Origin: Dyella sedimenti
Lineage (GTDB): Bacteria > Pseudomonadota > Gammaproteobacteria > Xanthomonadales > Rhodanobacteraceae
NCBI RefSeq assembly: GCF_022760995.1
Contig: NZ_JAKWJO010000006.1
Span: forward strand, 1 to 64,000
Length of the DNA: 64,000 nucleotides
Direction of reading: 5' to 3'
Positions within the stretch are counted from its first letter, which is position 1. Every line of letters starts with the position of its first letter. Under the pieces are notes generated by a model. It was given only the letters and a program-made list of their open reading frames with translations, did no database searches and was not told the origin of the DNA. The translations under genes and the position numbers were made by a program. This document shows positions 1 through 64,000 of the stretch, one piece after another.

Positions 1-42
1 AAGGCGTTTCTCTTTGGGCGCGACGATGGCGGGTGCGGACAC
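1..42 (-). CDS. 5' end of a divergent gene, cut by window edge
   Basis: On the minus strand a GTG at 42-40 is preceded by a GAGGG ribosome-binding site four bases upstream and opens a frame that runs off the left edge, beginning V/M-S-A-P-A-I-V-A-P-K-E-K-R-L. An in-frame ATG at 60 is an alternative start. Too little is visible to name the product. Its divergent position relative to the rhomboid gene supports a real start here, but this is an inference from the RBS and open frame only. Confidence 0.3.
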   Translation of the reverse strand, partial: MSAPAIVAPKEKRL

Positions 43-120
43 GTTACCCTCGCCTGGCATGGCGATCGCCTATGATGCGAATCCTGTCCCGGCCGTATCC
101 CTAGCGGAGCACTCCATCCC

Positions 121-804
121 GTGTTCGTCCATGTCGAAACCCGGCGTCGCCAGCACGTGCAGTGGGCCACGGTGTTGCTGGTGGTCGTGTGCGTGATCAG
201 CTTCGTGGGCTTTGCGCTGATGCCCGGGCCGCAGCGTGTGTCGATGTGGCTGGAATGGGGCACGGTGCCCGCCGATATCTTCGACGCCAAGGTGCCGCTG
301 CTGCCGCAGTTGCATGATCCGTCGCTGCTGCGTCTGTTCACGGCGCTGTTCATTCACCTGGCCTGGCTGCATCTGTTGGGTAACCTGTTGTTCCTGGTGA
401 TCTTCGGCATCCCGGCGGAGCGGGCGCTGGGTTCCTTCCGGTTCCTGGCGCTGTTCGTGCTGGGCGGCATGGTGGCCAACCTGGTGGGTGCCCTGTCCCT
501 GGCCGGGGTGCGTTCGCCCATCATCGGCTGCAGCGGCGCGGTATCGGCGGTGCTGGGTACCTATATCGCGCTGTTCCCGCGGGCGCGCCTGGGCCTGGTG
601 CTGCCGCTGGGCCTGTACCTGGAATTTGTGCGCGTGCCGGCCTTCCTGCTGATCGGCATCTGGGTGCTGCTGCAGCTGCTTTTCAGCTATGCGGGGCCGA
701 GCTATGGCGCGGTGGTCTGGTGGACCCATATCGCCGGCTTCCTGTTCGGCGTGGTGTTCGCCCTGTTCTCGCGCGAGGCCATTGCGCGGCGCCTGCGTGG
801 ATAA
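121..804 (+). CDS. rhomboid family intramembrane serine protease
   Basis: A 227-aa polytopic inner-membrane protein of the rhomboid family, which cleaves membrane-spanning substrates within the bilayer. The catalytic serine motif GCSG is at residues 136-139 (Ser138), the catalytic His203 lies in WWTHIAG on a later helix, and the HLLGN motif of TM2 sits at 84-88. About six hydrophobic segments are visible. The start is a GTG at 121 with a GGAG about 12 bases upstream; no better in-frame start is seen. The next gene follows after 7 bases, so the two are probably co-transcribed. The substrate cannot be told from sequence. Confidence 0.88.
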   Translation: MFVHVETRRRQHVQWATVLLVVVCVISFVGFALMPGPQRVSMWLEWGTVPADIFDAKVPLLPQLHDPSLLRLFTALFIHLAWLHLLGNLLFLVIFGIPAERALGSFRFLALFVLGGMVANLVGALSLAGVRSPIIGCSGAVSAVLGTYIALFPRARLGLVLPLGLYLEFVRVPAFLLIGIWVLLQLLFSYAGPSYGAVVWWTHIAGFLFGVVFALFSREAIARRLRG

Positions 805-811
805 TAGGCCC

Positions 812-1135
812 ATGCGCAACAAGAAACTCTACAAGGTCACCTTCCTGCACCTGGGCAAGTGCTACGAGCTCTATGCCCGCCACGTTGCCTCGAGCAACCT
901 GTGGGGCTTTACCGAAGTGGGCGAGCTGGTGTTCGAACCGGTGGGCGAGGGCCTGCTGGTCGATCCCACCGAGGAGCGCCTACGCGAGGAATTCAAGGAC
1001 ACCCGCGTGCTGCACTTGCCGATGCAGTCGGTATTGCGTATCGAGGAAGTGGAGAGCAAGAGCGCGCCGGTGATCCGCGACGCTGCCGACGGCCAGAAAA
1101 TCACGCCGTTCCCGATGCCGCCGCGCGTGCGCTGA
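812..1135 (+). CDS. DUF1820 family protein
   Basis: A 107-aa soluble protein that begins MRNKKLYKVTFLHLGKCYEL, matching the conserved N-terminus of the DUF1820 family found widely in gammaproteobacteria. No catalytic motif or membrane segment is visible and the function is unknown. ATG at 812 is chosen because the conserved family start coincides with it; upstream in-frame codons belong to the overlapping rhomboid region. It lies 7 bases after the rhomboid stop, probably in the same transcript. Confidence 0.85.
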   Translation: MRNKKLYKVTFLHLGKCYELYARHVASSNLWGFTEVGELVFEPVGEGLLVDPTEERLREEFKDTRVLHLPMQSVLRIEEVESKSAPVIRDAADGQKITPFPMPPRVR

Positions 1136-1146
1136 AGCCATGCGCC

Positions 1147-2271
1147 TCAGGCGTGGCGGACCACGGCGAGGACGATCTCCACCACGATCAGCACGATGAT
1201 GGCCAGCTCCATCAGCTCGCCCCGCTTGCTGGACGCTTCCTCGTACAGGGCGGCGTAGCTGTCGCGGATGATCGCCAGCTTGCGGTCCACTGCCTTGCTC
1301 ACGTGCGGCACGCGGAACAGTTCCAGCGCGGAGGCGTAGACGCGCGCGAGATAGACGTCCTCGGTGACCTGCAGCGCGTTGTCCACCTTCTCGGTGATCT
1401 CGGTGACTTCGGCCACCAGCGTGTATAGCTTTCGCGCCAGGTCGGCGTAGCGGCGCGCGGCGAATGGATTGGCCACGTTGTGCGTCGCCTCGACCAGGTC
1501 GTACATGCGCGGCAGCTCGTCGTCGAGTAGCTCGTCGTAGTAGCGCATCTCCAGCAGCTGCGCGTTGGCCACTTCCAGGATGTCCACCACGTCCGATTCG
1601 CCGCGCGGCTCGATGATGAAGGCCCGGTCCCAGGTGAGCACGGCCAGGTCGTCCGTGTAATAGGCGAAGCGTTGGCGCAGCAGCTCCTGCCGCGACTGCT
1701 CGGAGAGCGGCCGCGATTCGCCCGCCAGCAGCGGCACCAGGTCCAGTTCGTCGGTCAGGCTGGCCGTGCTGGAGATGCCTTCCAGGGCGTGCACCAGGCC
1801 AAGCAGGTAGTCCTCTTGCAGCGGCTCGGCGCTGGGGCGCAGCAACGCCGGCTGCATCAGCGCCACGATGTTCTGCACCAGCTGCGTCCATACCGGATTG
1901 CCTGAGGCGATGCCCAGGACGGCGTCGGCGGCGTTCACGCGTGCGCTGAAATCGCTCCAGGACAGGTCGTCCGCCGGCAGGTGGATCGACAGCGCTGCCA
2001 CGCCGAATTCGTAGAGCCGCGCCATCACGGCAGCCTGGAACGTCTGGTCGCCCAGTTCGATCGGCATCGGCTCGAGCACCAGTTCCACCGGCGGCACGCC
2101 GAAGGTCATGGCTTTCGGCGAGGCGGTGAGCAGGCGGCTGCGTGCCGCCGCCGTGCGCGCATGGCGTGCCCACAATGACTCCACGGCGGGCAGGTCGATG
2201 CTGTCGGCGATGTCCACCAGACGCATGGCGATCACCGAGGCCCGGTGAACGTGCGGGCGACGTTTGTCCAT
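1147..2271 (-). CDS. RMD1/YagE family protein (DUF155)
   Basis: A 374-aa protein resembling the RMD1/DUF155 family: a soluble alpha/beta body with the segment YYTDDLAVLTWDRAFIIEPRG in its middle (about residues 200-220), a helical part with Leu-Tyr-rich pattern, and one C-terminal hydrophobic helix (about 350-370, LMELAIIVLIVVEIVLAV) followed by a very short tail. In yeast the family acts in mitochondrial translation, but the bacterial role is not established. Start at ATG 2271 has GGGA eight bases upstream; Met16 is an alternative. It ends convergently with the DUF1820 gene, 11 bases apart. Confidence 0.8.
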   Translation of the reverse strand: MDKRRPHVHRASVIAMRLVDIADSIDLPAVESLWARHARTAAARSRLLTASPKAMTFGVPPVELVLEPMPIELGDQTFQAAVMARLYEFGVAALSIHLPADDLSWSDFSARVNAADAVLGIASGNPVWTQLVQNIVALMQPALLRPSAEPLQEDYLLGLVHALEGISSTASLTDELDLVPLLAGESRPLSEQSRQELLRQRFAYYTDDLAVLTWDRAFIIEPRGESDVVDILEVANAQLLEMRYYDELLDDELPRMYDLVEATHNVANPFAARRYADLARKLYTLVAEVTEITEKVDNALQVTEDVYLARVYASALELFRVPHVSKAVDRKLAIIRDSYAALYEEASSKRGELMELAIIVLIVVEIVLAVVRHA

Positions 2272-2338
2272 GGTGCCTGTCCCTGCCTTGTCGGCGTACG
2301 GCCTGGCGCCATTCTAGAGCGCCAGGATGACGGTCACG

Positions 2339-3061
2339 TCATCCCGCGGCGAGCCCGTGGTGGCGGGAAAACTGGCGGAACAGCCGCCTAGCCAGCGGCG
2401 TCGGCGCCACCTGCCGGAAGGTGTGGTGGGGATCGAAGCCTTCGCGGCGCATGTCGTGATGCTTGCGCCGGATATACGCGCGCATCACGTCGGCGTTGAA
2501 CTCGGGGTGGAACTGGGTGCTCATCGCGTTGGCGGCGTAGCGCACCAGGTGATGGGGATCGCGCGATGAACTGGCCAGCGTCGCGGCACCCCTGGGCAGT
2601 TCCAGCACGCTTTGCTCATGCGTGGCATGCGCCTTGAACGTGGTGGGCAGCGGATGGACGAGCGGGTCGTCCTTGGCGGCATCGAGCAACTGGATCGTCA
2701 CCGTGCCGATCTCGCGGCCGCCCGGCAGGTAGTCGACGCGGCCGCCCAGGGCGTGCGCCATCAACTGGTGGCCGTAGCACACGCCGAACAGCGGCAGTTC
2801 CGCGTCCATCGCGTCGCGGATCCAGCCGGCGGTGCGTTCACTCCAGGCGGAGCGCTCGGTAACCATGGCGGCCGAGCCGGTAATCAGGGCGCCGGCGACG
2901 TCGCCGGGCGGGGGCAGGGTTTCGCCTGCCTCCACGTCCACCACGCGGAGGCGTGCGGGCGACAACCCCGCGCCCAGGCGGAACCAATGCGGGAAGTCGC
3001 CGTGGCGGGCACGGATGGGCTGGGGCGCGCGGCCGGTGCGGATAATCAGGACGGGCTTCAT
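2339..3061 (-). CDS. class I glutamine amidotransferase-like protein
   Basis: A 240-aa GATase class I domain protein. The nucleophile Cys95 sits in GVCYGHQ and the His185/Glu187 pair in FHPEF, so the glutaminase triad is complete; the segment PGGREIGT is also typical of the GMP-synthase-like stand-alone group. No synthetase domain is attached, so the ammonia acceptor is unknown. The family start MKPVLIIRTG at 3061 is chosen; the frame stays open to a TTG at 3100 and ATGs at 3094 and 3091, directly after the stop of the upstream ATPase gene, so an extra 10-13 residues are possible. It is probably co-transcribed with that gene. Confidence 0.85.
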   Translation of the reverse strand: MKPVLIIRTGRAPQPIRARHGDFPHWFRLGAGLSPARLRVVDVEAGETLPPPGDVAGALITGSAAMVTERSAWSERTAGWIRDAMDAELPLFGVCYGHQLMAHALGGRVDYLPGGREIGTVTIQLLDAAKDDPLVHPLPTTFKAHATHEQSVLELPRGAATLASSSRDPHHLVRYAANAMSTQFHPEFNADVMRAYIRRKHHDMRREGFDPHHTFRQVAPTPLARRLFRQFSRHHGLAAG

Positions 3062-3100
3062 GCGGAAAGACGGTTTGGAGTGGTTCCCCATCATGCGCAA

Positions 3101-4912
3101 CTAGGCTGAACCGTGCTCGATGGGCGGTATCACGGTCAGCACCTCCTGCACGGTGGTGAGGCCGCGCGCCACCTGCTCGGCGGCGGAGATGCGCAGCGGC
3201 CGCATGCCCTCGGCCAATGCGGCGTGGCCGAAATGGCCGAGATCGAGCTGCGACGAGATCAGGCCGCGCAGGCGGGACGATAGCTGCAGCATCTCGTAGA
3301 TGCCGGTACGGCCCATGAAGCCGGTATTGCGGCATTCCAGGCAGCCGACGGGGCGGAACACCATTTCCGGCAGCGGCAGCGACCAGTCGTGGGTGAGCGC
3401 GGTCCACTCGTGCGGATCTTGCGCGGTTTCCTGCTTGCAGTGCGGGCACAGCGTTCGCACCAGTCGCTGCGCGACCACGCCGGTCAGGGTGGACTGGATC
3501 AGGTAATGCGGCACGCCCAGGTCGAGCAGGCGGGTCACCGCGCTGGGGGCGTCGTTGGTATGCAGCGTGGAAAGCACCAGGTGGCCGGTGAGCGATGCCT
3601 GCACCGCCATCTGCGCGGTCTCCAGGTCGCGGATCTCGCCCACCATGATGATGTCCGGGTCCTGGCGCAGCAGGGTGCGAACGCCAGCGGCGAAGTCGAG
3701 GTCGATCGACGCCTGCACCTGCATCTGGTTGAACTCGGGGCTGACCATCTCGATCGGGTCTTCCACCGTGCACACGTTCAATTCGGGCGTGGCCAGGTGC
3801 TTGAGCGTGGAATACAGCGTGGTGGTCTTGCCCGAGCCAGTGGGACCGGTCACCAGCACGATGCCGTGCGGGCGCTCCACCATCGACCGCCATAGTTCGC
3901 CTTCGCGGGCCGAGAAGCCCAGCTGCGCGAAGTCCTTGGCCACGATGTCCGGATCGAAGATGCGCATCACCACCTTCTCGCCGAAGGCGGTAGGCATGGT
4001 GGAGATGCGCAGTTCCACCTCGCGGCCGCCGGCCGAGCGGGTCTTGATGCGGCCGTCCTGCGGACGGCGCTTCTCGGCCACGTCCATGCGCGAGAGGATC
4101 TTGATGCGCGCGGTCACCGCGGTCATCACCGGCGGCGGCAGCTCGAACACCTTGTGCATCACGCCGTCGATGCGGAAGCGCATCTGGCCCGCCTCGCGAC
4201 GCGGCTCCAGGTGGATGTCCGAGGCGCGTTGCTCGAAGGCGTACTGCAGCAGCCAGTCCACGATGTGCACGACGTGGCGGTCGTCCGCGCCGACCTCGCC
4301 GCCCTTGCCCAGCTCCACCAGTTGTTCGAAGTTGAGGATGGCGGAGGAATCGTAGCCGCTGGCCTTGGCATCCTGCGCCAGCTGGATCGAACGCTGGACG
4401 CCGTAGAACTCCAGCAGGTAGCGGTTGATGTCCAGCGGGTTGGACACCACGCGCCTGATGTCCCGCCGCAGCATGTGCGTCAGGTCGGCCGCCCAGCCCT
4501 GGTCGAACGGCTCGCAGGTCGCGAAGGTGACCTCACCCGTATCCACCGCCACCGGCAGGATGCGATGGCGTTCCGCGTAGGCGCGGCTGACCACCTGAGT
4601 CACCGCGGCCGCGTTGATCTTCATCGGGTCGATCTTCAGGTACGGCAGCTGGGCGTGGCCGGCCAGCCATTCGGTCAGCGCCTCCAGGCTCAGGGGGCGG
4701 CCCGGCTCGCGCTGGTTGGGCAGCTTGGCGTTGGCCACCAGCACCAGCGGATGCAGTTCCACCGTGCTGCGGCCGCTGCGCGCGCCCATGCGTACCTGCT
4801 TGGCGTCCTCGGCCAGCAGGTAGCCGTCCACCACCAGGGTGGCCAACACTTCGTCCAGCGTCAGCCGGTTGCGTCGGCCGAGCAGGGACACGGTTTGCGG
4901 TGAAGCGGCCAT
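3101..4912 (-). CDS. GspE/PulE/PilB-type secretion ATPase
   Basis: A 603-aa ATPase of the type II secretion/type IV pilus motor family. An N-terminal GspE/MshE-like domain covers about residues 15-180. The ATPase core carries Walker A GPTGSGKT (356-363), an Asp box and Walker [10 protein letters not shown] (418-426), and a tetracysteine zinc site (Cys489, Cys492, Cys524, Cys527) follows. Residues are intact, so an active hexameric motor is expected at the cytoplasmic membrane. No pseudopilin, secretin or platform gene lies nearby, so the partner system must be elsewhere. Start ATG at 4912; it is divergent from glyQ. Confidence 0.88.
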
Positions 4913-4970
4913 GCGCGAATCTCCCCCTGTCGGGTTTTCGCCGAAAAACCAGCGGCGAAAGCGGTCCGGC

Positions 4971-4976
4971 TATACT
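4971..4976 (+). promoter_or_regulatory. -10 element candidate for glyQS
   Basis: TATACT at 4971-4976 in the glyQ direction is a close match to the sigma-70 -10 consensus. It would give a start site near 4983 and a short leader of about 24 bases before the ATG at 5007. No convincing -35 hexamer is seen at 16-18 bases upstream. The site lies in the 94-bp divergent gap with the ATPase gene. Confidence 0.4.
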
Positions 4977-5006
4977 AACGCGCTTTATCGACGCCCACGG
5001 GAAGCC

Positions 5007-5914
<908 letters not shown>

Positions 5915-5918
<4 letters not shown>

Positions 5919-8065
5919 GCGCCGCCACCAAGCCGCTGCTGATCGAACTGGGCACCGAGGAACTGCCGCCCAAGGCACTGGACGAACTGTCCGCCGCGTT
6001 CCTGCGCGGCATCTGCGATGGCCTGGCCAAACGTGGTATCGACGCGGCGCTGGACCAGGCGGTGCGCTACGCCTCGCCGCGTCGTCTGGCCGTCCATATC
6101 CCGGCCGTGGCGGTGAACCAGCCCGAGCAGAGCATCGAGCGCCGCGGCCCCGCCGTGAATGCCGCGCTCGACGCGAACGGCCAGCCGGGTAAGGCGCTGC
6201 AGGGCTTCGCGCAGTCGTGCGGCGTCAGCGTCGAGCAGTTGGAAAAGTTGGAAACCGACAAGGGCGCGTGGTTCGTGTTCCGCGCGGTGAAGCCGGGCCA
6301 GCCGGTCGCCGCCCTGCTGCCCGAGATCGTGGACGAGGCGCTCAAGGGTCTGCCCATCCCCCGGCCGATGCGCTGGGGCGACCACGACTACACCTTCGTG
6401 CGCCCGGTGCACTGGCTGGTGATGCTGCACGGCGCGGAGATCATCGACGGCAGCGTGCTGGGCTTGGCCAGCGGACGCCAGTCGCGCGGCCACCGCTTCA
6501 TGCATCCGCAGCCGGTGCACGTGGCCGACGCCGACAGCTGGCTCGACGCCATGCGCGCGGCCAAGGTGCTGGCCGATCCCGACGAGCGCCGCCAGACCAT
6601 CCGTGGCGAAGTGGCTCGCGTGGGCGCCACGACCGGCGGCGTGCCCCAGCTTGACGACGCCCTGCTGGACGAGATCGCCAACCTCACCGAGTGGCCGGTG
6701 GCCATCGCCTGCACCTTCGACCGCGAATTCCTCGCGGTGCCGCCCGAGGCGCTGGTCACCACCATGGAGACCAACCAGAAGTTCGTGCCGGTGTTCGACG
6801 CCGCCGGCAGGCTCACCGAGCACTTCATCGGCGTGGCCAACATCGCCAGCAAGGACCCGGCCGAGATCCGCAAGGGTTACGAGCGCGTGATCCGCCCGCG
6901 CTTCGCCGACGCCAAGTTCTTCTGGGACGAGGACCTCAAGACCCCGCTGACCTCCTACCAGGACGCGCTCAAGAACGTCACCTACCAGCAGGCGCTGGGC
7001 AGCCTGTGGGACAAGAGCGTGCGCGTGGCCGAGCTGGCCCGCATCGTCGCCGGCCGCGTCGGCGTGGACGCCGGTGCCGCGACGCGCGCCGCCGCGCTCA
7101 GCAAGTGCGACCTGCTGACCCGCATGGTCGGCGAGTTCCCCGAGCTGCAGGGCGTGATGGGCCGCTACTACGCCGCCCACCACGGCGAGGCCGGGGACGT
7201 GGCCGACGCGCTGGACAGCTACTACCAGCCGCGCTTCGCCGGCGACGCCATCGCCGCCGGGGACGTGGGCCGCGTGCTCGCCGTGGCCGACCGCCTGGAT
7301 ACGCTGGCCGGCATCTTCGCCGTGGGCCTCAAGCCCAGCGGCAACAAGGACCCGTTCGCGCTGCGCCGCGCCGCGCTCGGCCTGGCCCGCACCCTGATCG
7401 AGGGCGAGCTGGCGCTGGACCTGCGCGCCAACTTCGCCGAGGCGCTGGAACTGCTGCCCGAGGCGGCGCTGGCCGCCGGCCTCAAGCCAGGCAAGGACGG
7501 CAAGGCACCGGCCCTGGACGCCGGCAAGCGCCGCGCCGCGCTGGTCGATGAGCTTTATGACTTCGTGCTCGAGCGCCTGCGTGGCTACTACGCCGACCAG
7601 GGTTTCACCGGCGAGCAATTCGAGGCCGTGCTGGCGGTGGCGCCGGATACCCTGGTCGATTTCGACCGCCGCCTGCGCGCGGTGGCCGAGTTCGGCCGCC
7701 GTCCGGAAGCGTTGAGCCTGGCCGCCGCCAACAAGCGCGTGGCCAACATCCTGCGCAAGCAGGCCGAGGAGGCTGGTGCCGCGCCCATCGGCACCGCCGT
7801 GGACCCTGCGCATTTCGAGGCCGAGGCCGAGCGCGCGCTGGCGGCGGCGCTGGACAGCGCGCGCGCCGACACCGCCGCGCCGCTGCAGGCCGGCGACTAT
7901 GCCGCCGTGCTGACCCGGCTGGCGCAGCTGCAGGCGCCGGTGGACGCCTTCTTCGACGGCGTGCTGGTCAACGCGGACAATCCGGCCGTGCGGGCCAACC
8001 GCCTGGCCCTGCTGGGCCAGCTCAAGGCGCAGTTCGGCGCCATCGCGGACATCGCCCGCTTGTAA
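5915..8065 (+). CDS. glyS: glycine--tRNA ligase beta subunit
   Basis: A 716-aa beta subunit, needed with GlyQ for tRNA-Gly binding and charging. It opens with [15 protein letters not shown], the signature of GlyS, and has the HD-like segment and the C-terminal DALR-type anticodon-binding region (about 600-700) expected for the family; length is close to the usual 690-700. The ATG at 5915 overlaps the glyQ stop. A strong hairpin lies about 110 bases after the stop. Confidence 0.98.
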
Positions 8066-8081
8066 GCCGGGGCTTCGATCC

Positions 8082-8124
8082 GAGCACCCCTCCCAGCCTC
8101 CTCTGCGAGCAGGGGAGGGGGCTC
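8082..8124. repeat. imperfect CCCTCCC...GGGAGGG intergenic palindrome
   Basis: Arms of the type CCCCTCCC and GGGGAGGG flank a short centre just after the glyS stop. Related palindromes occur at 27389-27420, 45038-45063 and 47831-47854, always between genes, suggesting a dispersed element family. Confidence 0.45.
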
Positions 8125-8172
8125 GTCATCGCGAAGCCTTGGAGCAAGCCCCAAACTCCAGTCATCACAATG

Positions 8173-8203
8173 CAGAACGGCAGCCTTTAGGGCTGCCGTT
8201 CTG
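8173..8203. terminator. hairpin between convergent glyS and XRE regulator
   Basis: A perfect 13-bp stem, CAGAACGGCAGCC paired with GGCTGCCGTTCTG, closes a 5-base loop. There is no long T tract on either side, so it is a likely bidirectional terminator or transcript-end stabiliser rather than a strong intrinsic terminator. Confidence 0.55.
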
Positions 8204-8229
8204 CTATCCGCCTGTTGGGCGCCGTTCGC

Positions 8230-8796
8230 TCAGGCGGCGGCCTGGCGACCGCGCTTCACGCGCTCGTGCAGGCGCTGGTTGAACGCCACCATCGCCGTGG
8301 CATCCACGTCGGAGCCGCCAGGACCGAGGATTTCGTACAGGTCCGCCAGCATGTCCGCGTTGTCGGCCAGGGTCAGGCGGCTCTCGGCCAGGTCGAGTTC
8401 CGACTGCAGGATGCGCAGCGCCGTGTTCAGGCGGTTCGGGTCCATCGCCATGCCGCTGGCATGCAAGGTGTCGGCGGCCGTGCGCAGCTTGGAGCGATGG
8501 CGGCTGGCAGAAGCCTCGGCGTTCGGCAGTTCCTCGCCCGACGCGATGTTGTCCGCCTGGATCGAACCCTCGCCGGCAACCAGCCACACCAGGGAAATCC
8601 CCAGCGTCTTGGCCAGCGTGACGCAGCGCGCCCGCGAAGGGTCGGTGTTGCCGTCGCGCCAGCTGCGCACGACGCCCTCGGAGAAGCCGCACATGCGCGC
8701 GATCTCGGTGACGCTGCCCACCCGCTGGATCAACACCTTGATGCGGTCGGCAAAGGTGTTCGCGGGTTCTTGTGTCGTAATTTTTTGCATATTCAT
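8230..8796 (-). CDS. XRE-type helix-turn-helix transcriptional regulator
   Basis: A 188-aa DNA-binding protein. Residues about 15-65 form a Cro/CI-type HTH (IARMCGFSEGVVRSWRDG). The C-terminal part is helical and polar, not a LexA-like protease domain. ATG at 8796 is chosen because AGGAAA sits eight bases upstream; the frame stays open further up but without an RBS. It is divergent from a TonB receptor gene across 326 bp, so autoregulation or control of the receptor is possible. A phage-repressor origin cannot be excluded, but no other phage genes are present. Confidence 0.75.
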   Translation of the reverse strand: MNMQKITTQEPANTFADRIKVLIQRVGSVTEIARMCGFSEGVVRSWRDGNTDPSRARCVTLAKTLGISLVWLVAGEGSIQADNIASGEELPNAEASASRHRSKLRTAADTLHASGMAMDPNRLNTALRILQSELDLAESRLTLADNADMLADLYEILGPGGSDVDATAMVAFNQRLHERVKRGRQAAA

Positions 8797-9122
8797 CGCA
8801 GTTTCCTGGCGGATGGCGACAAGTTGCGGCGAGCGTGAACCGACAATTGGCGCGGCAACGTGAGGCAAGCGTTACAAAATCGTTGACACTCGCAAGTTCT
8901 ATCGATTAGTTTCGTAATTTCTTGTAGATGAGTGCTCGCAGGAGCAACTTCTACCGGAACCAAGAACGCAATTGTCGTTGATTGGTAACCACGGTCACGC
9001 CGACTTGTTCAGCTGGTAGACAGCTTTCCCTGAGGTGCAACGCCCCAGGGGCCTGCAATCGCCAGGGTGAGCCGGTTTTTCGACTCCGGTTGGGGCCGGG
9101 GTCTTTCATCTGGGGAGACAAT
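8797..9122. promoter_or_regulatory. divergent intergenic region with CGACAATTG inverted pair
   Basis: This 326-bp gap separates the XRE regulator from the TonB receptor and is locally less GC-rich. It contains a TTGACA hexamer at 8883-8888 in the receptor direction without a good -10. CGACAATTG at 8841-8849 recurs inverted as CAATTGTCG at 8969-8977, a possible pair of regulator sites. GGGGAGA just before 9123 is the receptor RBS. No gene is seen in it. Confidence 0.4.
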
Positions 9123-12014
9123 ATGCAATTCCGCAAGAAAGTTGACAATAAACTTACGGCAGCCGTTCGCCTGGCCCTGTCCATGGGCGCGTTGATCGCC
9201 GGGCCGGCCCTCGCGCAGGAGGGTGGCGCCAGCCAGAGCGAGGCCAAGAAACTCGAAACCGTGACCGTTACTGGTTCGCGTATCCGCAGCGTGGATGTGG
9301 AGACCTCGCAGCCGATCTTCACCGTTACCCAGGCCGACATTCAGAAGACCGGCCTGGTCAATGTGGGCGACATCCTGCAGAACCTGACCTCGGCCGGTAC
9401 GCCGACCTTCAGTAAGGCGGCCGTGCTGATCTCCAACCCCGAGCAGGGCGGCCAGTACATCAACCTGCGTAACCTGGGCGAGAATCGCACGCTGGTCCTG
9501 GTGAATGGCAAGCGGTGGGCCACCAGCCTCGACGGCTACACCGACATGTCCACCATCCCGGCCTCGCTGATCGAGCGCATCGACGTGCTCAAGGACGGCG
9601 CCTCGGCGGTGTACGGTTCCGACGCCATCGCCGGCGTGGTCAACATCATCCTGAAGGAGCATTACAACGGTGCCGAGGCCAGCGGCTACGTGGGCCAGAA
9701 CGACGGTACCGACGGCACTCAGCAGTCCTACTCGTTCACCATGGGCAGTGCGAGCGAGAAAACCTCGGTGATGTTCAATGCCTCCTACACGAAGGAGGAG
9801 GCGATCTGGGCGCGGGACCGGGAGATCACCCGCTACACCTATGGCCCCAATCACATCGAGGACGGCCTGAGCGCCACCGGCCCGTGGGGGCGCTTCCGGA
9901 ATGTCAGCGCCACCGGCGGCGCCACCGGTCCGACCTACGTGCTGAACCACACGGGCTCGTGGGACGGCAAGGGAGTCGGCGAGGATTCCCGGTTCCTGTC
10001 CAGCTACCACTCGGGCGTGAACGTTCCGGACGACTACTACAATCCCTCCGACCAGATGAACTGGTCGCCGGAGAACAAACTCAAGACGATCTTCGCGGCG
10101 GGCAGCCACAAGTTCAACGACTACGTCGCCTTCAAGGCCAATGCGATGTACGCCGAGCGCGACAACACGCGCCAGGTCGCCGGCTATCCGCTCAATAGCC
10201 TCAGCCAGCCGACTCATCCGGTCTATATCAGCAAGGACAGCTACTACAACCCGCAGCCGGGCCAGGACCTGTTCTTCTATCGCCGTACCATCGAGCTGCC
10301 GCGCGTCACCGAGGGCAACGTGAAGTCCTATCACCTGGATGCCGCCTTCGAAGGCGCCTTCGAGGTCGGTCAGCGCGTATGGAACTGGGACGTCGGCTTC
10401 GACTACAACAAGTACGACTACGTCGAGACCAACAGCGGCAACCTCAACCTGCTCAACCTGCAGCAGGCGTTGGGGCCGTCCTTCCTCAACGGCAACGGCG
10501 TGGTTCAGTGCGGTACCCCGACGAACCCGATCTCGCTGGAAGGATGCGTGCCGTTCAACATCCTGGGTGGTCCGAGCGCCTCCACGCCGCAAGCGTTGCA
10601 GTACATCAACGCACGCGGCCAAAGCACGATGCAAAGCCTGAGCAAGGACTACACCGCCAACATCACCGGTGGTCTGTTCGACCTGCCTGCGGGCGAGGTG
10701 GCGCTGGCGGCCGGCTTCGAGCACCGCCAGGTTTCCGGCTACGACCATCCGGACCAGCTGTCTTCCTCGGGATGGTCGACCGATCTGGCTGGTGGCGGCA
10801 CGAACGCCCAGTACCACACCAATGAGTATTACCTCGAAGTCAGCGTGCCGGTGCTGAAGGATCTGCCGGGCGCGAAGGAACTGGCATTCGACGTCGCCAG
10901 CCGCTACTCGAACTACAGCAACTTCGGCCATACCACCAATAACAAGTACAGCTTCACCTGGAAGCCGCTCGACGACCTGATGGTTCGCGGCACGCTGGCA
11001 AAGGGCTTCCGTGCGCCCACGCTGGGCGATACGTTCGGTGGCGGCTCGCAGTCGTTCGACTCCTATACCGACCCCTGTGACGCGAGGTTCGGCGCGGCAG
11101 CGACCGACCCGTCCGTGGCGGCGACCTGCGCGGCGGCCGGCGTTCCGGCGACCTTCCGCCAGACCGACGCGGCAGGCAATCCGGTCTCGGCGCGCAACAC
11201 GCAGAGCACCACGCCGTTCAATGCGGGCGTCGGCAATGCCACGCTGAAGCCGGAAACCAGCCTGGGCCGCACGGCCGGCCTGGTCTACAGCCCCTCGTGG
11301 GTGCCTGGCCTGGACGTCTATCTGGATTGGTACGACATCCGCATCGTCAATCAGATCACCGCGGTCGGCGCCAACTACGTGCTGAACCAGTGCTACGTCA
11401 GCGAGGTGCAATCGTTCTGCAATGACTTCCAGCGTGACCCGGTGACCCACGCGGTGATCGACCTCAATCGCGGCAACCTCAACCTGGGCTCGCTGCGCAC
11501 CTCGGGCTACGATTTCCGTGTGAACTACCGCTTGCCGGAGTTCAGCTTCGGCAAGTTCGCGGTGTCGCTGGATTCGAACTACCTCAAGTCCTATGACCAG
11601 CGCTCCACCTCCGATTCGGACATCATCGGCTATGCCGGGCAGTGGGGCCTGCCGCGCGTGCGCGCCAACGTCGGGCTGGACTGGAGCCTGAAGGAATGGG
11701 GCGCCACTTGGACCATGCGCTACTACGGTGCGTTCCGCGACGATTGCTGGGACGAGAACGAGTGCAATCAGCCGAACTACGAGTCGCCCAGCTGGAGCGG
11801 CATTGGTGCCAACCGCAAGGGCGCCAGCGTGTACAACGACGTGCAGTTCCGCTATTCGCTGCCCTGGAATGGCACGATCTCGTTCGGCGTGCGCAACGTG
11901 TTCGACAAGCAGCCGACGATCACCTATGCCGTCAGTAACAGCAGTACGGCATCGCTTGATCCGACGCTCGACATCGATCGCTACTTCTACCTGCAATACA
12001 ACCAGCGTTTCTAA
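9123..12014 (+). CDS. TonB-dependent outer-membrane receptor
   Basis: A 963-aa TonB-dependent receptor. A signal peptide ends around residue 32 (ALAQ), followed by LETVTVTGSRIRS with TonB-box character, a plug domain (about 55-180, including the conserved RNLGENRTLVLVNGKR segment) and a long beta-barrel ending in an aromatic terminal residue (YNQRF). It belongs to the large group common in xanthomonads that imports plant- or peptide-derived compounds; the ligand is unknown. The start has GGGGAGA seven bases upstream. A strong terminator follows, so it is transcribed alone. Confidence 0.92.
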   Translation: MQFRKKVDNKLTAAVRLALSMGALIAGPALAQEGGASQSEAKKLETVTVTGSRIRSVDVETSQPIFTVTQADIQKTGLVNVGDILQNLTSAGTPTFSKAAVLISNPEQGGQYINLRNLGENRTLVLVNGKRWATSLDGYTDMSTIPASLIERIDVLKDGASAVYGSDAIAGVVNIILKEHYNGAEASGYVGQNDGTDGTQQSYSFTMGSASEKTSVMFNASYTKEEAIWARDREITRYTYGPNHIEDGLSATGPWGRFRNVSATGGATGPTYVLNHTGSWDGKGVGEDSRFLSSYHSGVNVPDDYYNPSDQMNWSPENKLKTIFAAGSHKFNDYVAFKANAMYAERDNTRQVAGYPLNSLSQPTHPVYISKDSYYNPQPGQDLFFYRRTIELPRVTEGNVKSYHLDAAFEGAFEVGQRVWNWDVGFDYNKYDYVETNSGNLNLLNLQQALGPSFLNGNGVVQCGTPTNPISLEGCVPFNILGGPSASTPQALQYINARGQSTMQSLSKDYTANITGGLFDLPAGEVALAAGFEHRQVSGYDHPDQLSSSGWSTDLAGGGTNAQYHTNEYYLEVSVPVLKDLPGAKELAFDVASRYSNYSNFGHTTNNKYSFTWKPLDDLMVRGTLAKGFRAPTLGDTFGGGSQSFDSYTDPCDARFGAAATDPSVAATCAAAGVPATFRQTDAAGNPVSARNTQSTTPFNAGVGNATLKPETSLGRTAGLVYSPSWVPGLDVYLDWYDIRIVNQITAVGANYVLNQCYVSEVQSFCNDFQRDPVTHAVIDLNRGNLNLGSLRTSGYDFRVNYRLPEFSFGKFAVSLDSNYLKSYDQRSTSDSDIIGYAGQWGLPRVRANVGLDWSLKEWGATWTMRYYGAFRDDCWDENECNQPNYESPSWSGIGANRKGASVYNDVQFRYSLPWNGTISFGVRNVFDKQPTITYAVSNSSTASLDPTLDIDRYFYLQYNQRF

Positions 12015-12036
12015 GCTGTAACGTCCCAAAGACAGA

Positions 12037-12072
12037 AGGCGGCCCGCGTGCGGGCCGCCTTTCTCGTTTTCG
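12037..12072 (+). terminator. intrinsic terminator after TonB receptor
   Basis: An 11-12 bp GC-rich stem (AAGGCGGCCCGC with GCGGGCCGCCTT) has a two-base loop and is followed by a T-rich stretch, 20 bases after the receptor stop. Confidence 0.8.
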
Positions 12073-12226
12073 CGCGGCCCATGCCGGCATACGCTGGCGC
12101 ATGGAGCAAGCTTTTACAGGGGCTTGACTTTCCGCTATCCTGAGGGCTTCCCCCGTGTAGAGTCGAGGCGTGTTGGGCGCCTGATGGTTCTCGCGCTAAG
12201 CCCTGACAGTCGATAGAGGTTTTCCC

Positions 12227-13090
12227 ATGCGCAGGTTGGTTTGGTCGCTGATGTCGGTCGCGGCACTGGCTCTCGCCGGTTGCGGCAATGCTCCGGACTC
12301 GTCCCAGAACGCCACGTCGGGCGGTGAGAGCGCTAACTCGGGTACGCCCGCCCAGGCGAACCAGATCACCGGCACGGTGACCCTGCGCGACGCCGCCGAT
12401 GTGTCGCCGTCGGCCAAGCTGGATCTGGTCCTGGTCGACGTGTCCGCGCAGGATGCCTCCCCCTTGGCGACCAAGACGGTCGAGCCGGCCAATACCTTCC
12501 CGCTGGCGTTCCAACTGCCGTTCAATGCCGCCGACGTGAACCCGGGCGGCCTGTACGTGCTCAAGGCCACCCTGATCGACGGCGACCGCCATTACACCCC
12601 GCCGCTACAGACCCAGGTGCTGACCAAGGGCGCGCCGACCCAGGTGAGCATCCAGCTGGTGGCCGAGCAGACCCCGGGCGAGAAGGAGCTGGCCGCCTTT
12701 ACCGCCGTGCAGAAGCAGATCGGCGGCATGAAGATCAGCAACGGCACCAAGCTCGAGGACAAGGTCTCCCGTGGCTGGCAGGTGTTCCGCGAGGCTGGCG
12801 AGGTGAAGTTCATCCGCGAGGAAGTCGACTACGGCGACAAGGGCTTCACCAGCACCGACTACGCCTACAAGGACGGCAAGCCGTGGGTGGTCGTGCAGCA
12901 GAAGAAGTCCAGCAAGGACGCCAAGCCGAGCGCGACCGAGCGCGCCGCCTGGACGCAGGACGGCTCGCTGGTGCTCAAGACCACCGAGACCGGCGGCAAG
13001 ACCACGCCGCTGGGCGACGACGAGGCGGCCAACCTGCAGAAGCAGGGCCAGACCATCCTGAGCCTGGCCACCAACGGCAAGGGCAAGTAA
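12227..13090 (+). CDS. YbaY-family lipoprotein
   Basis: A 287-aa lipoprotein. The signal peptide ends in a lipobox LAGC with Cys19, and Gly after it suggests outer-membrane sorting. Residues about 45-140 (ITGTVTLRD...LVDVSAQD) form a YbaY/YscW-type domain with a repeated beta pattern. The C-terminal 140 residues contain a lysine-rich, soluble second region (KVSRGWQVFREAGEVKF) not seen in short YbaY proteins. The molecular role is unknown. ATG at 12227 follows an AGAGG RBS. Strong terminators on both sides indicate a monocistronic unit. Confidence 0.8.
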   Translation: MRRLVWSLMSVAALALAGCGNAPDSSQNATSGGESANSGTPAQANQITGTVTLRDAADVSPSAKLDLVLVDVSAQDASPLATKTVEPANTFPLAFQLPFNAADVNPGGLYVLKATLIDGDRHYTPPLQTQVLTKGAPTQVSIQLVAEQTPGEKELAAFTAVQKQIGGMKISNGTKLEDKVSRGWQVFREAGEVKFIREEVDYGDKGFTSTDYAYKDGKPWVVVQQKKSSKDAKPSATERAAWTQDGSLVLKTTETGGKTTPLGDDEAANLQKQGQTILSLATNGKGK

Positions 13091-13112
13091 GCCCGACCGT
13101 TCCGGATTCGAG

Positions 13113-13141
13113 AAAAGCCGCCCGGTTGGGCGGCTTTTTTT
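13113..13141 (+). terminator. intrinsic terminator after YbaY-like lipoprotein gene
   Basis: Stem AAAAGCCGCCC / GGGCGGCTTTT with loop GGTT, running into seven T residues on the plus strand, 22 bases after the stop. Confidence 0.9.
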
Positions 13142-13192
13142 ATGGCCGCGATTGGGCATCCATACGTCCGGTCGTTTTTTTGTGCGGGGCAT

Positions 13193-13227
13193 GAAAAAAG
13201 GCCGCCCGCGCGAGCGGGCGGCCTTGT
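13193..13227 (-). terminator. intrinsic terminator after autotransporter esterase
   Basis: Read on the minus strand, a 12-bp stem (AAGGCCGCCCGC with GCGGGCGGCCTT) is followed by six T residues, 23 bases past the esterase stop. It faces the plus-strand terminator at 13113-13141. Confidence 0.9.
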
Positions 13228-13250
13228 CCTGCAACGAAAGGTAGCCTGGC

Positions 13251-15275
13251 TTAGAAGGCGTACTTCAGGCCCAGGTTGACGCTGTTGTACTTCTGGCTGT
13301 TGTCGCCGAAGCGGCCGCTGTAGCCCAGCCAGCCACTCAGGGCCTGGCTGAACTGCGCACTCAGGCCGACGTCGGCGGTGCCCCAGTTCTTGTCCGGGGT
13401 GAAGCCGACCAGGCTGAAGCTGCCCGGCATGCCGTTGAGGCCGGCCGTGACCTGGCGCGGGTCGGCCTTGCTGTCGTAGTTGTAGGCGACCTCGGCATAC
13501 GGCTGCAGCACGGTGTTGCCGGCCTGCCAGGTGCCCTGCAGGCGCCAGCCCACGGTGGAGACCTGCGAGTCGCGCTGCTGGCTGCCGAACCACATGGCGG
13601 TGCTGTCGCTGCCGCTTTCGTTGTAGCTGTTCACCTTCACCGTCTGCCATTCCACCGTGGCGAATGGGCCGGTCCGCAGGTTGGATACGTTGAACCACCA
13701 GCCACCGGTGAAGCCGCCGCCGACGTGGTTGCCGTCGGCCTTGGCCGATTCGGTGCGCAGCGCCGCACCCAGGCGGATGTCACGCTGGATGTTGGAGAAG
13801 TTGTCCTGGCCGAAATCGGCGTAGCCGCCGATGTAGCCGCCGCCCATGTGATAGGTGATGTAGCCGATGCCGGAGATGTCCTGCAGCTTGTAGCCGCCGC
13901 CACCGGTGTAGTCGGCGTTGTGCTGGCCGATGTTCATGGCGATGCCGCCGGACAGGTTCTCGCTGAGGCGGGCGTCGGCGCCGATGGTCAGGTTGACGTC
14001 GTTGCTGGTGGTGCGCGGCGAGTTGCTGCTGCTGTCGAAGCGCTGGTCGCCGTAGTCCACGTTGGCGAACACACGGGTGTCGCTACCCTGGACGTCGGCG
14101 AGCATCTGGTTGCGGATGGCGCGGTTCTGGGCCTGGATCGAGGCCAGCGGCGCTTCCGCCAGCAGCGAGGCGTAGCCAGGGGCGCTGAGGATGGACACCA
14201 CGTACTGGCCCAGCATCACGTCGGCGGCGGTGGTCGGGTGCACGCCGTCGGCGAACAGGTAGGTGCTGTTGGCGCCCTGGGCGTAGGTGTAGGGGAGGCC
14301 CGAGCCTTCCGGTCCGCACTGCACGGACGTCGAGCCCACGCCGCAGGCTTCGTTGGTGACGTTGGTGAAGCCGTACTTGCCCGGGCTGGCGATCACCTCG
14401 TTGAGCAGGCTGTAGGTATCGACCGGGACGATGCCCTTGCCGAGCTGCGCGATGCCGGCATTGAGCTGGCCGTTGAATACCTGGCTCAGGCCGGTCAGCG
14501 AGGCCGCCGCGGAGGCACCCTGCTCGGTGGCCGACGGGGTGAGGCCGATGTTGGGCAGGTTGAACACCAGGATGTTCTTCACGCCGGCGGCCTTGAGCTG
14601 GCCGATCAGCTTCACTTCCTGCTGGGCGGCCGCGGCGATGGAAGCCTGGGCCTGGTCGGCGGTCATGAAGCCCGATACGCCGGCGGCAGCCAGCACCTGC
14701 TGGGTGACCAGGGCGGTGACCTGCTGGGTGATGGTCGGGGTCAGCGCGGCGATCTGCGCGGCGGGGACGCCGGCGGCCTGGAGCTGGGCGATCTGCGCGG
14801 CCACGTTCTGCTGGATCAGTTGCTGCGCGGTGGCGCCGGCACCGGCGGCGGTGGCGGCGTAGAAGATGTCGTTGGCGCCGCCCCAGATGGAGTACAGCGC
14901 CTTGCCGTCGATTTTGCCGCCCGCCAGGTAGGCGTTCACCTGGTCGGTGATGGTCGGCACGGCCGCCGGGGTGCCTGGCGAATTGTTGAAGATGCCCGCG
15001 CCGCCCCAGGCGTAGTCGCTGCCACCCGCCAGCGAGGCGGTGAGGCTGTAGCCGTAGTGGCCGGCCACGTTCTGCACGGTCACCGCGCCCGGATTGGTGG
15101 TGAATTCCAGCGGCGGCTGGATGGTCGGGTCGCTGGCCAGGGAGATATTGCCGGCATCGCTAAGGCTGTCGCCGAACACGATGACGTTGCTGAACGGCGC
15201 GCTGGCGGCCATGGCGGACGAGCTGAAGATCAGGGCGGCGGTGATGGCGCCGGCGATAAGGCGGGTACGGGGCAT
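13251..15275 (-). CDS. autotransporter GDSL esterase/lipase (EstA-like)
   Basis: A 674-aa type V secreted esterase. A signal peptide (about 1-24, ending AMAA) precedes a GDSL passenger with nucleophile Ser37 in FGDSLSD, GGAND (block III, Asn135) and the block V pair Asp343/His346 in FADGVHP. The last 275 residues form an autotransporter beta-barrel ending in the expected alternating, aromatic C-terminus (GLKYAF). Residues about 140-225 are an Ala/Gln-rich helical insertion. ATG at 15275 is chosen because it starts the signal peptide and has AGGAG upstream; the open frame extends 22 codons further without support. It is expected to be anchored on the cell surface. Confidence 0.9.
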   Translation of the reverse strand: MPRTRLIAGAITAALIFSSSAMAASAPFSNVIVFGDSLSDAGNISLASDPTIQPPLEFTTNPGAVTVQNVAGHYGYSLTASLAGGSDYAWGGAGIFNNSPGTPAAVPTITDQVNAYLAGGKIDGKALYSIWGGANDIFYAATAAGAGATAQQLIQQNVAAQIAQLQAAGVPAAQIAALTPTITQQVTALVTQQVLAAAGVSGFMTADQAQASIAAAAQQEVKLIGQLKAAGVKNILVFNLPNIGLTPSATEQGASAAASLTGLSQVFNGQLNAGIAQLGKGIVPVDTYSLLNEVIASPGKYGFTNVTNEACGVGSTSVQCGPEGSGLPYTYAQGANSTYLFADGVHPTTAADVMLGQYVVSILSAPGYASLLAEAPLASIQAQNRAIRNQMLADVQGSDTRVFANVDYGDQRFDSSSNSPRTTSNDVNLTIGADARLSENLSGGIAMNIGQHNADYTGGGGYKLQDISGIGYITYHMGGGYIGGYADFGQDNFSNIQRDIRLGAALRTESAKADGNHVGGGFTGGWWFNVSNLRTGPFATVEWQTVKVNSYNESGSDSTAMWFGSQQRDSQVSTVGWRLQGTWQAGNTVLQPYAEVAYNYDSKADPRQVTAGLNGMPGSFSLVGFTPDKNWGTADVGLSAQFSQALSGWLGYSGRFGDNSQKYNSVNLGLKYAF

Positions 15276-15403
15276 GTCGAAAACGCTCCTGGGCCGGAAT
15301 GGCCTACTTGTTATTCGGTTGTTACGGTAATGCATGCCCATACGTCAGCGCATGCTGCGCTGCACCGCAGGGGAATGGCGGGGTGGCATGAAGGGAAATG
15401 CCC

Positions 15404-15484
15404 TGTGGGAGCGCACCCCGTGCGCGACTGCGGTGTGGCCGGAGATGCCGGGTGCCGCAGTCGCGCACGGGGTGCGCTCCCACA
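15404..15484. repeat. REPIN-like inverted pair, copy 1
   Basis: Two inverted copies of a 25-bp element (TGTGGGAGCGCACC then CCGTGCGCGAC, and its reverse) flank a 31-bp centre between the esterase gene and tex. The inner arms also pair (TGCGG/CCGCA). The same element recurs at 27519, 28577, 33210, 39456 and 41052. Confidence 0.8.
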
Positions 15485-15497
15485 AGGGCTGTGCCGG

Positions 15498-17825
15498 TCA
15501 ACGCTTCATGGCGCGGGACAGGGCGTCGGCGAAGGCGCTGTTGGCCGGGGCCGGCGCGGGCTTGGGCGCACCACCGCCCGGACGCGGGCCGCGGTTGTCG
15601 CGCTGGCCGCCACGGGCGTCGTTGTTACCGGCTGGCCGGCCGGCGCGGGCCTGGCCCGGCTCGTCGTCCAGGCGCATGGACAGGCCGATGCGCTGGCGCG
15701 GCAGGTCGACCTCCATCACCTTCACCTTGACGATGTCGCCGGCCTTCACGGCGTCGCGCGGGTCCTTCACGAAGGTGTGCGACAGCGCCGAGACGTGCAC
15801 CAGGCCGTCCTGGTGCACGCCGATGTCCACGAAGGCGCCGAACGCGGCCACGTTGGTCACGCGGCCTTCCAGCACCATGCCGGGGCGCAGGTCCTTCAGG
15901 TCTTCCACGCCCTCGGCGAAGCTGGGGGCGACGAAGGCCGGGCGCGGGTCGCGGCCGGGCTTCTCCAGTTCCTTGAGGATGTCGCGTACGGTCGGCAGGC
16001 CGAAGGTCTCGTCGGTGAACTGCTCGGCCTTGAGGCCGCGCAGGAAGGCGGTGTCGCCGATGATGGAGCGCACCTCGCGCCCGCACTGGGCGATGATGCG
16101 CTCGACCACCGGATAGGCTTCCGGGTGCACCGCGCTGGCATCGAGCGGGTTGTCGCCGTTGGGCACGCGCAGGAAGCCGGCGCACTGCTCGAACGCCTTG
16201 TCGCCCAGGCGCGGTACCTTGAGCAGCGCCTTGCGGTTGGCGAATGGGCCGTTGGCGTCGCGGTGCTTGACCACGTTCTCCGCCACGCTGGCGGACAGGC
16301 CCGCCACGCGCGAGAGCAGGGCGGCGGAGGCGGTGTTCACGTCCACGCCCACCGCGTTCACGCAGTCCTCGACCTTGGCATCCAGTGCGCGCGCCAGCTT
16401 CACCTGGTTGACGTCATGCTGGTACTGGCCCACGCCGATCGCCTTGGGCTCGATCTTCACCAGTTCGGCCAGCGGATCCTGCAGGCGCCGCGCGATCGAC
16501 ACGGCGCCGCGCAGGCTGACGTCGAGGTCGGGAAACTCCTTGGCCGCGGTCTCGGAGGCCGAGTACACCGAGGCGCCGGCCTCGCTCACCACGATCTTGG
16601 CGAGTTTCGCGTCGCCGAGCTTCTTGATCAGCTCGCCCGCGAGCTTGTCGGTCTCGCGCGAGGCGGTGCCGTTGCCGATGGCGATCAGGTCCACGCCATG
16701 CTGCTTGCACAGCTTGGCCAGCTGCACCAGCGATTCGTTCCATTGCCGGCGCGGCTCGTGCGGATAGATGGTGTCGGTGGCGAGCAGCTTGCCGGTGGGA
16801 TCGACCACGGCCACCTTCACGCCGGTACGGATGCCCGGGTCCAGGCCCATCACCGTCCTGGCGCCGGCCGGCGCGGCCAGCATCAGGTCCTTGAGGTTGT
16901 CGCCGAACACGCGGATCGCCTCGTCCTCGGCGCCTTCGCGCACGCGGCCGAACAAGTCCAGCGTGAGATGCAGGTGCAACTTCACACGCCAGGTGAGACG
17001 CACCGTCTCGCGCAGCCAGGCATCGGCCGGGCGGCCGCGGTCGTGGATGCCGGCATGCGCGGCCACGCGGCCCTCGGCTTCCTGGTGGCCCTGTTCCGCA
17101 TCGGCGTTGGGGGCGAGTTCCAGCTCGATCACGCCCTCGTTGCGCGCGCGCATCAGCGCGAGCAGGCGATGCGAGGGGATCTTGCCGATCGGCTCGATAT
17201 GGTCGAAGTAGTCGCGGAACTTCGCGCCTTCGCTTTCCTTGCCCTCGACCACCTTGGCGCGGATCTGGCCCTTGTCCCACAGCCAGTCGCGCAGCTCGCC
17301 GAGCAGGCCGGCGTCTTCGGCGATGCTTTCCATCAGAATCGCGCGCGCGCCGTCGAGCGCGGCGCGCACGTCCGGCACGCCTTTCTCGGCATCCACGAAG
17401 GCGGCGGCGAAGGCCTCGGGCGATTGCGTGGGATCCTCGCGCAGGCCGGTGGCCAGCGGTTCGAGGCCCGCCTCGCGGGCGATCTGCGCCTTGGTGCGGC
17501 GCTTGGGCTTGTAGGGCAGGTAGAGGTCTTCCAGGCGCGCCTTGGTGTCGGCGGCGAGGATGTCGCCCTTCAGCGCATCGGTGAGCTTGCCCTGTTCCTC
17601 GATGCTGGCGAGGATCGCGCCACGGCGCTCTTCCAGCTCGCGCAGGTAGCGCAGGCGCTCTTCCAGCAGGCGCAGCTGCGTGTCGTCTAGGCCGCCGGTG
17701 GCTTCCTTGCGATAGCGCGCGATGAACGGCACGGTGGCGCCGCCGTCGAGCAGGTCCACCGCGGCGCGGACCTGGTCCGGCTTGGCGGCGATGTCCTGGG
17801 CAATACGTTGTTCGATGCTGAGCAT
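15498..17825 (-). CDS. tex: Tex-family S1 RNA-binding transcription accessory protein
   Basis: A 775-aa Tex protein, a nucleic-acid-binding factor linked to transcription and RNA turnover. Order seen: N-terminal helical Tex domain (from [19 protein letters not shown]), a YqgF/RNase H-like fold (about 325-460, [17 protein letters not shown]), helix-hairpin-helix repeats (about 490-560), and an S1 domain (about 650-720, [20 protein letters not shown]). A Gly/Arg/Pro-rich tail of about 50 residues ends the protein. ATG at 17825 coincides with the family start; the frame is open 76 codons upstream but those residues have no family resemblance. Confidence 0.95.
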
Positions 17826-17916
17826 GGGGCTGAAACGATTCCTGTGCATTCGGCGAAGCGGCGCGCGCCTGGAAGGCGGCGCCGGGCCGCTGATGATAGC
17901 AAGTCGCTCCTCGCGC

Positions 17917-18648
17917 TCACCGTTGCGCGGCGGGCGCCTGTTCAGGGCGTAGCGCCAGGTAGCCGGCCGCGTATGGCGGCGGGGCGATGCCGTCGCGTGG
18001 ATAAGCCGCGGCGATGCGGCGGCTGCGTGGCCAATGGCGCGGATGCAACGCATGCGGGTCGTACGCGTGGGCGAACGGCAGCAGCACCAGCGCCGGGCGC
18101 GGCGACAGGCGGGGCGAGGTGAGCCGGTTGCTTGGCGGATGCCACAGGCTCATGGCCGCCAGCATCGCCACGATCACCGCCAGCGTGATCGCCGCGGCCA
18201 GCCACTGCACGGGGGCTGGCTTGCTGTCCTTCGCGGGTGGAGGCGATGCGTAGGCATCGCCGTCGTTGGCGGCGGCGATGGAAGCCATGCCGGGCGCGGT
18301 GGCGGGCATGCGCCGTACGTCGCCGATGAAGCGGTAGCCCAGGCTGTGCACGGTCGCGATGTAGCGGGGATGGTCCGGGCAATCGCCGAGCGCGTGGCGC
18401 AATTGCGAGATGGCGCGGGTGAGCACGCCCGGCGTGACGTGCCGATGACCCCAGGCGGCGTCGAGCAGCGCGTCCTTGCCGACGACTTCGCCGGCCTCTT
18501 GCAGCAGCGCCACCAGCACAGCGTAGGCCTTGGGCTCCACCGACAGTTCGATGCCCGCTCGCTCGAGGCGATGGGTACGCGGTTCGACCACGATGTCATC
18601 GCATTGGTAGATCCAGCGGCCGTCAGGTTGGGGCTGGGGCATGACCAT
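17917..18648 (-). CDS. short CadC-like winged-helix membrane regulator
   Basis: A protein of about 243 aa with an OmpR/PhoB-type winged helix (about residues 10-105; [32 protein letters not shown] and the wing [13 protein letters not shown]) followed by a single transmembrane helix (about 147-167). Such ToxR/CadC-type proteins sense in the periplasm and bind DNA directly. The periplasmic part is only about 75 residues; it starts like the longer family members (PALVLLPF) and then loses resemblance, ending in a Pro/Ala-rich tail, so it may be truncated. Start is uncertain: ATGs at 18648 and 18642 are best, with a frame open to 18711. Confidence 0.7.
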
Positions 18649-18947
18649 GACCTGTTCGCAGCCCCCTGCACGGGAAGCATGCGCCACTCCGGTCGCGCGC
18701 ACATCCGCCATAGGTCATAAGCGTCGCCATGCCTGCGCGCATGAAGAGCATGCACGATGGCTTTGGACGGCTCGACGTCTATTCCGCGTGGCACGCTCGG
18801 GCGATGGCGCGACACGCGCGTCTCATCGCGCGAGTGCAACGTGGCCGTGAACGGCGTGTCGGTGTGGCGTCGGCACGGACGCGCCGTCCGTGCGACGGCG
18901 CTGTCCTGGTTCGGATAATCCCTACGACCTAGCGCGGAGGTAAAGCG

Positions 18948-19709
18948 TCAGGCGCTGAAGGAGCCGTTGTCTCGGCTGCCCTGCTGGCGCGGGCCGGCGC
19001 TGGCCTCGGCGACGCGGCCGTTGAGCACCAGCGTGCGCGCGGCCAGGTCGTGCAGTCCCTGCCTGCGCTGCGTCCATGCCACGGCGATGTAGCAGACGAA
19101 GGGAATCAGGCCGGTAATCAGGTTGAGCAGGCGCACGACGTTGCGCCCGGCGGCGCGGCCGAGCGTGAGACCGTGGCCGTCCAGGTCGGTGACGCGCAGG
19201 CGCAGGGCGAGCTTGCCCGGCGTGCCCTGCCACTTCGACGCCTCGAACAGCGTGTAGTACAGGAAGCCGAGCACCGTCACGGCGACGTTGGCGCCGCGCG
19301 TGGCGAGGGCGTAGTCCTCCAGCGCCTTGCCCATGTCTGGATTGGACTGGAGCTGCGCCATCATGTGCTGGTAGGCAGTGAAGCCGCCGAGCGCATAGAA
19401 CAGGATCAGCGAAGGCACCAGCAGCACCAGCAGGTCGATCACCCAGGCGCCGAAGCGCTGCCAGAAGCTCGCATAGTCGGGCACGGCCGGTGCGTCGATC
19501 GGCGGCGCCGACGCCGGCAGGGGCGGCACGCCTGGCTCGGCGCGGCTCCCTTCCTCGGGGAACAGGGCGGAAAGCGGCTGCCAGTCGGCCATGCCTTCAT
19601 GCCAGCCCAGGTCGTCGGGGCTCACCTGGCCGCTGCGCAGCCACTGGCGCACGTCCGCTTCCTTATAGGGGCCATGCCGCTCGCCGTCGCGACCGATCCA
19701 CACTTCCAT
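18948..19709 (-). CDS. GYF_2/RDD domain membrane protein
   Basis: A 253-aa inner-membrane protein. The first 50 residues form a GYF_2 domain (WIGRDGERHGPYKEADVRQWL), a linker with Pro-rich stretch follows, and an RDD domain with several membrane helices covers about 80-230 (WQRFGAWVIDLLVLLV; GTPGKLALRLRV). RDD proteins include cation-related transporters, but for GYF-RDD proteins the role is unknown. ATG at 19709 has GGAG nine bases upstream; an upstream in-frame GTG at 19724 is less likely because it overlaps that RBS. It lies 166 bp downstream of mnmG. Confidence 0.85.
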   Translation of the reverse strand: MEVWIGRDGERHGPYKEADVRQWLRSGQVSPDDLGWHEGMADWQPLSALFPEEGSRAEPGVPPLPASAPPIDAPAVPDYASFWQRFGAWVIDLLVLLVPSLILFYALGGFTAYQHMMAQLQSNPDMGKALEDYALATRGANVAVTVLGFLYYTLFEASKWQGTPGKLALRLRVTDLDGHGLTLGRAAGRNVVRLLNLITGLIPFVCYIAVAWTQRRQGLHDLAARTLVLNGRVAEASAGPRQQGSRDNGSFSA

Positions 19710-19875
19710 ACATGCATGCTCCACGAGTCGATGTCGCGCATGATGCCATGGGAGGGGTTCTTTCGGCCTTGCGTGACAGGAGTGTGGCGGCCGAACCGGG
19801 TGTCCGCCGCTGCCCCGGCGTGTTGTCCGCGTGGCCAGTGACCCTTCCCAAACCTCCCCTGCGGGTGGGGATTCC

Positions 19876-21750
19876 CTAGGCCGCCGTGCGCCTGAGGTGT
19901 ACCAGCAGCAGCGAGATCGCCGCCGGCGTCACGCCGCTGATGCGCGAGGCCTGGCCGATGGTTTCCGGCTGCACGCGCTTGAGCGTCATCAGCACCTCGG
20001 CGGACAGCCCGCGCACCTTGTCGTAGTCGAAGTCGCCGGGAATCGCCGTACGCTCCTGGCGGCGCTGGCGCTCGATCTCCTCGCGCTGGCGCTCCAGGTA
20101 GCCGGCGTACTTGGTCTGCACTTCCACCTGGGCCGCGACCTCGGCGTCGTCCACGGCGGGGCCGATGCCCTCGACCGAGGCCAGGGCGGCGTAGTCCAGC
20201 TCCGGCCGGCGCAGCAGGTCGAGCGCGTTCGTCTCGCGGCTGAGCGTGATGCCCAGCCGGCGCTGGACGTGGGCGCCCAGCGCATTGGCGGGCGCGGCCC
20301 AGATCGCGCCCAGGCGCTGCGTCTCGCGCTCCACCGCGTCGCGCTTGGCGCGCAGGGCGTCGTAGCGCGCCTGCGGCACCACGCCGAGGCGGTGGCCGGC
20401 CTCGGTGAGGCGCAGGTCGGCGTTGTCCTCGCGCAGGTGCAGGCGGTATTCGGCCCGCGAGGTGAACATGCGGTAGGGCTCGATGGTGCCGTTGCTGGTG
20501 AGGTCGTCGATCAGCACGCCGATGTAGGCCTCGTCGCGGCGCGGGTACCAGGGCGCCTCGCCCTTCACGGCGAGTGCGGCGTTGAGGCCGGCGACCAGGC
20601 CCTGCGCGCCGGCTTCCTCGTAGCCGGTGGTGCCGTTGATCTGGCCGGCGAAGTAGAGCCCGCCGACGGCCTTGGTCTCCAGCCACGGGTGCAGGCCACG
20701 CGGGTCGAAGTAGTCGTACTCGATGGCATAGCCCGGCCGCGTGATGTGCGCGTTCCCGAAACCCTTGATCGAGCGCACCAGGGCCAGCTGCACGTCGTAG
20801 GGCAGCGAGGTGGAGATGCCGTTCGGATAGATCTCGAAGGTGTCCAGGCCTTCCGGTTCGATGAAGACCTGGTGCGAGCTCTTGTCGGCGAAGCGCACCA
20901 CCTTGTCCTCGATCGAGGGGCAGTAGCGCGGGCCCACGCCCTCGATCTGGCCGCTGTAGAGCGGCGAGCGGTCCAGTGCGCCGCGGATCAGCTCGTGGGT
21001 CGCCTCGCTGGTATGGGTGATCCAGCAGCTGACCTGGCGCGGATGCTCCGCGCGCGAGCCGAGGTAGGAGAACACCGGGGCGGGATCGTCGCCGGGCTGT
21101 TCCTCCAGGCCACTGAAGTCGATGCTGCGCAGGTCGATGCGCGGCGGCGTGCCGGTCTTCAGCCGGTCGGCGGCCACCGGCAGTTCGCGCAGGCGCTGGG
21201 CCAGTGTGCTGGCCGGCGGATCGCCGGCACGGCCGCCGGCGTATTGCGCGGGACCGATATGGATCTTGCCGGCGAGGAAGGTGCCGGCGGTCAGCACCAC
21301 GGCGCGGGCGCGGAAGGCCAGGCCCATCTGGGTGACCACGCCGGTGACGCGGCCGCCTTCCAGGATCAGGTCGTCCACCGCCTGCTGGAACAGTTCCAGG
21401 TTCGGCTGGGTTTCCACCATCCGGCGGATCGCGGCCTTGTACAGCGCGCGGTCGGCCTGGCAGCGGGTGGCGCGCACGGCCGGGCCCTTGGAGGCGTTCA
21501 GGGTGCGCCACTGGATGCCGGCGAGGTCCGCGGCATGGGCCATGGCGCCGCCCAGGGCGTCGATCTCCTTCACCAGGTGGCCCTTGCCGATGCCGCCGAT
21601 GGCCGGGTTGCAGCTCATCTGGCCGATCGTCTCGATGTTGTGGCTGAGCAGCAGGGTGCGCGCGCCGGTGCGCGCCGAGGCGAGCGCGGCCTCGGTACCG
21701 GCATGGCCGCCGCCGACCACGATGACGTCGTAGGAACTGGGATGGAACAT
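19876..21750 (-). CDS. mnmG: tRNA uridine-5-carboxymethylaminomethyl(34) synthesis enzyme MnmG
   Basis: A 624-aa FAD protein that with MnmE modifies the wobble uridine of certain tRNAs. The Rossmann FAD motif [13 protein letters not shown] is at residues 12-24, and MnmG signatures such as [20 protein letters not shown] and [15 protein letters not shown] are present; the helical C-terminal domain that binds MnmE is intact. The length matches E. coli (629). ATG at 21750 is the family start; the frame is open 143 codons upstream through non-homologous residues. Nothing nearby indicates an origin of replication. Confidence 0.97.
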
Positions 21751-21929
21751 GTGGAATCTCGATCGCTGGACGCCGCATCCAGCCGCCGCGAGGGGGGCGG
21801 TCGGCGCACAAAACTGTCCTGCAAGCGCAGGAATGGACCAAAAACGGCGCCTATGGTAGCGCCATCCGCGCCGCCGGGCCGCTGGCATGCTTCCTGCTTC
21901 CGTTTTCACGCACTTTCCACGGGCAGAAG

Positions 21930-22026
21930 CGAAGCGATAACGCGCGCCGAGACCGAACGACAGGGGTTCGGTTGTGTGCCGGGAGAGGAAGCGAGACGGC
22001 GCCCCTTGGGGCGCCGTCGTTTTTTG
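21930..22026 (+). ncRNA. candidate small RNA ending at orphan terminator
   Basis: A 7-bp hairpin ACCGAAC/GTTCGGT (21952-21972), a purine-rich single-stranded stretch containing GGGAGAGGAAG, and then an intrinsic terminator form a typical small-RNA layout. The gene on the left, mnmG, is on the other strand, so the terminator has no protein gene to serve. The 5' end is a guess and no strong promoter is seen; it matches no RNA family recognised here. Confidence 0.35.
21994..22026 (+). terminator. orphan plus-strand intrinsic terminator
   Basis: Stem GACGGCGCCCC with GGGGCGCCGTC and a two-base loop, followed by GTTTTTT on the plus strand. No plus-strand coding gene ends upstream. Confidence 0.8.
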
Positions 22027-22279
22027 CGGGTTGGCCGTGCCGACCCTGGATAAGATCTGGCGCCCGGCGGTCTCAGGAACAGGGGGAATCCAGGATGACC
22101 GTGTTGCCGGGCGCCAGAAACCGGGAATGAGTGTCACTGGCCGCAACGTTTTTCGCTGCGCGTCGGAGCGGATATTCACGCCTTCCGCGTGAACGTGAAG
22201 TGACTAAAACGCCGGTTTGTGCCGAGTCGCGGCACCTGCTGACGCGCAGCGTCAATCCGTGATGCCTATCCACTTTCAA

Positions 22280-22295
22280 TGTGATGTAGATCACG
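22280..22295. promoter_or_regulatory. CRP/Clp-type binding site
   Basis: TGTGA-TGTAGA-TCACG with flanking AA and TT matches the CRP consensus TGTGA-N6-TCACA at nine of ten core positions. It lies 66 bp upstream of the 61-aa gene starting at 22362. In xanthomonads the CRP homologue Clp uses this kind of site and responds to cyclic di-GMP; which regulator is present here is not known. Confidence 0.6.
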
Positions 22296-22361
22296 TTTCT
22301 GGCATGGGCGTTGCTTCCTGATCCGTGCCAGACCAAGGGCACGCATCGAGGGACTCATGTC

Positions 22362-22547
22362 ATGGAATTCAACTTCGATTTCCAGCCGGTTTACCCGCAC
22401 CACGATCTGCTGATCGAACTGGGCAGCGTCGAGATGGCCATGGAATACCTGGAACAGCGCAGCGAGGACGAGCGCCAGGCGATGCGCCCTCGGCTGCTGT
22501 CGAGGATGAGCCGCCTGCGCGACGAGCTGCAGCGGCTCGCCGTGTGA
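22362..22547 (+). CDS. small conserved-looking protein, 61 aa
   Basis: An acidic-then-basic 61-aa protein beginning MEFNFDFQPVYPHHDLLIEL, with a helical second half (VEMAMEYLEQRSEDERQAM...LRDELQRLAV). No domain is recognised and there is no signal peptide or membrane segment. Support for a real gene: a GAGGG about nine bases before ATG 22362, a CRP-like site upstream, and two plus-strand terminators just after the stop. Function unknown. Confidence 0.65.
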   Translation: MEFNFDFQPVYPHHDLLIELGSVEMAMEYLEQRSEDERQAMRPRLLSRMSRLRDELQRLAV

Positions 22548-22570
22548 ACCAGCGGCGCCCGCGCCGGACC

Positions 22571-22596
22571 GTGGACGTCTAGACGTCCACTTTTTT
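22571..22596 (+). terminator. terminator built on a perfect 20-bp palindrome
   Basis: GTGGACGTCTAGACGTCCAC is a perfect palindrome directly followed by six T residues, 23 bases after the stop of the 61-aa gene. The centre GACGTCTAGACGTC resembles a sequence upstream of the leu leader region (53968-53993 area). Confidence 0.75.
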
Positions 22597-22624
22597 CATC
22601 CGATGCCCCCCGAAACGGGCTTGC

Positions 22625-22668
22625 GCCCGGGTGCCCCGTCCGTGACGGGCCGCACTCGGGCGTTTTCT
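22625..22668 (+). terminator. second plus-strand terminator with nested hairpin
   Basis: Arms CGCCCGGGTGC and GCACTCGGGCG enclose a nested CCCGTC/GACGGG hairpin and are followed by TTTTCTT. It lies between the 61-aa gene and the end of pepN and would separate the convergent transcripts. Confidence 0.55.
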
Positions 22669-22683
22669 TGCGTGGATCGCGGC

Positions 22684-25338
22684 CTAGCCGCGCAGCATGC
22701 TCTGCACGATCTCGCCGAGGTTGCGCGACAGGCCGGATGATTCCGCCAGCGAGGCGATGGCCGCGCGCGCGGCCGCCCGGCGTACCGGTTCGAGGCGTTG
22801 CCAGCCGTTGAAGGCCGTGCCCAGCCGTGCCGACACCTGCGGATTCAGCGCATCGAGCAGGCGCAGACGTTCGGCCAGCCACTGGTAGCCGCTGCCGTCG
22901 GGGCGATGGAAGCCGTCCGGGTTGTTGCGTGCCCAGGCGCCGAACAGCGCGTTCACGCGGTTGGGGTTCTTCAGGGTGAAGGCGGGATCGTTTTCCAGCT
23001 CGCGCACGCGGTCGAGCACCACCTCGCCCGGCAGCTGGGTCTGCACCGAGAACCACTTGTCCATGGCCAGCGGGTTGTCCGCGTAGCGTTCGCGGAAATG
23101 CAGCAGCGCGGCGCGCGCCTGGGGCGCGTTGCCGCGCACCAGCACGCCGAGCGCGGCGAGGCGGTCGGTCATGCCGGGGGCGTTGTCGTATTGCAGGATG
23201 GCCAGCTGGTGCGCGCCCCAGGGATCGATCCGCGCGATCAGTTCCAGCACCCGGCGCTTGAGCCGGCGCTGCGCCTGGGCGGCGGCATCGAGCGCAAGGC
23301 TGGTATGCGCGGCCAGCGCCTCGTAGCGCTGTTGCAGCGATTCGCGGCCGATGCGCAGGGCCAGATGTTCCTGCAACTGCTGGCGCAAGGCGTGCACGTG
23401 GGAGGGATCGACCTGGCGCTCGCGCTCGGCCAGCTCGATCTCGCCGGGCGGCGTCAGCAGGTCGGCGAGCAGAGCCTCGTCCAGCGCGGTGTCGTTGAAC
23501 AGGGCTTCCAGCGCATCGCACCAGGCATCCAGCGCCTCGGTGCCGACGCCGTCGCGCAGGTTGTCGTAGGCGCGTGCGGCCAGCTGCTGGCCGGCCTCCC
23601 AGCGGTTGAAGCCGTCGGCGTCGTGGCGCAGCAGCAAGGCCAGCTCGTCCGGCGCGTAGTCGCATTCCAGGATCACCGGCGCGGAGAAGCCGCGCAGCAG
23701 CGAGGGCACGGGCACGCCGGGCACGTCCTCGAACACGAAGGACTGCTCGGCGCGGTCCAGCACCACCACGCGCTCGGTGGCGCCGGCCTCCGGCGCGGCG
23801 TCGCCGGCCACGCGCAGCGGCAGGCGATGGCCCGCGCGGTCGAACAGGGCCAGCTTCACCGGAATGGGCAGCGGCCGCTTGTCCGGCTGGCCGGGCGTCG
23901 GCGCGGTGTGCTGGGCGAGGGTGAGCGTGTAGGTACGGCGCGCGGCGTCGTAGTGGCCGCGCGCGGCCAGGCGCGGCGTGCCGGCCTGGGCGTACCAGGC
24001 GAGGTAGGGCGCCAGGTCGATGCCGTTGGCCTCGCCCAGGGCGCCGAGGAAATCCTCCAGCGTGGCGGCATGGCCATCATGGCGCTCGAAGTACCGGTCC
24101 ATGCCGCGGCGGAAGCCCTCGCGGCCGAGATGCCCGGCGATCATGCGCACCAGCTCCGCGCCCTTCTCGTACACGGTGGCGGTGTAGAAATTGTTGATCT
24201 CGCTGTACTGCGCGGGGCGCACCGGATGGGCCAGCGGGCCGGCGTCCTCCGGGAACTGGGCGCGGCGCAGCAGGGCCACGTCCTCGATGCGCTTGAGCGC
24301 GGGCGAGTTCATGTCGGCGGAGAACTGCTGCTCGCGGAACACGGTGAGCCCTTCCTTCAGCGACAGCTGGAACCAGTCGCGGCAGGTCACGCGGTTACCG
24401 CTCCAGTTGTGGAAGTACTCGTGCGCCACCACCGCCTCCACCGCGCGGTATTCCTCGTCGGTGCTGGAGTCGGGATCGGCGAGCAGGTACTTGGCGTTGA
24501 AGATGTTCAGGCCCTTGTTCTCCATCGCGCCCATGTTGAAGTCATGGGTGGCCACGACATGGAACACGCCGAGGTCGTATTCGCGGCCATAGGCCTGCTC
24601 GTCCCAGCGCATGGCGCGCTCGAGCGCGTCCATGGCGTAGCCGCAGCGGTCGATGGCGTCGGCCTCGGCCCAGATCACCAGCTTCACCGCGCGGCCGCTG
24701 CCCGTCACGTAGTCGCGCTCGATCTTCTGCAGGCGGCCGGCGACCAGGGCGAACAGGTAGCTGGGCTTGGGATGCGGATCGACGAAGCGGGCCCAGTGGC
24801 GGCCGCCCTCCAGCTCGCCGTGGCCGTCGGGATCGCCGCCGGCCAGCAATACCGGGAAGCGCTCGCGGTCCGCGCGCAGGGTGACCGTGTAGCTGGCCAG
24901 CACGTCGGGACGGTCGGGGAAGAAGGTGATGTGGCGGAAGCCCTCGGCCTCGCACTGGGTCAGCAGGAAGCCGCTTTCGCGCGGGCCGGACAGGTACAGG
25001 CCCTCCAGCGCGGTATTGGCCGCGGGCTTCACCCGCACGCGTGTCTCCAGCACGCTGCCGTCGCGGGCGCCATCGACTTCCAGCACGCCGTCCGCGTAGC
25101 GCCAGCGGCCTTCGGGCAGGGGCTGGCCGTCCAGCGCGATGGCGAGCAGTTCCAGGTTTTCGCCGTCCAGGCGCAGCGGCTGGTCGTCCGTGGGGGCGTG
25201 CAGGTGCAGGCGTGCGCTCACCTCGGCGGCATCGATATCCAGGTCGAAGGCCAGTTCCACCTTGGCGACACGCCAGGCCGGGGCGCGGTAGTCGTCGAGG
25301 CGGATCAGGGGGGAAGAGGCGTCGCTGCGGGTCGTCAT
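22684..25338 (-). CDS. pepN: aminopeptidase N
   Basis: An 884-aa M1-family zinc aminopeptidase that removes N-terminal residues from peptides in the cytoplasm. The exopeptidase motif GAMEN is at 270-274, the zinc motif HEYFH-N-W at 306-312 (HExxH), and the third ligand Glu329 in LKEGL. The C-terminal helical domain typical of bacterial PepN completes the chain. ATG at 25338 is preferred over an in-frame GTG two codons upstream. It is divergent from the aldose epimerase gene over 66 bp. Confidence 0.96.
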   Translation of the reverse strand: MTTRSDASSPLIRLDDYRAPAWRVAKVELAFDLDIDAAEVSARLHLHAPTDDQPLRLDGENLELLAIALDGQPLPEGRWRYADGVLEVDGARDGSVLETRVRVKPAANTALEGLYLSGPRESGFLLTQCEAEGFRHITFFPDRPDVLASYTVTLRADRERFPVLLAGGDPDGHGELEGGRHWARFVDPHPKPSYLFALVAGRLQKIERDYVTGSGRAVKLVIWAEADAIDRCGYAMDALERAMRWDEQAYGREYDLGVFHVVATHDFNMGAMENKGLNIFNAKYLLADPDSSTDEEYRAVEAVVAHEYFHNWSGNRVTCRDWFQLSLKEGLTVFREQQFSADMNSPALKRIEDVALLRRAQFPEDAGPLAHPVRPAQYSEINNFYTATVYEKGAELVRMIAGHLGREGFRRGMDRYFERHDGHAATLEDFLGALGEANGIDLAPYLAWYAQAGTPRLAARGHYDAARRTYTLTLAQHTAPTPGQPDKRPLPIPVKLALFDRAGHRLPLRVAGDAAPEAGATERVVVLDRAEQSFVFEDVPGVPVPSLLRGFSAPVILECDYAPDELALLLRHDADGFNRWEAGQQLAARAYDNLRDGVGTEALDAWCDALEALFNDTALDEALLADLLTPPGEIELAERERQVDPSHVHALRQQLQEHLALRIGRESLQQRYEALAAHTSLALDAAAQAQRRLKRRVLELIARIDPWGAHQLAILQYDNAPGMTDRLAALGVLVRGNAPQARAALLHFRERYADNPLAMDKWFSVQTQLPGEVVLDRVRELENDPAFTLKNPNRVNALFGAWARNNPDGFHRPDGSGYQWLAERLRLLDALNPQVSARLGTAFNGWQRLEPVRRAAARAAIASLAESSGLSRNLGEIVQSMLRG

Positions 25339-25404
25339 GGGCACGGCTGGGGTGGGTGGGACCGATCAGGCTAACATGCGGGCCTTTCCAGGCAGGACAA
25401 GTCG

Positions 25405-26409
25405 ATGGCGGAGTATCTTGCGGAACGCGGCCAGCTGGGCCGCCATGACATCGCCGTATTGACCGACACGGTCCGGGGCCGGCGCGTGCGCATCGCCCGG
25501 CGCGGCGCCACCGTGCTGAGCTTCGAGCTGCCCACCGGGCAGGGCGTACGCGACATTGCCGACGGCTACCGCGACGCCGGCGAGCTGGATAGCCGGCCCA
25601 GTTCGCGCTTCGCCATCATGGTGCCGTTCGCCAACCGCATCGCCGATGCGCGCTACCTGTTCGAGGGCGAACCCTACGACCTGCAGCCGGGCGTGGAAGG
25701 CGCCGCGCGCGCCGCCCGCCACGGCTTCGTGCGCGGCGTGGATTTCGAGCTGGCCGGGCTGTCGGCCGATGCGCACGCGGCACGCGCGGTGTTCGCCACG
25801 CAGGCCATCCGCCCCGGCGTCCATCCGGGCTATCCGTTCGCCATCGACCTCGAGATCGCCTACGCGCTCGACGCCACCGGCCTCACCCTCGAGGCGATCA
25901 TGCGCAACGTGGGCGAGCAGGCCGCGCCGTGCTTCTTCGGCTGGCATCCCTATTTCCGCCTGTCGGAAACGCCCATCGACGGCTGGGAATTGCAGATTCC
26001 GGCCGACAGCGTGGTGCGCACGGACAGCGACTTCATCCCGTTGCCCGGCGACGCCGCGAAGCTGCCGCTGGCGCATGCGCCCGAGCTGGATTTCCGCCAG
26101 TGGCAGCCGATCGGTCCGCGCGAACTCAACCACGCCTTCGCCGACCTGCGCTACGACACCGATGGCCGCGCCCGCACGCGCCTGCGCGAGGCCGGCAGCG
26201 AACTCGCCATCGCCGTGTGGCAGACCGCCGGCGTGATGCTCGCGTTCACCGCCGACACCGTGACGCGCGACGTGCGACGTGCGGTGGCGCTGGAGCCGAT
26301 GGAGAGCTGGGCCGATGCCTTCAACCGGCCCGATTGCGCCGAGGCCATCCGGCTCGCGCCCGGCGCCGAGCGGCGCTTCACCTGCGGCGTGGAGATCGAA
26401 GGCCCATGA
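25405..26409 (+). CDS. aldose 1-epimerase family protein
   Basis: A 334-aa galactose-mutarotase-like protein that would interconvert alpha and beta anomers of aldoses. The catalytic-type His lies in ARHGFVRG (about residue 110), a second conserved His in FGWHPYF, and the catalytic-type Glu in ALEPMESW near residue 297. No signal peptide. Its stop overlaps the next start in ATGA, so the two are translationally coupled. Which sugar it acts on is not shown by context. Confidence 0.9.
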   Translation: MAEYLAERGQLGRHDIAVLTDTVRGRRVRIARRGATVLSFELPTGQGVRDIADGYRDAGELDSRPSSRFAIMVPFANRIADARYLFEGEPYDLQPGVEGAARAARHGFVRGVDFELAGLSADAHAARAVFATQAIRPGVHPGYPFAIDLEIAYALDATGLTLEAIMRNVGEQAAPCFFGWHPYFRLSETPIDGWELQIPADSVVRTDSDFIPLPGDAAKLPLAHAPELDFRQWQPIGPRELNHAFADLRYDTDGRARTRLREAGSELAIAVWQTAGVMLAFTADTVTRDVRRAVALEPMESWADAFNRPDCAEAIRLAPGAERRFTCGVEIEGP

Positions 26410-27359
26410 GTCGCGCAGCCCTGCCTACCTTTGCGCAAGTGCGGGAGGCGGCCGCGCGCATCACGCCGTATGCGGTGGTCACGCCGGTGCTGCGCAGCGC
26501 GGCCTTGAACGCCTTGTCCGGCGCGGACCTGCATTTCAAGTGCGAGAACCTGCAACGCGGCGGCGCGTTCAAGTTCCGCGGCGCCTGCAACGCGGTGTGG
26601 TCGCTGGACGATGCGGTTGCCGCGCGCGGCGTGGTCACGCATTCCTCCGGCAACCACGGCAACGCCCTGGCGCTGGCGGCGGCCACGCGCGGCATTCCCG
26701 CGCACGTGATCGTGCCCGAGGGCGCGGTGCGCACCAAGCTGGAGGCGATCGAGCGCGCCGGCGCCATCCTGCACCGCTGCGAAGCCACGCAGGCGGCGCG
26801 CGAGGCCAAGGCCGAGGAGGTGCGCGCCGCCACCGGCGCCGAGCTGGTGCATCCCTATGCCGATACGCGCGTGATGGCCGGCCAGGGCACCGCCTCGCTG
26901 GAACTGCTGCAGCAGGCCGCCGGCCTCGACGCGGTGATCACCCCGGTCGGCGGCGGCGGCCTCAATGCAGGCACCGCCATCGCCGTGCATGGCATGGCGC
27001 CGCACATCGACGTGCACGGCGCCGAGCCCATGGGCGCCGACGATGCCGCCCGCTCGCTGGCGCTGGGCCACCGCGTGGGACCGTTCGTGCCCGACACGAT
27101 CTGCGACGGCCTGCGCACGCTGATCGGCGAGAGCAACTTCGAGGCGTTGCGCATGCACCGCGTCGAGGTAGTCACGGTAAGCGACGAGGAAGTCATTGCC
27201 GCGATGAAGCTGTTGTGGAACGAACTGAAGATCGTGGTGGAAACCTCCAGCGCCACCGTGCTGGCGGCGGTGCTCAAGCGTCCGGAGCGTTACCAGGGGC
27301 GCCGCGTGGGGTTGATCCTCAGCGGTGGCAATGTGGATCTGGATGCGTTGCCGTGGTGA
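26406..27359 (+). CDS. PLP-dependent threonine/serine dehydratase family enzyme
   Basis: A 317-aa fold-type II PLP enzyme. The PLP lysine is Lys56 in FKFRGA, the substrate loop is SSGNHG (80-85) and the phosphate-binding glycine loop is VGGGGLNAG. It lacks the C-terminal ACT domains of biosynthetic IlvA (a separate ilvA is at 41127-42692). Catabolic threonine/serine dehydratases and serine racemases share this form, so the exact substrate is open. The start ATG overlaps the epimerase stop. Confidence 0.85.
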   Translation: MSRAALPTFAQVREAAARITPYAVVTPVLRSAALNALSGADLHFKCENLQRGGAFKFRGACNAVWSLDDAVAARGVVTHSSGNHGNALALAAATRGIPAHVIVPEGAVRTKLEAIERAGAILHRCEATQAAREAKAEEVRAATGAELVHPYADTRVMAGQGTASLELLQQAAGLDAVITPVGGGGLNAGTAIAVHGMAPHIDVHGAEPMGADDAARSLALGHRVGPFVPDTICDGLRTLIGESNFEALRMHRVEVVTVSDEEVIAAMKLLWNELKIVVETSSATVLAAVLKRPERYQGRRVGLILSGGNVDLDALPW

Positions 27360-27388
27360 GGGAGATTCAGCGCTTTCGCCGAGCCGGA

Positions 27389-27420
27389 CCCTCTCCCCAG
27401 CCCTCTCCCGGCGGGAGAGC
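27389..27420. repeat. CTCTCCC/GGGAGAG intergenic hairpin
   Basis: Perfect 7-bp arms CTCTCCC and GGGAGAG around a GGC centre, preceded by a second CTCTCCCC, 30 bases after the dehydratase stop. It belongs to the loose C-rich palindrome group seen at several gene borders here. Confidence 0.5.
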
Positions 27421-27458
27421 CAAAGCGCAGCGGCGTCGCCGGTTTTAAGTCCTCAGTC

Positions 27459-27497
27459 CATCGCCCCCTTTTGTGGGGTGCGTCGGGACGACGAGCG
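27459..27497. repeat. dispersed intergenic repeat, copy 1
   Basis: CCCCCTTTTGTGGGGTGCGT followed by CGGGACGACGAGCG closely resembles the sequence at 42961-43001. Both contain a small CCCC/GGGG hairpin and a CGGGACGA core. Confidence 0.45.
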
Positions 27498-27518
27498 TGG
27501 GAACCGAGGCGCAAGGCG

Positions 27519-27543
27519 GTCGCGCACAGGGTGCGCTCCCACA
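27519..27543 (-). repeat. REP-like element, single copy 2
   Basis: One reverse-orientation copy of the 25-bp element (GTCGCGCACAGGG then TGCGCTCCCACA), without a partner within 100 bp. Confidence 0.75.
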
Positions 27544-27627
27544 GTGAGTGGAGGGTGGGGGCGTCGGCCTTGTCCCGCGCGCAGCGCTGGGATAGCGTCA
27601 CGAGCGGCAACCTGCGAGGGAATGGGC

Positions 27628-27987
27628 ATGGCCATGTCGAAACCATGGAACGCACCGGTGGCCTGCATCGGCCTGGCCGCCTACGTCGGCATGCTGTTCC
27701 GCTTCCCGGTGCTGGTGCGTCTGGTGCAGGCCGGCGAAGTCTCGGTGGCGCAGTCCGCGCCCACCGTCATCGGCGCGCTGTGCCTGCTGGTGGCCAGCCT
27801 CGGCCTGCTGTTGCGGCGGCCGGCGCGCGGCTGGCTGTTCGCGGTCGCGGCGGTACTGCTCCTGCTCGGCCTGGCGTGGTTGCCGACCCTGGTGTTCTCG
27901 TTCTGGCTATGGCTGGGCGTGCTGGCGGCGGTGGCCGGCGCGGCGATCGGTTTTCTCGGCGGACGCGGCGGCAGGCCGGCCGCCTGA
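27628..27987 (+). CDS. small integral membrane protein
   Basis: A 119-aa hydrophobic protein with four predicted membrane helices and a Gly/Arg-rich tail (FLGGRGGRPAA). No family is recognised. Three in-frame ATGs lie close together (27622, 27628, 27634); 27628 is chosen because GAGGG is seven bases upstream. It ends 12 bases before the tag start and is probably co-transcribed with it. Confidence 0.6.
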   Translation: MAMSKPWNAPVACIGLAAYVGMLFRFPVLVRLVQAGEVSVAQSAPTVIGALCLLVASLGLLLRRPARGWLFAVAAVLLLLGLAWLPTLVFSFWLWLGVLAAVAGAAIGFLGGRGGRPAA

Positions 27988-27999
27988 CAAGGAGTGGTG

Positions 28000-28575
28000 A
28001 TGGCAACCAAGGCGGCGGAAACGCGGCGCTGTTCCTGGGGCGATAGCCCTGACATGCACGATTACCACGACACCGAATGGGGCGCGCCGCTGCACGACGA
28101 CCGCCTGCTGTTCGAGTTCCTGTGCCTGGAAGGCGCGCAGGCGGGGTTGTCGTGGCGCACCATCCTGCTCAAGCGCGAGCACTACCGCCGCGTGTTCCAC
28201 GGTTTCGACATCGCCCGCGTGGCCGCGATGAAGGACCGCGAGCTGGAAAAGGCGCTGCTCGATCCCGGCATCGTGCGCAACCGGCTCAAGGTGTATGCCA
28301 CGCGCGACAACGCGGTGGCGTCGCTCAAGGTGATCGATGAATTGGGCAGCCTGGATCGCTACCTGTGGTCCTTCGTGGACGGCAAGCCGATCCGCAACCG
28401 CTGGACCGGGCAGGGCGACGTGCCGGCGAGCACGCCCGTCTCCGACCGCATGAGCAAGGACCTAAAGAAGCGCGGCTTCCGCTTCGTCGGCACCACCATC
28501 TGCTACGCCTTCATGCAGGCCACCGGCATGGTCAACGACCATGTGGTGGATTGCTTTCGCTACAGGCAGGTCTAG
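28000..28575 (+). CDS. tag: DNA-3-methyladenine glycosylase I
   Basis: A 191-aa base-excision repair enzyme that removes 3-methyladenine. It aligns along its length with E. coli Tag: the zinc-binding Cys11 and His23 near the N-terminus, CLEGAQAGLSW with the catalytic-pocket Glu, KKRGFRFVGTTICYAFMQA, and the C-terminal VNDHVVDC providing the other zinc ligands. AAGGAG lies five bases before ATG 28000. Confidence 0.96.
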   Translation: MATKAAETRRCSWGDSPDMHDYHDTEWGAPLHDDRLLFEFLCLEGAQAGLSWRTILLKREHYRRVFHGFDIARVAAMKDRELEKALLDPGIVRNRLKVYATRDNAVASLKVIDELGSLDRYLWSFVDGKPIRNRWTGQGDVPASTPVSDRMSKDLKKRGFRFVGTTICYAFMQATGMVNDHVVDCFRYRQV

Positions 28576-28576
28576 G

Positions 28577-28601
28577 GTCGCGCACTGGGTGCGCTCCTAC
28601 A
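28577..28601 (-). repeat. REP-like element, single copy 3
   Basis: A slightly diverged reverse copy (GTCGCGCACTGGG then TGCGCTCCTACA) starting two bases after the tag stop. Confidence 0.65.
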
Positions 28602-28687
28602 GGCGTTCCTGCCAAGGAAGGGGAGGGTGGGTTTGCGGCGAGACGCGAGGCATCATGGGGCGCATCCCCGTCCCTGCCCCCATCGCC

Positions 28688-29572
28688 ATGCCTAATCGCG
28701 CCTCCCTTGCCCCCATGCTGCTGGCGATCGCCGCGCTGCTGGTCGCCATGGTGTCCTACCAGTGCGGCGCGGCGCTGGCCAAGCACCTGTTTCCCCTGGT
28801 CGGCGCACAGGGCGCGACGGCTTACCGGCTGGGCCTGGGCGCGCTGATCCTGCTGCTGTTGCGGCGTCCCTGGCGCTCGCCGCGCGGCCGTGCCGGCCGT
28901 CGCGCGCTGTGGGGCTATGGCCTGTCGATGGGCGCGATGAACCTGATGTTCTACCTGGCGCTGCGCACCATCCCGCTCGGCATCGCGGTGGCGCTGGAAT
29001 TCATCGGGCCGTTGACGCTGGCGCTGTTCAGTTCGCGCCGGGCGCTGGACGTGCTGTGGATCGCGCTGGTGGTCGCGGGACTGCTGCTGTTGTTGCCGCT
29101 GCGCGGCCGGCTGGGCGTGCTCGATCCCGTCGGCGTGGCCTATGCGCTGGGCGCCGGCGTGGGCTGGGTGCTGTATATCGTGCTGGGCCAGAAGGCGGGC
29201 GCGAGCCACGGCGGCGACGCGGTGACGCTCGGCACCTCGATCGCGGCCCTGCTGGCCATTCCCGCCGGGCTGGCGCATGCCGGCACGGCGTTGTTCTCGC
29301 CGGCGCTGTTGCCGTTCGCGCTGGGCGTGGCGGTGCTCAGCTCCGCCTTGCCCTATTCGCTGGAGATGATCGCGCTGGTGCGCATGCCGGCGCGTACCTT
29401 CAGCACCTTGCTGAGCATCGAGCCGGCCATCGCCGCCGTGGCCGGCGCGATGTTCCTGGGCGAGCGCCTGGAAACGCTGCAATGGTTGGCGATCCTGGCC
29501 ATCATCGCGGCGTCGGCGGGTACTGCGCTGAGCGTGCGGCGGCCCGCGCTGGCCGAACCGCAGATCGGTTGA
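28688..29572 (+). CDS. rhtA: threonine/homoserine exporter RhtA-like EamA transporter
   Basis: A 294-aa inner-membrane exporter with ten hydrophobic helices forming two EamA repeats. It aligns with E. coli RhtA from the start (LLVAMVSYQCGAALAKHLFP; LVGAQGATAYRLGLG), and the length is nearly the same (295). ATG 28688 matches that alignment; an upstream in-frame ATG at 28655 has the better RBS (GAGG) and would add 11 residues. Exporting threonine or homoserine is the family role. It ends 9 bp from bioC, convergently. Confidence 0.88.
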   Translation: MPNRASLAPMLLAIAALLVAMVSYQCGAALAKHLFPLVGAQGATAYRLGLGALILLLLRRPWRSPRGRAGRRALWGYGLSMGAMNLMFYLALRTIPLGIAVALEFIGPLTLALFSSRRALDVLWIALVVAGLLLLLPLRGRLGVLDPVGVAYALGAGVGWVLYIVLGQKAGASHGGDAVTLGTSIAALLAIPAGLAHAGTALFSPALLPFALGVAVLSSALPYSLEMIALVRMPARTFSTLLSIEPAIAAVAGAMFLGERLETLQWLAILAIIAASAGTALSVRRPALAEPQIG

Positions 29573-29581
29573 GCCGACGCC

Positions 29582-30466
29582 TCAGCGCGGCCGCCGCGAG
29601 CCGCGCAGGCTGTCGAGCGAGAAGCTGGCGATCTCGCCGCCGCCGGCCAGGCGCCGCGATTGTCCCGGCGGTGGACCCCAGGCGTGCGCGGTGACCACTT
29701 CCCAGGTGGCGGGAATGCGGCCGTCCACGCGCATCGTTTCGTAGGCGGCCAGCATGCGCCGGTAGTGCTGCTTGCCCAGCAGATGGCGCTCGCGCTCGCG
29801 GTCGGCGTTGGTGGCGCCCAGGCCCTGCAGTTCCTTCAGCAGCAGGCGCGGCTCGCTGTAGGTGAGGGTGTAGCGGTCCACGTCGAGCACGGGGTCGCGC
29901 AGGCCCGCGTTGATCATCGCGTCGCCCAGGTCGTGCATGTCCAGGAAGCGGCTGACGTGCGGCCGCTGGTCGGCCTCGGCCCAGGCGGCGCGCAGTTCCT
30001 TCAGTGTGTCGGGACCGAAGGTGGAAAACACCAGCAGGCCGCCGGGCCGGAGCACGCGCACGCATTCGCCGAACAGCGCGGGCAGGTCGTCGATCCACTG
30101 GAAGCACAGGTTGGAATGCAGCACGTCCACGCTGTGGTCGGGCAGCGGCAGCGTGGTGGCCTCGGCGCACACGCGCTGGAACGGCTTCAGCCAGCCGGCG
30201 TGTTTCCTGGCCGCGCGCAGCATCGGCAGGGCCAGATCCATCGCCAGCAGCTGCGCCTTCGGGTAGCGCTTGCGCAGCAGGGCGGTGCCGCGGCCGGTGC
30301 CGGCGCCGACGTCGATCACGCGTTCGGGCGTTTCCAGGTAGAAGCCCAGGCGGTCGAGCAGCAGGCCCTGCACCTCGCGCTGCAGGGCGTCGTGCTGCTC
30401 GTAGGTGGCGGCGGCGCGGCCGAAGTTGCGGCGCACCTGGCGCCGGTCGAAGTGCGAGGAGGTCAT
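29582..30466 (-). CDS. bioC: malonyl-ACP O-methyltransferase
   Basis: A 294-aa SAM-dependent methyltransferase that starts pimelate synthesis by methylating malonyl-ACP. The SAM-binding motif VIDVGAGTGRG is followed by an acidic post-I residue (LAMDLALPML) and motif SVDVLHSNLCFQW typical of BioC. The start overlaps the bioH stop (ATGA), placing it last in the biotin operon. It is longer than E. coli BioC by about 40 residues, mostly in the C-terminal half. Confidence 0.95.
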   Translation of the reverse strand: MTSSHFDRRQVRRNFGRAAATYEQHDALQREVQGLLLDRLGFYLETPERVIDVGAGTGRGTALLRKRYPKAQLLAMDLALPMLRAARKHAGWLKPFQRVCAEATTLPLPDHSVDVLHSNLCFQWIDDLPALFGECVRVLRPGGLLVFSTFGPDTLKELRAAWAEADQRPHVSRFLDMHDLGDAMINAGLRDPVLDVDRYTLTYSEPRLLLKELQGLGATNADRERERHLLGKQHYRRMLAAYETMRVDGRIPATWEVVTAHAWGPPPGQSRRLAGGGEIASFSLDSLRGSRRPR

Positions 30467-31233
30467 GCGAAGCTGTCCAGCAGCGGCGCGAGCGCGGCCG
30501 CCACGTCGTTGGCGTAGCCGAAGAACGGCGCGTGGCCCGCGTGGGCGATTTCCACGTAGCGGCCGCGCGCCTGTCCGGCGGACCACGCCATCGCCGGCGG
30601 CGGCACCAGGCGGTCGCGGTGGCCGGCGATCCAGGCACTGGGCACGGCGAGCGAGGCGAGGTCGGCGCGGCGGTCGGTGGTTTCCAGGATGCGGATGCCT
30701 TCCTGCAGCACGCGCAGGTCCGGCTCGCCACGGGTGAACATCAGGCTGCGCAGGTGGCGCAGTTCGGCGCGCGGGTCGGGGCTGCCCATCGCCTCCAGCG
30801 CGATGAAGCGTTCCAGCGTGGCGTGGTAGCCGGTTTCCAGGTCGTCGGCGAGTTGGCGCACCAGCTTCGGATCGCTGCCGTAGGGCCAATCCTCGTCGCG
30901 CGAGAATTTGGGCGTGCCGCAGATCACGCCCAGCCCGCGCGCGTGGTGCGGGTGTTCCAGCGCGGCGGTCATGGCGACCAGGCCGCCCAGCGACCAGCCG
31001 ATCCAGATCGCCGGCGGCGTGCGCTCGGCGATGGCCTGCGCGCAGGCCGAGGGTTCCAGCGGCAACGTGCTGTCGCGTGAGTAGCCGTGGCCCGGCAGGT
31101 CGACCAGATGCACCAGGCAGCGCTCGGCCAGTGCCTCGCACAGCGGCTCCATCATGCCGCCATGCATGGCCCAGCCGTGCAGGATCACCACGGGGATCTC
31201 GCCACGGCCGTGGACTTCGATATGCAGGCTCAC
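30463..31233 (-). CDS. bioH: pimeloyl-ACP methyl ester carboxylesterase
   Basis: A 256-aa alpha/beta hydrolase that releases pimeloyl-ACP from its methyl ester and ends the BioC-started chain. The nucleophile Ser81 is in GWSLGG, with Asp in AGHRDRLVP (about 205) and His in AHAGHAPF (about 233). The length equals E. coli BioH. It starts with GTG at 31233, overlapping the trhO stop (GTGA), so it is coupled to the gene before it. Confidence 0.95.
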
Positions 31234-31988
31234 CGTACCGTTTCCCCGCTGGGGAGCGGTGCGGCGGGCGCGAGTTGCGTGTCCAGCGCGCCGCGCTGGT
31301 CGAACACGAAGCACTCGCCGCGCCAGTGCGCGCCATCGGTGTCCTCGAAGTATTTCAGGATGCCGCCTTCCAGCTGGTACACGCGCTCGATGCCGAGGTC
31401 CTGCATGTGCAAGGCGGCCTTCTCGCAGCGGATGCCGCCCGTGCAGTACGACACCACGGTCTTGCCTTCGTAGCGTGCGCAGTCGGCGGCGATGGCGGCG
31501 GGAAAGCCGGTGAAGCTGGCGAGGCGGTAGTCCACCGCATGCTCGAACCGGCCGACGTCGGTCTCGTAGTCGTTGCGCGTATCCAGCAGCACGATCTCAC
31601 GGCCTTCGTCGTCGCGGCCCTGGGCCAGCCAGCGGTGCAGCGTGCGCGGCGCCACCGAGGGCGCGCGGGCGCCTTCCGGGCGGATCGCCGGCATCCGCAT
31701 GGTGATGATCTCCTTCTTCAGGCGCACGCGCAGGCGCCCGAACGGCACCGCGTCGGACACCGATACCTTCGGCTCCAGCCCGGCGAAGCGCGGGTCCTCG
31801 CGCAGCCAGTCCATGAAGGCGTCGACGGGTTCGCGCGGGCCGGCCAGGAACAGGTTGATGCCCTCGGGCGCGAGCAGGATGGTGCCCTTGAGCGCCAGCG
31901 TCTCGCAGCGTTCGCGGATGCGCTCGCGTAGCGCCGGCAGGTCGTCCAGGCCGACGAAGCGGTAGGCGGAAAGGTTGATGATGGACAT
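31230..31988 (-). CDS. trhO: tRNA uridine(34) hydroxylase, rhodanese-type
   Basis: A 252-aa TrhO/YceA-type protein that hydroxylates wobble uridine in tRNA. The N-terminal acylphosphatase-like domain ([18 protein letters not shown]) is followed by a rhodanese domain with Cys182 in [12 protein letters not shown]. The family's C-terminal extension is short here. It sits inside the biotin operon: 26 bases after bioF and overlapping the bioH start. No clear RBS precedes ATG 31988. Confidence 0.92.
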
Positions 31989-32014
31989 GGCGGGAGGGAT
32001 ACGGCGGGCCGCCA

Positions 32015-33193
32015 TTATACGGGGCGCCCCGCCAGGCTCCGGGACAGCGCCTCCAGCAGGCGGTCCACGTCGGCCTCCTCATGGATCGCCGATAGCGTGA
32101 TGCGCAGCCGCGCCTTGCCTTGCGGCACCGTGGGCGGGCGGATCGCGGTGACCAGGAAGCCCTGCCGTTCCAGCGCGCCGGCGGCGTCCAGCGCGGCCTG
32201 CGTGTCGCCCAGCAGCAGGGGCTGGATGGCGGTGGGCGAGGGCATCAGCGGCAGGCCGAGCTGGGCCGCGCCGTGGCGGAAGCGGTCGATCAGGATCCGC
32301 AGCCGGTCGCGGCGCCAGCCTTCCGCCTGCGCCAGCCGCACCGCCGCCAGCGTGGCGGCGGCCAGCGCGGGCGGCATGGCGGTCGTATAGATGTAGGTGC
32401 GGGCCGATTGCACCAGCCCGTCGACCAGTTCGGCGGAGCCGGCCACGAAGGCGCCGCAGCCACCCAGCGCCTTGCCCAGCGTGGCCATCAGCACGGGCAC
32501 CTCGTCCTGGCCCAGGCCCGCCGCCGCCACGCTGCCTTCGCCGCGCGCGCCCAGCACGCCCAGGCCGTGGGCGTCGTCTACCATCAGGGCGGCGCCTTCG
32601 CGCCGGCACAGCGCGGACAGTTCATGCAGCGGCGCGATATCGCCATCCATGCTGAACACGCCATCGGTGGCGAGCAGCGCGGCGGCTTCGCCAACGAACT
32701 GGCGCGCCGCGCCCTCGACGTCGGCATGCGGGTAGCGCCTGAGCGTGGCGCCGGCCAGTTGCGCGCCGTCGAGCAGGCAGGCGTGGTTGAGCTTGTCCTG
32801 CACACACAGGTCGCCTCGCCGCAGCAGCGCCTGCATCGTGCCGAGGTTGGCCATGTAGCCGGTGGAGAACAGCAGGGCGCGCTCGCGGCCGGTCCACTCG
32901 GCCAGCGCCTCCTCCAGCACGGCATGCGCGGCGCGATGGCCGGCGATGAGGTGCGCCGAGCCGCTGCCGACGCCATCCTCGTCAGCGGCGCGCTTGAGCG
33001 CGGCGACCAGCGCGGGATGCTGGGCCAGGCCCAGGTAGTCGTTGCTGCAGAAGGACAGCAGACGGCGTCCCTCGCGCTCGATCCACACGCCGTCGGCGCG
33101 CTCGATCGCATGTAGCTGTCGCCGCAGCCCGGCCTGCGCGCGCTGTTGCGTGTGCGAGGCGAGGCGGGCGAGCAGGTCGGGACGCGGGGTCAT
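32015..33193 (-). CDS. bioF: 8-amino-7-oxononanoate synthase
   Basis: A 392-aa PLP enzyme that condenses pimeloyl-ACP with L-alanine in biotin synthesis. PLP lysine Lys241 lies in TLGKALGG, the PLP-contacting DDAHG at 206-210, and the N-terminal SNDYLGL motif at 50-56. Length is typical. A REPIN occupies the gap to bioB upstream. Confidence 0.96.
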
Positions 33194-33209
33194 GGGGCGA
33201 CGGCTTGTC

Positions 33210-33289
33210 TGTGGGAGCGCACCCTGTGCGCGACGGCGGGCGAAGCGGGGCGCCCTCGCCGCAAGTCGCGCACAGGGTGCGCTCCCACA
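33210..33289. repeat. REPIN-like inverted pair, copy 4
   Basis: A forward copy at 33210-33234 and a reverse copy at 33265-33289 flank a 30-bp centre in the gap between bioB and bioF, inside an operon. Confidence 0.85.
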
Positions 33290-33305
33290 TGGGCGTATGG
33301 CGGCG

Positions 33306-34310
33306 TCAGGCGGCGCAGTGCTGCAGGATGTCCGCGTGCACCGTGCCGGAGGTTTCCACTACCTCCAGCGGGTGCAGGTCCAGGCGCCGGAACAGCTGGC
33401 GGTCGTGCTCGACGTCGGGGTTGCCGGTGGTCAGCAGCTTCTCGCCGTAGAAGATTGAATTGGCGCCGGCGAAGAAGCACAGCGCCTGCACCGCGTCGTC
33501 CATCTGCTGGCGGCCGGCGGAGAGGCGCACCATCGAGGTGGGCATCAGCAGGCGGGCGACGGCGATGGTGCGCACGAACTCGAACGGGTCCAGCGCCTCG
33601 GTGCCGCTGAGCGGCGTGCCTTCCACCTGCACCAGTTGGTTGATCGGCACCGACTCGGGATGCTCGGGCAGGTTGGCCAGGGTCTGCAGCAGGCCGGCGC
33701 GCTGCTCGCGCGTCTCGCCCATGCCCACGATGCCGCCGCAGCAGGTCTTGAGGCCCGCCTCGCGCACGTGGTCCAGCGTGTCCAGGCGGTCCTGGTACTG
33801 GCGGGTATGGATGATCTCGCCGTAGAACTCCGGCGCGGTGTCCAGGTTGTGGTTGTAGTAGTCCAGGCCCGCCTGCTTGAGGGTGGCGGCCTGGTCGCCG
33901 TCGAGCATGCCCAGGGTGGCGCAGGTCTCCAGGCCCAGGCCCTTCACCGCGGCCACGATCTCGGCCACCTTCGCCACGTCGCGGTCCTTCGGGCTGCGCC
34001 AGGCGGCGCCCATGCAGAAGCGCGAGGCGCCGGCGTCCTTGGCCGCCTGGGCACGGGCCACCACGGCCTCCACGCTCATCAGCTTCTGCGCCTGCACGCC
34101 GGTGTCGTAGCGTGCGGCCTGCGGGCAGTAGGCGCAGTCCTCCGGGCAGCCGCCGGTCTTGATGGAGAGCAGGGTGGACACCTGCACCGCGTTGGGATCG
34201 TGGTGCTCGCGGTGCACCGAGTGCGCGCGATGCAGCAACTCGTTGAACGGCAGGGCGAACAACGCGGCGACTTCGGCGCGGGTCCAGTCGTGGCGGATCG
34301 ATGCGGCCAT
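33306..34310 (-). CDS. bioB: biotin synthase
   Basis: A 334-aa radical SAM enzyme that inserts sulfur into dethiobiotin. The [4Fe-4S] motif is Cys55, Cys59, Cys62 in [21 protein letters not shown] and [11 protein letters not shown] are BioB signatures, and residues for the second cluster are present. ATG at 34310 gives the usual family length; the frame is open 101 codons upstream across the operator region, which is not coding. First gene of the operon. Confidence 0.96.
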
Positions 34311-34363
34311 GGCGTCGGCTCTTGGTATGGGGAAACGCGACAGTGTGGCAGCGCCCTTCTTCT

Positions 34364-34396
34364 TGTCAACTTGACCATTTGTATTAGGGTTGACGA
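34364..34396. promoter_or_regulatory. BirA-like operator upstream of bioB
   Basis: TTGTCAACT, a 15-base spacer and GGTTGACGA fit the proteobacterial BirA operator TTGTAAACC-N15-GGTTTACAA at 14 of 18 arm positions with the preferred spacing. In the bioB direction the TTGTCAAC arm (34364-34371) reads TTGACA, a -35 hexamer, so binding would block the promoter. It is 54 bp upstream of bioB; birA itself is not in the window. Confidence 0.55.
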
Positions 34397-34455
34397 TGCG
34401 CTGTCGTATGGCTGCCGCTACCATCAGGCTATCCACGCCTCGGGAGGCTCTTGGC

Positions 34456-34662
34456 ATGAGTGCAGGACAGGAGGGCATCGGCCGGGTGCCCGCAGCGATC
34501 GGCAGTCTGCTCGTCCCCGGACTGGGACAGCTGCTGCAGCGCCGTCCTTGGATCGCGCTGGTGATGATCGCCCTGGCCGGCGTGCTGTGGATCATCCGCA
34601 TGGGCTGGATCATCCATTTGTGGTCCTGCCTCGACGCGGCGATCTACAAGCGGCCGGAATAG
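34456..34662 (+). CDS. small membrane protein, 68 aa
   Basis: A short protein with MSAGQEG at its start, a [12 protein letters not shown] segment reminiscent of TM2-type small membrane proteins, and one or two hydrophobic helices ([18 protein letters not shown]). GGAGG is about nine bases upstream of ATG 34456. It lies divergent from bioB and 17 bp before comF. Function unknown. Confidence 0.55.
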
Positions 34663-34679
34663 GCGGGAGTCCCGGGCGC

Positions 34680-35402
34680 ATGGAGGCGCGGAACGGCTTG
34701 CGGGCGATTGCCGGGACATGGCGGCGCTTCCTGCTGCCGCCGCGCTGCCTGCTGTGCGGGTCGCCCGGCGACGAGGGGCTGGACCTGTGCCGCGATTGCG
34801 CCGCCGAGTGGCCGCGCAACCGCTGCTGCTGTGCCCGCTGCGCGCTGCCGCTGCCCCAGCCGGCCACCTTGTGCGGCCAGTGCCTGCGCAGGCCCCCGCC
34901 ATGGGAGGCGGCGTGGGTGCCGTTCCGCTACGGCTGGCCGCTGGACCGGCTGGAATCGCGCTTCAAGTTCGGCTCGGACCTGGCCGCGGGACGGGTGCTG
35001 GCCGAGTGCTGGCTGCGCGAACCCCCGCCGCCCGGTTTGCCGCAGCTGGTGGTGCCGGTGCCGCTGCACCGCTCGCGCCTGCGCCAGCGCGGCTACAACC
35101 AAGCGCTGGAACTGGCCCGGCCATTGGCGCGCCGCTGGCAGGTGCCGCTGCGCCACGACCTGCTCCTGCGCGCCCGTGCGACCGCCGCGCAGACCGAGCT
35201 GGGCGCCATCGAGCGCCGCCGCAATGTGCGCGGCGCCTTCCTCGCCCGTGCCGGGTTCTCCTGGCCGGCCCACGTGGCGCTGCTGGACGACGTGATGACC
35301 ACCGGGGCCACCCTGGCCGAGGCCGCACGCATCCTGCGGCGCGCGGGCGTGCGGCGCATCGATGTGTGGGCGCTGGCGCGCGCGCCGCAGGCGGGCGCCT
35401 AG
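34680..35402 (+). CDS. comF: ComF family phosphoribosyltransferase-like protein
   Basis: A 240-aa ComF protein, linked in other bacteria to uptake of single-stranded DNA during transformation. The N-terminus has cysteine pairs of a zinc ribbon (Cys23/26, 37/40, 51/54, 65/68) and the C-terminal half is a phosphoribosyltransferase fold with the PRPP motif VALLDDVMTTGATL (about 202-215) and YNQALELARPLA. Its place next to bioB is typical of xanthomonads. It ends 2 bp from marC, convergently. Confidence 0.92.
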   Translation: MEARNGLRAIAGTWRRFLLPPRCLLCGSPGDEGLDLCRDCAAEWPRNRCCCARCALPLPQPATLCGQCLRRPPPWEAAWVPFRYGWPLDRLESRFKFGSDLAAGRVLAECWLREPPPPGLPQLVVPVPLHRSRLRQRGYNQALELARPLARRWQVPLRHDLLLRARATAAQTELGAIERRRNVRGAFLARAGFSWPAHVALLDDVMTTGATLAEAARILRRAGVRRIDVWALARAPQAGA

Positions 35403-35404
35403 GC

Positions 35405-36067
35405 TCAGCGCAGCGTCTTGACCAGTTCCGACAGGCCATTCCAGAACAACTGCACGCCGATGCAGAAGATCACGAAGGCGAACAGCCGCATGGTGATCTT
35501 GGTGCCGATGTTGCCCAGCAGCCGTTCCAGGTCCCCGGCGAAGCGCACGCAGACGTAGATGCTGGCGCAGAGCACCACCAGCGCGGCGCCGACACCGGCG
35601 AAGTGTCCCGCCGAGAGTCCCTCGCTGGGCGAGCCCGTGCCCAGGGCGATCGCCACCGCGATCGAGCCCGGCCCCACCGTGAGTGGCAGGGTCAGCGGGT
35701 AGAACGCCTTGGCGGCGAGGGAGCCCGGGCGCGGGCGCGCCTTCAGTTCCGCCCGCTCGTCGTCCTCGTCGTCCTCGTCGGGCTTTTGCAGCAGGTTCCA
35801 GCCGGCCATGCCGATGATGAGCCCGCCGGCCACGCGCAGCACGGGAATGGAAATGCCGAAGAAGGACAGCACGTAGGCGCCGACCAGCAGCGAGCCGAGC
35901 AGGATGGCGAAGCTATTGATGGTGATGCGCCAGGCCAGGTCCGAACGGTCCGCCGCGGTGCAGTTGGGCAGCATGCTGAGCACGATCATCGCCGAGGCCG
36001 GCGGATTGATGATGGGGAACAGGCCGGTGACCAGCAGCAGGGTGGTCTGGGTGAAGTCCTTGAGCAT
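35405..36067 (-). CDS. MarC family integral membrane protein
   Basis: A 220-aa protein with six membrane helices and the family segments GLFPIINPPASAMIVLSM and LPLTVGPGSIAVAIALG. A very acidic cytoplasmic loop (DEDDEDDERAE, about residues 97-107) separates helices 3 and 4. The transported substrate of MarC proteins is not established. ATG at 36067 starts the family-aligned region. Confidence 0.9.
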   Translation of the reverse strand: MLKDFTQTTLLLVTGLFPIINPPASAMIVLSMLPNCTAADRSDLAWRITINSFAILLGSLLVGAYVLSFFGISIPVLRVAGGLIIGMAGWNLLQKPDEDDEDDERAELKARPRPGSLAAKAFYPLTLPLTVGPGSIAVAIALGTGSPSEGLSAGHFAGVGAALVVLCASIYVCVRFAGDLERLLGNIGTKITMRLFAFVIFCIGVQLFWNGLSELVKTLR

Positions 36068-36186
36068 GGCGCGTGGCTCTCCGGTATCCAGCGGGGTGGC
36101 TGCGGGTGGCGCTGCAACGCCATCGCAGCATAGCCGGGAAGGACGGACAAGCTTGCCGTTCGGTAGGGGGGCGCCTGGACCGGCGT

Positions 36187-36615
36187 TCAGGCGTGCGGCG
36201 CGTCGTCCGGCAGCTCCTCGCCGGAGCCGTGGCAGGTACGGGCCGGCTCGCCGGCCAGGGTGAAGGTGGCATCCTTCAGGCCCTTGCCCCAGAACTCGTT
36301 GCCCTGGCCGTCCGCGTAGCGGGCCCCGGAGGCGGACATGGCCTGCGGCAGCACCAGGGTCTTGCCGGCATAGCTGAGCGTCACCTGGCTCAGGGTGAAG
36401 CGGCCGGTGACCGCGAGGTCGCCGCACTGGTAGGCGTAGACATGCGTGGCCTGCGCGGCGACACCCGGGGCGGCGGGGGCGGAAGTGGCCGCGGCGGGCT
36501 TGTCCGTGCTGGGGGCGCTGGCGGCCGCGCGTTCCGCCGCCTCGTGGTCGGACGACTGGCAGCCCGCGAGCGCCAGCAGGCACCAGGCCGTCCAGGCGTG
36601 GTGATCGGTTCGCAT
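36187..36615 (-). CDS. MliC-type lipoprotein, putative C-type lysozyme inhibitor
   Basis: A 142-aa lipoprotein: signal peptide with lipobox LAGC (Cys19), an Ala/Pro-rich linker (about 20-55), and an MliC/PliC-type domain with YQCGDLAVTGRF and the inhibitor loop region SASGARYADGQGNEFWGKG. A terminal Cys in ARTCHGSG could pair with YQC. MliC proteins guard the cell wall against host lysozyme. Upstream gene marC is 119 bp away on the same strand, so it likely has its own promoter. Confidence 0.82.
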   Translation of the reverse strand: MRTDHHAWTAWCLLALAGCQSSDHEAAERAAASAPSTDKPAAATSAPAAPGVAAQATHVYAYQCGDLAVTGRFTLSQVTLSYAGKTLVLPQAMSASGARYADGQGNEFWGKGLKDATFTLAGEPARTCHGSGEELPDDAPHA

Positions 36616-36791
36616 CGTTTCCTCCTCGCGGGACGGGCTCCTAGCATCCTGCGTCGCGGGTGGCCTGGGCGTGAACAGTCCAGCCGCGCCGCCACGTCAT
36701 CGCTCTTGTCACGGTGCCAGGCGTACCCTGGGGCGCCTTCGCGGCACGTCCGCTGCGGCGAATCTTTCCATCACTCCCAACGAGGTGCGCC

Positions 36792-37136
36792 ATGCTCGAC
36801 TGGCCCGAATACCGCAAGGAACTGATCGGCCGCATCGGCGAGATCGGCAAGCTCAGCCCCGATACCGTGGGCGGCTACCAGACACTGTCGAACGCCGGCA
36901 AGAAGACCGGCCACCTGGACGCCAAGACGCGCGAGCTGATCGCGCTGGCGGTGGCGGTCACCACGCGCTGCGACGGCTGCATCACCGTGCATACCGCCGA
37001 GGCGCTCAAGCACGGCGCCAGCCACGAGGAGATCGCCGAGGCGCTGGGCGTGGCGGTGGCGCTCAACGCCGGCGCGGCCCTGGTCTATTCGGCCAGGGTG
37101 ATGGATGCGGTCGGTGCCTACGAGGCCGGCAAGTAG
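36792..37136 (+). CDS. carboxymuconolactone decarboxylase/AhpD-like protein
   Basis: A 114-aa CMD-family protein with the AhpD-type redox pair Cys60/Cys63 in RCDGCITVH and His67 behind it. Proteins of this size usually act as peroxidases or reductants of unknown partners. The rest matches the family helix pattern (TRELIALAVAVTTRCDGC; EALGVAVALNAGAALVYS). GAGG is about 8 bases upstream of the ATG. The neighbour is the sigma factor, convergent. Confidence 0.88.
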   Translation: MLDWPEYRKELIGRIGEIGKLSPDTVGGYQTLSNAGKKTGHLDAKTRELIALAVAVTTRCDGCITVHTAEALKHGASHEEIAEALGVAVALNAGAALVYSARVMDAVGAYEAGK

Positions 37137-37156
37137 CGGCCATCCGATAGCGGCGC

Positions 37157-38434
37157 TCAGCGGGTATCGTCGCGAGCGCGTGCCTCGTCGGCGCGCGCCC
37201 GCAGCAGTTCGCGCTCGCGCGTGTTGCGGGTCAGCGCGGCGGCGCGCTCGAACTCCGCGCAGGCCTCACCGTGGCGGCCGAGCTTGCCCAGCAGGTCGCC
37301 GCGCACGCTGGGCAGCAGGTGATAGTGGCGCAGCAGCGGTTCGTCGCGCAGCGCATCGACCAGCGCCAGCCCAGCCGCCGGCCCGAACGCCTGTGCATGC
37401 GCCACCGCACGATTGAGCGCGACCACCGGGGAAGGCATGCGTTCGGACAGCGTGTCGTACAGCGCGGCGATGCGCGACCAGTCGGTGTCCGCCGCCGTGC
37501 GTGCGCGGGCGTGGCAGGCGGCGATCGCGGCCTGCAGCACGTAGCGGCCCTGCGCGCCGCCCAAGGCTTCCGCGCGCTGCAAGGCGGCCAGGCCCCGCTG
37601 GATCGACAGGGTGTCCCAGCGTGCGCGGTCCTGCTCGCCGAGCAGGATCGGCTCGCCCCGCGGTCCCGTGCGGGCGGCCAGGCGCGAGGCCTGGATCTCC
37701 ATCAGCGCCAGCAGCCCGAGCACCTCCGGCTCGGCCGGCGCCAGCCCGGCCAGCACGCGGCCCAGGCGCAGCGCCTCTTCGCACAGCGCCGGACGCGTCC
37801 AGTCCTCCCCCGCGGTGGCCGCGTAGCCTTCGTTGAAGATCAGGTACACCACCTCCAGCACCGAGCCGAGCCGCACGCCCAGCTCCTCGCCGCGCGGCAC
37901 CTCGAACGGCACCTTGGCCTCGCTGAGCGTGCGCTTGGCGCGCACGATGCGCTGCGCCACCGTGGGCTCGGGCACCAGGAAAGCGCGGGCGATCTCCGCC
38001 GTGGTGAGCCCGCCGAGCAGGCGCAGGGTCAGCGCCACCCGCGCCTCGGTGGAAAGCACCGGGTGGCAGGCGGTGAACACCAGGCCCAGCAGGTCGTCGC
38101 CGATGGGATCGTCCAGCATGGTTTCCGCGTCCCCCGCGCTCAGTTCGAGCTGCGCTTCGATCTCGTGCGCCAGCTCGTCCTCCTTGCGGCGGTGCAGCGC
38201 ATGGCGGCGCAGCTGGTCGATCGCGCGGTGCCTGGCCGTGGTCATCAGCCAGGCGCCGGGATTGCGCGGCACGCCCGTCGTGGGCCATTGCTCCAGCGCC
38301 GCCACCAAGGCGTCCTGCGCCAGTTCCTCGGCCTGGCCCACGTCGCGCATGAGACGGGCCAGGCCGGCGATCAGCCGCGGCGATTCAATGCGCCAGACCG
38401 CCTCGATGGTGCGGTGGATGTCGGTGGCCGTCAT
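37157..38434 (-). CDS. ECF42-type RNA polymerase sigma factor with TPR-like tail
   Basis: A 425-aa extracytoplasmic-function sigma factor. Region 2 (about 10-80, LIAGLARLMRDVGQAEELAQDALVAAL) and region 4 (about 125-180, TAEIARAFLVPEPTVAQRIVRAKR) are followed by a 230-aa helical extension (DUF6596/TPR-like) that includes the segment VYLIFNEGYAA. This architecture and the adjacent DGPF-domain gene mark the ECF42 group, which has no anti-sigma factor and uses its C-terminus for control. Targets are usually the neighbouring DGPF genes. Confidence 0.9.
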   Translation of the reverse strand: MTATDIHRTIEAVWRIESPRLIAGLARLMRDVGQAEELAQDALVAALEQWPTTGVPRNPGAWLMTTARHRAIDQLRRHALHRRKEDELAHEIEAQLELSAGDAETMLDDPIGDDLLGLVFTACHPVLSTEARVALTLRLLGGLTTAEIARAFLVPEPTVAQRIVRAKRTLSEAKVPFEVPRGEELGVRLGSVLEVVYLIFNEGYAATAGEDWTRPALCEEALRLGRVLAGLAPAEPEVLGLLALMEIQASRLAARTGPRGEPILLGEQDRARWDTLSIQRGLAALQRAEALGGAQGRYVLQAAIAACHARARTAADTDWSRIAALYDTLSERMPSPVVALNRAVAHAQAFGPAAGLALVDALRDEPLLRHYHLLPSVRGDLLGKLGRHGEACAEFERAAALTRNTRERELLRARADEARARDDTR

Positions 38435-38483
38435 GACCGCCGATCACAGCACCGCGCCCTGTGCGGCGCAACCCCGTACGGCA

Positions 38484-38900
38484 TCACCGCCGCGGAGGCG
38501 ACATCACCATCCAGTGCACGCCGAAGCGGTCGCGCAGCATGCCGAAGCGGGAGGCGAAGAAGGTCCTGGCGAGCGGCATGGCAACGTCGCCGCCGCCTTC
38601 CAGCAGCGCATGGAACGAGCGTTCGGCCTCGTCATCGTCCCTGGTGTCGACCACCAGCGAGAAGCCACGGAAATCCGGCTTGCCCCCGCATTCGCCGTCG
38701 GACGCGTTGACCAGCGAGTCGCCGACCCTCATCGACGCATGCATGATCTTCTCGCCGCCCGGCGACGATGCGCCGGATGGCGGTTCGGGGCTATCCTTGA
38801 AGCGGACCAGGTTCTGCACCTGCGCGCCGATGGCCTTGCTGTAGAAGGCGAGCGCCTCCTCGCAGCGGCCGTCGAAGAACAGATAGGGCTGGATCTGCAT
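38484..38900 (-). CDS. VOC superfamily protein (PhnB/glyoxalase-like)
   Basis: A 138-aa protein of the PhnB-type VOC fold: QPYLFFDGRCEEALAFYSKAIGA at the start, then EKIMHASMRVGDSLVNASD, and the C-terminal DRFGVHWMVM. The usual PhnB metal ligands are only partly present, so catalysis is uncertain. It lies between the DGPF gene and the sigma factor, with gaps of 17 and 49 bp, in one operon. Confidence 0.88.
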   Translation of the reverse strand: MQIQPYLFFDGRCEEALAFYSKAIGAQVQNLVRFKDSPEPPSGASSPGGEKIMHASMRVGDSLVNASDGECGGKPDFRGFSLVVDTRDDDEAERSFHALLEGGGDVAMPLARTFFASRFGMLRDRFGVHWMVMSPPRR

Positions 38901-38917
38901 GAGCGCTTCCTCCAGGT

Positions 38918-39340
38918 TCAGGACTGGCGGGCAAGCTGCTCGCGCAGCTGTGCCTCGCGTTCGCCGAGCGCGAGCGCCGCGGCAAAATCCTCCGCCTCGA
39001 AGATGCGGCGGATCTCCACTTCCGACACGCCGTCCTCGAACGGGTTCGGCGCGCGCTTGAGCCATTCCGCCGCCTCTTCCAGCGATGCGCACTGCAGCAG
39101 CCAGAAGCCGGCGATCAACTCCTTGGTTTCGGCGAACGGCCCGTCGAGCACGCTGCGCCGGTCGCCCTCGTAGCGAATGCGTGCGCCGCGCACGCTGGGA
39201 TGCAGGCCCTCGCCGGCCAGCAGCACGCCGGCCCTGGCCAGCTCCTCGTTAAAACGGCCCATCTCCGTCAGCAGCTTCTTGCTCGGCATCTCGCCGGCTT
39301 CGGAGGCGCGGGTCGCGCGTACCATGGCTATGAATCGCAT
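38918..39340 (-). CDS. YciI/DGPF-domain protein
   Basis: A 140-aa YCII-related protein with the namesake motif in LDGPFAETKELIAGFWL, preceded by the family start MRFIAMVRAT. Members are small ferredoxin-like-fold proteins of unclear enzymatic role that are regularly encoded beside ECF42 sigma factors and are their regulon members. It is the first gene of the three-gene unit. Confidence 0.92.
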   Translation of the reverse strand: MRFIAMVRATRASEAGEMPSKKLLTEMGRFNEELARAGVLLAGEGLHPSVRGARIRYEGDRRSVLDGPFAETKELIAGFWLLQCASLEEAAEWLKRAPNPFEDGVSEVEIRRIFEAEDFAAALALGEREAQLREQLARQS

Positions 39341-39455
39341 TGTCGTCGCTCCTATGGGTGGCCGCCGCCACGGTGCGGCGTTCATACCTACGACGAACGG
39401 TATGGATCGGGATCGACAGGGCTGGGAGGGAATTTTCCATGCCGCGTGGAAACGA

Positions 39456-39538
39456 TGTGGGAGCGCACCCTGTGCGCGACTGCAGCCTGCACGGGCATCG
39501 CTCCGCAAGGTCGTCGCCGCACAGGGTGCCCTCCCACA
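39456..39538. repeat. REPIN-like inverted pair, copy 5
   Basis: Forward copy 39456-39480 and a diverged reverse copy 39513-39538 (one inserted C and one T-to-C-type change) flank a 32-bp centre between the DGPF gene promoter region and the ubiA stop. Confidence 0.8.
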
Positions 39539-39545
39539 AAGGCTG

Positions 39546-40568
39546 TTAGCGCACCGCCAGCGCCAGCACGATGCCGATCCACAGCGCCATGCCCAGCCAG
39601 TTGTTGTTGCGGAAGGCCCACAGGCAGGCGGCGGGCTGACGGTCGCGGATGCGCCACAGCTGCCAGCCGAACAATCCCGCCGCCACCAGCAGGCCCAGCC
39701 AGTACGGCCAGCCCAGCGCGGCGCGCTGGCCCACGAACAGCATGGCCAGCAGGAAGGTGGCCATCAGCAGGCCGAGGATCGGCAGGTCCGCGTCGCCGAA
39801 CAGGATGGCGGTGGACTTGGCGCCGGCCTTGAGGTCGTCCTCGCGGTCCACCATCGCGTACTGGGTGTCGTAGATCACCGACCACAGGATATTGGCGATG
39901 AACAGCAGCCAGCCCAGAGGCGGTACGGTGTTGGACACGGCGGCGAACGCCATCGGGATCGACCAGCCGAACGCCGCGCCCAGCACCACCTGGGGCAGGT
40001 GGGTGTAGCGCTTGGTGAACGGATAGAGCGCGGCCAGCGCCGCGCCGGCGAAGGACAGTTCCACGGTGAGCCGGTTGGTGAACAGCACCAGCACGAAGGA
40101 GAACACCAGCAGGCCGGCGAACAAAAGCAGCGCCTCGCGCGGCGTCACGCGTCCCGCCGCGATCGGCCGTCCCGCCGTGCGCGCCACCTGCGGATCGAGC
40201 TTGCGGTCGGCGAAATCGTTGATGGCGCAGCCGGCCGCGCGCATGGAGAACACGCCCAGCGTGAAGATCGCCAGCAGCTTTACCGGCGGGAAATCCGCCG
40301 CCGCCAGCCACAGCGCCCACCAGGTCGGCCACAGCAGCAGCAGGGCGCCGATCGGGCGGTCCATGCGGGTCAGCACCAGGTAGTCGCGGGCCTTGGCGCG
40401 GTAGGGCGCGGGCAGCTTTCCCAGCAGCCAGTCGAGCACGCGGGTGGCGCGGCTGGAACTATCGGCGGGCTGCGCGCCGGACGGCTTGGCCGCCACGGCC
40501 GGGCGCGGTCGCGGCGTGTTGGTGGTCGGCAGCTTGCGCCGCTGGCGCTTGCGGGAGGTGGGAGCCAT
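39546..40568 (-). CDS. ubiA: 4-hydroxybenzoate polyprenyltransferase
   Basis: A 340-aa membrane prenyltransferase of ubiquinone synthesis. Two Asp-rich magnesium motifs are present, NDFADRKLD in the first half and DREDDLKAG in the second, among about eight membrane helices. Compared with E. coli UbiA (290 aa) there is an N-terminal extension of about 50 residues, basic and Pro/Ala-rich, before the family starts at YLVLTRMDRPIGALLLLWPT. An alternative start inside that extension is possible. Confidence 0.93.
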   Translation of the reverse strand: MAPTSRKRQRRKLPTTNTPRPRPAVAAKPSGAQPADSSSRATRVLDWLLGKLPAPYRAKARDYLVLTRMDRPIGALLLLWPTWWALWLAAADFPPVKLLAIFTLGVFSMRAAGCAINDFADRKLDPQVARTAGRPIAAGRVTPREALLLFAGLLVFSFVLVLFTNRLTVELSFAGAALAALYPFTKRYTHLPQVVLGAAFGWSIPMAFAAVSNTVPPLGWLLFIANILWSVIYDTQYAMVDREDDLKAGAKSTAILFGDADLPILGLLMATFLLAMLFVGQRAALGWPYWLGLLVAAGLFGWQLWRIRDRQPAACLWAFRNNNWLGMALWIGIVLALAVR

Positions 40569-40685
40569 CCGCCCAGTTTAGCGTGGGCCGGTGACAGTGG
40601 TGGCGTGACGCGGGGCCGGTTTGTCCCGCACGAGCTGTCGCGGCGCGGTTCTACACTGTGCCGTCCCATCCGATGGATGCCAGCC

Positions 40686-41042
40686 ATGCCTCACGCCCTG
40701 AGCCATATCGCCCTGATCGTCAGCCACCCCACCCGCAGCGCGGAACTGCTGACCGGCGTGTTCGAGGATGCGCGCATCCTGCGCGAGGAAGATCCCGGGG
40801 ACAGCCATCCGGAAGTGATCGTGCAACTGGCGGGGCTGGAATTCGCGCTGATCCGCGGCCAGGGCCCGGCCGCGCGCAACGGCGACCATATCGCCTTCGC
40901 CGTCACCAAGCAGGAGCAGCTCGCCTGCGCCGCGCGGCTGGACGCGCTGGCGCTGGACTACCAGATGGCGCGGGGCGACACGGCGCTGTATTTCAGCGAC
41001 TACGACAACCATGTGTTCGAGTTGGAGGTGGTCGAAGAATGA
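40686..41042 (+). CDS. FosX-like VOC family protein
   Basis: A 118-aa VOC-fold protein with SHIALIVSHP at the start, DHIAFAV in the middle and YFSDYDNHVFELEV at the end. The spaced His, His and Glu correspond to the metal ligands of FosX/FosA-type enzymes. The resistance enzyme activity is not shown; many close relatives are unassigned. It lies alone between ubiA (divergent) and ilvA (convergent). Confidence 0.78.
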   Translation: MPHALSHIALIVSHPTRSAELLTGVFEDARILREEDPGDSHPEVIVQLAGLEFALIRGQGPAARNGDHIAFAVTKQEQLACAARLDALALDYQMARGDTALYFSDYDNHVFELEVVEE

Positions 41043-41051
41043 GGGCTGTCC

Positions 41052-41116
41052 GTCGCGCACAGGGTGCGCTCCCACAGGAGCCGCCAGCTGTTGTGGGAGC
41101 GCACCCTGTGCGCGAC
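41052..41116. repeat. REPIN-like pair in tail-to-tail order, copy 6
   Basis: A reverse copy at 41052-41076 and a forward copy at 41092-41116, the opposite order to the other pairs, with a 15-bp centre. It lies between the convergent VOC gene and ilvA and may act as transcript terminator for both. Confidence 0.85.
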
Positions 41117-41126
41117 GGCTGTTTCC

Positions 41127-42692
41127 TCACTCCCGCAACAACAACCGATACGCCGGATTCCCGCTCTCGTCGCGATGGGGATAGCCCAGCGTGTCCAGGA
41201 ACGCCTGGAACAGCGCGCGCTCGTCCGGCGGCACCTGGATGCCGACCAGGATGCGTCCGTAGTCGGCGCCGTGGTTGCGGTAGTGGAACAGGCTGATGTT
41301 CCAGTCCGGGTGCATGTGGCCGAGGAAGCGCGTGAGCGCGCCGGGCCGTTCCGGGAATTCGAAACGGTACAGCCGTTCGTCGCGGGCCAGCGGTGAGCGG
41401 CCGCCGATCATGTGGCGCAGGTGCAGCTTGGCCAGCTCGTCGTCGGTGAGGTCGAGCACGCCGAAGCCATGCGCGCGGAAGGCGTCGATCAGCGTCTGCC
41501 TTTCCTCGCGGTGCGTGGTCTGCACGCCGACGAAGATATGCGCCTCGCTGGCACTGCCGATGCGGTAGTTGAATTCGGTGATGCTGCGCTGGTCCAGTGC
41601 GGCGCAGAAGCGGCGGAAGCTGCCGCGTTCCTCGGGAATGGTGACGGCGAATACCGCCTCGCGCTGCTCGCCCACCTCGGCGCGCTCGGCCACGAAGCGC
41701 AGGCGGTCGAAATTGAGGTTGGCGCCGGAGACCACGGCCACCATCGGGTACTCGGACGCGCCGTGCGCGGCCACGTACTGCTTGAGCCCGGCCAGCGCCA
41801 GCGCGCCGGCCGGCTCGGGCACGCAGCGGGTGTCCTGGAATACGTCGCGGATGGCCGCGCAGAGGGCGTCGGTATCCACCCGCAGCAGGCTGTCCACATA
41901 GCGTTGGCACAGCGCGAAGGTGAGGTCACCCACGCGTTTGACGGCGGTGCCGTCGGAGAACAGGCCAACCTCGGGCAGGCTCACCGGTTCGCCGGCATCC
42001 AGCGAGCGCGCCATCGCATCGGAATCGACGGTCTGCACGCCGATCACCTTCACCTCCGGGCGCAGTGCCTTCACGTAGCCGGCGATGCCGGCGAGCAGGC
42101 CGCCACCGCCCACCGGCACGAAGATCGCGTGCAGCGGCCCGGGATGCTGGCGCAGGATCTCCATGCCCACCGTGGCCTGGCCGGCGATCACCGCGGGATC
42201 GTCGAAGGGATGCACGAAGGTATAGCCGCGCTCGCGCTGCAGCTGGGCGGCGGCGGCCTGGGCGTCGCTGTAGGAATCGCCGGCCAGCACGACCTCCACC
42301 TGCGCGCCGCCGAGGCGCCGCACCGCCTCCACCTTCACCTGCGGGGCGGTCACCGGCATCACGATCACCGCATGGATGCCCAGCCGCGCGGCGGCCAGCG
42401 CCACGCCCTGCGCGTGGTTGCCCGCCGAGGCGGCGATCACGCCGCGCGCGCGCTGCGCGCCGTCCAGCGCGGCCATGCGGTTGTAGGCGCCGCGCAGCTT
42501 GAAGGAAAACACCGGCTGCTGGTCCTCGCGCTTGAGCAGCACGCGCTGGCCCAACCGCGCGGACAGCAGCGGCGCCGCCTCCAGGGCGGTCTCGCGCGCC
42601 ACCTCGTAGACGCGCGCGCGCAGCGTGCGGCGCAGCAGCTCGTGCTCGCTCAGGTCCGCGTCGCGGGGAGGCGGCTGCGCCAGCGCGTTCAT
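41127..42692 (-). CDS. ilvA: threonine ammonia-lyase, biosynthetic
   Basis: A 521-aa PLP enzyme that turns threonine into 2-oxobutanoate, the first step to isoleucine. PLP lysine Lys65 lies in FSFKLRGAY, with SAGNHAQG and VGGGGLLAG loops. Two ACT-like regulatory domains (about 340-415 and 430-515) indicate allosteric control by isoleucine/valine. It overlaps the preceding small-subunit gene (ATGA) and is last in the BCAA unit. Confidence 0.96.
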   Translation of the reverse strand: MNALAQPPPRDADLSEHELLRRTLRARVYEVARETALEAAPLLSARLGQRVLLKREDQQPVFSFKLRGAYNRMAALDGAQRARGVIAASAGNHAQGVALAAARLGIHAVIVMPVTAPQVKVEAVRRLGGAQVEVVLAGDSYSDAQAAAAQLQRERGYTFVHPFDDPAVIAGQATVGMEILRQHPGPLHAIFVPVGGGGLLAGIAGYVKALRPEVKVIGVQTVDSDAMARSLDAGEPVSLPEVGLFSDGTAVKRVGDLTFALCQRYVDSLLRVDTDALCAAIRDVFQDTRCVPEPAGALALAGLKQYVAAHGASEYPMVAVVSGANLNFDRLRFVAERAEVGEQREAVFAVTIPEERGSFRRFCAALDQRSITEFNYRIGSASEAHIFVGVQTTHREERQTLIDAFRAHGFGVLDLTDDELAKLHLRHMIGGRSPLARDERLYRFEFPERPGALTRFLGHMHPDWNISLFHYRNHGADYGRILVGIQVPPDERALFQAFLDTLGYPHRDESGNPAYRLLLRE

Positions 42693-42937
42693 GGCGAGCC
42701 GGCATCCGCCGGATGGCTGACCTCGATGACGTCCACCAGCTTGCGCGTCTGCTTGATGATTTGCTCGACTGTGTCGTCGGCCCCATGCATCACCAGGGTC
42801 AGCTTCGATACCTCCGGATCGTGCGTGGCGGCCACGGTCAGCGAGTCGATGTTGCAGTGGCGCGCGGCGAACAGGCCGGCCACGCGCATCAGCGCGCCGG
42901 ATTCGTTTTGAAGCAGGATGGATAGGGTGTGTTTCAT
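42689..42937 (-). CDS. ilvN: acetolactate synthase small subunit, ACT-only form
   Basis: An 82-aa ACT-domain protein (SILLQNESGALMRVAGLFAARHCNIDSL) that would bind the adjacent large subunit and confer valine feedback. It matches the N-terminal half of the usual 160-aa IlvN/IlvH; the second domain is absent, as in the short IlvM form, so the symbol could equally be ilvM. ATG 42937 is chosen over an in-frame GTG two codons upstream. Its stop overlaps the ilvA start. Confidence 0.85.
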   Translation of the reverse strand: MKHTLSILLQNESGALMRVAGLFAARHCNIDSLTVAATHDPEVSKLTLVMHGADDTVEQIIKQTRKLVDVIEVSHPADAGSP

Positions 42938-42960
42938 GGCCACGCCTACGTTGGGTTGAT

Positions 42961-43001
42961 CGTCACCCCGCCTTTTGCGGGATGCGCCGGGACGATGCGC
43001 G
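42961..43001. repeat. dispersed intergenic repeat, copy 2
   Basis: CACCCCGCCTTTTGCGGGAT followed by CGCCGGGACGATGCGCG resembles the sequence at 27459-27497. It fills the 64-bp gap between ilvB and ilvN and forms a small CCCCGC/GCGGG hairpin. Confidence 0.45.
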
Positions 43002-44873
43002 TCAGAACATGTCGCTCTTCGAGTCCCCCGTTTCCGCCGGTGCCGCGCGCGAGGGAATGAAGTCTCCCGTGATCATCTGCGCATACGTCGTGCCCGGGCC
43101 CACCATCGGGTAGACGCCCGCGTCCGGGTCGATCATCACCTCCAGGAAGGCGGGGCCGCCGAAGGCGAGGAAGTCTGCGATGGCGTCCTCCAGCTCGGCC
43201 TTGTTCTCCAGCCGCCTCGCCCACTCGAAGCCGTCGGCCTGCGCGGCCTTGATGAAGTCCTTCCTGTGCAGGCTCTTGTCGGAGGAGGCGAAGCGGCCAC
43301 GGAAGAACAGCTTCTGCCATTGCCGCACCATGCCGTCGCCGATGTTGTTGAGCACCACCACCTTCACCGGCAGGCCATAGGTGGTGACGGTCTCCAGCTC
43401 GCCCAGGTTCATGCGGATGCTGGCGTCGCCGTCGACGTCGATCACCACCGCGTCGCGCCGCGCGAACTGCGCGCCAATGGCGGCGGGCAGGCCGAAACCC
43501 ATGGTGCCCATCGAGCCAGAGGAGAGCCAGTGGCGCGGCTCGCGGAAGTCGAAGTACTGCGCCGACCACATCTGGTGCTGGCCCACGCCGGTGCTGATGA
43601 CCGCGCGGCCCCGCGTGTGGCGGTTGATGGCCTCGATCACCGCCTGCGGCTGGATCAGCGGGCTGTCGCGGTCGTAGTCCAGCGCGTGCGTGGATTTGAG
43701 CGCGGCGACGTGCGCATGCCAGTCGGCGTAGCGTCCCTCGCTGGCGAAATGGAAGCCGTGCTGCACGCCGTACTGCTGCAGGCGCGACAGGGTGCGGTCG
43801 AGGTCGCCCTGGTGGTGCCAGTCCACCGGCTTGACCTTGCCGATCTCGGCGGGGTCGATGTCGACCTGCGCGATGAAGCGCGCGTGCGGGGCGAAGCGTT
43901 CCGGCACGGTGGCCACGCGGTCGTCGAAGCGTGCGCCCAGCACCAGCAGGAAGTCGCAGTCCTCCACCGCGTAGTTGGCGTAGGCGGTGCCGTGCATGCC
44001 CAGCATGTGCAGCGCCAGCGGCTCGGTGGTGTCCATCGCGCCGATGCCCATCAGGGTAGTGGTCACCGGCAGGCCGAACTGCTGCACGAAGGCGCGCAGG
44101 GTGGCCGAGGCCTCGCCGGCGATGATGCCGCCGCCGGCGTAGATCAGCGGCCGCCTGGCCCGGCCCAGGGCGGTGAAGAAGGCTTCGCACTTGGCGTCGT
44201 CCACGCGCGCGTGCTGGATCGCCAGCTGGCGCGCGCGGTAGCCGGGAATCGGCAGGGTGCCTTCGCCGGCGAAGTCGACCGGGGCGTTCTGCACGTCCTT
44301 GGGGATGTCCACCACCACCGGGCCGGGCCGTCCGCTGCGGGCGATCTCGAAGGCGGTACGCAGCGTGATCTCCAGCCGCGCGGGATCGGTGAGCAGGAAC
44401 ACGTGCTTGGCGCAAGGGCTCATGATGTTGCTGACCGGCGCTTCCTGGAAGGCGTCGCTGCCCAGTGCGGCGGTGGGCACCTGGCCGCAGATCACCACCA
44501 TCGGCACCGAATCGGCCATGGCGTCGCGTACCGGCGTCACCATGTTGGTGGCGCCGGGGCCGGAGGTGACGATGGCCACGCCCACCTTGCCCGAGGCGCG
44601 CGCGTAGCCGGCCGCCATGAAGCCCGCGCCCTGCTCGTTGGCGGGCACGATCAGCGGCATCGGCTCGCCGCCCAGTGGCGACAGATGGGTGGCGTTGAAG
44701 CGGAACACCGCGTCGTACACCGGCAGGATGGCGCCGCCCGAATAGCCGAACAACACGTCCACGCCTTCGTCGGCAAGCACCTGTACCACCACCTCCGCGC
44801 CGCTCATGGTCTGGCCGGCCAGCGGATGGGTGGAGGCCGGGATGGGCATCTCCTTGTGCAGTGGCGCGTTCAC
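43002..44873 (-). CDS. ilvB: acetolactate synthase large subunit
   Basis: A 623-aa thiamine-diphosphate enzyme that forms acetolactate or acetohydroxybutyrate. The catalytic Glu80 is in PANEQGAGFMAAGYA, and the ThDP motif GDASIRMNLGELETV is intact; FAD-binding central domain present. The start appears to be GTG at 44873 with AGGA about 12 bases upstream. A 196-bp gap with repeat-like palindromes separates it from ilvC. In xanthomonads the counterpart is often called ilvG. Confidence 0.95.
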   Translation of the reverse strand: MNAPLHKEMPIPASTHPLAGQTMSGAEVVVQVLADEGVDVLFGYSGGAILPVYDAVFRFNATHLSPLGGEPMPLIVPANEQGAGFMAAGYARASGKVGVAIVTSGPGATNMVTPVRDAMADSVPMVVICGQVPTAALGSDAFQEAPVSNIMSPCAKHVFLLTDPARLEITLRTAFEIARSGRPGPVVVDIPKDVQNAPVDFAGEGTLPIPGYRARQLAIQHARVDDAKCEAFFTALGRARRPLIYAGGGIIAGEASATLRAFVQQFGLPVTTTLMGIGAMDTTEPLALHMLGMHGTAYANYAVEDCDFLLVLGARFDDRVATVPERFAPHARFIAQVDIDPAEIGKVKPVDWHHQGDLDRTLSRLQQYGVQHGFHFASEGRYADWHAHVAALKSTHALDYDRDSPLIQPQAVIEAINRHTRGRAVISTGVGQHQMWSAQYFDFREPRHWLSSGSMGTMGFGLPAAIGAQFARRDAVVIDVDGDASIRMNLGELETVTTYGLPVKVVVLNNIGDGMVRQWQKLFFRGRFASSDKSLHRKDFIKAAQADGFEWARRLENKAELEDAIADFLAFGGPAFLEVMIDPDAGVYPMVGPGTTYAQMITGDFIPSRAAPAETGDSKSDMF

Positions 44874-45037
44874 GGTGGTCGTTTGTCCTGGTTGGCGCCG
44901 CTGTCGCGGCGCTTGGAATGGATGGCCTTGCCGAGGAACTCCCTTCCCTGCGCGTCCCGAAAAGGGACTCCCTACGGTCGCAGGGGAGGGTTGGGGAGGG
45001 GTAAGGCGTGCTGGCGGGAAAGAGCGCCCCCTCCCGA

Positions 45038-45063
45038 CCTCCCCCTGCTCGCGCAGGGGGAGG
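45038..45063. repeat. CCTCCCCCTG/CAGGGGGAGG palindrome
   Basis: 10-bp arms with a CTCGCG centre in the ilvC-ilvB gap, next to another C-rich/G-rich pair at 44950-44990. It could attenuate or stabilise the message inside the operon. Confidence 0.5.
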
Positions 45064-45069
45064 AGACAA

Positions 45070-46083
45070 TCAGCCCGCCTTCTTCAGCGGCTCGGCCGCC
45101 TTCGGCGCATTCGCCTGCAGCCACGGCATGCGCGCGCGCAGCTTCGCGCCCACCTGTTCCACCGGGTGTTCCAGGTCCGCCTGCTTGAACTTCTTGTAGT
45201 TCGGCAGGCCGGCGTTGTATTCGGCGATCCAGTTGCGGGCGAAGGTGCCGTCCTGGATCTCCTTGAGGATGTCCTTCATACGCGCCTTGGTGTCGGCGTC
45301 GATCACGCGCGGGCCGCTGACGTAGTCGCCGTACTGCGCGGTCTCGGAGATGAACTCCAGCATGCGCGAGATGCCGCCCTCGTAGAACAGGTCCACGATC
45401 AGCTTCAGCTCGTGCAGCACCTCGTAGTAGGCGATCTCCGGCTGGTAGCCGGCTTCCACCAGCGTCTCGAAGCCGGCCTGCACCAGCGAGCTGGCGCCGC
45501 CGCACAGCACGGCCTGCTCGCCGAACAGGTCGGTCTCGGTCTCTTCCTTGAAGTCGGTCTTGATCAGCAGCGCGCGGCCGCCGCCGATGCCGTCGGCATA
45601 GGCCCTGGCCTTGGCTTCCGCCTGGCCGCTGACGTCCTGGTACACCGCCCAGATGCACGGCACGCCGCGGCCGATCTCGTACTCGCGGCGCACCAGCGCG
45701 CCGGGGCCCTTGGGCGCCACCAGGATCACGTCGATGTCCGTGCGCGGCTCGATCTGCTTGAAGTGCACGTTGAAGCCGTGCGCGAACAGCAGCGCGGCGC
45801 CGGGCTTGATGTTCGGCTCGATGCTTTCCTTGTAGAGCCTGGGCTGCACCATGTCGGGGGTGAGCACGGCGACCAGGTCGGCACCCTTCACCGCCTCGCC
45901 CGGCTCGGCCACGGCGAAGCCCTCGGCGCGGGCCTTCTCCCACGAGGGACCGCCCGGGCGCAGGCCGACCACCACGTCCAGGCCGGAGTCGCGCAGGTTG
46001 AGGGCGTGGGCGCGTCCCTGGCTGCCATAGCCGAGGACGGCGATGCGGGCCTTGGCCAGCGTGTCGTTGGTGCTGCTGCTCAT
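45070..46083 (-). CDS. ilvC: ketol-acid reductoisomerase (NADP+), class I
   Basis: A 337-aa enzyme for the alkyl migration and reduction step of valine and isoleucine synthesis. The NADP-binding [17 protein letters not shown] lies near the N-terminus (about 19-35). The magnesium-binding [12 protein letters not shown] and the [17 protein letters not shown] region are intact. The size is the short class I form. ATG overlaps the ilvD stop. Confidence 0.97.
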
Positions 46084-47798
46084 GCGGTGACTCCTGCGGT
46101 CGTGGGTTCGTTGGCGTGTTGGGAAACGGGTGCGGAAGCGTGGTGCGCGGCGGAGGGATGCGTGGTGGCGCCGTCCGAGGCCGAGCCGACCAGCTGCGCG
46201 TACTTGGCCAGCGCGCCGCGCGTGACCTTCGGCGCCGGCGGCTGCCAGGTGGCGCGGCGCGCGGCGAGGTCGGCGGTGGTGCTGATCTGGCGCGTGTCGG
46301 CATCGATGCGCACCAGGTCGCCCTCGCGCAGCAGCGCGATGGGGCCGCCGCGCGCCGCCTCTGGCGCGATGTGGCCGACCATGTAGCCATGGGTGGCGCC
46401 GGAGAAACGGCCATCGGTGATCAAGGCCACGTCGTCGCCCAGCCCGCGGCCGACCAATGCGGCGGTGACGCCGAGCATCTCGCGCATGCCGGGGCCGCCC
46501 GCCGGGCCTTCGTTGCGGATCACGATGACGTCGCCCTTGGCGATGGCGCCGCCCTGCACCGCGGCGAAGGCGGCTTCCTCGCTCTCGAACACGCGGGCGC
46601 GGCCTTCGAAGTGATTGGCGCCCTTGCCGGCGAGCTTGAGGATGCAGCCTTCCGGCGCGAGGTTGCCGTACAGGATGGAGTAGCCGCCGCGTGGCTTGAG
46701 CGGCCGGCTGACCGGATGGATCACGTCCTGGCTTTCCGCGCGCGGGGCGGCGGCGGCTTCCTCGAACAGGCTGCGGCCGGTGATGGTGGGCGCGTCGTCC
46801 AGCATGCCGGCGGCGATCAGTTCCTGCGCGACGCGCGCGCTGCCGCCCGCGCCGAACATCTCCACGGCGGTGTAGCGCCCGGCGGGTAGCAGGTCGGCGA
46901 TCACCGGCGTGTGCCTGGAGGCGGGCTCGAAATCCTCCAGCGTCCATGGCGTGCCGGCCTCGCGCGCGATGGCCAGCAGGTGCAGCACGGCGTTGGTGGA
47001 ACCGGCGGTGGCGGCGACCATGCGCGCGGCATTGCGGAAGGCGGTTTCGGTGAGCAGGGCGCGCGGCGTGCGGCCCGCTTTCAGGCATTCCATCACCAGC
47101 TCGCCGCAGCGGCGCGCGGCGGCGGCCTTGGCCGGATGGGTGGCGGGAATATCGTTGAAGCCCAGCGGCGACAGGCCCAGCGCGGACAGCACCATCGCCA
47201 TGGTGTTGGCGGTGAATTGGCCGCCGCAGGCGCCCGCGCCGGGGCAGGCATCGCGCTCGACCGAGGTCAGCTCGGCGTCGTCGATCTTGCCCGCGCCGTG
47301 CGCGCCCACCGCCTCGAACACCTGCTGGATGGTGATGGGATGCGCGTCGTGCAGGCCGTGCGCGATGGTGCCGCCGTAGAGCGCTACGCCGGGGATGTCC
47401 AGCCGCGCCAGCGCCATCGCGGCGGCGGGGATGGTCTTGTCGCAGCCGCACAGCACGACCATCGCGTCGAGGCAGTGGCCGTCCACCGCCAGCTCGATCG
47501 AATCGGTGATCACCTCGCGGCTGATCAGCGAGGCGCGCATGCCCGGCGTACCCATGGCGATGCCGTCGGTGACCGCGATGGTGTTGAACTCCACCGGCGT
47601 GCCGCCGGCGGCGCGGATGCCTTCGGCCACGTGCTCGGCCAGCTCGCGCAGGTTGAGGTTGCAGGGGCTCACGTTCGACCACGTATGCACCACCGCCACC
47701 AGGGGCTTGGCGATGGCCGCGTCGTCCAGGCCGGTGCCGCGCAGCATGGCGCGGGCGGGGGCGCGGTCGGGGCCGGTCTTGATCAGGTCACTGCGCAT
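46080..47798 (-). CDS. ilvD: dihydroxy-acid dehydratase
   Basis: A 572-aa Fe-S dehydratase of the IlvD/Edd family. Cluster cysteines are seen in [16 protein letters not shown] and [13 protein letters not shown], the last a family signature. It catalyses the third common step to valine and isoleucine. Ends with an ATGA overlap to ilvC; the gap to leuB upstream is 79 bp and holds a perfect palindrome. Confidence 0.96.
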
Positions 47799-47830
47799 GG
47801 GGTTTCCGTCGTGAATGAGGTGTCATGGCT

Positions 47831-47854
47831 CCCTCCCCTGCGCGCAGGGGAGGG
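47831..47854. repeat. perfect 24-bp palindrome between leuB and ilvD
   Basis: CCCTCCCCTGCG and its exact inverse CGCAGGGGAGGG abut without a loop. Similar C-rich palindromes occur at 8082 and 45038. It has no T tract. Confidence 0.6.
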
Positions 47855-47877
47855 TCGAAAGCTCGCGCGGGATCGGC

Positions 47878-48975
47878 TCATCCGCCGGCGCGCCCCCAGC
47901 GCAGGAAGGCCGCCGCATGGCAGGCGTGTTCCTCGATGGCGGCGAGCACCGCGTCCAGCACCTCGCGCGTGCCGGCGTTGCCGCCGATGTCGCGCGTGCG
48001 CGGGCCGTGCTCGACCACCTCGGCCACGGCGGCCTCGACCGTCGCGGCCTCCTGCTCCAGGCCCAGCGAGTGGCGCAGCAGCAGGGCGGCGGAGAGGATC
48101 GCGCCGACTGGGTTGGCCAGGCCCTGGCCGGCGATGTCCGGCGCGGAACCGTGGATCGGCTCGTACAAGCCGCCCTTGCCTTCGCCCAGCGAGGCGGAGG
48201 GCAGCAGGCCCAGCGAGCCGGCCAGCGCGGCGGCCTCGTCAGTGAGGATGTCGCCGAACAGGTTCTCGGTCACCACCACGTCGTACTTGCCCGGCTGGGT
48301 GAGCAGCAGCATCGCCATGGAATCGACCAGCTGGTGCTCCAGCTTCACGTCCGGATAGTCGGCGGCGATGCGCTGCACCGTGCCGCGCCACAACCGCGAG
48401 GTTTCGAGCACGTTGGCCTTGTCCACCGAGGTGACGTGCTTGCGGCGTCCGCGCGCCAGTTCGAAGGCACGGCGCACCACGCGCTCGATCTCCGCCACGG
48501 TGTACTTGCATTCGTCGGTGGCGGTATCCGCCGTGCGCGTCTTGGCGCCGAAGTAGGCGCCGCCGGTGAGTTCGCGCACGAACAGCACGTCCACGCCCTT
48601 GAGCTTCTCGTCCTTCAGCGGCGACAGCGCGGCCAGCGCCGGGTGCACCTGCAGCGGGCGCAGGTTGGCGTACACGCCCAGCGCGGCGCGCAGCGCCAGC
48701 AGGCCCTGCTCGGGACGCACCGGCGCGTTGGGATCGGACCACTTGGGGCCGCCCACCGCGCCCAGCAGCACGGCGTCGGCGGCCTTGCAAGCCTCCAGCG
48801 ACGCGGCCGGCAGCGGTTCGCCGGTGGCGTCGATGGCGCCGCCGCCGATCAGCTGTTCCTCGAAATGGAAATGGTGGTCGAAATGCGCGGCGACCGCGTC
48901 GAGCACGGCGACCGCCGCCGCGGTGACCTCGGGGCCGACGCCGTCGCCGGGCAGGGTGACGATATGCGCTCTCAT
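47878..48975 (-). CDS. leuB: 3-isopropylmalate dehydrogenase
   Basis: A 365-aa NAD-dependent dehydrogenase of leucine synthesis. It begins with [14 protein letters not shown], and carries the family signature [19 protein letters not shown] with catalytic/metal Asp residues, plus [17 protein letters not shown] near the C-terminus. ATG overlaps the leuD stop (ATGA). Confidence 0.97.
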
Positions 48976-49616
48976 GGGGTTACTCCGGCTAAACGAGATT
49001 GATCTTGTTGAGGAGTGCGGCCATGGATGGCCGCTTCCCGATCTTCGCGTTCACGGATGAACGCATCGATCAGGTCGCCGTGTTGTTGCAGGTAACCCAG
49101 CTGGTCGACGCCGTTGAGCAGGCAATGGCGGGCGAAGGGTTCGAGCTGGAAGCGGATGCGGCCGCCGTCGGGCAGCGCGATGTACTGCTCGCGCACGTCG
49201 ATGGTCAGCTCGATGCCCGGGTGTTCCAGCAGCCAGCGGTGCTCGGCCTCGTCCAGCACGATGGCGAGCAGGCCGTTCTTCAGCGCGTTGTTGCGGAAGA
49301 TGTCCGCGATCTCGCTGCACAGCACGGCCTGGATGCCGTAGTCCAGCAGCGCCCATGGCGCGTGCTCGCGCGAGGAGCCGCAGCCGAAGTTGCGGCCGGC
49401 GACCAGGATGGCGCAGCCCCTGGCCTGCGGCTGGTTGAGCGGGAAGGCGGGGTTGTCGCTGCCGTCGGCCTGGTAGCGCCAGTCGTTGAAGCACAGCTTG
49501 CCCAGGCCCGCGCGCTCGGTGGTGGTGAGGAAGCGCGCCGGGATGATGCGGTCGGTGTCGATGTTCTCGTCCGCCAGCACGGCGGTGCGGGAATGGATGC
49601 GGGTGATGGGTTTCAT
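48972..49616 (-). CDS. leuD: 3-isopropylmalate dehydratase small subunit
   Basis: A 214-aa small subunit with the swivel-domain loop [14 protein letters not shown] and the start [20 protein letters not shown]. The C-terminal 25 residues (from about [14 protein letters not shown]) are coded by a repeat that is also found at the end of ilvE and are probably not part of the ancestral fold. Both ends are ATGA overlaps, with leuC before and leuB after. Confidence 0.96.
49007..49048 (-). repeat. AAIHG-tail coding repeat, copy in leuD
   Basis: About 34 of 42 bases match the segment at 51054-51096. The core GGCCATGGATGGCC has 6-bp inverted arms. In the leuD frame it codes [14 protein letters not shown]. 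Confidence 0.7.
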
Positions 49617-51025
49617 GCGGCGGCCTCGGTCATGTACTCGCGCGGATCGGCAATGCGCCCGGCCACGGCGGACGCCGCAGCGGTGGCCGGGCTCGCCAGC
49701 ACGGTGCGCGCGCCCTTGCCCTGGCGGCCCTCGAAATTGCGGTTGGAGGTGCTCACCACCAGCTGGCCCGGCTGCGCCAGGTCGCCGTTCATGGCGATGC
49801 ACATCGAGCAGCCCGGTACGCGCCACTCGGCGCCGGCGGCGGTGAACACCTGGTGCAAGCCCTCGCGCTCGGCGTCGCGGCGCACCGCCTCGGAACCGGG
49901 CACTACCAGCATGCGCACGCCTTCGGCGACGCGTCGGCCACGCAGCACGCGGGCCGCCTCGCGCAGGTCCGACAGGCGCGAGTTGGTGCAGCTGCCGACG
50001 AACACCACGTCCACCGGCGTGCCCTGCATCGGCTTGCCGGGTTCGCTTTTCATGTAGTCGAGCGCGCGCTTCTCCACCGCGTTGCGCGCGGCGGGCACCG
50101 GCTTGTCCATGGCGATCGCCATGCCGGGGTGGGTGCCGTAGGTGACGGTGGGACGCACCTTGGCGGCGTCGATGCGCACCTCGCGGTCGTACACCGCGCC
50201 CTCGTCGCTGCACAGCGTGCGCCAGTACGCCACGGCGGCATCCCAGGCGGCGCCCTGCGGCGCGCGCGGTCGGCCCTTCAGCCAGGCGAAGGTGGTCTCG
50301 TCCGGCGCGATCAGGCCCGCGCGCGCGCCGGCCTCGATCGACATGTTGCACACCGTCATGCGCTCTTCCATCGACAGCGCCTCGATGGCCGCGCCGCGGT
50401 ACTCGATGACGTGGCCGGTGCCGCCGTCCACGCCGATCTCGCCGATGATGTGCAGCACCAGATCCTTGGCGCCCACGCCGGCGGGCAGGGCGCCGTCCAC
50501 GTGGATCGCCAGCGTCTTCGCCTTGCGCTGCAGCAGGCACTGCGTGGCCAGCACGTGGCCGACCTCGGTGGTGCCGATGCCGAAGGCCAGCGCGCCGAAC
50601 GCGCCGTGGGTGGAGGTGTGGCTGTCGCCGCACACGATGGTCATGCCGGGCTGGGTGGCGCCCAGTTCCGGGCCGATCACATGCACGATGCCGCGGTCGG
50701 CGCTGTCCCAGCCATGCAGTTCCACGCCGAACTCGCGGCAGTTGGTTTCCAGCTGCGTCACCTGCGCCTTCGCCTCGGCGGTGGCGTAGGGACGCTCGCC
50801 GCTGGCGTCGGCAGGCAGGGTGGGGGTGGAATGATCCAGCGTGGCCAGCGTGCGGTCCGGCCGGCGCAGCCTCAGGCCGCGCTCGCGCAGCTCGCTGAAG
50901 GCCTGCGGCGAGGTCACCTCGTGCACCAGGTGCAGGTCGATGTAGAGGATGGCCGGGGTGTCGGCGGTTTCCGGCGCGACGACGTGCGCGTCCCAGACTT
51001 TCTCGAAAAGCGTCTTGGCGCTCAT
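49613..51025 (-). CDS. leuC: 3-isopropylmalate dehydratase large subunit
   Basis: A 470-aa aconitase-family subunit. The three cluster cysteines are seen in [10 protein letters not shown] and [10 protein letters not shown]; the start [13 protein letters not shown] is typical. Together with LeuD it isomerises 2- to 3-isopropylmalate. ATG at 51025 overlaps the ilvE stop (ATGA), and its own stop overlaps leuD. Confidence 0.97.
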
Positions 51026-52026
51026 GCCACGGCTCCCATCGATGCGGACTGTTGCTGAGGAGCGAGGCCATGGATGGCCGCTTTTTGGTCTTCGTGGTCG
51101 GGGGCGACCACACCGGATACGGGGGTCAGCCAATGCCACTTGTCTTCGGTCGTGCCATCGAACAGACCGAAGAACGCCTTCTGCAGCGCGCGCGTGACCT
51201 CGCCCGGTCGTCCCGCGCCCACCGGCTTGCGGTCGACCGAGCGCACCGGCGTGATCTCGGCGGCGGTGCCGGTCATGAACACCTCGTCGGCGGTGTACAG
51301 CGCCTCGCGCGGCAGGTCGCGCTCCTCCACCGGGATGCCCAGTTCGCCGGCCAGGGCGATCACCGACTCGCGGGTGATGCCGGCCAGGATGCCCGCGCTG
51401 CTTGGCGGCGTGAGCAGCTTGCCGTGCTTGACCAGAAACAGGTTCTCGCCGGCGCCCTCGCTGAGCAGGCCGTTGTGGCCCAGCGCGATGCCCTCGGCAT
51501 AGCCGCCGCGCCGCGCTTCCAGCGCGATCAGCTGGCTGGAGAGGTAATTGCCGCCGGCCTTGGCCCAGCTGGGCAAGGTGTTCGGCGCGGGGCGATGCCA
51601 GGAGGACACGCAGACGTCCGCGCCGTGCTCGATGGCGTCGCCCAGGTAGGCGCCCCATTCCAGCGCCATGATCGCCACGTCCACCGGCGAGTCGCCCTTG
51701 GGCAGCACGCCCAGGCCGCCGGCGCCGCGGAACACGATGGGCCGCACGTAGGCCGCCTTCATGCGGTTGGCGCGGATCACCTCGTGGCAGGCGGCGTTGA
51801 TTTCCTCCTCGCTGTAGCCGATCTCGATCTCATAGATCTTGGCCGACTCGAACAGCCGGCGGGTGTGGTCGGCGAGGCGGAAATAGGCCGGGCCCTGCGG
51901 CGTGGCGTAGACGCGCTCGCCCTCGAACACCGAGGAGCCGTAGTGCAGCGCGTGCGTGCTGACGTGGACCGTGGCCTCGGTCCACGGCTTGATCTGTCCG
52001 TTGTGCCAGAGGAATGGCGTAGTCAT
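51022..52026 (-). CDS. ilvE: branched-chain-amino-acid aminotransferase
   Basis: A 334-aa fold-type IV PLP aminotransferase, the final step for all three amino acids. PLP lysine Lys156 is in [29 protein letters not shown] and [12 protein letters not shown] are signatures. The last 25 residues include [14 protein letters not shown], coded by the same repeat seen in leuD. GGGAG precedes ATG 52026; the gap to leuA is 16 bp. Confidence 0.96.
51054..51096 (-). repeat. AAIHG-tail coding repeat, copy in ilvE
   Basis: Partner of 49007-49048, in the same orientation and at the same place, just before the stop codon. It codes [14 protein letters not shown]. Confidence 0.7.
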
Positions 52027-52042
52027 GGAAAGCTCCCAGGGA

Positions 52043-53635
<1,593 letters not shown>

Positions 53636-53670
53636 TGCTTTGGCTCCATTGGCACGCGCCGCTGGGCAAC

Positions 53671-53703
53671 AAAAAACCCCGCATCCTGGTCGGGTGCGGG
53701 GTT
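53671..53703 (-). terminator. attenuator terminator before leuA
   Basis: Read in the leuA direction, AACCCCGCA pairs with TGCGGGGTT (9 bp) and a TTTTTT tract follows, 36 bases before leuA. No gene ends here except the leader peptide, so it is an attenuator. Confidence 0.88.
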
Positions 53704-53760
53704 CTTGGTGGTATTCAGGTGTTTTTCTAGTTACCTGGACACACGCCCTTAGCCCGCACC
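53671..53760 (-). promoter_or_regulatory. antiterminator/terminator switch of BCAA operon
   Basis: GGTGCGGG at 53760-53753, which is the last codons of the leader peptide, is exactly complementary to CCCGCACC at 53700-53693, the 5' arm of the terminator. The two pairings exclude each other. A ribosome stalled on the Leu/Val/Ile codons would leave GGTGCGGG free to form the antiterminator; a ribosome that reaches the stop codon would cover it and let the terminator form. Confidence 0.75.
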
Positions 53761-53886
53761 TCCGTTGGTAATAAGGAGTACGAGTACAAGGGCAAGAAGG
53801 AGGTTGTCGCGAAGCCGCAGGAGGCCCGCGGCCGCCGTGGGGCGGATGGGCTCGGCAATGCGATCATGGCTGTTGCGCTGCGACAT
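53749..53886 (-). CDS. BCAA operon leader peptide, 45 aa
   Basis: A 45-codon frame from ATG 53886 to TAA 53749. Codons 29-39 read LLLALVLVLLI: seven Leu, two Val, one Ile. In that run the codons are CTC, CTT, GTA and ATT only, without the otherwise dominant CTG or GTG. A TTAGGG eight bases before the ATG could be an RBS. This is the layout of ilv/leu leader peptides such as IlvL, controlling the operon by translation-coupled attenuation. Confidence 0.82.
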   Translation of the reverse strand: MSQRNSHDRIAEPIRPTAAAGLLRLRDNLLLALVLVLLITNGGAG

Positions 53887-53893
53887 GCCGACG

Positions 53894-53923
53894 ACCCTAA
53901 CGGCGGGTGCAAGGGCTTGTCAA
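53894..53923 (-). promoter_or_regulatory. candidate promoter of BCAA operon
   Basis: TTGACA at 53923-53918, then 18 bases, then TAGGGT at 53899-53894. The -35 is perfect, the -10 weak. If used, transcription would start within a few bases of the leader ATG, giving an almost leaderless message. Confidence 0.35.
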
Positions 53924-54005
53924 CAGTTTCTTTTGAAATTTCCGTTATCGCGCGGCCTAGGACATATTTGGACGTCCAGATGTCTAGACGTCACCCATCG
54001 CGGCT

Positions 54006-54638
54006 TCATGTGGGCGCGGGCCGACTTTCCGTGAGTTCTTTCAGGTAGAGCGCCAGGGCGCGCCGCAGCTGGTCCTGGGCTGCCTGGCGCAGCGCGGCGG
54101 GCCGTTCGTTCTGCAGGGCCACCGCGGCCTTCATCAGCTGCTGCACCACCATCGCGGCCGGGCGCAACTCGCCCGCCGCGAGGCCGGGCGCGTGGATCGC
54201 AAGGATCTGGCACAGGTAGTCGCGCATGCGCTGACGTATGGTGCGGCCCAGCATCGGCGGCAACGAGCCGCCGGCCTCCACCAGTATCACGAACGAGGGA
54301 TGCTGGCGGCGATAGTCGGCGAAGGTGCGCACCAGCCGCGCCGCGAGTTCCTCCGTGGCGCAGCCCGGCGCCTGCGCCACCAGCCGGTCCATGCGCGCGT
54401 AGAGCGCCTCGGCGTGGTCGGCCATCAGGGCCTCGGCCAGCGCCTCCTTGGTGGGAAAGAACTGGTACAGCGAGCCGATCGCGGCGCCCGCGCGGGCGGC
54501 GATCTCGGTCATGGTGGCGGCGTCGTAGCCTTTTTCGACGAAGCAGCCGGACGCGGCGGCGAGCAGCGCGGCGACCCGCTCATGGCCGCGGCGGCGCTGC
54601 GGCGCGCGGCCGCCCTGGCTTGTGGGACGCGAAGCCAT
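54006..54638 (-). CDS. TetR family transcriptional regulator
   Basis: A 210-aa repressor-type protein with a TetR N-terminal HTH (about 20-65: CFVEKGYDAATMTEIAARAGAAIGSLYQFFPTKEAL) and a helical ligand-binding C-terminus. ATG 54638 is chosen with GGAG nine bases upstream; ATG 54644 is too close to that RBS. It is divergent from the yecD-like gene and probably controls it through the palindrome between them. Ligand unknown. Confidence 0.88.
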   Translation of the reverse strand: MASRPTSQGGRAPQRRRGHERVAALLAAASGCFVEKGYDAATMTEIAARAGAAIGSLYQFFPTKEALAEALMADHAEALYARMDRLVAQAPGCATEELAARLVRTFADYRRQHPSFVILVEAGGSLPPMLGRTIRQRMRDYLCQILAIHAPGLAAGELRPAAMVVQQLMKAAVALQNERPAALRQAAQDQLRRALALYLKELTESRPAPT

Positions 54639-54654
54639 CCTCATACACTCCAAC

Positions 54655-54670
54655 GTGAGGTCATCCTCAC
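54655..54670. promoter_or_regulatory. candidate TetR-family operator
   Basis: GTGAGG-TCAT-CCTCAC is a perfect 16-bp inverted repeat, the size common for TetR operators, 17 bp before the tetR-like start and 120 bp before the hydrolase gene. A direct repeat CATCCTCA occurs at 54636-54643 and 54662-54669. Confidence 0.5.
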
Positions 54671-54790
54671 ATATCGTTCCCTGGCGGGGTCGCCGTCCGG
54701 AACGGCATGCCAGCACGCTTTTACCGGCATGCCGGGCTTCCGGGCAAGCCTTGCGCGGCGACCATCGCATTTCCTGACGGAGCCAACTCC

Positions 54791-55363
54791 ATGGACAAGC
54801 TCGACCCCCGCAGCACCGCGCTGGTGCTGATCGACCTGCAGAAAGGCATCGCCCCCTTCGCCGCCGGCCCGCACACCGCCGGCGAGGTATATGGCCGCGC
54901 CGGCCGGCTCGCCGCCCGCTTCCGCGAACTCGGCGCGCCGGTGGCGCTGGTGCGCGTGGGCTTCTCGGCCGACGGCGCCGACATGCTGCGCCCGCTGGCC
55001 GACCAGCCCGTGCCGGCCCGGCCCAGCCTGCCGCCCGACTGGCTGACCTATGCGGACGAACTGCGGGCGGGCGAGGGTGACATCCATATCCTCAAGCGCC
55101 AGTGGGGCGCGTTCTACGGCACCGAGCTGGAACTGCAGCTGCGCCGCCGCGGCATCACGCAGATCGTGCTGGGCGGCATTTCCACCAATATCGGCGTGGA
55201 ATCCACCGCGCGCCAGGCCTTCGAGCTGGGTTTCCACCAGGTGCTGGTGGAGGATGCGATGAGTTCGTCCGATCCCGCCCACCATCGCTTCGCGGTGGAG
55301 AACATCTTCCCCCGGCTGGGCCGCGTGCGCTCCACCGAGCAGGTGCTGGCCATGCTGGCCTGA
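54791..55363 (+). CDS. yecD: YecD-like isochorismatase-family hydrolase
   Basis: A 190-aa protein that aligns closely with E. coli YecD. The conserved Asp15 (VLIDLQKG) and Lys102 (ILKRQWGAFYG) are present, but in GGISTNIGVESTA residue 135 is Gly where cysteine hydrolases of this fold have Cys. Real isochorismatases also lack that Cys, so it is not necessarily inactive. No siderophore genes are nearby. GGAG is nine bases before the ATG. Physiological substrate unknown. Confidence 0.9.
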   Translation: MDKLDPRSTALVLIDLQKGIAPFAAGPHTAGEVYGRAGRLAARFRELGAPVALVRVGFSADGADMLRPLADQPVPARPSLPPDWLTYADELRAGEGDIHILKRQWGAFYGTELELQLRRRGITQIVLGGISTNIGVESTARQAFELGFHQVLVEDAMSSSDPAHHRFAVENIFPRLGRVRSTEQVLAMLA

Positions 55364-55566
55364 CCGCTCCAGGGCCGCCTCGCCGTGCGCGGGGCGGTCG
55401 TGCATGCGGCTTTTCGTTCCTGCCGCTGAACCGCGATTGCTGCGCTGCGCAAGTCGGGGTGTGTGAGCCGTGGCGCGGCCGCTCCACGGATCGGCCACCG
55501 ATTGGCCCGTCGAAATTTTGCGATGCAGCGGAAGTCGCCTGATATTGCGACTTTACAAGTTTTGAT

Positions 55567-55578
55567 GAAAACGTTTAC
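55567..55578. promoter_or_regulatory. LacI-family operator candidate, upstream of lacI
   Basis: GAAAACGTTTAC differs in one base from the perfect palindrome GTAAACGTTTAC found at 56729-56740. It lies 56 bp before the lacI-family start, fitting autoregulation. The central CG and 12-14 bp size are typical for the LacI family. Confidence 0.55.
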
Positions 55579-55633
55579 GTTCCGCCGCGACGTGACGGTG
55601 GACTCACTTTTTCGACGGTGCCGCGGGAGCCGA

Positions 55634-56680
55634 ATGACGACCAAGAAGGCCACCATCAAGGACGTGGCGCGCGAGGCCAAGGTCTCGATCGCGTCGGTGT
55701 CGCGCGTGCTCAATGGCCTCGGCGGCGTCACGGCGGACACCCAGGAGGCGGTGCGCCAGGCCGCCGCGCGGCTGCACTACGTGCCGGACAGCGCGGCGCG
55801 CAGCCTGATCACCGGGCGCACCCACACCATCGGCGCGGTGCTGCCGGACCTGTACGGCGAGTTCTTTTCGGAGCTGATCCGCGGCATCGACCTCGCCGCG
55901 CGGGCGCGCGGGCTGCACCTGCTGGTCTCCAGTTCCCACGATGGCGTGGAGGACGCCGCCGCCGCCGTGCGCGCCATGCGCGGGCGGGTGGATGGCCTGA
56001 TCGTCCTCTCCCAGTTCGTGGACCAGGCCTTCCTGGAGAAGAACCTGCCGGCGGACCTGCCCGCCGTGCTGCTGGATTCGCCGGTCGACAACCCGCGCTA
56101 TCCCGCCATCAACATCGACAACGACGCCGGTGCGCAGGCCATGGTCGGGCATTTGCTGGACGTGGGCCATGCCTCGGTCGCCTTCATCACCGGTCCGTCA
56201 GGCAACTTTGACGCCCAGCAGCGCGAGAAGGGCTACCGTGCGGCGATGGCCGCGCACGCGCCGCACATGCCGCTGAACATCATCGCGGGGGATTTCACCG
56301 AGGAATCGGGCTATCGCGCCGGCCGCGAGCTGCTGGCGCAGCGGCCCCGGCCGCAGGCGGTGTTCGCCGCCAACGACATGATGGCGGTGGGCTGCCTGTA
56401 CGCCTTCAAGGAGGCGGGCCTGGACGTGCCGGGCGACATCGCGCTGGCCGGCTTCGACGACATCCTCATCGCACGCTACGTGACCCCGGCGCTCAGCACC
56501 GTGCGCGTAAGCATCACCGATCTGGGCAAGAGCGCGCTGCTCCTGTTGACCGGACTCATGGAAGGCAAGGCACACACGAGTCCCGCGACCCGCACCCTGG
56601 GCTGCGACGTGGTCGTGCGCGACTCGTGCGGAGCACATCAAACCGACGTTGCAACGATTAACCCATCGAGGGCCGGCTAG
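55634..56680 (+). CDS. LacI family transcriptional regulator
   Basis: A 348-aa regulator with the N-terminal HTH and hinge (residues 6-60: ATIKDVAREAKVSIASVSRVLNG) and a periplasmic-binding-protein-like ligand domain (about 62-335). It heads a carbohydrate-use locus and two matching palindromes lie nearby, so it probably represses the locus until a sugar is bound. ATG 55634 has GGGAG a few bases upstream. The effector sugar is not known. Confidence 0.92.
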   Translation: MTTKKATIKDVAREAKVSIASVSRVLNGLGGVTADTQEAVRQAAARLHYVPDSAARSLITGRTHTIGAVLPDLYGEFFSELIRGIDLAARARGLHLLVSSSHDGVEDAAAAVRAMRGRVDGLIVLSQFVDQAFLEKNLPADLPAVLLDSPVDNPRYPAINIDNDAGAQAMVGHLLDVGHASVAFITGPSGNFDAQQREKGYRAAMAAHAPHMPLNIIAGDFTEESGYRAGRELLAQRPRPQAVFAANDMMAVGCLYAFKEAGLDVPGDIALAGFDDILIARYVTPALSTVRVSITDLGKSALLLLTGLMEGKAHTSPATRTLGCDVVVRDSCGAHQTDVATINPSRAG

Positions 56681-56709
56681 CGCCGGTATTGAGGGAGGGG
56701 AGAAACATC

Positions 56710-59700
56710 ATGAACCGCATTCACAAAAGTAAACGTTTACTAGCTGTCGCCATCGCCCTGGCGACGGTGTCTTCCATGGCCCCGGCCCTGTCCTGGGCGC
56801 AGACCTCGGACGCCACCTTGCGCGGCAAGGGACCGGCCGACGTCGACGTGGTGGCCAAGAACACGGCCACCGGCGCGACGCGTCGTACGCATACCGACAA
56901 GGACGGCAGCTACGCGCTGGTCGGCCTGCCGCCGGGTACCTACCAGGTGGATGCCGGTCCCGGCACCGAGCGCCTGGTGACCGTGACGGTGGGTTCGGTG
57001 GCCACGCTGAACCTGGCCGCGAACGCCTCCGCCGAGCCCGCCGCGAATGCGGCAAACGCGGCAAACGCGAAGGAACTGGGCACCATCACCGTGAGCGCCA
57101 CCACCCTGCAGGAGGTAAAGACTTCCGAGGTGGGCCAGCTGGTGTCGATGCGGCAGATCCAGACCACGCCGGCCGCCTCGCGCAACTTCCTGGAGTTCGC
57201 CGACACCGTGCCCGGCATGGTGTTCACCCGCGACGCCAACGGCAACACCAGCCTGCGCTCGGGCGCCCAGGCCAGCTCCAACATCAACGTCTACATCGAC
57301 GGCGTGGGCCAGAAGAACTACGTGCTGCCCGGCGGCGTCACCGGCCAGAACAACAGCCAGGGCAATCCGTTCCCGCAGCTGGCGGTGGCCGAGTACAAGG
57401 TCATCACCTCCAACTACAAGGCGGAGTACGACCAGCTTTCCAGCGCCGCGATCACCGCCGAGACCAAGTCGGGCACCAACGAGTTCCACGGCGACGTGTT
57501 CGGCAGCTACACCAATACCGCCATGCGCGCCGAGACGCCTTCCGAGTCGGCCGCGCACAAGAAGCAGGATTCGCACGAGAAGGACTATGGCTTCGACCTC
57601 GGCGGCCCGATCCTGAAGAACCTGGCGCACTTCTACGTCGCCTACGAGGGCAAGGAATTCGACAGCCCCATCGCGGTGACGCCTGGCGGCGACGTGACCT
57701 ACCAGAAGCAGCTGCCGGCGAGCGCGATCGCTCAGGAAGGTCCGTCCAGCCTGCCGTTCAAGGAGAATAACTGGTTCGGCAAGATCGATTTCGAGCCCAC
57801 CGACCGCGACCGCTTCGAGATCAGCGGCAAGTACCGCAACGAGACCGCGATCAGCGGCATCGGCACCACGCTCGCGCCGTCCTCCGCGCTCAACACCAAG
57901 AACACCGACAAGCGCTTCGACGTGCGCTGGGACCATAGCGCCGACAGCTGGTTCAACCGCCTGCAGGCCACCTACGAGGACGCGTACTACACGCCTTCGC
58001 CGATCGTCACCGGCGCCGGCCAGGTGTACACGCCGTACGACAACCAGAACCTGACGATCCTGCAGACCGGCAATTCGCCGCTGGCCTTCCAGAACAAGGG
58101 CCAGGAGGGTCCGGCGATCTCCGACGACCTGACCTTCAACGACCTGCAGTGGCTTGGCGACCACGTCGTGAAGATGGGCGTGAAGTTCAAGTCGGTGAAG
58201 CTCACCGCGCAGGACGCGGGCGACACCAATGCGCTGTTCAGCTACGCGGTGACGCCGGATGCCGGCACCGAGGCGATCCCGTACAAGGTGCAGTTCGGCT
58301 CGCCGGTGCCGGGCCAGAGCCCGGTGGCGACCAGCCGCGACAAGCAGTTCGGTACCTATATCCAGGACGACTGGCAGATCGACGACCACTGGACGCTGAA
58401 CCTCGGCGTGCGCTGGGACTACGAGAAGACCCCGTCGTACCTCGATTACGTCACTCCCTCCGACGTGATCGCCGCCATCAACTCGCAGGACCCGAACGCG
58501 CCGGCCGGCCAGACCTACGCGCAGACGCTGGCCAAGGGCGGCGTCAACATCAACGACTACATCAGCACCGGCAGTAACCGCCACGCGACCAAGAGCGAGG
58601 TGCAGCCGCGCTTCGGCTTCTCCGACGACATCTTCGGCGACGAGGAGCACGTGATCTTCGGCGGCTGGGGCCGCGCCTACGACCGCAACCTGTACGAGTC
58701 GCTGCAGGTCGAGCAGACCAAGTCGGTGCTGTCGCAGCCCACGCTGTTCTTCAACACGCCGCTGGTGCCCTGCACCGCGGGGCCGACCTGCCTGGCCTGG
58801 AACCCGGCCTACCTCAACATCGCCACGCTGCAGGGGCTGGTCGCCGGCACCACGGCGGGCAAGGAGGTGGACCTGATCAACAACCACCTCAAGGCGCCGT
58901 ATTCCGACCAGCTCAGCCTGGGCATGCGCAACAAGATCGGCGACTGGAACACCAGCATCACCTTCGTCAGCATCAAGAGCCACGACGGCCTGGTCTACAC
59001 GCTGGGCAACCGCTATCCGGACGGCAGCTTCTGGCAGAACGGCGGCCAGCCGTGGGGCAACGGCATCCCCGGTTTCGGCAGCCTGATCATCGGCAACAAC
59101 GGCCTGACCACCAAGACCGACCAGATCCTGCTTTCCGCCGAGAAGCCGTACACGGTGGACTCGCACTGGAGCGCCAGCGTCGCCTACACCTATACGCACG
59201 CCAAGCAGAACAACGACAACAACGACCCGACCGACCAGTACGCGTTCGACTACGAGACCATCGGCGACTATCCGTTCTCGGCGGCGCCGGGCGTGGCCAG
59301 GCACCGCTTGGTCGCCACCGGCTCGCTGGACGGCCCGTGGGGCTTCGTGTTCGGCGCCAAGCTGACCCTGGCCACGCCGATCCCGGACCTGGGCTATGCC
59401 TGCTTCGGCGCCACGCCCACCAACGAGGACATCGGCCGCATCGCGGGTGGCGGCTGCCAGGCGATCGCCGCCATGCCGCCGGGCACCGGCAAGTTCCTGC
59501 TCGGCGGGAAGATCTTCGGCTACCGCGACATCGACCTGCAGGCGACCAAGAACTTCAAGGTGTACGGCAACCTCAACGCCTACGTGCGCATCGACCTGAT
59601 CAATGCGTTCAACTGGCACAACTACACCACCTACATCGAGAACTGGGGTTCCAACGGCGTGCTGAACCGCACGCCGGTGATGTACAACCCCATCGGCGAC

Positions 59701-59751
59701 ATCACGGGGTATGCGCGTACCCTGAAGGTCACCGCCGGCATCAACTTCTGA
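56710..59751 (+). CDS. Oar-like TonB-dependent receptor with carboxypeptidase-like domain
   Basis: A 1013-aa outer-membrane receptor. Signal peptide about 1-31 (ending LSWAQ), a carboxypeptidase-regulatory-like beta-sandwich (about 33-100, RTHTDKDGSYALVGLPPGTY), an Ala/Asn-rich linker, a plug (about 115-260, containing NINVYIDGVGQ) and a large beta-barrel ending with a Phe. RBS GGGAGGGGAGA precedes ATG 56710. Codons 7-11 carry the LacI-type palindrome and include rare TTA and CTA. In the context of the neighbours it likely takes up an oligosaccharide. Confidence 0.92.
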   Translation: MNRIHKSKRLLAVAIALATVSSMAPALSWAQTSDATLRGKGPADVDVVAKNTATGATRRTHTDKDGSYALVGLPPGTYQVDAGPGTERLVTVTVGSVATLNLAANASAEPAANAANAANAKELGTITVSATTLQEVKTSEVGQLVSMRQIQTTPAASRNFLEFADTVPGMVFTRDANGNTSLRSGAQASSNINVYIDGVGQKNYVLPGGVTGQNNSQGNPFPQLAVAEYKVITSNYKAEYDQLSSAAITAETKSGTNEFHGDVFGSYTNTAMRAETPSESAAHKKQDSHEKDYGFDLGGPILKNLAHFYVAYEGKEFDSPIAVTPGGDVTYQKQLPASAIAQEGPSSLPFKENNWFGKIDFEPTDRDRFEISGKYRNETAISGIGTTLAPSSALNTKNTDKRFDVRWDHSADSWFNRLQATYEDAYYTPSPIVTGAGQVYTPYDNQNLTILQTGNSPLAFQNKGQEGPAISDDLTFNDLQWLGDHVVKMGVKFKSVKLTAQDAGDTNALFSYAVTPDAGTEAIPYKVQFGSPVPGQSPVATSRDKQFGTYIQDDWQIDDHWTLNLGVRWDYEKTPSYLDYVTPSDVIAAINSQDPNAPAGQTYAQTLAKGGVNINDYISTGSNRHATKSEVQPRFGFSDDIFGDEEHVIFGGWGRAYDRNLYESLQVEQTKSVLSQPTLFFNTPLVPCTAGPTCLAWNPAYLNIATLQGLVAGTTAGKEVDLINNHLKAPYSDQLSLGMRNKIGDWNTSITFVSIKSHDGLVYTLGNRYPDGSFWQNGGQPWGNGIPGFGSLIIGNNGLTTKTDQILLSAEKPYTVDSHWSASVAYTYTHAKQNNDNNDPTDQYAFDYETIGDYPFSAAPGVARHRLVATGSLDGPWGFVFGAKLTLATPIPDLGYACFGATPTNEDIGRIAGGGCQAIAAMPPGTGKFLLGGKIFGYRDIDLQATKNFKVYGNLNAYVRIDLINAFNWHNYTTYIENWGSNGVLNRTPVMYNPIGDITGYARTLKVTAGINF
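56728..56741. promoter_or_regulatory. LacI-family operator candidate inside receptor start
   Basis: AGTAAACGTTTACT is a perfect 14-bp palindrome beginning 18 bp after the receptor's ATG. Binding here would act as a road-block or downstream operator. Its codons include TTA and CTA, unusual in this GC-rich gene. Confidence 0.6.
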
Positions 59752-59793
59752 CCAGGCACCTCCCACTGCCGCCAGGCATGGCGGCACTTTCGG

Positions 59794-59819
59794 GGCCCGC
59801 CCATGGCGGGCCTCTCTTT
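59794..59819 (+). terminator. weak hairpin between receptor and glycosidase genes
   Basis: GGCCCGC pairs with GCGGGCC around a 5-base loop and is followed by TCTCTTT. It may lower transcription of the downstream genes relative to the receptor rather than end it. Confidence 0.4.
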
Positions 59820-59834
59820 GAGACGAGCGGACCC

Positions 59835-61292
59835 ATGACCAAGCGACTCCTCCGCGCCGTGCTGGCCGGCGCGCTCACCCTTGCCGCCGGGACCGCGATG
59901 GCGGCGACGGCGCCCGGGGCGGCCCCGTCCTTGACGTACCAGGCCCTGCCCAGGGACCAGCGCGCCGCCATCGACGAGCTGGAGCAGCGCACCTTCCAGT
60001 GGTTCTGGGACAGCGCCGATGCGAAGACCGGCCTGGTGCCCGACCACTATCCCGGGCCTTCCTTCGCCAGCATCGCCTCGGTGGGGTTCGCGCTGACCGT
60101 CTACGGCGTGGGCGTGGAGCGCGGCTACGTCACCCGCCAGCAGGCCGCCGAGCGTACCCTGGCCACGCTGCGCTTCTTCAACGACGCGCCGCAGGGCGCC
60201 GACGAGGATGGCGTTGCCGGCTACCAGGGCTTCTTCTATCACTTCCTCGACATGCGGACCGGCCGGCGCTACGGGCGCGGCATCGAGCTGTCCAGCGTGG
60301 ACACCACGCTGCTGCTGGGCGGCGTGCTGTTCGCGCAGTCGTACTTCGACCGCGACAACCAGGACGAGAAGGAGATCCGCCGGCTCGCCGACGCGATCTA
60401 CCGCCGCGTCGACTGGACCTGGATGCAGCCGCACGCGCCGCTCGTCAGCATGGGCTGGACGCCGGGCGGCAAGTTCATCCCCGCCGACTGGAAGGGCTAC
60501 AGCGAAGGCATGCTGGTCTACGTGCTGGCGCTGGGCTCGCCCACCCATCCGGTCGCCGATGGCGCGTGGCAGGCCTGGACGAGCACCTATCCCAAGCAGT
60601 GGGGCGAGTTCCAGGGGCGCACCTTCCTCAATTTCGCGCCGCTGTTCGGCCACCAGTACAGCCATGCGTGGATCGACTTCCGCGGCATCCAGGATGGCTG
60701 GAGCCGCGACCACCACACCGACTATTTCCAGAACAGCCGCCAGGCCACCTATGCCCAGCGCGCCTACGCCATCGCCAACCCGAACCATTGGGACGGCTAC
60801 GGCGAGAATATCTGGGGCCTGACCGCCTGCAACGGGCCGGGCGACGCGGTGGTCAAGCGCAACGATGGCGGCACGCGCGCCTTCTACGGCTATACCGCGC
60901 GCGGCGCGGGACTCGACTACGTCTCCGATGACGGTACCATCGCCCCGACCGCCGCCGGCGGTTCCATCGCGTTCGCGCCGGAAATCGTGGTGCCCGCGCT
61001 GATGGCGATGAAGGCGCGCTACGGCGACGCCGTGTACGGCAAGTATGGTTTCGTCGATGCGTTCAACCCCAGCTACGACACCGGCCTGGCGCCGAAGGAA
61101 GGACGCGCGGTGCCCGGCATGGGCTGGGCCGACGACAAGCAGATCGGCATCGACCAGGGACCGATCGTGTTGATGATCGAGAACTGGCGCAGCGGCTTCG
61201 TATGGAACGTGATGCGCAAGAACCCCTACATCCGCAAGGGCCTGGAACGGGCCGGCTTCACCGGCGGCTGGCTGGACGGCAAGCGCGGCTAG
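59835..61292 (+). CDS. glycoamylase-like (PF10091, GH144-type) secreted glycosidase
   Basis: A 485-aa protein with a signal peptide (about 1-24, ending AMAA) and a single glycoamylase-like (alpha/alpha)6 domain. Signatures include RTFQWFWDSADAKTGLVPD, SVGFALTVYGVGVERG, and near the C-terminus FNPSYDTGLA and IDQGPIVLMIENWRSGFVW. The PF10091 group includes GH144 endo-beta-1,2-glucanases and sophorose-releasing enzymes, so a beta-1,2-glucan substrate is the leading guess. Periplasmic or secreted. It lies 83 bp after the receptor. Confidence 0.88.
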   Translation: MTKRLLRAVLAGALTLAAGTAMAATAPGAAPSLTYQALPRDQRAAIDELEQRTFQWFWDSADAKTGLVPDHYPGPSFASIASVGFALTVYGVGVERGYVTRQQAAERTLATLRFFNDAPQGADEDGVAGYQGFFYHFLDMRTGRRYGRGIELSSVDTTLLLGGVLFAQSYFDRDNQDEKEIRRLADAIYRRVDWTWMQPHAPLVSMGWTPGGKFIPADWKGYSEGMLVYVLALGSPTHPVADGAWQAWTSTYPKQWGEFQGRTFLNFAPLFGHQYSHAWIDFRGIQDGWSRDHHTDYFQNSRQATYAQRAYAIANPNHWDGYGENIWGLTACNGPGDAVVKRNDGGTRAFYGYTARGAGLDYVSDDGTIAPTAAGGSIAFAPEIVVPALMAMKARYGDAVYGKYGFVDAFNPSYDTGLAPKEGRAVPGMGWADDKQIGIDQGPIVLMIENWRSGFVWNVMRKNPYIRKGLERAGFTGGWLDGKRG

Positions 61293-61294
61293 CC

Positions 61295-62599
61295 ATGCCG
61301 CGGCTTGCCGGCAGCGCGGGCATCGGCCGGGCCATGGCGGGCCTGCTGGCCCTGGCCGTGCTGCTGGCCGGGTGCGGCCGCGCGCACGACGATGCGCAGA
61401 CGCTGAGCTTCTGGACCCTCGGCCCGGAAGGCGAGGCGGTGGTGAAGCTGCTGCCGGATTTCGAGCGGGAGCATCCCGGCATCCACGTGATCGTGCAGCG
61501 GCTGCCGTTGACGGCGGCGCACCAGAAGCTGCTCACCGCCTTCGCCGGCGGTTCCACCCCGGATGTGGGGCAACTGGGCAATACGTGGCTGGCGGAGTTC
61601 GCCGTCCTCGGCGCGCTGGAACCGCTGCAGGCGCGCGTGGACCGATCGGCGGTGGTGAAGGCCGGGGATTACTTCGCGCCCATCTGGGCCACCAACCGCA
61701 TCGACGGCACGCTGTACGGCGTGCCCTGGTACATCGACACGCGGCTGCTGTTCTACCGGCGCGACCTGCTCGCGGCGGCCGGCTTCGACCATCCGCCGCG
61801 CGACTGGGCCGAATGGCGGCGCATGCTGGCGGCGCTGAGCCATCCGCAGCGGGGCGCCTACGGTATCCTGCTGCCCACCAACGAGTACGAGCAGCTGATG
61901 TCGCTGGCGCTGCAGCAGCCCGAGCCGATGCTGCGCGACGGCGGCCGCTACGGCAATTTCGAGAGCGCTGGCTTCAAGCGCGCGCTGGCCTTCTACGTCG
62001 ATACCTTCCGCCTGCGCCAGGCGCCGCCGATTACCAACGTGGAGGCCGGCAATCCGTGGGAGGAGTTCGGGCGCGGCGTGTATGCCTTCTATTTCTCCGG
62101 GCCGTGGAACATTGGCGAGTTCCGCCAGCGCCTGTCGGCGGACCATGAGGATCGCTGGGCCACCGCGCCGCTGCCGGGACCGGATGGCCCGGGCGCGGGC
62201 GCGGCCGGCGGTTCCAGCCTGGTGGTGTTCCGCCGCTCCCCGCACAAGGAGGCCGCCTGGGCGCTGATCGAGTACCTGTCGCGGCCCGAGGTGCAGCAGC
62301 GCTTCTACGACATGCTGGGCGACATGCCCGCGCGCCGCAGCGCGTGGGATGGCGGCAGCCTGCGCAGCGATCCCAAGGTGCAGGCCTTCCGCGCGCAGCT
62401 CGAACGGGTCAAGCCCACGCCGCCGGTGCCCGAGTGGGAGCAGATCGCCAACGAGATGCAGCTGGTGGCCGCGCGCGCGGTGGCCGGCGAGCTGACGGTG
62501 GACCAGGCCGCCGCCGAGATCGACCGCCGCGCCGACCGCATCCTGGCCAAGCGGCGCTGGATACTCGACCACGCGCGCCACGACGGGGCCTCGCCATGA
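61295..62599 (+). CDS. ABC transporter sugar-binding lipoprotein
   Basis: A 434-aa extracellular solute-binding protein, family 1 type. Lipobox LLAGC gives Cys27; the mature part begins with an HDDAQTLSFWTLGPEGE motif and has the cluster-B fold pattern (FAGGSTPDVGQLGNTWLAEF; AFYFSGPWNIGEF). It starts 2 bp after the glycosidase stop and overlaps the permease gene (ATGA). It should capture the oligosaccharide released in the periplasm. Confidence 0.92.
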   Translation: MPRLAGSAGIGRAMAGLLALAVLLAGCGRAHDDAQTLSFWTLGPEGEAVVKLLPDFEREHPGIHVIVQRLPLTAAHQKLLTAFAGGSTPDVGQLGNTWLAEFAVLGALEPLQARVDRSAVVKAGDYFAPIWATNRIDGTLYGVPWYIDTRLLFYRRDLLAAAGFDHPPRDWAEWRRMLAALSHPQRGAYGILLPTNEYEQLMSLALQQPEPMLRDGGRYGNFESAGFKRALAFYVDTFRLRQAPPITNVEAGNPWEEFGRGVYAFYFSGPWNIGEFRQRLSADHEDRWATAPLPGPDGPGAGAAGGSSLVVFRRSPHKEAAWALIEYLSRPEVQQRFYDMLGDMPARRSAWDGGSLRSDPKVQAFRAQLERVKPTPPVPEWEQIANEMQLVAARAVAGELTVDQAAAEIDRRADRILAKRRWILDHARHDGASP

Positions 62600-63474
62600 G
62601 CCGCCAGCGCATCGCCTGGCTGTTCCTGGCGCCCGCGCTGGCGGTGCTGGGCGTGTTCTTCTTGCTGCCGGTGATCGCGGCGCTGGCGCTCAGCCTCACC
62701 GACTACGACCTCTATGCGCTGGCCGACGTGCGCCACCTGCGCTTCGTGGCGCTGGGCAACTACTGGGACCTGCTGCACCAGCCGCGTTTCTGGTCGGCGC
62801 TGGGCCATACGCTGTACTTCGTGGCGGTGGGCGTGCCGCTGTCCATCGCCACTTCGCTGGGCGCCGCGCTGCTGCTCGATTCGCCGCTGGCGCGCGCCAA
62901 GGCGCTGTTCCGCACCGCGCTGTTCGCGCCGGTGGTGACCACGGTGGTCGCGGTGGCGGTGGTGTGGCGCTACCTGTTCAACACCAAGTACGGCCTGGCC
63001 AACCACGTGCTGGGCCTGGTCGGCATCCATCCGGTGGACTGGCTCGGCGACCCGCACTGGGCGATGCCGGCGATCATCCTGTTCGCGGTGTGGAAGAACT
63101 TCGGCTACAACATGATCATCCTGCTGGCCGGCCTGCAGGCCATCCCTCGCGACCTCTACGAGGCGGCGCGCATCGACGGCGCCTCGCCGCTGCAGCAGTT
63201 CCGCCACATCACCCTGCCCATGCTGGGGCCAACCCTGCTGATGGTGGGCATCCTCACCGTGTCGGGTTATTTCCAGCTGTTCGCCGAGCCCTACGTGATG
63301 ACCGAGGGCGGCCCGCTGCAGAGCACCACCAGCGTGCTGTACCTGATGTACAACGAAGGCTTCCAGTGGTGGAACTTCGGCATGGCCTCGGCGGTGGCCT
63401 TTCTGCTGTTCGTGGTGATGTTCGCCATGACCGCGCTGATGCTGCGCCTGGCGCGGCGGGGCGGCGCGGCATGA
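62596..63474 (+). CDS. ABC sugar transporter permease 1 (MalF-like)
   Basis: A 292-aa inner-membrane permease with six helices and the EAA loop (about 195-215) containing EAARIDGASPLQQFRHITLP, which contacts the ATPase. No long MalF-type N-terminal insertion. Both borders are ATGA overlaps, with the binding protein before and permease 2 after. Confidence 0.93.
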   Translation: MSRQRIAWLFLAPALAVLGVFFLLPVIAALALSLTDYDLYALADVRHLRFVALGNYWDLLHQPRFWSALGHTLYFVAVGVPLSIATSLGAALLLDSPLARAKALFRTALFAPVVTTVVAVAVVWRYLFNTKYGLANHVLGLVGIHPVDWLGDPHWAMPAIILFAVWKNFGYNMIILLAGLQAIPRDLYEAARIDGASPLQQFRHITLPMLGPTLLMVGILTVSGYFQLFAEPYVMTEGGPLQSTTSVLYLMYNEGFQWWNFGMASAVAFLLFVVMFAMTALMLRLARRGGAA

Positions 63475-64000
63475 ACCGGCGCCTGGCCTCGGCGATCATC
63501 CACGGGCTGCTGGCCGGCGGCACCCTGGTGGCGGTGTTTCCGCTGCTGTGGATGGTCTCGGTGTCGTTCATGCGGCCCGGCGAGGCCGGCAGCCTGCCGT
63601 CGCCGCTGCTGCCCGCCCATCCCACCTGGCACAACTACGAGGCGCTGTTCTTGCGCGCCGGCATGGGACGCTACCTGCTCAACAGCCTGCTGGTGTCCGG
63701 CGCGATCACCGTGCTGTCGCTGGCCTGCAACCTGATGGCCGGCTACGCCTTCGCCAAGCTGCGCTTCCATGGCCGCGAGCGGCTGTTCCAGGCGCTGCTG
63801 GGCATGCTGGTGATTCCCGCGCAGGTGGCCATGCTGCCGCTGTTCCTGATGCTCAAGTACCTGGGCCTGGTGGACAGCTATGCCGCGGTGATCGTGCCGG
63901 CGATGGCCAGCGCGTTCGGCATCTTCCTGGTGCGCCAGTACGCGCGCGGCATCCCCGACGAGCTGATGGAGGCCGCGCGCATCGACGGCGCCGGCGAGCT
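63471..64000 (+). CDS. ABC sugar transporter permease 2, partial
   Basis: The first 176 residues of a MalG-like permease; the 3' end lies beyond the window. Visible are the N-terminal helix, PTWHNYEALF, the helices around NSLLVSGAITVLSLACN, and the start of the EAA loop (EAARIDGAGE). No ATPase gene is seen yet; it may follow or a shared MsiK-type ATPase may serve. Confidence 0.92.
   Translation, partial: MNRRLASAIIHGLLAGGTLVAVFPLLWMVSVSFMRPGEAGSLPSPLLPAHPTWHNYEALFLRAGMGRYLLNSLLVSGAITVLSLACNLMAGYAFAKLRFHGRERLFQALLGMLVIPAQVAMLPLFLMLKYLGLVDSYAAVIVPAMASAFGIFLVRQYARGIPDELMEAARIDGAGE

Follow-up and report, generated by a model that had tools for sequence, protein, structure and literature searches.

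A predicted attenuator on an apparently leaderless transcript ahead of the branched-chain amino acid genes of Dyella sedimenti

Attenuation requires fast loading of the first ribosome and its coupling to RNA polymerase. The region upstream of leuA in Dyella sedimenti raises the question of whether a single short leader could control all of the genes for branched-chain amino acid (BCAA) synthesis that follow it, and where the transcript of such a leader would begin. The 64,000 nucleotides analysed (contig NZ_JAKWJO010000006.1, positions 1 to 64,000) are referred to as the window, and coordinates are positions within it. Judged from sequence comparison, a ribosome-mediated attenuator very probably stands ahead of leuA-ilvE-leuCDB-ilvDC-ilvGM-ilvA. 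The leader and the genes behind it are:

53749..53886, minus strand: leader peptide ORF of 45 codons plus TAA (translation)
53770..53802, minus strand: control codons LLLALVLVLLI, codons 29-39, with region 1 inside the run (translation, family conservation, partly rare synonymous codons)
52043..53635, minus strand: leuA, first structural gene of the unit (Pfam HMGL-like and LeuA_dimer)
41127..52030, minus strand: ilvE (start approximate), leuC, leuD, leuB, ilvD, ilvC, ilvG (large subunit), ilvM (small subunit) and ilvA (Pfam and NCBIfam)

The leader and the genes behind it

The original prediction, made from the letters of the sequence, placed here a 45-codon frame with LLLALVLVLLI near its end. 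Translation confirmed this frame at 53886-53749 (-), with the product MSQRNSHDRIAEPIRPTAAAGLLRLRDNLLLALVLVLLITNGGAG*. Codons 29-39 read CTC CTT CTT GCC CTT GTA CTC GTA CTC CTT ATT, in agreement with the further claim that the Leu, Val and Ile residues of the run are coded only by CTC, CTT, GTA and ATT. The run comprises 7 Leu, 2 Val, 1 Ile and 1 Ala, and six sense codons separate it from the stop codon; from these codons (7 Leu, 2 Val, 1 Ile), sensing of all three amino acids is predicted. Codon counts from five of the operon's genes show that CTT accounts for 1% of Leu codons, GTA for 3% of Val codons and ATT for 5% of Ile codons, whereas CTC is not rare (20% of Leu codons). The control run thus leans to rare codons, yet it is not built of rare codons alone. 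The leader peptide matched none of the Pfam or NCBIfam models.

Just upstream of the operon there is therefore a short ORF with many codons for the pathway's own amino acids. Behind it, ten genes follow on one strand, down to 41127, in the order leuA-ilvE-leuCDB-ilvDC-ilvGM-ilvA (Pfam, NCBIfam). The products of ilvG and ilvM are the large and small subunits of acetolactate synthase, and that of ilvA is threonine ammonia-lyase. Gene order and strand suggest that the ten genes are co-transcribed, and gene order makes control of the whole unit by the leader likely. A weak terminator-like site in the gap between ilvC and ilvG (44985-44970, minus strand) could split the unit; a terminator scan of the unit's region returned 3 such sites, compared with a mean of 5.0 in shuffles. 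The leuA product is 92% identical to those of the nearest named relatives, D. silvae and D. japonica. Elsewhere in the window, ARAGORN called a lone tRNA-Pro(agg) at 60691-60780 (-) amid long ORFs, possibly a false positive.

Promoter position and the start of the leader

The proposed promoter consists of two elements:

53918..53923, minus strand: -35 element TTGACA (TTGAC at a fixed distance in the family)
53894..53899, minus strand: -10 element TAGGGT, with an 18-nt spacer and 7 nt before the ATG (sequence; commonest family geometry)

Within the window's family, leuA was matched at E 0.001 in 226 of 233 genomes, some of these matches being distant relatives only, and the sample comprised the regions upstream of the 150 best-scoring leuA loci out of the 226 genomes with matches. 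For the counts of leader ends, LVLVLLI and the arms over the 150 loci, the leader was chosen by Leu, Val and Ile density alone, and a leader-like ORF was present upstream of leuA at every locus. TTGAC was found 35-38 nt ahead of the leader ATG in 144/144 leaders to which an ATG was automatically assigned, and only 8 other TTGAC occurred in the 150 nt upstream of them. The six remaining leaders were checked apart and had TTGAC at 36-37 nt, giving 150/150 at 35-38 nt. In the control on leuA starts, TTGAC was found 34-39 nt before the leuA ATG in 0/144. The commonest arrangement was an 18-nt spacer followed by 7 nt to the ATG (95/144, with a script that favours TATAAT-like hexamers), and the distance from the -10 element to the ATG was 7 nt in 112/144 leaders. 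If this promoter is used, such a distance leaves no room for a Shine-Dalgarno sequence. From promoter spacing, the first base of the leader transcript is predicted to be the A of the ATG, at 53886. The leader thus looks leaderless, which is unusual for attenuator switches.

The same geometry was observed in a second family of the order, f2, which is called Lysobacter-like because named Lysobacter loci bear the same MTQR..H leader. Among the best 30 loci of 67 genomes with ilvD matches, TTGAC was located 36-38 nt before an in-frame ATG in 30/30. Among the best 30 of 71 genomes with thrA matches, 28 threonine leaders had the promoter-ATG geometry: 25 were found by script at 36-39 nt (one, L360, being weak) and three by reading (L363, L364 and L367). 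The thrA upstream regions L357 and L362 showed no such threonine leader geometry. The ilvC set (best 30 of 67 genomes with matches) contained leaders at 6/30 loci, all six with the geometry; in this set other leaders sit behind ilvD, and at least one known leader was missed by the threshold.

Could the leader instead belong to an ordinary attenuator with a normal 5' UTR, its true promoter lying further upstream and its translation depending on a Shine-Dalgarno sequence? The -10 match is weak and a generic promoter scan called no promoter at the leader. Moreover, 30/144 leaders (88/144 for leuA) have a Shine-Dalgarno-like run of 4-5 bases no more than 20 nt from the ATG, though many of the leader runs overlap the proposed -10 element. 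The first ATG is the only in-frame ATG, GTG or TTG before the last 20 codons in 80/144 leaders, and others exist in 64/144. Because the generic scans called neither promoter nor terminator, and because of these 64 leaders, confidence in the full mechanism was lowered slightly and that in a normal 5' UTR raised slightly. However, the TTGAC spacing, fixed in all 150 family leaders and seen again in f2 (36-39 nt, in the BCAA leaders and most threonine leaders), is the one expected if the ATG is +1, and the base at -1 is C in 135/144. A normal 5' UTR is thus considered unlikely, and the leaderless reading is preferred.

The conserved 5' module

The start of the leader frame carries a further conserved element:

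53866..53886, minus strand: 5' module ATGTCGCAGCGCAACAGCCAT, which holds the predicted start of the transcript and the start codon, taken as leaderless; consensus ATG NCG CAN CGC ANC ANC CAC (base and codon tables, entropies)

Among the 144 leaders, codon 2 was TCG in 95, CCG in 27, ACG in 21 and TTC in 1; codon 4 was CGC in all 144; codon 5 was AAC, AGC or ACC in 141; and codon 6 was AGC, AAC or ACC in 137. In the 119 leaders of 45 codons, mean entropies at codon positions 1, 2 and 3 were 0.27, 0.43 and 0.40 bits for codons 2-7, compared with 1.07, 1.12 and 1.07 bits for codons 8-25. The first ~20 coding bases therefore look constrained partly at the nucleotide level, and with low entropy at each position of codons 2-7, constraint may act on the nucleotides and on the peptide. 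Conservation of the first codons at the protein level only is less likely, as Ser, Pro and Thr at codon 2 keep the same CG. Thr codons in five genes of the window are 73% ACC and 26% ACG, and the Thr codon at position 2 is nonetheless ACG. An unusually unstructured frame start was also considered and was unsupported (-3.61 kcal/mol vs -3.73 in its own shuffles), although the frame start is less structured than inner leader windows (-9.13 kcal/mol). In an excerpt of the review PMC9031893, citing Martin-Farmer and Janssen 1999, CA repeats just 3' of the start codon are said to enhance leaderless translation.

The combined promoter and module pattern TTGACN{28,34}ATGNCGCANCGCANC was present in 141/398 genomes of the order, and its reversed control in two genomes among the matches listed. 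Twenty promoter-module sites outside the window's family were read, of which 18 were BCAA or threonine leaders and 2 were neither. The exact pattern occurs once in the window's own genome; looser matches to the module number 220, and among the 16 examined only the leader has such a promoter. Nine f2 genomes carried promoter and module at least twice, with two sites 5-7 kb apart, and in the seven of these that were read a BCAA leader precedes ilvD and a threonine leader (for instance ...AITTGTGTT...) precedes thrA. A family search of one ilvD example (L370) identified dihydroxy-acid dehydratase. L338 was identified as aspartate kinase, its best model being bifunctional aspartate kinase/homoserine dehydrogenase I, with the partial sequence below that model's cut-off. 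Across the thrA upstream regions L338-L367 (also L318, L326 and L332), threonine leaders share the geometry of the BCAA leaders, and some share the 5' module. Many have the geometry without the module (MHPAFA..., MPLV...), and the geometry is thus the more general feature.

Two further occurrences were noted. At L330 (G476:C1:2954120), promoter and module stand ahead of a frame resembling a TonB-dependent receptor, which may be chance or another leaderless gene. Outside the leuA set, region-2 sequence and promoter plus module occur together in many genomes of genus g16 (e.g. G106:C1:287356-287523).

A second alternative, compatible with an attenuator on leaderless mRNA, is that the leader RNA or peptide, once released, has an additional function in trans, with the 5' module as seed or effector, by analogy with rnTrpL/peTrpL of S. 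meliloti. The module is conserved beyond the needs of the switch and is common to BCAA and some threonine leaders, and an excerpt of PMC7298713 supplies the precedent. Yet many threonine leaders have no module, and a role in translation initiation is a simpler account of it; action in trans therefore appears improbable. A broader proposal can be put forward tentatively, and is itself rather doubtful. Both families, presumably the Rhodanobacteraceae and the Lysobacter/Xanthomonas family, would use leaderless biosynthetic attenuators, and the ~20-nt module AUG-NCG-CAN-CGC-ANC-ANC of their BCAA leaders and some threonine leaders would be an element in its own right, serving either to load ribosomes and time the lead one relative to RNA polymerase or as a common trans seed of released leader RNAs.

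RNA arms and the proposed switch

Beyond the control codons, the preferred reading of a leaderless attenuator depends on the following elements:

53753..53763, minus strand: region 2, GGAGGTGCGGG, with the potential to form the 1:2 hairpin with control-codon segment 53784-53775 or the antiterminator with region 3
53693..53701, minus strand: region 3, CCCCGCACC (sequence, pairing, family conservation)
53671..53701, minus strand: intrinsic terminator (regions 3:4) and T6 tract (sequence; hairpin and T tract in 149/150 family loci)

The claim that an arm in the last codons is exactly complementary to the 5' arm of the T-tract terminator was borne out: GGTGCGGG at 53760-53753 (-) and CCCGCACC at 53700-53693 (-) are exact complements. 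An antiterminator arm with the potential to exclude the terminator thus overlaps the end of the leader. The terminator hairpin CCCCGCACCCGACCAGGATGCGGGG spans 53701-53677 (-), between the leader and the first gene, and is followed by TTTTTT at 53676-53671 (-); a generic terminator scan made no call at 53671..53701. The alternative folds that had been proposed were recovered by RNAfold as pairing potential. Region 2 pairs with region 3 while region 4 is not yet made, and once region 4 is present the terminator has the minimum free energy, which a free region 2 does not change. Antitermination must consequently be kinetic, and a terminator that wins in free energy once region 4 exists is as expected of a kinetic switch. 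RNAfold also predicts a protector 1:2 hairpin between the control codons and region 2, in which CTCGTACTCC pairs with GGAGGTGCGGG. This hairpin and the leaderless start are additions to the original prediction.

These elements are strongly conserved in the family. The peptide ends in GGAG in 149/150 leaders, and the remaining leader ends in RRGAG; an earlier leader-choosing script favoured ORFs ending in GAG, and the GGAG count is unchanged (149/150) when this bonus is removed. LVLVLLI is found at the matching place in 130/150, GGTGCGGG within the last 20 nt of the leader in 148/150 and CCCGCACC within 120 nt past the stop in 139/150, the other 11 having no exact CCCGCACC. The bases of GGAGGTGCGGG are 99-100% conserved, and a hairpin followed by T's is present at 149/150 family and 29/30 f2 loci. 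In an alignment of 149 rows, standard pairs occupy 99.5% of cells for 2:3, 98.0% and 87.6% for the inner and outer stems of 1:2, and 93.9% for 3:4, where just 85/147 rows have a standard innermost pair. The terminator shows double changes at two of its pairs and the outer 1:2 stem at one, each confined to one or two rows, and 2:3 shows none. When region 2 was shuffled (100 shuffles each), five or fewer shuffles paired as well in 132/149 family and 20/29 f2 sequences; the 2:3 duplex beat all 100 in only 17/149 and 7/29, respectively.

Conservation of the run and hairpins in relatives had been set beforehand as a test of the original prediction, and was found. The expectation that run and arms would co-vary upstream of leuA fared less evenly, as the elements are conserved and covariation is weak because the arms hardly vary; the pattern of the arms is one of conservation more than covariation. 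Overall, family conservation, together with the BCAA enzymes and ilvA behind the leader, supports the reading as leader-peptide attenuation. Short ORFs are frequent in GC-rich DNA, but a chance ORF before a simple terminator, with no ribosome control, is extremely improbable given that the codon run, stop position and arms are conserved across 150 family loci.

The last leader codons also contain GGAGGTG (53763-53757, minus strand), a 7-base Shine-Dalgarno core that is kept in 145/150 family leaders and uses rare Gly codons (GGA 3%, GGT 2%). At the stop codon it might delay the ribosome and hold region 2; pairing with region 1 also accounts for it.

From what is observed directly, namely sequence, conservation, pairing potential, promoter-ATG geometry and gene content, we infer the following course of transcript start, translation, stalling and regulation. 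Transcription would begin at the leader ATG or no more than 1-2 nt away, which is probable from the conserved promoter spacing. A ribosome would need no Shine-Dalgarno sequence to load on the 5'-terminal AUG, though the CA-rich frame start may help, and it would then trail RNA polymerase. Scarcity of charged tRNA-Leu, -Val or -Ile would make it stall on the codon run and cover region 1, so that GGTGCGGG (region 2) could pair with CCCGCACC (region 3) and leuA to ilvA would be transcribed. With enough charged tRNAs, the ribosome would reach the stop codon and cover region 2, and the 3:4 terminator would form. In the absence of translation, 1:2 and 3:4 would both form and transcription would end. 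This full mechanism, in which a leaderless mRNA would carry a ribosome-mediated attenuator of the type of E. coli thrL and ilvL, is given high confidence.

The attenuator by itself is one more case of a known type; what appears to be novel is the apparent leaderless start, in two pathways and two families, with a partly shared module. Two families with apparently leaderless leaders in two pathways would offer a natural test of how Shine-Dalgarno-independent initiation couples to transcription, and the conserved 5' sequences are natural material for asking what aids leaderless translation. Such leaders also point to small genes, possibly overlooked by gene callers, with which BCAA and threonine operons open.

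Comparison with known systems

In E. coli, leuL senses Leu ahead of leuABCD, ilvL senses Leu, Val and Ile ahead of ilvGMEDA, and thrL has a 5' UTR of ~42 nt. Unlike the separate operons of leuL and ilvL, each with its own leader, in the window one leader precedes both gene sets. The thrL leader of E. coli K-12 (NC_000913) shares the region 2/3/4 core of the window leader, ending in NGAG* with GGTGCGGGCTGA, followed by CCCGCACC...GTGCGGGC and T's. It differs in having Thr and Ile codons before thrA, in contrast to Leu, Val and Ile codons before leuA. The switch core thus appears to be that of a classical attenuator, and the sensed amino acids differ. Rfam returned no family at the gathering cut-off for the window leader region; relaxed to E 10, it gave Thr_leader at 24.2 bits (gathering 55, E 0.018) and no Leu_leader.

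Reading by eye of the ~600 nt that precede hisG, trpE and the aspartate kinase gene in the window's own genome revealed no leader. Short BCAA-rich ORFs were observed before an apparent ilvC (by eye) in metagenome-assembled genomes labelled Chromatiales and Proteobacteria (L047 near 8874, L055 near 8876), and these also look leaderless, with TTGACA and CATTAT or CATGAT just before the ATG and no 5' module. BCAA-rich short ORFs before terminators at L025, L034 and L041 (near 8813, 7250 and 8830) have a longer TTGACA-to-ATG distance, and hence not every such leader looks leaderless.

Vitreschak et al. 2004 is reportedly the main comparative study of proteobacterial attenuators and may list BCAA or threonine attenuators of this order. 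The attenuator itself may thus already be predicted in earlier comparative work. The titles and abstract openings found, with the subscription literature mostly outside their scope, mention no leader peptides of the leaderless kind in Xanthomonas, Lysobacter or Dyella relatives.

Precedents for a leaderless start are found in other bacteria. According to excerpts of PMC11857589, the BCAA leader transcript of the C. glutamicum ilvBNC attenuator starts a single nt away from the start codon of the leader; this system differs from that of the window in belonging to an Actinobacterium, with a 15-residue leader ahead of ilvBNC only. For S. meliloti trpL, the portion of PMC7298713 consulted gives the 5' end of the attenuated RNA as the ATG of the leader ORF, although here the host is an Alphaproteobacterium, the amino acid is Trp, and both RNA and peptide are reported to act in trans. 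Finally, the mycobacterial poly-Cys ORFs (CysL) are described as leaderless, short, amino-acid-responsive attenuators (Canestrari 2020, as cited in excerpts of PMC9031893 and PMC13236596), and differ from the BCAA leader of Dyella in responding to cysteine and in occurring in mycobacteria.
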